From: Lampris incognitus | Taxonomy: Eukaryota > Chordata > Actinopteri > Lampriformes > Lampridae | DNA length: 64,000 nucleotides | NCBI RefSeq assembly: GCF_029633865.1 | Contig: NC_079219.1 | Coordinates: forward strand, 56,044,682-56,108,681 | Reading direction: 5' to 3' | Shown: positions 1-64,000 of the stretch, in pieces | Layout: the number at the start of each line of letters is the position of its first letter | Position numbering within the stretch: position 1 is the stretch's first letter | Made by a program: the position numbers and the translations under genes | Notes under the pieces: model-generated | Database searches by the model: none | Told to the model about the DNA's origin: nothing | The model's input: the letters and a program-made list of their open reading frames with translations, nothing else

Positions 1-134
1 TACCACCAGAGACCATTTAAGGGTTGAATTAGGCCTTGAAAAGAAAAGTTTTTAGACCTTTCTTGACAGATTAACAACTAATAACCGTTGCATGGAGTCT
101 GAGGGGGAACCTTAACACATGCACATGCTCTTAC

Positions 135-1413
135 CCCAATCGTAAAGCTTGGGTCTGCTGAGGCTGGCATGCTCCACCATGCAGGTGATTTTCTCTCCAT
201 GTGAGGGCGTATACTCCAGATGAGAGTGAATCTGGTAAAACCAGTTTCCATTGGGCAGTTCCTGGGTAGTGGTGACACCGGATGTCACCTCCTTTCCATT
301 CTTCAGCCATGTCACAATGATTTGTTTGGGATAGAAATTGTATGCACTGCAGACCAACATAGCAGGATATTGGCTGCTGAATGGCTCGGCTGACCTCAGC
401 TTGACGTCGGGCTCAGCTGGGGGGAAAAGACCCAAAATCACAAACCTTCTCCGTATGTCATAAAAGCTCTAATTTGACAGAAAAAAATGCTGATTAACAT
501 CATGCGTTTGAATTAAGATGCCAATACAGCGTTTCGTGTCCTTGTAACGCAAAACCAGTGATGGAATGTAACTAAGTACATTTACTCTCAAGTACTGTAC
601 TTAAGTACAAATTTGAGGTACTTGTACTTTACTTGAGTGTTTCCATTTTTTTGCAACTTTATGCTTCTACTCCACTATATTTTTCTGACAGTTTTAGTTA
701 CCAGTTGCTTTTCATATTACAATTTTTCATACTCTTCCTGTCTAGTGAAAACCGTGTCTCCAAATTTGGTGATTCTGAATTTGATTTATTCTGATGCACT
801 GAAGGATTAAGTGGGGGGTTTTTATGGGTTGAAAACATTCTTCTACTTTTCAAGCTAAATAAACTATTTAAAAACCCTCTTGGATTAGCTGAAAAATGCA
901 TAGTCACAAAGCTCACTGCCTCATCGTCGCATTCCTCACCAAAATGATTTAGCCACTGGTAAATTATTATTACAACTGCTGTTGTGAAAATATCATCCAT
1001 AATGCTGATGTGATGTTCGCGAACGATCCGGTTCTTTTGAACGGCTCTTTGGTACGAACGGAGGGAACCGAATCTTGCTTGGTGGGAGCCGTTCTTTTTC
1101 TCGTTGTTCCTATTTCCCTTTGTCTCGTTGTACATATTTCCCTTTTCTCGTTGTACCTATTTCCCTGTCTGCCCCTAAATCCATTCCCCTTTACGCGAAC
1201 ACATGTGGATCTTGCACAAAATTCATTATACTTGTTTGTTTTTTCTGACGTTAGATAAGTTAACGGCTCAAACAACGCAAACACACATCATTTTATTGGT
1301 TGCTATGTAGGCTACAATGCATTTGATTTGTGTTGCAATGTACCCTTTGATTGGATTAAAACATGAATCTTCTCCCTGGTTTATGTCTGCCTGCTTTATT
1401 TTACCCAGAGCCC

Positions 1414-1452
<39 letters not shown>

Positions 1453-3069
1453 GCGTCAGTGAGGGGTCAGAACGCGAGAGGGTCACGTGGTTCATGTAGC
1501 CGCCGAATAGTTCCAAACGAAGCTTGGCGGGTCATTTAAATGAACTGCTTAGCCGCGATTTCCGGTAACTACTGTAACCGGTTAGTTTCTTGCCCGGTGC
1601 AGGATTCGATACGAGGTGTACTGCACCACAAGGCGACATCACTAACCGCTCGGCTAAAGGGTCAGACCCGTTAGCTAGGGGCTAAAGGGTCAGACCCGTT
1701 AGCTAGGGGCCTAACGTGTCTTATTAGTAGTTTACAGTCGTCACCCTCTCCCGGAAGCGCGCCCTCGCGCTTTGTTATTCCCGCGCTACGAAGAGACTTC
1801 TGAAGATCTGCACACTTCCGGATCCCACCGCTGCCACCAATGTAACCGAGGGTTTGTAGATGTCGCCTATACTGTGTGAAACTATAAAATAACAAATACG
1901 GAGGTTCCACTTTCGCACGAGGACCACTTTATCTGGATTCTTCCCCCAACAGAACTCCACAGCAACAACACTGCGTACAGCACATGCGCCCTCTCTTCAG
2001 CCTTCAAAATAAGAGCTCAAGGCATACGCTGTGGCAACAGCTTATACCAGGAACTTAAAATCACTAACAGGCAAGTCCAGAAAAATAGGTTACACTACTA
2101 ACCAATATTTTCAGATTTTTACATTTATGTATAGATATAGATATATTCCAACGTGACACATATTCTATGCGCACTGTTTGGAACTATCCGGGGCTCCCAT
2201 GATCCGCCATTGCTGTTAAACAATTGGCCCATTGACGTCTACGGAGTTGACGTAACCCTTTCTTTCTAGGGCTCTGATTTTACCCAGTTTCTTAGAATGA
2301 TTGAAACGTCTTTTTACCGTAAGTATTGCAATATAGGGGCATTAGCGGGGATACAGGGATGCCTGACTTTAAAAGATTTGGAAAGGCCACCCCCCCTCAT
2401 TCCGGCGCCCCTGATTACGTGTATAAAAAGCTACTTTAAAAAAAAATTTAAAGGTTGTTTCGATATTTGGTATAATCACCGAAAAAAATCACCTATGTTG
2501 TCCAGTATGTTATGGTAGAGGGCTGGGATGTAGTCAATGCAATTCCTGTGGATGTTCCGCTTCTCTTGTGCCATCAGCGTTGGGCTTTTGTTGAAGGTCT
2601 CTGCCAGTTGTTTCGCTTTCTCCGTGTTGCCAGTGAAATTCCCCAGCGTGCTGTTGTATTGTCCTTGAAAAATCCTGTTGAAGTAGAGCTGCTCAAGGTA
2701 CACGACGTCACGGGCATCTCTGGAATTAAACTGACAGCGTATAACACCGTAGGCAAAGAGACCATCTGTAAGAAAGAGTGAACAAGTGGAACAGGTGGCT
2801 GGTTGTGGTGTGTTGCGCAACAGAGAAACGTGCCACCCGAAGTCTAAGCACCTTGTAGCAAGTGCATATTTGTGTTGTTAGTCAGTTCATTGGAATAGAC
2901 AACAACAGCCACTCAAATGTACTCTTTGATGTCTTGATGTCTGGTCAATAATCCAGGTAAGGAAATCTAAGAAGGTTGAATCAGTTCATCTTTCTACTTT
3001 TTACTCACCCTCTCCAGATAGTGACGGCAACAGCAACAGCAAGACGGACGAGAGCCTCAGAGCCGACAT
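135..3069 (-). CDS. MHC class II beta chain gene (3' end beyond window or lost)
   Basis: Beta subunit of an MHC class II heterodimer, which presents peptides on antigen-presenting cells. Exons on the minus strand: signal peptide 3009-3069 (MSALRLSSV followed by a leucine run, 20 codons), beta-1 domain 2493-2765, Ig-like beta-2 domain 135-416. All introns are phase 1 with GT/AG borders, as usual for class II genes. The beta-1 domain has its cysteine pair (IRCQF and HRNC) and N-glycosylation sequons (NST, NFT). The beta-2 domain has its Ig cysteines (LVCSAYNFYP, ITCMVEH) and ends DWG. The positions after the second beta-1 cysteine read I-D-Y, where classical chains have R-H-N, so peptide binding may be non-classical. 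Intron 2 is about 2 kb and full of repeats. The connecting-peptide and membrane exon is not seen in the last 134 bases. The alpha gene lies 1.7 kb upstream on the same strand. Fish lineage (DA, DB or DE) was not resolved. Confidence 0.9.
549..740. repeat. Dispersed teleost repeat rich in AAGTAC words
   Basis: The block has the wording of a very common fish repeat (AACTAAGTACATTTACTC, then AAGTACTGTACTTAAGTAC). It is probably a non-autonomous DNA transposon of hAT type, from memory of similar sequences. It lies in intron 2 of the MHC II beta gene. Right-hand limit uncertain. Confidence 0.55.
1005..1560. repeat. Dispersed repeat block with (AG)n core in MHC II beta intron 2
   Basis: Begins with GAACGATCCGGTTCTTTTG and GAACGGCTCTTTGG words known from fish interspersed repeats. 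It holds an (AG)n run at 1415-1450 and ends in a segment with GGGTCATTTAAATGAACTGC. Family unresolved; no coding potential. Confidence 0.4.
1588..1706 (-). repeat. tRNA-derived SINE head and 27-bp tandem duplication
   Basis: Read on the minus strand, the block has a tRNA-like head (AGCCGAGCGGTTAGTGATG) and a B-box-like stretch (TATCGAATCCTGC). A 27-bp segment with GGGTCAGACCCGTTAGC is duplicated in tandem at about 1653-1706. A similar head occurs on the plus strand near 9120. Confidence 0.45.
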
Positions 3070-3102
3070 ACCAACAGCAGCACGATCAGTGAACCACTGC
3101 GG

Positions 3103-3286
3103 TCAAGCTACGCTACCCGCCGTTCCAGTCAAATCAGCCGTCACGCATATTTCAGTGCGCACATATTCTCTTTATTACGGCACAGAAACTATTTTCAAGC
3201 TACGCTACCCGTCGTTCCAATCAAATCAGCCGTCACTCATATTTCAGTGCGCACATATTCTCTTTATTACGGCACAGAAACTATTT
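3103..3286. repeat. 92-bp tandem duplication just upstream of the MHC II beta start
   Basis: Two near-identical 92-bp units, 3103-3194 and 3195-3286, differ at only a few positions and begin 34 bases upstream of the beta start codon. On the gene strand each unit carries TGACGGCTGATTTGA followed by C- or TTGG; the distal unit has an intact ATTGG (inverted CCAAT). X2- and Y-box-like words are therefore present, but their spacing is shorter than in the standard class II S-X-Y module. Confidence 0.85.
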
Positions 3287-4449
3287 CCCAACCTTGCGGC
3301 TTTTTTTCTTCGCACTTATATTCACAAAAACACTTTGGCCAAGATTGAGGACATTTGGCTACAAAATAGTAGAATCTATGGTCTCTATTAAAGTAGCTGA
3401 TTTTGGAAAGTATAGACGCAGCGTTACCATGCACGTAAGCTGTAAAGCTCTCAGTAAAACTCACCAAACTCCTGGTAGTATGTCAGCAAATTATTATTTC
3501 TTCAGTGATATTATAATGGTATTATATATTCATAAACATTAAAAGATGCATGAAATATTTGGATTCAGGCCCACTCGAAGTACAACCACAAGTAGTTGGA
3601 AGTCTGTTTTCCTTGTAGTAATCAGCTGATTAGTGAATGAATCTACACCACAAGTTAGAGACTTTCTTCTGAAGCCCTCTGAGGAAGTCAGACAGGCAAC
3701 TTGCAAAGTTGGCATGCAACAGCGTTTGCCTCTCTGTCATTTTAGACAACTTCCGTATTCAGTTTGGTCTCTTTCAGTGCTGCCAATGGCGGCATTTTTT
3801 CACATCTTATTTCGTTTGTACCACCTATTTCAGTGGTACGCTTTTTTTAAAACCCTCTGCTGGTGTCTACGGCCACGTTTAATTTCCTCTCAGCTTAACC
3901 GCACCAAATTGCTTTTACCCCACAATGTATGGTATCGTTCTCTCGGCACGACATCAGCTACAAGTCTGGGTCAATAGTTTAGATTATTTGAAAGAAAGAT
4001 AAATTGGCAAATATTTCCAGCCCTAACGTGGACTCGCAAGGGTCGATAACGCCATTATTAGATACAGCTGATCATTTACAAAACTGCTAGAAATCTCGAG
4101 ATCTTGACATTTCAGATTCTTACACCTTGTCTTTTTTGTCATTCACATCCACCCGCGAGTAAATAAACCACTAACAGTGTTAGTTTTCTGACTGACTGGG
4201 ATGCTGTTCACTTGATTTAAAAAAAACATTTTATATTCTTGGCCTGGAATTCATTATTCAGTTGAAGACCACATTATTTTCTATTAACAGTGTAATCTTT
4301 CTCAAGGTGTAATAACGTCTCCCTGCAATTGTTGGCCGTCCCTAAAGCCTGACTGCCTGGGGGTCCGGTGACCAGCATGTGGGGGAGATTCATGGAGTGA
4401 TGTTGAGTTGAGCGTGTAGAAAAATGAAAACATTCAGTCAGTTTCTGCA
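3287..4449. other. Space between MHC II beta and alpha genes
   Basis: AT-rich spacer. I see no exon, RNA gene or clear transposon here. Confidence 0.5.
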
Positions 4450-4455
4450 TTTATT
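4450..4455 (-). promoter_or_regulatory. Candidate poly(A) signal of the MHC II alpha gene
   Basis: AATAAA on the minus strand, about 330 bases past the TAA stop codon of the alpha gene. The distance suits a short 3' UTR. It is a single hexamer with no other support. Confidence 0.45.
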
Positions 4456-4784
4456 TGCTGGTACCGACTACCATTTCAGGCAAGAAAAATAATGACAGTA
4501 AACAGGAAACAAACCCACAGATTTTGGGCCATTCACAAGCACAGAATAAAACTCAATTTCAGCTCCCTGTATGAATGAAAAATGTTACAATGCAGGCGAA
4601 GAACCTCTTAACTGATCAGTTTATATTGGATTAACTAGGAAAATCTGTAAAAGGCATTATGTGTGTTCTTCCCTTGTAGGGCCTTCACATAGTTTCACAC
4701 CATTCAAGCTTGCCACTGTTAGAAAGCACTGTTTCTCATCCAGCTGCAGTCTGAGATGCTAAAAGGGTCCCCGGCAGGAAGGAG

Positions 4785-6061
4785 TTACGGTTCATTGCAC
4801 GCCTTGACGATGAGAACTGTCCCAACTGCGACACCCAGCACCCCCAGAGTGGCGCCAGCTCCACAGAATATATCAGGTCCAAAGATGGGAGGCCTGGGCT
4901 TCAGCTCTGTGGAGGATAAGGAGAAGAAAACGTCTGAGTCATCACTGACCGAAACTACACAAACGACAACAAAGGTGAAACTGGGACTCGTAACAGCTTC
5001 AGGAAAGTAGGCTGATCACCCCAGGTTGCCGTTATAGGTTGCTCCAGGGCTGTGTGCTCCACGGTGCAGCTGTAGACATCTCCCTTACTCGGGGTAAAAG
5101 TCAGGGTGGAGAACTGGTGGAAGGTCCCATCATCATTGAGATAGTAGCGACTCAGAGACGCCCCTTCTGCCACCGGGTAGCCATTCTTGACCCAGTGAAC
5201 TTGGATGGAAGGGGGGTAGAAACTATTCACAAAGCAGATGAGGCTGTTCTCTCTCCCGAGCTCTATTTCATCCAGCGAGTAGATGGTGCTCTCGGGGGCA
5301 TCTTGATGGTTGTGGTGTCCGTGTTCGTGGGTCGGGGTAGGATGTGAAGCGATGGTGCCGAGAGACAGACAATGAAAGTTAGGAGACCTTTCGGTTGTCA
5401 CTGAGGAAAACCCATAAGTGGGATAACTGCAAAGACTTTCTCTTACCTTTTTGCCCAGGTGGATTTTTCTCTTCTGCTATCATATATATGAGTAGTTCTT
5501 CACAATACTTCTTATTTCTCAAAGCATTGTGAAATTCTCTTGTTGGATCAAAAGCAATTGAAGATTGGTCAAATAGTGGGGGCAGGGTGCCAACAAGCTT
5601 TCTTGTCTGGAAATCCACATAGAAAATCTGCTCATCGTCAAGCGTCGCATGTATTTCACTTCCATTCGAATAACAGCTGATGAGATACTGAAGTTCATGG
5701 AAAGCTAAAAAAACAAACAAACCCAAAAACAACAGAAATAGAGAAAAATTACGAAGTAATTCTTTTTAGAATTATTTATTAAAGCCCCAATTATCACCAA
5801 AAGGGTCTCACAACAAGACAAACTTCTGTTCATTTCAGCTTTATTACAAATTTACTAGATTGGATTTACGGGGTGGGGTGGGGTGGTTCGATAGTTGAGT
5901 TACTATTAATCTAACCTCAAGAAACTCAGGACAGAATATGTTGCTGGAGTTATGTATGTTTAAGCCAAAACAGGCAAGCGTTACTTTAAAGGCCTATTCT
6001 TACTTTGTGCAGGGACACAGAAGAAGCTGAGAATGAGGGCGGCGATGGAAAAGCACTTCAT
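4785..6061 (-). CDS. MHC class II alpha chain, complete gene
   Basis: Alpha subunit of an MHC class II molecule, probable partner of the beta chain downstream. Four minus-strand exons: signal peptide 6004-6061 (MKCFSIAALILSFFCVPAQ), alpha-1 domain 5447-5704, Ig-like alpha-2 domain 5020-5301, and connecting peptide, membrane span and short tail 4785-4906. They total 720 nt (239 residues), all joined in phase 1. The alpha-1 domain carries two cysteines (LISCYS and KYCEELL), the extra disulfide typical of fish alpha-1 domains, and an NGS sequon. The alpha-2 domain has the Ig pair (ICFVNSFYP, YSCTVEH) and ends TWG. The membrane segment is glycine-rich with GxxxG-like spacing (GAGATLGVLGVAVGTVLIV), which in class II alpha chains packs against beta. 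The tail is only KACNEP. The alpha-2 acceptor has a weak pyrimidine tract, so its exact first base is the least certain border. Confidence 0.94.
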
Positions 6062-6893
6062 GACCTCTCAGGGCTGGAAGATGGTTGCTCGTGAAGACGA
6101 CGAGGAGAAGTTCCCGTGTGAGCAGTCAGGAAACAAACCGGCGACCATGTCACGCACTTGTACCTAAAACATCAGAGACAATGATGAATATGGAATGAGG
6201 TACCAAAACCCTCACATGGGCACTGCCCACAAACGTCACATATTTGATATCATTGACTCTGTCAGGCTGGGCTCTTGTGTATGTGGTATGACTGGTTTGG
6301 CTGGAGATAATTCTCTGCACTGCAATCTGCTTCCACATGTACTACATGCACATAGAGGACATTATTGTCACTGGCGAGAAATATAATATCAGGAAATAGG
6401 TGAACAACACAAATCAAGTTATACAGTGCGGTGGTGTTCATTGCAGAATTGACATTTGAGCCTGCTGGAGGTGTTTGTTGGGGGGGGTTTTTTGTGAGAA
6501 ACGTCCTTGGTTGTATCACAAGGAGAGTTATCAGATCATGTATGCTGGTGAAAGTAATGGCAATACCATCAAGGAGTATATTTCTCAAGCACGAGGCTGA
6601 GACATCCACCCGCATACTCAAATCAAACGCCGCATGATGGTAAACACAGCTGTTTTATGGGTGGGGGAAATCCCCCGATCATATCTCAGATTCAAGATTC
6701 TGTATTTCTTACGTCTTATTATACAAGTACAGGAGAGTACAATTCTCGTGTTTCGGCACCCCAACACTGCAGCAACAATCGTAATAAAATACCAACAAAA
6801 CAAAACAAAAAAAAAGCAGTAATAATAATAAATAGTGTGCGGTGTATGTAAGGTGCTGTGTGGGTGTAGGCCCAGCCTTAATAAATGTGCATA
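6062..6893. other. Upstream flank of the MHC II alpha gene
   Basis: Presumably holds the alpha promoter on the minus strand. I could not find a convincing X/Y-box module within about 150 bases of the start codon. The rest is unremarkable sequence running up to the Tc1-like element. Confidence 0.4.
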
Positions 6894-6895
6894 TA

Positions 6896-8114
6896 CACTC
6901 ACCGGCCACTTTATTAGGCACACCTGTCCAACTGCTCGTTAACGCAAAATTCTAATCAGCCAATCACATGGCAGCAACTCAATGCATTTAGGCATGTAGA
7001 CGTGGTCAAGACGACCTGCTGCAGTTCAAACCGAGCATCAGAATGGGGAAGAAAGGTGATTTAAGTGACTTTGAACGTGGCATGGTTGTTGGTGCCAGAC
7101 GGGCTGGTCTGAGTATTTCAGAAACTGCTGATCTACTGGGATTTTCACGCACAACCATCTCTAGGGTTTACAGAGAATGGTCCGAAAAAGAGAAAATATC
7201 CAGTGAGCGGCAGTTCTGTGGGCGAAGATGCCTTGTTGATGCCAGAGGTCAGAGGAGGTTGGCCAGACTGGTTCGAGCTGACAGAAAGGCAACTGTAACT
7301 CAAATAACCACTCATTACAACCGAGGTATGCAGAAGAGCATCTCTGAACGCACAACACGTCGAACCTTGAGGCAGATGGGCTACAGCAGCAGAAGACCAC
7401 ACCGGGTGCCACTCCTGTCAGCTAAGAACAGGAAACTGAGGCTACAGTTCGCACAGGCTCACCAAAATTGGACAATAGAAGATTGGAAAACGTTGCCTGG
7501 TCTGATGAGTCTCGATTTCTGCTGCGACATTCGGATGGTAGGGTCAGAATTTGGCGTCAACAACATGAAAGCATGGATCCATCCTGCCTTGTATCAATGG
7601 TTCAGGCTGGTGGTGGTGGTGTAATGGTGTGGGGGATATTTTCTTGGCACACTTTGGGCCCCTTAGTACCAATTGAGCATCGTGTCAACGCCACAGCCTA
7701 CCTGAGTATTGTTGCTGACCATGTCCATCCCTTTATGACCACAGTGTTCCCATCTTCTGATGGCTACTTCCAGCAGGATAACGCGCCATGTCATAAAGCT
7801 CGAATCATCTCAGACTGGTTTCTTGAACATGACAATGAGTTCGCTGTACTCAAATGGCCTCCACAGTCACCAGATCTCAATCCAATAGAGCACCTTTGGG
7901 ATGTGGTGGACCGGGAGATTCGCATCATGGATGTGCAGCCGACAAATCTGCAGCAACTGCGTGATGCTATCATGTCAATATGGACCAAACTCTCTGAGGA
8001 ATGTTTCCAGTACCTTGTTGAATCTATGCCATGAAGGATTAAGGCAGTTCTGAAGGCAAAAGGGGGTCCAACCCGGTACTAGCAAGGTGTACCTAATAAA
8101 GTGGCCAGTGAGTG
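6896..8114 (+). mobile_element. Tc1/mariner-type DNA transposon, near full length
   Basis: About 1.2 kb, bounded by inverted repeats of about 30 bp with two mismatches (CACTCACCGGCCACTTTATT at the left, its complement at the right end). A TA dinucleotide at 6894-6895 and another at 8115-8116 fit Tc1-type insertion. It holds one transposase gene. The good state of ends and gene suggests a fairly young insertion. Confidence 0.93.
7043..8082 (+). pseudogene. Tc1-like transposase, lightly broken
   Basis: Cut-and-paste transposase. It opens MGKKGDLSDFERGMVVGARR with paired helix-turn-helix segments in the first half (ISETADLLGFSRTTISRVYR). The DDE catalytic residues are all visible: D in WSDESRF, D in QQDNAPCH, E in NPIEHLW, with DD34E-like spacing. 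The frame shifts once near 7485, in an A-run after EDWK, consistent with loss of one A. A TGA at 8032-8034 cuts off the last ~16 codons (usually RIKAVLKAKGG...). With two visible lesions it is unlikely to be active itself. Confidence 0.92.
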
Positions 8115-8469
8115 TATGTATGTAGTTGTTTGCAAATTTGTGTGCGTTTGTGTATGCCAAGCTACGTGTGCGTGTGTAAAACTGGCGATCCGCTGGAGAC
8201 CATAGGTCAGTACCAGTCAGTCCGGCACCAGGCTCAGTGTCTTTAATGTTCTTTATTCAAAAGCCTGGTCGCTTGGTGGAAAAAAGCTGTTCTGGAGCCT
8301 TATAGCCACGTTTTTATGATACAATGGCGCCCCCCAGGGGTTCGTTAGGGGGGCGCGACCACCATGCCAAAACTACTAGCCACTGCCCCAGTCCCCTCCC
8401 CCACTGCAGTGTTTCGCTGCCGCTGATTTTTTTTTTTTGTTTTTGTTTTTTTAAATTGGGAGTTAAAGG

Positions 8470-8900
8470 AGAAGCTCTGAGCTCACCTGACAACGTCCGC
8501 ACAGCGGTTAGCGCGACGAGCGCCGGGCAGCAGAGGTCGGCAACGACGATCGCGGATCCCCGCGTCACCCTCCGCAACGCGGTCCCGCAACTTCCGCAAC
8601 GTCACAGCGGAAACACGACATAATCGCCAAATACCTGCCAAACCAAACCAAGGACCGGACGATCCCGCTCGATAGGTTTGGTTTCGGCAAAGGCGCTCCA
8701 CACGCCGACCGCTGTCGTTGATCGGTTTTTTTTTTTTTTGCTTCTTCCTGGAGGCGGGGTTTCCTGCGCGCGAGGGCTGTCAATCTGTCCAGACAGGCGC
8801 GCGTGCCAGCTGCGCAGCCGCGTCGGCGTCCAATGAGAAACGCTGAACTGACGAGCGCCAGTCGTTCTAATCTTCTCTTTTACACACGTGTGTTTAAATA
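8470..8900. promoter_or_regulatory. Orphan CpG-rich block with CCAAT and TATA-like words
   Basis: Locally GC- and CpG-rich, with GTCCAATGAG at about 8830 and TTTAAATAGAG at about 8893. No plausible gene start follows on either strand. It could be a distal promoter or 5' exon of fam171a1, or a CpG-rich repeat. Confidence 0.3.
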
Positions 8901-9117
8901 GAGAACCGCGGAAATGAAAGAAGTAATAAAAGGAAGTGAGCGTGAAATCTGACGTGTCGGAACTTTAGGTCACACATTTTTTTTGCGTCCATAATTCATT
9001 ATTTGATTCGATAGAATACAGATACGCCTGGAATCATAGCCGCTTGTAGATTATTATTATTATTATTGTAACGTGCATGGATAAGAAGATACGCTGGCCG
9101 CTGGCTGGCGAATCTAA

Positions 9118-9230
9118 TCCTTCAGTCGAGCGGTTAGCGATGTCTCCCGCGGTGCGGGCGATACGGGTTCGCGCCCCGGCCGCGGCAGCTCCTGTGGTTG
9201 CCCCCCGAGTTCGCTACATTGTTATTATTT
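9118..9230 (+). repeat. tRNA-derived SINE head
   Basis: Contains GTCGAGCGGTTAGCGATGTC and a B-box-like GGGTTCGCGCCCC, resembling the minus-strand copy near 1600. Too degenerate to be a tRNA gene. Confidence 0.45.
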
Positions 9231-9443
9231 TTACCTCCTAGAATCTTGACATCTGAAATGCAATTTGTGTTCGAGGCTACGGTGCAAAGAATGGAAGATA
9301 CTTGTAAATAATATAAAACGTGATGTGTTGCACACAAACGAAACCTTTGTTATCCTCTGATATTTATTTTCTAAGCAAACCACACCCTTGATTTATTGGC
9401 GATGACGTATTCGAATTGGAATTTGATAGGTTAATTAATGAGC

Positions 9444-9486
9444 CCTTGGCTGATCTCGTGTGCTAGTCACATGAGATCAGCCAAGG
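9444..9486. repeat. Stem-loop, 19-bp arms and 5-nt loop
   Basis: Arms 9444-9462 and 9468-9486 pair at 18 of 19 positions (CCTTGGCTGATCTC... against its complement), with loop CTAGT. No repeat family recognised. Confidence 0.75.
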
Positions 9487-10379
9487 AATTGAACAGCATG
9501 CAATTTATTATGTACTATAATATGGTGTCTTTACCTGTGTATTGCATACACTGAAACTCCCCTATGTTGTGCCTATAAGCCGCCACACGATTTTCACTGC
9601 CCCCCCTCCACCCCCACTAAATATTCTCTGCAGGCACCACTGGCAGGAAATCTATAGGAGAGAATAAAACAAACGATTTTTTCTGCTAAAGAAAGGGTAT
9701 CTAGTATCTCCCACAAGGAAAAGGTCGGTTTTCAATTATGTTATTTCAATCATATTTCCTGTCAGAAACGGTTTTCTGACGTCACTGCTGGCTACTTGGC
9801 TGAATTACTGACACTTGGTTAGCAACGTTTAATGGTGCATTTTGGTAGTTTTTTTTTAAAAAAATGTTAGTACAAGTGACATTTTTAAAGAGAAAATCTG
9901 ATCAGAAATGAGTGAGCATTAATTTTATTATTATTCGTACAAATGTTTTTCAGGTTTTTATTAAGTATATCGGTTTCCCATTTTCAATTTTGTGTGGTGT
10001 GAAATGAATGGAGTTAAGGTTCTAAATGGGCAGCAGTTCTGGTCGGCAGGTGAAAATAGTTGGCTTTGCAAAAAAAAAGGTATATCTTTAATGTGTTTTC
10101 ATCAGTGACAAGTTAAATCTATCAAAACAAAAGGATGCAGAAAGTTATATAACTGAATATGGCTGAACTGTTGTTTTCACACGGAATTGACTTCCACCCA
10201 GGACTTAATGCATCCAAGCAGAGACTGTAAGGATGGGGAGTGCATTGAAGCATTCTGTTAATTTATCAAAATTACCTAGTTTAAGAAATAGCTCTATTTT
10301 GAACAGTCTCGCATGAACTCCCGACAGGGATACAAGCGGGGACGAAACCCAGAACGCTCCAGGTACCGAAGGCACGGAT

Positions 10380-10817
10380 AGGCTCAGTACCACCTCCCCC
10401 CTCAAGGTGGCGGTAGAGCTTCGCTGATGTGGAGAAAGCCTCCCCGTCGGCGCTCCGCTGGCGGGGCACCAGGCTCAGGAATGGGGGCCGTCTCCCTGAC
10501 CCCGGCCCGCTGATGGGAAAAAAAAAAAAGGAAAAAGAAAAAACACACCCGACCAAGCGGCAAAGGGGCCGGGGATGCGAGACGGGGACGGAGCAAACCA
10601 AACACAGCCGCAAGCCGAAACTCGGGAGGAAAGCTGACGCTCCAAAACATGGAGTGTCGCCCGGCCGACGGGGCGCCCGATAGTGCGCTGATGTAGTCGG
10701 AGAGGGTTTTTTTTTCCTTCTTCTTCTTCTTCTCTCAACGAAAAGATTTGGCTTCTACTTTTTTTTTCTTCTTCTTTCCTTTTTTTTTTTAATCGCTTCT
10801 ATCGATACACATCTGCA
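10380..10817 (+). promoter_or_regulatory. fam171a1: fam171a1 promoter and 5' UTR region
   Basis: CpG-rich sequence leading into a pyrimidine-rich tract (repeated CTTCTT and T runs, 10707-10796) that ends about 20 bases before ATGATG at 10818. No clear TATA box. Confidence 0.5.
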
Positions 10818-36989
<26,172 letters not shown>

Positions 36990-37656
36990 CCCATGTCCAT
37001 CCGCTAACCGCAAAACTAAGAGTCTCCCTCTTTGCAGATCATACCATGAAGGATACGCCAATTTCTAATGAAGCTTCTTATTCCCTTTTATAAAGCACTG
37101 AGGAAATATGTTGCAGCTGGGAACTCTACCGGTGCAAGGATAGACAGGGATTTAGCTCATTAGCAGTTTCTGGTCCCTGTTATGAAATGACCACTGAAGG
37201 ACTCCTTCATTCTAGCGCCACACTACATGGATAGACCACTGATCAGATTGCGTGAGTGAGGAAAATGAACTTGTGATGAATATTTTATGCCCAAGCGCTA
37301 TTTGCCTTTTTTTTATATATATAACTAACTAGCCTTGTAAGCATAAAAGATCTGACATACGTGATGAGTGGTTATCACTTAAAACTACTTTTTTCCAAGC
37401 TGTATCTGCCTCTGCCCACTGACATTAATGCACTGGCTCAGCGAGAACAGTTCTGGGCAGTTGGCGAAGTCTACGCTTGCCCACCGAATCTACCCTGATG
37501 CAAACGTGAAGTAAACGGATGTGTAAGTGCATTTGCTAGAACCGAACCTCGCAACGGTTACAAGGCTGTGTGTACTGACATGAAGCGCACAGGGTTGCAG
37601 TCTGCTGGTTGTAACCGTGGACCATCTAAGTGGAACCCAAATCGCTTAAAAATAAC

Positions 37657-37858
37657 CGAGGCTTAGCGTTTTCGGTTTTGACCGATTTTCACCGAAAAAT
37701 ACCCAGATTTTTAAACGGATGTTCACCCGGATTTTATGTTTCCACGGATCCAAAAGCTGTTCCTGTTCGTGTGAGGTTATGTAACGGTGGTCCTCGTGTG
37801 GCGAAATTCGGCACGCTGGATGGCTTTGAAAAATGAAAACCGAAAACGCTGAGTCTTG
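37657..37858. mobile_element. hAT-type MITE, copy 2, exact ends
   Basis: 202-bp non-coding unit with inverted ends (CGAGGCTTAGCGTTTTCGG at left, ACCGAAAACGCTGAGTCTTG at right), flanked by a perfect 8-bp duplication AAAATAAC (37649-37656 and 37859-37866). Opposite orientation to the other two copies. Lies in the fam171a1 3' UTR. Confidence 0.92.
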
Positions 37859-38643
37859 AAAATAACTTAAGAGGAAATTAAACCACTAAAGCCACACTAC
37901 AGATGAATCAGATAATGTGACACATCACTACATGAACGAGTAAGGATATTATACCACTACGATAGTTACAAAGAATTGTTATATATATATAATTGGAAGG
38001 GTTTTTTTTTTTTACTGTTGAACCACTGACTAGCATATTATGCTCTGAAGGCTATGCATCATTTTTAAACCGTTGCTTAAGTCGCCTTGTTTTGTCATTT
38101 TAGTTGCACCGTGATTTTATTTGCCAACATGAAGTATTTTACTCAAGAGAAGTTAAATGTTCTTTTCACTCACGTATGTTAAGCGCTTCTCCTTTCGGCC
38201 TGCCTTACTGTTAGATCTGCAACAGACACAACTTCACCTTTTACTTGAAAGCCAACTCCTTCACTTGCTGTATGTCGCCGCCGTTTTCCCATTTCCTTGG
38301 ATTCCAAGTGCCTTTGAAACAAGCTGAGTCCACACAGATCGGTTTACCCTATTTATTTCTCACCTTCTTTTGCCTTCAGCTTTCCTCCTCTACCTCAGCT
38401 CCTTCCTCCTCTCTCTCTCTGTCCTCTTCCTGTGAAAGAAAGCATGCAGTAAACAGGCTCTCCCTCGGCACTAGCTCACAAGCTACACTGCAGACATGTT
38501 TTATACGTTTTTAACCACTGCTAGTGGGGAAAAGCCTCATCAGTAATCAGTGGGGCGTTATTCTCAAAAGTGTGAGCAGTTCAGGATTTTATTTTTTCTA
38601 TAAGTGTAGCGTGGGATGAAGCTAGATGACTGTATATGAAGAC

Positions 38644-38649
38644 AATAAA
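38644..38649 (+). promoter_or_regulatory. fam171a1: Candidate poly(A) signal of fam171a1
   Basis: AATAAA followed by AT/GT-rich sequence about 1.65 kb after the stop codon. Confidence 0.5.
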
Positions 38650-39171
38650 ATGAAGGTCATGCTAGTGCATTTCCTGTTCTGGGGGTTTTATGTGCAAAGT
38701 GGCGTCTGGAGTGTGTGCATCTGGGCCTTGGTTGTAAGTAATGTTTTTTTTTTTTTTTTTGAATGTGTGCATCACTAAGGGCCGTGAGTTTGTTTTAATG
38801 CGTGTGTGCTGAGAAATTATACGGCATACATGCATCCAAGGTTGATATACTCATAAAAATCATACGGTCTGTGCAAAATTCTCTCACCCTCCCCGTTATT
38901 TGCCTATTCAACATTACGTGTGAGCTTTTTGCTGTGAATGGTATACCTTCTGTCTTTGTACCCCAAGGCAGCCACCAACACCAGGGTAGAGTTGCACTAT
39001 ATTTGACTGTACACAACACCGAGTGTCTTTATTGGTTGCTTGCATTATATTTCAAGTCTATTATTCCGAATAAACAGCCAAACCGGGAGTGTTGTGCGCA
39101 CCCGTGTGTGTGTGTTTGTTCTTAACCACAGAAACGTTTTGCACACTTTCAGCATCACATCACATCACTCC

Positions 39172-39352
39172 CCCCTGTTTGATGGACCGGCGGCGGCCTG
39201 TCCAGGGTGTCTCCCCGGCCTGCCGCCCCCAGTACCTGCTGGGATAGGCTCCAGCACCCCCCCCCCCCCCCCCCCGAGAGCAGGCTAAGCGGTTTGGATG
39301 GCGGGTGGGGGTGGCTGGACATCACTCCCATCAAGATGGATGGATGGCTTGC
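39172..39352 (+). repeat. SINE-B 3' fragment
   Basis: Plus-strand body (GGCGGCCTGTCCAGGGTGTC, TGGGATAGGCTCCAGCA), a C run, then GGATGGATGG tail. Confidence 0.75.
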
Positions 39353-39544
39353 ATTCATCTGAGGGTGGTGTCAGGCTCGTTCTTTTTCCCCACTTGTCTT
39401 GTCTGTTGGGTCAAGAAGGTGAGGTTCTGGCTCGGTGCTGAGGCGGAGAGTGGGCCCGTGCGTACCGGGTAGTGGGCCGGGAGTTGCGCTGTGCAACGTC
39501 GTGCACTTCCCCCAACGACCTGCGAGATAACGCGCGTCCGCCTC

Positions 39545-39635
39545 CTCACCTGCAGCCCCGCCCCTCCCCTCCCCTGCAGCCCCGCCCCTCCCCTGCAGCC
39601 CCGCCCCTCCCCTCCCCTGCAGCCCCGCCCCTCCC
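39545..39635 (+). promoter_or_regulatory. nmt2: Tandem GC-box array in the nmt2 promoter
   Basis: Four units of CCTGCAGCCCCGCCCCTCCC type in tandem, each with a CCCGCCC Sp1-type GC box, about 220-310 bases upstream of the nmt2 start codon. Confidence 0.7.
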
Positions 39636-39810
39636 TTCGCGCCGCTTGCGTGTGTTTCCATCCGCCCTCCGACAGGTGGCGTCGTTTCCTCCCCGCCGTC
39701 TCCTTTGTTTTTCCCGTCCCTCGGCTGTGCGTGCCCGGCTGCATCATACGGACGCCGACTATTTCTTTTTTCGGTTTTTTTTGTTTTTTGTTTTTTTTAA
39801 AAAAAAAAAT

Positions 39811-39841
39811 TTTGGGTTTTTTTTTTTTTTTTTTTTTTTTT
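39811..39841 (+). repeat. Poly(T) run just before the nmt2 start codon
   Basis: About 28 T residues, preceded by further T runs and an A run (39770-39810), ending about 15 bases before ATG at 39856. Confidence 0.9.
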
Positions 39842-39855
39842 AATACATTTCCACG

Positions 39856-48998
<9,143 letters not shown>

Positions 48999-49285
48999 CT
49001 AGCCCCCTCACGGCTTCTACACACACCGATCCAGAGGTTAGCGGCGACCTCGGGCTACCCCTTAACTTGGACACAAAGGTAGCCCAAGCTAGACAATGAG
49101 AACTTAACACCACTAGAACCAACCAGGTGATCTGGGGGAGCTGGCCTCACACGAGCCGGTCTCCCAGCACCCGTGTCATAATGACCATCCTCCCTCCTGG
49201 CTCACCTGGAGGTGAACGCTCTGATATCATCAACATCCTGAATGTGAAGTCATGCTATGCCTGAGATACTTATACAGTCCTGACA

Positions 49286-49322
<37 letters not shown>

Positions 49323-52300
49323 AAACAACAACACACTTGTAAATCAATAACAGCTTGACATACGAGAGAATACCTTGACACTGGGAATGTTCTGTTTTTT
49401 CCCCCCAGCAGACCCTTGTTAAACATTAATTTTACTAGTTTGTGTAGTTTATGTGGCCCAAATAGATCTAACCAGTGACTTCTTCTCCACTATGTTCAGC
49501 AAAAGAATCTTTGCACAATTCTGCAACGGCAATTGTGCAATCAACTGAGAGTGACCGGCAAACTGAATATCATTCCTCTCCCTTTTTGTTGCATTTTGAG
49601 TTTAACGGTTGCCATTTTTTTTGTTGCGCGAACAGTTCACCTACCCCTGCAGCTACCGCCGTTTGGTTATTTGAACGATGAACACTAACAAGTTGTTAAG
49701 GTTAACCAACACACAAAAGCAGATACCCCCGCCCCCCCACATTATCACAAAGCAAATTACACATTTAGAAGTGGCGAAACTGTCGGGACTGAAATTCGAA
49801 GTGACAAGGTATCTCTTAAAGCATGTGTAAACACATACACACACACACACAGACCAACACACGCACGCAAGACATTTCCATCGACAGATTCAACCAACCG
49901 GTGCATTGATATACAAGTTTTTTTGTAAAAAAATATATATGTATAATTACCTGTACATTTAATGCCAGATCATATTTATTCCTGTAGTGCGAGTTCAGGG
50001 GTTGGGAGAACTGATCCAAAGTATTTTCCTCAGAAGTAGTTTAGACGTCTTCGACTTTTGGAGTTTGTACGGACAGTTTAGACAAACGTGGGTTTTAAAC
50101 GTTTTTTTTGATGAAGAATGTATTGCGTCAGCGAAGCACAATTTTTGAGTTTGTTGTCGAGCGAAAGGGTCCTTAAAAAGGGGCGGCTGGCCCCTTATTT
50201 CAACACGACTGGGTTTTACTGCAGCCCGGATTTTACAAATGAAGAAACAGAGCTGCAAGCCTGTTTCTAGATTGACCCCCCCCCCAAATAAAACTTTAAA
50301 AATACTCATCCTTCCCTCTAGTCTTTAAATATGCACTGTCCGCCATGTTTCTGTCTCTCTAGGCGGGAAATTGGCCCAGAATTGTTTCACTGCTTATGTC
50401 GGAGGCTTTTCTATTTGCTCTTCAAATACCCCAGCTAGCAAAGTGGGCTGTACGCAGCACCAGTGGCCGAATAAACGAAGTGACATGTGTAAGCTGATTA
50501 GAGCATATGACATCATAGTGGACAGTACAGTACATATCACAGGCGGGTCGGCTATCCCTGCCTGCCTGCTTTAGTCAATGAAGGACTTGATAAGTTTTAA
50601 TGTTTTATTGGAAATGATTGAACAATGACAGCAAGAAGGTCCTGGGTTCGAGCCCTGGGGTAGTCCAACCTTGAGGGTCGCCCCGGGTCGTCCTCTGTGT
50701 GGAGTTTGCATGTTCTCCCCATGTCCACATGGGTTTCCTCCCACAGTCCAAAGACGAGTAGGTCAGGTGAATCAGCCATACTAAATTGTCCGTAGGTGTG
50801 TGTGTGTGTGTCGGCCCTGTGATGGCCTGGCGGCCTGTCCAGGGTGTCTCCCCGCCTGCCGCCCAATGACTGCTGGGAGAGGCTCCAGCATCCCCCGTGA
50901 CCCTGAGAGCAGGATAAGCGGTTTGGATAATGGATGGATGGAAATGATTGATAAATATGCCTTGGCTACTGTCTCGAGACAGGTTCACCGCTTACTAAGA
51001 ACTCAAATTTGCAACAAACAAAAATCCTTCTTTTCTCTCCTCCCAAGCAATTGGAGTCATGTTTTATTTCATTGTTTTGTCCGTTTAATCATTGCTGGTA
51101 ACATCACTGGCAAAGCACTATCTCTTGTATTCATAACCAAACTCTTGAAGCATTTATTAGACGAGTTTCTCAGACGTGGGGGCGGCGGCAGCGGCCCGTC
51201 GCTGAGAGTTTGTGATCAGTAGTTTGGCACTTTTGAACCTAAGGCCAATTCTGAAAACGTTGAGTGCAGAAAGTGCCCAGCTGCTTTCAAAGTGCCCTTG
51301 GGCAAAAGCACTCCGATCCCCAAGTGCCCCCAGTACGTTGCCCACTAAAGCTTAGCGTGGTAGTCCTCATCTCTCTCGTGCAAATAAATGTGTGTGACCC
51401 TCCCCAGGACCCTGCCCAGGAGACTGAATGTTTTTAAATCGACTTGCCGGTGGAGTAGTGACAAAAGCATCGTGAACAAAATCCGAAGGAGTTGAGGAGC
51501 AACGTGCAGGGGCGGTTTGTTCCGGATGTAACAGCTGAACAAACTGAAGTCTTAGCGATTGCATTTACACAGGGAACTCACAAGTATCCCGTTCTCTCCC
51601 AGGTGCATTTATGGACTTTACTGAATTTGTTTTTCCGTTCTTGGTTGATACCGTTTTTGTGTGTCAGAAAAAAACAGTAGGTCAGTTTGATTTAGTGTAT
51701 TGTGCAGCTAATTTTGTGATATTCCCTAAACAGTTCTGACATTTAGAATTGTACTATTCTCATAGGTCTTAACTTCTCTTTTTTTTCTCCGGTTTTTCAT
51801 TATTTTTGGTACAGTTCCAATGAAGTAAGACACATAGAACTGGACGTTTAATAGTTTGACGTGTTTGGCAGCTCTTTGTGTTTGATGCACTCTGCAGATT
51901 CAAACCGTTGCAAAGACAAAGGCAGCGTTGTCCCGTTAAATGCTGCCTACCGTCTAATCACAGATCCAGTAAAATTGTGTTTTTTCCATTATCGGCAGTT
52001 ATATATAAGTTTGCTGGTACATTCAAAAGGTCGACGTTTCCACAAGGAGTTAGTTCGTTAAATATTTTTTTAAAAAAGCCCGTTCTTTCTGCTCTACCTA
52101 AATGAGTTTACTACTTTGTTTTGTATTGTTGTTGACGTGTTTCTGCAAAAACTAATAAGGTCAACGGTGTCGCCATCTTTCACTCGTATCTACTCCTGTA
52201 TGGAATGTCATTTGCTCCCACCCCTCTCCTTTCCTAGACCCATAAGGAGAAGGATGAGTGAGGTTAGATGCCGAAATACAGCAGCAGCCAGTGCTTCACA

Positions 52301-52860
52301 TAATGGCTTGTAGTTCATTGAAAGTAACTAGGGGACACTTGTACAGAGGGATCATACACCACGGGTGTAACGTTAACACCGAGGACGAGAAGTTTGTTTT
52401 TTTGTAAAACAGGGTGCCTCATGGATGTGGGTTGAGCCAAGGATGTACAATCCTGCCGTTGTTGTTTTGTTTTTATGAATCCTTAGCATGTGTCGGTTTT
52501 TGCTGCATTGTTGATTCGAGAATTGGATGTTCCTAGCCACGCCGTTTGGTGAGAGTTCAACCCGAAGTGTCTGCCTTATTTAAAAGATTTTTTTTAAGAT
52601 ATCGGGGGAAACATAGTTTTGAAATAACAAGCAGCTTTCTCTACTGAAGAACAATATTTTTAATCGATTCCATTGCAAGCTGTGAAAAAGCTGAAGAACA
52701 TGTACCAGCATCATTTAGACATGACCCCATGCAAATAATGAATAGGATCTGTTTCAACACACGTGTCAGTTATACCAGCATGGAAAATTTGATTGAATAA
52801 AACTCACTTTAAAGTGAACATGAGTGGTGCATTTATTTTGGAACATACCATAAACGAAGA
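48999..52860 (+). other. nmt2: nmt2 3' UTR and downstream sequence
   Basis: No further exon seen. Contains (CA)n 49285-49320 and a SINE-B copy 50626-50943. Poly(A) candidates are AATAAA near 50287 and AATAAA at about 52795; mammalian NMT2 has a long 3' UTR, so the latter is plausible. Confidence 0.5.
50626..50943 (+). repeat. SINE-B copy lacking its head
   Basis: Starts within the head (ACAGCAAGAAGGTCCTGGGT), continues through the body and a short TG run, ends TAATGGATGGATGG. Confidence 0.85.
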
Positions 52861-53260
52861 AAGTTGAATCAGTCCATCTGGACACGTTTATTGAGAGAGG
52901 AACGTTTCATCACTCCTAAGTGGCTTCTTCCGCTTCCAGTGTGGGGAGATGGCGGTGCGAACTCACGTTTGCGGCGGCCTCACCCAGTACCGGTGTGGCA
53001 AGATGGCGGCGCCAACTTAGGTTTGCGGCGGCCTCGTCCAGTACTGTCCATGCAGTGTCTTTGTCCACGTCTAAGTCTGTGTCTTCATTTGTGTCTTCGT
53101 TTGATGGCTGGGAGAGCTCGGTCTGCTGCGTCCTGTGGGCCACGGCCCTGCCTGGAGCTGCACCCGAAGAGGAAACACCGAGGGCGGTCTGACAGGACGC
53201 GGAAGCGGGCCAGGCTATGCTAACTGCTGGTTGTTCCCTCTTCATAGATGGCATGGCCTC
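52860..53260 (+). mobile_element. Probable LINE 5' remnant with doubled GC-rich block
   Basis: Begins with a foldback-arm piece (TTGAATCAGTCCATCTGGAC). Then a ~60-bp block (GATGGCGGTGCGAACTCACG and GTTTGCGGCGGCCTC) occurs twice in tandem. It then encodes a basic stretch (KRKHRGRSDRTRKRARLC) like the region before LINE endonuclease domains in fish. Weak evidence. Confidence 0.35.
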
Positions 53261-53580
53261 TTTGACTCCCCATTCAAACCTGTGTTCCTCCCTATCAAGG
53301 ATGAGCCTATTATAATGAGCATTTATGTAGCTCTATAATTTATCCATGATGAGAAAAAATTGTCACAAGCTGTTATGTCACAAAAAAGTGCATAGATACG
53401 ACCTCGTTCAACCCCTCGGGATTACAAACATACATAAAACACACCAAACCCTTTCGAAAAGGTTTTTTTATTAAAAATACTGTAGAATAACAGAATCCTT
53501 AACAATCAATCCCCCCCCTACTACCAAAGCTTCAGAGCCCAAAAAATAGTATTCGGGACGGCCCTACTTTATACACGCTC

Positions 53581-53850
53581 AATAATCCAGGTAAGGAAAT
53601 CACAGGAAGTTGAATCAGTTCATCTGGGCACAACGTTTATTGAGAGGACCATTACGGTCACGGGAATTTGCATATGAAACTGATCGTTGGTTTCGGTCAC
53701 CGTGCCACAGTATTGTTTATAAGGGTGGGGATACCTGCAGTCAGCAGAGTCTGAAGAGGCCACTTCGATGAGCAATGAAACGTTTCTCCCAATAAACGTT
53801 GTGTGCAGATGAACCGATTCAACTTCCTGTGATTTTCACATCTGGATTGT
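53581..53850. mobile_element. Foldback element with about 65-bp arms
   Basis: Left arm 53581-53646 and right arm 53787-53850 are inverted copies with a few mismatches (shared AAATCACAGGAAGTTGAATC and AACGTTTATTG). Arm-like pieces also occur at about 2945-2993, 41205-41280 and 52864-52915. It may derive from Penelope-like element ends. Confidence 0.7.
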
Positions 53851-54098
53851 TACGCATGCATAAACAGTTTCAAAATTAGTTATTGTCCTTTACCTAAACC
53901 AATTCACTTTTAAAAAGGGTAAACAAGGAAAACCATTTAAGAAAATCCACTATGCATCCAGAACTTTAGTTCACAGGCAAATTTGTGATATTGGGGCTAT
54001 ACAAATAAAACGGACTATAGTGAAGTATGTTTCATCATCAGTTTCAACAGAGGCTTGGTTTGAACTGCTATGCGGTGGCATTGCCTTTACATCATTTC

Positions 54099-54926
54099 TT
54101 ACTTCTTAGTCTTCCGTTTCTTTCCAATTCTTTTCTTTGAGGGATTCGGGATAATTTTTTTCACTTTGAGCGGCTGCAGAGTGCAGGGAGCAGTTTGCAT
54201 TACCTCCTCAGGTTCACCTTCTAGTTTTCTTTTCCTGCCACTCCTCTTACCAGCATCCTCCTCCTCCTCCTCCATCTGTGCTGGCTTGTTCGTTGTCACA
54301 CTGGACTCCGTTTGGTGTAGCCAGGCGGCTTCAAGTAAAGGCACTTTGGGGATAATTGCCTCAACTGTGTCAGTAAAAATCCTGTTTTCCTTTGCGTTTC
54401 GAAACCCCAGGGCCAGAACACTTTTGAGTCCCAGCGGTCCTGACACACACTCGCTCAGCCGAGGCACCTGGCAGGCAGGCACGTTTCTCGTCTGGCTCAG
54501 TGCAATCAGGTGTTGGGTCATGTGTTGTGGTTTGACAGACTTGCACACGAGCACCAGTTTGAGTTCATTCTTCTCCAGTGCCCTCGTGACCTCATTGATG
54601 CCGATGGCTAGTTGTCCTCTGGCGGTGACGTCTGTCCAGCCATTCTTGGGCGCATCCTGCATTTCTGGATCACGAACACCTTTGCTTTCCAGAGGAGTGA
54701 CTTCCGTTGTTGCAGTGGGTCTTGTTTTCTTCCGACGGCGAAACACTTTGACCTCTTTCTTCTCAAGCCCGATGGAAACCAGTTTGTCCTCAAGAGTTTT
54801 CAGAATGTAGTGCATGTCACCTTGGACTAGAGTCTTCCATTGTAGCTTATAGGGCGAGTTGAGGGAAGTCTTTGCTTGTATTTGCCTTTTCAGTTCCTTC
54901 TTTGACAACTTGCCTGGAATGGCCAT
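54099..54926 (-). CDS. rpp38: rpp38, RNase P/MRP protein subunit p38
   Basis: Nucleolar protein subunit shared by RNase P (tRNA 5' maturation) and RNase MRP (rRNA processing). One coding exon, 275 residues (human 283). The L7Ae/Nhp2-type RNA-binding domain spans roughly residues 90-185, with GWTDVTARGQLAIGINEVTR, LVLVCKSVKPQHMTQHLI and RNVPACQVPRLSECV close to human RPP38. The C-terminal third is acidic then basic (QMEEEEEDAGKRSGRKRK; end KKRIGKKRKTKK), with TLQPLKVKKIIPNP conserved. An AG acceptor (TTTATTTCAG) sits five bases before the ATG, so the 5' UTR is spliced from an upstream exon ending at 56872. It is convergent with nmt2 and divergent from acbd7, matching the neighbour order of human 10p13. 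Confidence 0.95.
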   Translation of the reverse strand: MAIPGKLSKKELKRQIQAKTSLNSPYKLQWKTLVQGDMHYILKTLEDKLVSIGLEKKEVKVFRRRKKTRPTATTEVTPLESKGVRDPEMQDAPKNGWTDVTARGQLAIGINEVTRALEKNELKLVLVCKSVKPQHMTQHLIALSQTRNVPACQVPRLSECVSGPLGLKSVLALGFRNAKENRIFTDTVEAIIPKVPLLEAAWLHQTESSVTTNKPAQMEEEEEDAGKRSGRKRKLEGEPEEVMQTAPCTLQPLKVKKIIPNPSKKRIGKKRKTKK

Positions 54927-55269
54927 ATTTTCTGAAATAAAGAAAACATGTTAAGTAAGAAGTACAATAGAGTTTGTGTGTGTGTGTGGGGGGGGGCAGG
55001 CTCAGATGTTAATCAAAAAGGCTTAAAAACCTATTACTACAGTACAAAAATATCAGCCATAAGTAATTCTGTGTTCCAGACAACTTGGAAAGCGAGATTT
55101 ACTGACCTCCTACTATCAAAAGTATGATGGAACGCCATTCAAAATCGCAGTTCCTACTTGTAAACTCGGGGCAAATCCATCTACCCTGACTTCATGGAGA
55201 AACAGTTGTCTGATGTCACACAACAATGGCAGCCCCCATGGAGGCGCACAGTGTTAATGGTAAACCATC

Positions 55270-55681
55270 CCCAGACAGCATCCGGATGTGGGCCACTTCA
55301 GGGCATTGATGCGGCATTGGTGCCCTTCTGGCCCTGACAAAATGGATGTGAGCCTGAAGTGGCCCACATATATAACAGCAAATATGGCCCAAATATGCCA
55401 AATCAAATGTGGGTCTTTTTTGGCAAAGAAGCGGTGCTCTCGGCAACATGTGATCTGGATGTGACCCTGAAGTGGCCCGTGTGGTAAATGGTGAATATGG
55501 CCCAAATATCACAAAACAAATATGGGCCACCTTATGTGGCACGCGGCATTGCTATGACTTGGTTCTGGCCCAGATCTGGCAAACAGGGGCAGGCCACCCA
55601 AGTGCCGTCATTCCACACGGTATGTGGGCCGGATGACAGTGTCAGTGTGGGACGGGTCCGGGCCACAGCAATGTTGCTATA
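55270..55681. mobile_element. DNA-transposon-like repeat, copy 1 (inverted relative to copy 2)
   Basis: Starts CCCAGACAGCATCCGGATGT; body dense in TGGGCCACTTCAGG, CATATTTGGGCCATATT-type words. Matches the complement of 60322-60759. The right end is worn. In the rpp38 5' intron. Confidence 0.75.
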
Positions 55682-56049
55682 GGCAATGTAAAGTATATTT
55701 GCCTGTATTTAATTACAAAAACACATACCATCATTTCGCAGAACGCGTTGTGAATGTAAATTGGACGTCAAAATATGTCGACAGTGTTATTAAGTGGCTG
55801 TTATGGTAAGCAGTCTCTGGAGGTTATCCCTGCACAAAAGTTATTCCTGCGTTTGGCATCGTGCACCAGGAACGAGCGCGGGTCGGAAATTGGAAATTCC
55901 AAACTGGGAAATTCCCACCTCGGACTTGGGCAGCACAACAACACGTTAAGCGCCGACAGGACACGGAAACAGCGAAACGTTTAAGGGTGAAAGAAAGACT
56001 GGGATCGTTTGATTTCTTCCTCGTCTTGTCATAGCAGGCAGAAATTCTC

Positions 56050-56505
56050 GGTAACACTTTAGTATGGGGAACATAAAAAAACTTAATTACTAGTGAATTA
56101 GTAATGATCAAGATGTCACTTTAGTATGGGGAACATATTCTAAGTAACAAAAACTTAATTTACAGTAATTTAACACTATGAACACTTGTAGTTTTGTGTT
56201 TTGTTATGTAAGAACAGACCATATTCATTAAGTGTTAGTAAGGGAGAATAACTTCTTGTGGTACCACCACCTTATAAAGTCCATACTAAGCAAAGCATAT
56301 TGAGATGCTACTACTAATAAGCCATAATTCTGAGGTTATAGAGGGAAAACTCATAGTTAATGGCTTACTGGTTGTATAATAAGGCCATGCAGAATAAGGC
56401 ATTGAGTACGCAAAAATGACCAATGAAGAGCCAATATGTTGCTAATTTGCTTGCTAATAAGCACCTAATTAATGGTGACTACGTCCCCCATACTAAAGTG
56501 TTACC
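56050..56505. mobile_element. hAT-type MITE with 20-bp terminal repeats
   Basis: Left GGTAACACTTTAGTATGGGG is mirrored exactly at the right end. Flanks AAATTCTC (56042-56049) and AAATCCTC (56506-56513) differ by one base, an 8-bp duplication. Part of the terminal sequence recurs internally near 56118. 456 bp, non-coding. Confidence 0.88.
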
Positions 56506-56871
56506 AAATCCTCACCAGCTATATAATAGCTATTCAATACTATTGTGGTCAGTTCACACTTTAACCTTTGTAAATAAATAAATAAGGGGGGGGGTCGGGG
56601 GGTTCAGATGCACCGAGTTGGTGCTCCATCCATAACCTCGTCGACGCAACGCTGCATCTCTGGTCAGGAGCACCGCGGTGATAAACACACAACTGGACGT
56701 TAACTTTAAACCAACCACAACTCCGTTTTGCGCAGCGCCTTTCGAGGAACCCAGTGACGCGTTACGCCTGGCTGAAACAAACAGACAAGCAAGCAAGCAA
56801 GCAAACCAAAAGCAATACAAGAACGGAAAATAAAAATGGCAAAGATCGCCGGGGACGACGGTTTAGTTTAC

Positions 56872-57000
56872 CTGAAATTGTTCTCACAAATCGCTGCCGC
56901 GTTGACGTCCCCCGACGTGAGCTAGCTACACACAGCGACGCGGTTGGTCGTTAAACACGACGCTTCCCCCGGGCGCCGCCATCTTGTTTGAACCGACGCA
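56872..57000 (-). promoter_or_regulatory. rpp38: rpp38 promoter and non-coding first exon
   Basis: CpG-rich minus-strand sequence with a donor (TTTCAG|GTAAAC) at 56872/56871 that pairs with the acceptor beside the rpp38 ATG, giving an intron 54932-56871. The GCCGCCATCTTG near 56980 resembles a YY1-type motif common at housekeeping promoters. TSS position not known. Confidence 0.55.
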
Positions 57001-57669
57001 ACTTTATTGGCAGTCTCGGACAAACCCGCGACGGAGGGGCGCGCGCTGCTAGTGCCCGATTCCGCGTGCGACCTTTGACGTTTACGCGCCAAGCCGTCGG
57101 TGTAATAACGTAATGGCGACCCCCCCCCCCTCGTTTTAAAGGGAGCCCCGGAATGGTGCGAGTAAGGGGTTTTAGTCGGTCTGAGATGTGAACTACAGTT
57201 GATGGGACTTAAACTGCCAGCAAAGGTGAGATTTTGCTGTGGACCACAGCGGCTGATATCACTAATTAGCTCACGCCAAACCAGACAGGGGACGACTAAT
57301 TAGTGAGACGAGCTGGTGACGTGTTGGATTGGAAAGGAACCCTACAAACACACGGGCCTCCGTGGCACATGGTCGAACACCACCGACACAAACAGATTAT
57401 GAATATTAATAGGGAGGGAAGGCGGTAGAGTCGCCCTCTGGTGGTAGGGTTCCTACCTCGGCGTATTAAAATGACGTGGATTCTCCACGCAGAGGGGAAA
57501 GGTAGATATGATTTCAGTTAACCTTTATTGATTGTGATCCTCTTTATGCAGTTAAAGACAACGCAAACTTTTTGAAGCGATTTTTTGGATTTTTTTTGCA
57601 CACACAAAATCTCCCTCTCACCCCTTTTTTAGGTGGTGTGTGTCTTCCTCAAGCTCGGGTCCTCTACCA

Positions 57670-58359
57670 CAGTGTTTCTCAACCGGGGGTCCGCGGACCC
57701 CTAGTGGTCCGTGGTGTAATTGCAAGGGGTCCGTGAAAATAAAATATCTTTTAAAAAAAAAGATCCTATGACATTTATAGAAATAGGATTATTTTACTCA
57801 AATGTGACTGAGACCTTTATCTACCTAAACTATAAAGGGTAACAGGACTTTTTTCTCTAATTACATCTGTTTCACAAGTGTAATTTATTGTATTTTAATA
57901 AGAGATCTCGCTCCCGTTTGCATTGTTAAAAGTTACTGCATAAGAATCCTGTTGTTACATATATCTGAAAGTTACTGAATACATATTCTGTTTTGTTACA
58001 TATATCTGAAAGTTACTGAATACATATTCTGTTTTGTTACATATATCTGAAAGTTACTGAATACATATTCTGTTTTGTTACATATATCTGAAAGTTACTG
58101 AATACATATTCTGTTCTGTTACACATATCTGAAAGTTACTGCATAAGAATTCTGTTTTGTTAACTATATCTAAGTTACAACTGAAAGATCTTATTTTTGC
58201 CCCAAAGAGTGAATAAATGCTATAATGCAATTTAAAATGCAGTTTCTACAGTTTCTATCAAATTGCAACCCCCCTCTCCCAGGGTCTGGTGGAGGGGTCC
58301 TCAGGGTAGATCAAAAATACGCAGGGGGTCCAGGACCCCAAAAAGGTTGAGAACCACTG
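57670..58359. mobile_element. hAT-type non-autonomous element, 690 bp
   Basis: Ends CAGTGTTTCTCAACCGGGG and GGTTGAGAACCACTG; perfect 8-bp duplication CTCTACCA (57662-57669 and 58360-58367). Inside, a ~41-bp unit (GTTACATATATCTGAAAGTT...) is repeated five to six times at about 57950-58165. No coding potential. Confidence 0.94.
57950..58165. repeat. 41-bp tandem array inside the hAT element
   Basis: Five to six units of about 41 bp; the middle ones are nearly identical, the outer ones diverged. Confidence 0.9.
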
Positions 58360-58821
58360 CTCTACCAGAGGCCTGGGAGTTTGAAGGTTCTGTGCAGTAT
58401 CTTGGCTGTTCCTAGGACTGCACTCTCCTGGACAGAGACCTCAGATGTTGTTCCTGGAATCTGCTGGAGCCGCTCTCCCAGTTTGGGGTCACAGCCCCTC
58501 GTGCTCCTATTACCACTGGGACTGCTGTGGATTTCACCTTCCACACCCCATCTAGTTCTCCCCTCAGCCCTTGGTATTCCTCTAGCTTCTCATGCTCTTT
58601 CTTCCTGATGTTGCCGTCGCTCGGGATTGCTTCATCGGTCACTACTGCTGTCTTCTGTTCCTTGTCGACCACCACAACGTCTGGTTGCTTGTAATGAGCA
58701 CACAACAGTAATTTGGCCTGTATCACAGCAGTATTTTTATTATTACTTTATCCACAGGTAAGTATTCGATTAAAATCCCATTAGGTCTTGCAATCCCAAT
58801 GTAGTGCAAATTAATAGTCTC

Positions 58822-58955
58822 ATTCATTCATTCATCCATTATCCAACCGCTCATCCTGCTCTCAGGATCGCAGGGATGCTGGAGCCTATCCCAGCAGTCA
58901 CTGGGCGGCAGGCGGGGTGGTACCCCGGACAGGCCGCCAGACCATAACAGGGCTT
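58822..58955 (-). repeat. SINE-B 3' fragment
   Basis: Minus-strand tail (CATTCATTCATTCATCCATT) and body (GGAGCCTATCCCAGCAGTCA). Confidence 0.8.
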
Positions 58956-58957
58956 AA

Positions 58958-59137
58958 TAGTGTGTGAGAGAGTGTAGCTGAGAACTATGGCCTACACACC
59001 CTCTCTTAAGGCCGTGCAGGCCACAACTCACAATATATGGCCTTTCATGAGGCAGTGTAGACCGTGATGAGAATTATGGCCCAAAGGCCGTGTAGGCCGC
59101 AATTCTCATAATTCTCAGCTACACTCGCACACACTAT
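58958..59137. repeat. Imperfect foldback
   Basis: TAGTGTGTGAGAGAGTGTAG with CTGAGAACTATGGCC at the left is mirrored by CTCAGCTACACTCGCACACA at the right, with further GGCC-bearing repeats between. Confidence 0.55.
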
Positions 59138-59559
59138 CAAACCTTCTCATGTGCACTATCAAACTCTCTCACACACACACACACACGTGCACATAGTGCC
59201 TCTTTGTGTGAACATGTATGTGCATGTGTGTGTAGCCTGTGTGTGTGGTAATAGTCTAATTCACATCCATAATCCAGCCACCAAAAAAATACTGCTTGCA
59301 AATTTAGTGCAAGTAGACTCCCACAGTCACATCCCGTTGTAGTCCTGTTTAAGATTTAAGTACTAAGAGAGGCTTTTGCAGTGTGCAACATAAAAAAAAC
59401 ACATAAAAAACATATTAAAAAAAAACAAAACGAAAACAATGTGTTTAGCTGAGCCTTTGCATTTGCAACCTCTCTGGGAGCTGACCTGCATCACCCTAAC
59501 AGACCACTAGAGGGCCTCGACTCACACTTTGGGAAATGCGGCTCTACTGCGCAGCATCT

Positions 59560-59707
59560 TGTCCGGTGAGCAGGCGGCCAATCGGTGATTTGGGAGCAGA
59601 CAGACTGCGCCCCCCTCCCCGTGTCATTGCTGCTGCTTTAGCCCGACGGACGGAGGAACAAACACACCGTGGAGGAACTGACCTACCGGACCGGATATCG
59701 TGCAGAC
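59560..59707 (+). promoter_or_regulatory. acbd7: acbd7 promoter and 5' UTR
   Basis: CpG-rich stretch immediately before the ATG at 59708; no TATA box recognised. Confidence 0.45.
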
Positions 59708-61749
59708 ATGTCGCATAAGGTGATTTTTATTGCACTATCACGAAGCGCCGGAAGTGCCTTATTGCTGAGGCTTAGAATTAGAGAGTAGCTGTGGTTGAGA
59801 TGTGCTACTTCATGCCCTCTATTGGTGTCATCCATTTTTGTACTCCGGAGGGAGTTTGCAGATTAAACGACAGTAAAGCTGCCCATCCTTTATTTACCAC
59901 TGTTCGGTGCCCAGGTAGCCCACTGTCCCGTTTAATGGCAGCAAGTGTCTAGGGGCCAAACTGACAAATTGCTTCAAAATGTCAGAAAAGAACATTTCAT
60001 GTCAGACTAATAAAGAGTAAGGAAAATTATGCCTTGAAGTCCTTTTAACTAGAAAGGGCAGATTTAATTTCCATGCAGAAAGGTGAAATCTAAGTTTAGA
60101 GGGACAAAGCTGGTCATTTTTGGGATGCTCGGCTCAATCTGGACCTGCGTCCAGGTTATTCACCACAGAATGACTCGAACAGCACAGTTCTCTCCTCACT
60201 GCCAACAAATACGGTGGTTTGAATGGTTTTCACATTGAATTAACTGGGAAGTGCTCACGGTGTTGGCCACAATTATGTGACTGACAATCTCCCAGACTCA
60301 TTCCTTTGCAAAGGAACACAACCCAGATAGCAAAATTGCTGTGACCCGGATCTGTTTCACACCCGACTCTCATCTTTCTTTCATACGGCCCACATACCGC
60401 GTGGAATGATGGCACTGGGGCGGTCCGCTCCTGTTTGCCAGATCTGGGCCAGAACCAAGCCATATTAATGCCACATGTGCCACATATTTGCCAAAGGTGG
60501 CCCATATGTGTTTTGTGATATTTGGGCCATATTCAGCATTTACCACACGGGCCACTTCAGGGTCACATCCAGATCACGTGTTGCCGAGAGCACCACATCT
60601 TTGCCAGAAAAGGCCCACATTTAATTTGGCATATTTGGGCCATATTTGCTATTATACATGTGGGCCACTTCAGGCTCACATCCATTTTGTCAGGGCCAGA
60701 AGAAGGTCATTAGTGCCGCATCATTGCCTGAGGTGGCCCACATCCGGATGCTATCTGGGAAAGGCATTCACAGCCCTGCCTTGAATAAACGCCCATTGTT
60801 TATCTTTCATCCATGCTGTAATGGGTTTCTGGCTGTGGAATACTTTGTGCATTCAAAGTATTGTTTCTAAGTAATATTCACTAGCTGACATTCTGATGCA
60901 CTGCACGGCTTTTACATCAAATGCGGTAGACTGAAAATCAGACAAGACGAGGGTCAAAATGAAACAGCTGCTTTTCCACACACAAATATAAAGCAGTAAC
61001 TGGTTTCTCAACAAACATACTGACAGCCAAAGCAAATATGCATTCCAGGAAGGCATATTACAGAAAACGACATGTGAACTTTTCTTTGCATTTGTCATTC
61101 TCATCTCTCCATTGGGTGTCTCTTCATCACTCGCTTTTGTCTTTGCAGGCAGAATTTGAGAAGATGGCTGAGGACGTCAAGAAGGTGAAGACAAGACCTA
61201 CAGACCAGGAGCTGCTGGATCTGTATGGGCTTTATAAGCAGGCAATCGTCGGAGACATTAACATTGGTATATTTTTGAATAACCCGTTCACATCAACCCC
61301 CCCCCCCCTCAGATTCTGTTTATTTTATGTCTCTCTCACTTTTTTTTATTTTAACCAGATAAACCTGGAATGATGGACATGAAAGGAAAAGCCAAGTGGG
61401 AGGCATGGAACACAAGAAAAGGTAAAAACATAGCTCGATATGGGAAAATGAATGACCCGGTTTGGGTGCTTGGTTCTTTGCATCACGTCTGTCAGCGTTG
61501 GAGGCAAGATTGTTTGATAGTAACTCTGTCTACCGTACCGTTTACCATTCCCTCAGGTTTTCATATCTGCACAACCAATGTGCAAACACTGTCATCATAT
61601 CAAACCACTGCAAGTCTTCCTTGCTCAGCATTTTCTCCAAGTATACATTCATCTCATGCATGTGTCTGCATACAGGAAAGTCCACGGAGGACGCCATGGC
61701 GGCCTACATCACAGTTGCAAAGCAAATCATCACCAAATATGGGATGTGA
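59708..61749 (+). CDS. acbd7: acbd7, acyl-CoA-binding protein
   Basis: Small cytosolic protein that binds long-chain acyl-CoA esters. Coding exons 59708-59719 (MSHK), 61149-61266, 61359-61421, 61676-61749; 267 nt, 88 residues, the same length as human ACBD7. Splice phases (0, 1, 1) and GT/AG borders fit. The four-helix ACBP fold is recognisable: [20 protein letters not shown], then [22 protein letters not shown] and [15 protein letters not shown]. The ligand-binding tyrosine and lysines of the family (YGLYKQA, KGKAKW) are kept. Only twelve bases lie in exon 1, so its start rests on the splice match and the family's usual first intron. The paralogue dbi is the alternative; synteny with rpp38 and nmt2 favours acbd7. 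Confidence 0.93.
60322..60759. mobile_element. DNA-transposon-like repeat, copy 2
   Basis: About 438 bp with terminal inverted repeat CCCAGATAGCA / TGCTATCTGGG. Body is the complement of 55270-55681. In acbd7 intron 1. No clear target duplication. Confidence 0.8.
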
Positions 61750-62151
61750 GACAAAGGATGAAGCAACTACACACAGTGGACAGAAATAACATAACACTGC
61801 TGTATAAACGCACGAGGCTAAAATAGGACTGTTACCTTCAATTTTTTTGAGCGTTTCTTGCTGACAGAGGCACTGTTACAAAGGATAATGTGAAAGCTAG
61901 AATGTAGCAATAGCAGTTTCATGTAAACAGCATTTAGGTTTTTATAAATTAGCTGATATTTTTCTTATGTGTCTGGACAGCACAATGCAATTTCTAATGT
62001 TGAAATCAGTTATATGCTAATAATGTTTGAAAAAAACATTTTTAAACCTAAAAACCACTTTTTAATGTTGAACTCGTTACAGTTGTGTTATTTATATATA
62101 ACTCAAGAATTTTACTCTCTTATACTTTTATAATGAGACGTAACAAATAAA
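61750..62151 (+). other. acbd7: acbd7 3' UTR with poly(A) signal
   Basis: AT-rich non-coding sequence ending at AATAAA (62146-62151). Confidence 0.65.
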
Positions 62152-62429
62152 GAATCTCGAATTATAATCTTTATCCCTGTAATAAAGGTACAAAGCACTG
62201 ACAATGAATAGCACTGACGTTTCTTGGAAGTCCTACTACCACGCTCAGTGAAATTCAGGTATCTGAAATATTAAATCCTGAAATAAGACCTCTTTTCATT
62301 TGTTACCTTCATCGTCATCATTATTGTTTGCAAAAACATACTCGGAAGTTTTGAAAATCAGGCGTCTGTGTTTGATTCCCCTTTGACAGAACAACCGCTG
62401 AACTGTTCATTATTGTTACTGTCCCTTTA

Positions 62430-62586
62430 AGATAATAGGTCAGCTGACCTGTGACGTGTGGAGGGGCGGGGCTACGGGGCTACTAGCTAAAATCTTGGCG
62501 GAGCGTTGATGTTCATTTTTGATGCTATCGTTTAGTTATTTGAAGGCGCGTCATCTTGATAAAGTGCCATAGCTGACCAGCCACAG
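62430..62586 (+). promoter_or_regulatory. Possible promoter of a downstream gene
   Basis: GTCAGCTGACCTGTGACGTG (CRE-like core) and GGAGGGGCGGGGCT (GC box) within 40 bases, then a 'GGCTACTAGC' stretch. It is followed at once by LINE sequence, so no gene can be attached. Confidence 0.3.
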
Positions 62587-62800
62587 CATGAAGACGCTAT
62601 GGGAAAGAGTAATAGAAGCTGGGTTAAGAGGAGAGGCGACTGTTAGCGAGCAGCAGTATGGTTGCGTGTCAGGAAAGAGCGCTACAGACGCCATGTTTGC
62701 TTTGAGAACGTCGATGGAGGAGGTCCGAAGGAGTCGCTGTGTCTTTGTGCATTTAGAAAGCGTGTGACGGGGTGCCGAGAGAGGAGGTGCGGCAGAGAAT

Positions 62801-63183
62801 GTGCCCCTTTTCCACCACGTGCTACCGGCTCAACTCGACTCGCCCTTTTTCCGTTTTCCATTACTGGGAAGTACCGGCATTTTGGTAACTGTCGCCACTC
62901 TCCCGGTGCCACCTTTGCCAAAACTCAATGCAGACCTCTGATTGGTCAGAGCAATGCGTCACTGCGTCATTTTGCGTCATGCGTCATCAACAAGCGCATG
63001 GGCTTTCGCCCGTATCGAAGCGGTCGAAGCGGAGTCATCTTAAAAGTACGTTTTGATATTGAAAACCAGGCGTCGCTATGACGACCAGCTACACCGAGAC
63101 GGGGGTACTGTTACGCTAATGGAAAACGACACAGAAGCGAGTCGAGTGGAGTTGAGCCGGTACCATGGAGTGGAAAAGGGGCA
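62801..63183. mobile_element. MITE inside the RTE LINE
   Basis: 383 bp with 15-bp inverted ends GTGCCCCTTTTCCAC / GTGGAAAAGGGGCAC and further inverted similarity (CTCAACTCGACTCG / CGAGTCGAGTGGAGTTGAG). Splits the LINE reading frame. Superfamily uncertain. Confidence 0.88.
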
Positions 63184-63241
63184 CAAGAGTGGTGACGGAT
63201 ATGTATGAGAGCAGTGGGACAGTGGTGAGGTGAGCAGTAGG

Positions 63242-63859
63242 CGCCGTGTTGGGAGGGTTACTTTTAAAATGTATTCCGCTACAGATTACAGAATACACGT
63301 CATGGAATGTAATTTGTAACGTGTTAGATTACTCGGGGCGAGTAACGTATTCTAAATACTTTGGATTACTTTAATATTTTCTTCCATTTTGTGTAACAGT
63401 ATATGTAGCATTCACACAATGCTACTTACTTGAGTAGACTGTTCTGTTTCTTCTATTGTATCAGCTGGCTGAATGCATTTGAGTCACCTTAAATATATAT
63501 TAACAAAGGGTAGAGGAGTATGGAAACACAAAAGATGTATGATTTTTTTTATCTAGTAAAAAAAAGAAAAAGAAGAGAACTTTTCCATGTCCCTTTCTTT
63601 ATTTCCATAGCTGTTAGAATGAAAAAACTGTTGAGCTAACATTTAGGTATCGCTTTCACTGCATTTTGTGTCGCAATCCTCTTAAAATAAGAATGGCACC
63701 AAAGAAAAAAAAAATAAGTAATCCATTCATTTCAAGAATGTAACTGTATTCTGAATACCATGAATTTAAATTGTAGCTGTATTTGAATACAGTTACTCAT
63801 ATTTTGTATCCTAAATACATAACGCCGTTACATGTATTCTGTTACTTCCCAAACACCGG
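63242..63859. mobile_element. Second MITE inside the RTE LINE
   Basis: 618 bp of a common fish type, with ends GTGTTGGGAGGGTTAC and GTTACTTCCCAAACAC. Flanked by GTAGG (63237-63241 and 63860-63864); removing one copy restores the LINE's V-G-M frame around the site. Confidence 0.85.
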
Positions 63860-64000
63860 GTAGGAATGACGGATGGGTTCAAGGTGGAGGTGGGATTACA
63901 TCAAGGATCGGCTCTGAGCCCTTTCTTGTTTGCAATGGTGATGGACAGGCTGATGGACGAGATCAGGCAGGAGTCTCCGTGGACTATTATATTTGCGGAT

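What the first reader, a model, noticed from the sequence alone, without database searches (positions are those of the whole stretch)
135..6061. MHC class II alpha/beta pair linked to the fam171a1-nmt2-rpp38-acbd7 block
A tandem alpha-beta pair on one strand sits next to a gene block that in human is at 10p13, far from the MHC on chromosome 6. In fish, class II loci are known to be unlinked from class I, but this neighbourhood may mark a specific class II lineage or a private translocation.
Basis: partly seen in the sequence, partly recalled or inferred. Interest (0 to 1): 0.7.

Follow-up and report, generated by a model that had tools for sequence, protein, structure and literature searches.

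The report
Nonclassical fish MHC class II pair
This looks like an ordinary pair of fish immune genes (MHC class II alpha and beta) of the nonclassical kind, sitting beside neighbour genes already described next to such pairs in other fish, so the linkage is a known one rather than a private rearrangement.

Summary
Four alpha exons (6061-4785) and the first three beta exons (3069-135) lie head to tail on the minus strand, with in-frame joins and GT/AG splice sites; the rest of beta is off the left edge. FAM171A1, NMT2, RPP38 and ACBD7 follow. The linkage is in print. Grimholt & Lukacs 2020 (PMC7862078) list FAM171A1, NMT2 and RPP38 among typical genes of the neoteleost "S1" class II region of Dijkstra et al. 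2013 (PMC4219347), in medaka, stickleback, tilapia and also pike, where the pair is flanked by SPSB2 and FAM171A1. S1 holds DB-group, nonclassical genes. The chains here fit: alphaN69 is Leu, betaH81 Asp, betaN82 Tyr, betaS144 Thr; alphaN62 and betaE162 are kept; the DAA motif and 11 of 11 DE-type residues checked are absent. So "a specific class II lineage" is supported and "private translocation" is not. Limits: the species is unknown (fish is inferred), and neither fish reference sequences nor the own genome could be reached, so no lineage tree was built. Low novelty.

The parts
6004..6061 (-). alpha exon 1: start codon and (by position) signal peptide
   Evidence: ATG at 6061, GT donor, in-frame join
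5447..5704 (-). alpha exon 2: alpha1 domain
   Evidence: AG/GT boundaries; Pfam MHC_II_alpha
5020..5301 (-). alpha exon 3: alpha2 Ig C1 domain
   Evidence: AG/GT boundaries; Pfam C1-set
4785..4906 (-). alpha exon 4: connecting peptide, transmembrane segment, short tail, stop
   Evidence: AG acceptor and stop codon; aligns with the HLA-DQ alpha membrane region
3009..3069 (-). beta exon 1: start codon and (by position) signal peptide
   Evidence: ATG at 3069, GT donor
2493..2765 (-). beta exon 2: beta1 domain
   Evidence: AG/GT boundaries; Pfam MHC_II_beta
135..416 (-). beta exon 3: beta2 Ig C1 domain; the gene goes on beyond the left edge of the window
   Evidence: AG/GT boundaries; Pfam C1-set
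3103..3286 (-). two tandem 92-base copies (97% alike) just upstream of the beta start codon
10854..36986 (+). FAM171A1, divergent neighbour: pieces at 10854-10913, 17425-17505, 17587-17637 and a large last open frame 35322-36986 (gene start and middle exons not modelled)
   Evidence: PF20771, E 1.4e-158; 3 of 5 recalled motifs found
45524..46940 (+). NMT2: two open frames that hold recognised exons (whole gene not modelled)
   Evidence: 3 of 4 recalled motifs found; best match NMT2
54102..54950 (-). RPP38, one open frame that aligns to human p38 nearly end to end
   Evidence: RNase P p38, E 3.3e-57
61137..61426 (+). ACBD7, two recognised exon pieces (ends approximate)
   Evidence: 3 of 4 recalled motifs found; best match ACBD7

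Best explanation
A DB-group (nonclassical) MHC class II alpha/beta gene pair in the already described S1 neighbourhood next to FAM171A1-NMT2-RPP38. Shown: gene structure, neighbours, residue states. Inferred: the host is a ray-finned fish; the two chains pair as a membrane heterodimer that does not grip peptide backbones in the classical way (alphaN69, betaH81 and betaN82 are replaced, and so is betaW61, a classical contact by recall), and so serves a low-polymorphism, restricted role rather than broad peptide presentation to CD4 T cells. A DM-type peptide exchanger is unlikely, since alpha125 is Gly and teleost classical alpha chains are reported to lack alphaW43.
For: Published S1 gene list and species; S1 genes are DB group. 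Residue states from alignments to HLA-DR. Most DB chains have a hydrophobic residue at alpha69, and the three intact beta partners of the five neoteleost alphaW43-bearing DB chains lack betaH81 (two lack betaN82 as well) and at least one CD4-contact residue; the pair here shares the alpha69 state, the beta81/82 losses and a CD4-contact change (betaS144 to Thr). FAM171A1, NMT2 and RPP38 are confirmed beside the pair.
Against: alphaN62 and betaE162 are kept. No tree with fish sequences was built. alphaW43, reported in six DB chains of S1/S2 or close kin, is Gly here. The best solved match of the beta chain is HLA-DM beta (E 2.9e-27, residues 70-205, mostly beta2), only slightly ahead of mouse A-beta (1.3e-26), so a DM-like beta is not excluded by that search. 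No RFX half-site with an ATTGG (Y box core) within 60 bases was found upstream of either gene with recalled patterns, so expression is unproven. ACBD7 is not in the S1 list that I saw, and the other S1 genes were not looked for.
Confidence: 0.92

Rival explanations
1. A private translocation of a class II pair next to the 10p13-type gene block in this species or its close kin.
For: A Tc1-type element (inverted repeats 6893-6925 and 8085-8117) lies between alpha and FAM171A1; class II loci in teleosts are reported to move often.
Against: The same neighbours with class II genes are reported in medaka, stickleback, tilapia and pike, so one shared origin is simpler. A Tc1-type element between genes is common in fish (recalled).
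Confidence: 0.03
2. An assembly misjoin between a class II contig and the FAM171A1 contig in the 6-10 kb stretch.
For: The stretch holds a repeat element.
Against: No N in the window, and the join reproduces a gene neighbourhood published for other species.
Confidence: 0.01
3. A DA-lineage pair that happens to sit in S1 and has lost some peptide-contact residues.
For: alphaN62 and betaE162 are kept; a few DA molecules are reported to lack peptide-binding residues.
Against: At the place of the DAA motif GCSDXDG the alpha chain reads SCYSNGS (placed by eye on the cysteine); 3 of the 4 peptide-contact positions are changed; S1 genes are DB group, while DA genes are in S3.
Confidence: 0.04

Closest known systems
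Neoteleost S1-region DB-group class II genes (medaka, stickleback, tilapia; Dijkstra et al. 2013)
   Same: class II A and B genes near FAM171A1, NMT2 and RPP38; nonclassical residue pattern
   Different: sequence identity could not be measured, since no fish class II sequence was available; alphaW43, found in some DB members, is Gly here
Northern pike Eslu-DBA/Eslu-DBB on chromosome 20 (Grimholt & Lukacs 2020)
   Same: DB-group genes with FAM171A1 as a flanking gene and NMT2, RPP38 nearby
   Different: pike has three DBA and two DBB genes there; this window shows one of each, and the far side (SPSB2 in pike) is outside it
HLA-DR1 (classical; used for numbering)
   Same: domain layout; alpha 31% and beta 30% identical in the pairwise alignments
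   Different: alphaW43, alphaN69, betaW61, betaH81, betaN82 and betaS144 are replaced; about six extra residues in alpha1

Membership tests
MHC class II alpha and beta genes | leader exon, membrane-distal domain exon, Ig C1 exon, membrane exon, phase-1 joins | tested here: met
   four exons for alpha, first three for beta, all joins phase 1; domains by Pfam
Teleost DB group | peptide-contact residues alphaN62, alphaN69, betaH81, betaN82 only partly kept | tested here: met
   N, L, D, Y: 1 of 4 kept; criterion. The phmmer alignment puts a gap at beta81 and Asp at beta82; lost either way
Teleost DB group | hydrophobic residue at alpha69 (reported for most DB sequences) | tested here: met
   Leu; criterion
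Teleost DB group | clustering with DB sequences in a tree | not tested
   no fish reference sequences in reach; one scan each of viral contigs (alpha) and genome contigs (beta) found no relative
Teleost DB group | low polymorphism, low to medium expression | not testable with these tools
   one haplotype, no RNA data
S1 synteny region | FAM171A1, NMT2 and RPP38 beside class II genes | tested here: met
   against the list
S1 synteny region | SGK1, L3MBTL3, MSH5, SPSB2, CROT, ABCB4 also linked | not tested
   not looked for in the window; the far side of the pair lies outside it and the own genome was unreachable
Teleost DA lineage | GCSDXDG (or similar) motif in alpha1 | tested here: not met
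   SCYSNGS at that place, by eye (sequence; motif)
Teleost DE lineage | alpha1 R8, L10, N16, W51 and shared F12, Q14, P18, R44; beta1 E16 and shared D41, R93 | tested here: not met
   0 of 11 present, read by eye (alpha 14 and 16 are gaps; read without the gap they do not match either); list
DM-type peptide exchanger | alphaN125 | tested here: not met
   Gly; criterion
[quoted passage not shown]
   insertion not examined; the tail exon is outside the window

The most novel reading that the evidence does not exclude
The pair could be an S1 sub-lineage with a groove of its own kind (about six extra residues in alpha1 relative to HLA-DR, alphaW43 to Gly, betaW61 to Phe, betaH81-N82 to Asp-Tyr) that binds something other than ordinary peptides, or nothing.
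Probability: 0.15. Interest if true: 0.4.

Novelty: already known. Interest (0 to 1): 0.12.

Why it matters
It adds one more genome to a described case in which a nonclassical class II locus lies beside the same genes in several fish, in contrast to the reported instability of other teleost class II loci. Useful for annotation and for naming this pair as probable DB group; it does not open a new question.

Tried and rejected
Private translocation and misjoin: rejected because the linkage is in print for other fish. Lineage tree: not built, since no fish class II sequences were in reach; a scan of viral contigs with alpha (1 pattern match, 0 relatives) and of genome contigs with beta (37 pattern matches, 0 relatives) gave nothing, as expected for these collections. 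Class II promoter motifs, with recalled patterns: in 1500 bases upstream, alpha has 2 RFX half-sites and 1 ATTGG (at -903, inside the Tc1-type element), beta has 1 half-site and 2 ATTGG (at -718 and -152); 0 of the 3 half-sites has an ATTGG within 60 bases (a looser scan of 400 bases is). Further class II exons: tblastn with the four domains gave, below E 0.01, only the known exons and the alpha2/beta2 cross-matches; the next hits were at E 0.04 and above. tRNA genes: 0. Motif misses: 2 of 8 recalled NMT/ACBP motifs and 2 of 5 FAM171A1 motifs were not found.

Full report
Observation. On the minus strand the alpha gene has four exons (6061-6004, 5704-5447, 5301-5020, 4906-4785) that join in frame into a 239-residue protein. 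The beta gene follows head to tail with exons 3069-3009, 2765-2493 and 416-135; the remaining exons must be left of the window. Pfam names the domains. Solved-structure searches return class II chains: for alpha HLA-DQ first (E 6.8e-35); for beta HLA-DM beta first (E 2.9e-27, over residues 70-205) and mouse A-beta next (1.3e-26), with two MR1 fusion chains further down the list of 60.

Neighbours. FAM171A1 is divergent from the alpha gene. A first-exon piece is at 10854-10913 and further pieces are at 17.4-17.6 kb (3 of 5 recalled motifs found); the large last frame at 35322-36986 scores E 1.4e-158 to the FAM171A1/A2/B C-terminal family. Choosing A1 among A1/A2/B rests on the recalled human motifs and on gene order. 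NMT2 follows on the plus strand (NMT2 at E 5e-32, NMT1 close behind at 1.4e-30), then RPP38 on the minus strand (RNase P p38, E 3.3e-57) and ACBD7 on the plus strand (E 5.4e-14; its second exon piece scores just under Pfam's cut-off).

What it is. A search for papers with MHC class II, NMT2, FAM171A1, RPP38, ACBD7 and teleost gave 6 papers with at least 3 of 6 terms. One of the 6 held both MHC class II and FAM171A1: Grimholt & Lukacs 2020, PMC7862078 (outline, passages, section 13 part 1 of 2 and section 17 seen). [quoted passage not shown] S1 was defined by Dijkstra et al. 2013, PMC4219347 (outline and section 4 parts 1-4 of 5 seen), as a neoteleost region with DB-group genes; of S1 genes those parts name MSH5 only, so the gene list comes from the 2020 paper. 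A 2016 review, PMC4810163 (passages seen), calls S1-S3 the only syntenic class II regions found in some neoteleosts. ACBD7 is not in the list that I saw. Four further paper searches were seen as listings; of the 7 papers, the only one of these four searches that had FAM171A1 as a term, one (PMC7862078) held it.

Lineage. HLA-DR numbering comes from MAFFT alignments to HLA-DRA and DRB1, whose recalled letters matched solved chains end to end. Alpha43 is Gly, alpha62 Asn, alpha69 Leu, alpha125 Gly; beta61 is Phe, beta81 Asp, beta82 Tyr, beta144 Thr, beta162 Glu. Of the four peptide-contact positions used by Dijkstra et al., 1 of 4 is kept; of the two CD4 positions, 1 of 2. At the place of the DAA motif the chain reads SCYSNGS, and 0 of 11 DE-type residues are present (both by eye; alpha 13-16 is a gap, and reading without the gap changes nothing). 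This is the DB pattern. The phmmer alignment places a gap at beta81 and Asp at beta82; H81 and N82 are lost either way.

Function. Likely a membrane heterodimer, nonclassical, with low polymorphism and restricted expression, as reported for salmon DB-group genes. This is inference: nothing here measures expression, pairing or ligand. The beta chain's best solved match being HLA-DM beta is told as a result against a clean exclusion of a DM-like role; alpha125 Gly and the published absence of alphaW43 in teleost classical chains speak against one.

Limits. The species is not known; that it is a ray-finned fish is inferred from the class II residues and the synteny. The window's own genome could not be searched, no fish sequences were in reach, and the left flank is missing. 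The conclusion rests on published synteny plus residue states, not on a tree.

Verdict. Real, correctly located, and already explained: another instance of the S1 DB-group locus. Interest is low.

Noticed in passing
6893-8117: Tc1-type transposon with 33-base terminal inverted repeats (94% complementary) between the alpha gene and FAM171A1; helix-turn-helix and DDE parts match Pfam but lie in two different reading frames.
   Followed up: partly
3103-3286: Two tandem 92-base copies (97% alike) directly upstream of the beta start codon; a Y-box-like ATTGG is in only one copy.
   Followed up: partly
1652-1707: Perfect 28-base tandem duplication inside the intron between the beta1 and beta2 exons.
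   Followed up: no
5447-5704 (alpha1 domain): Six-residue insertion relative to HLA-DRA after position 54 in the MAFFT alignment (net six to seven extra residues against mouse A-b and HLA-DQ in this stretch), and two cysteines that could form a disulphide, as I recall for other teleost alpha chains.
   Followed up: no
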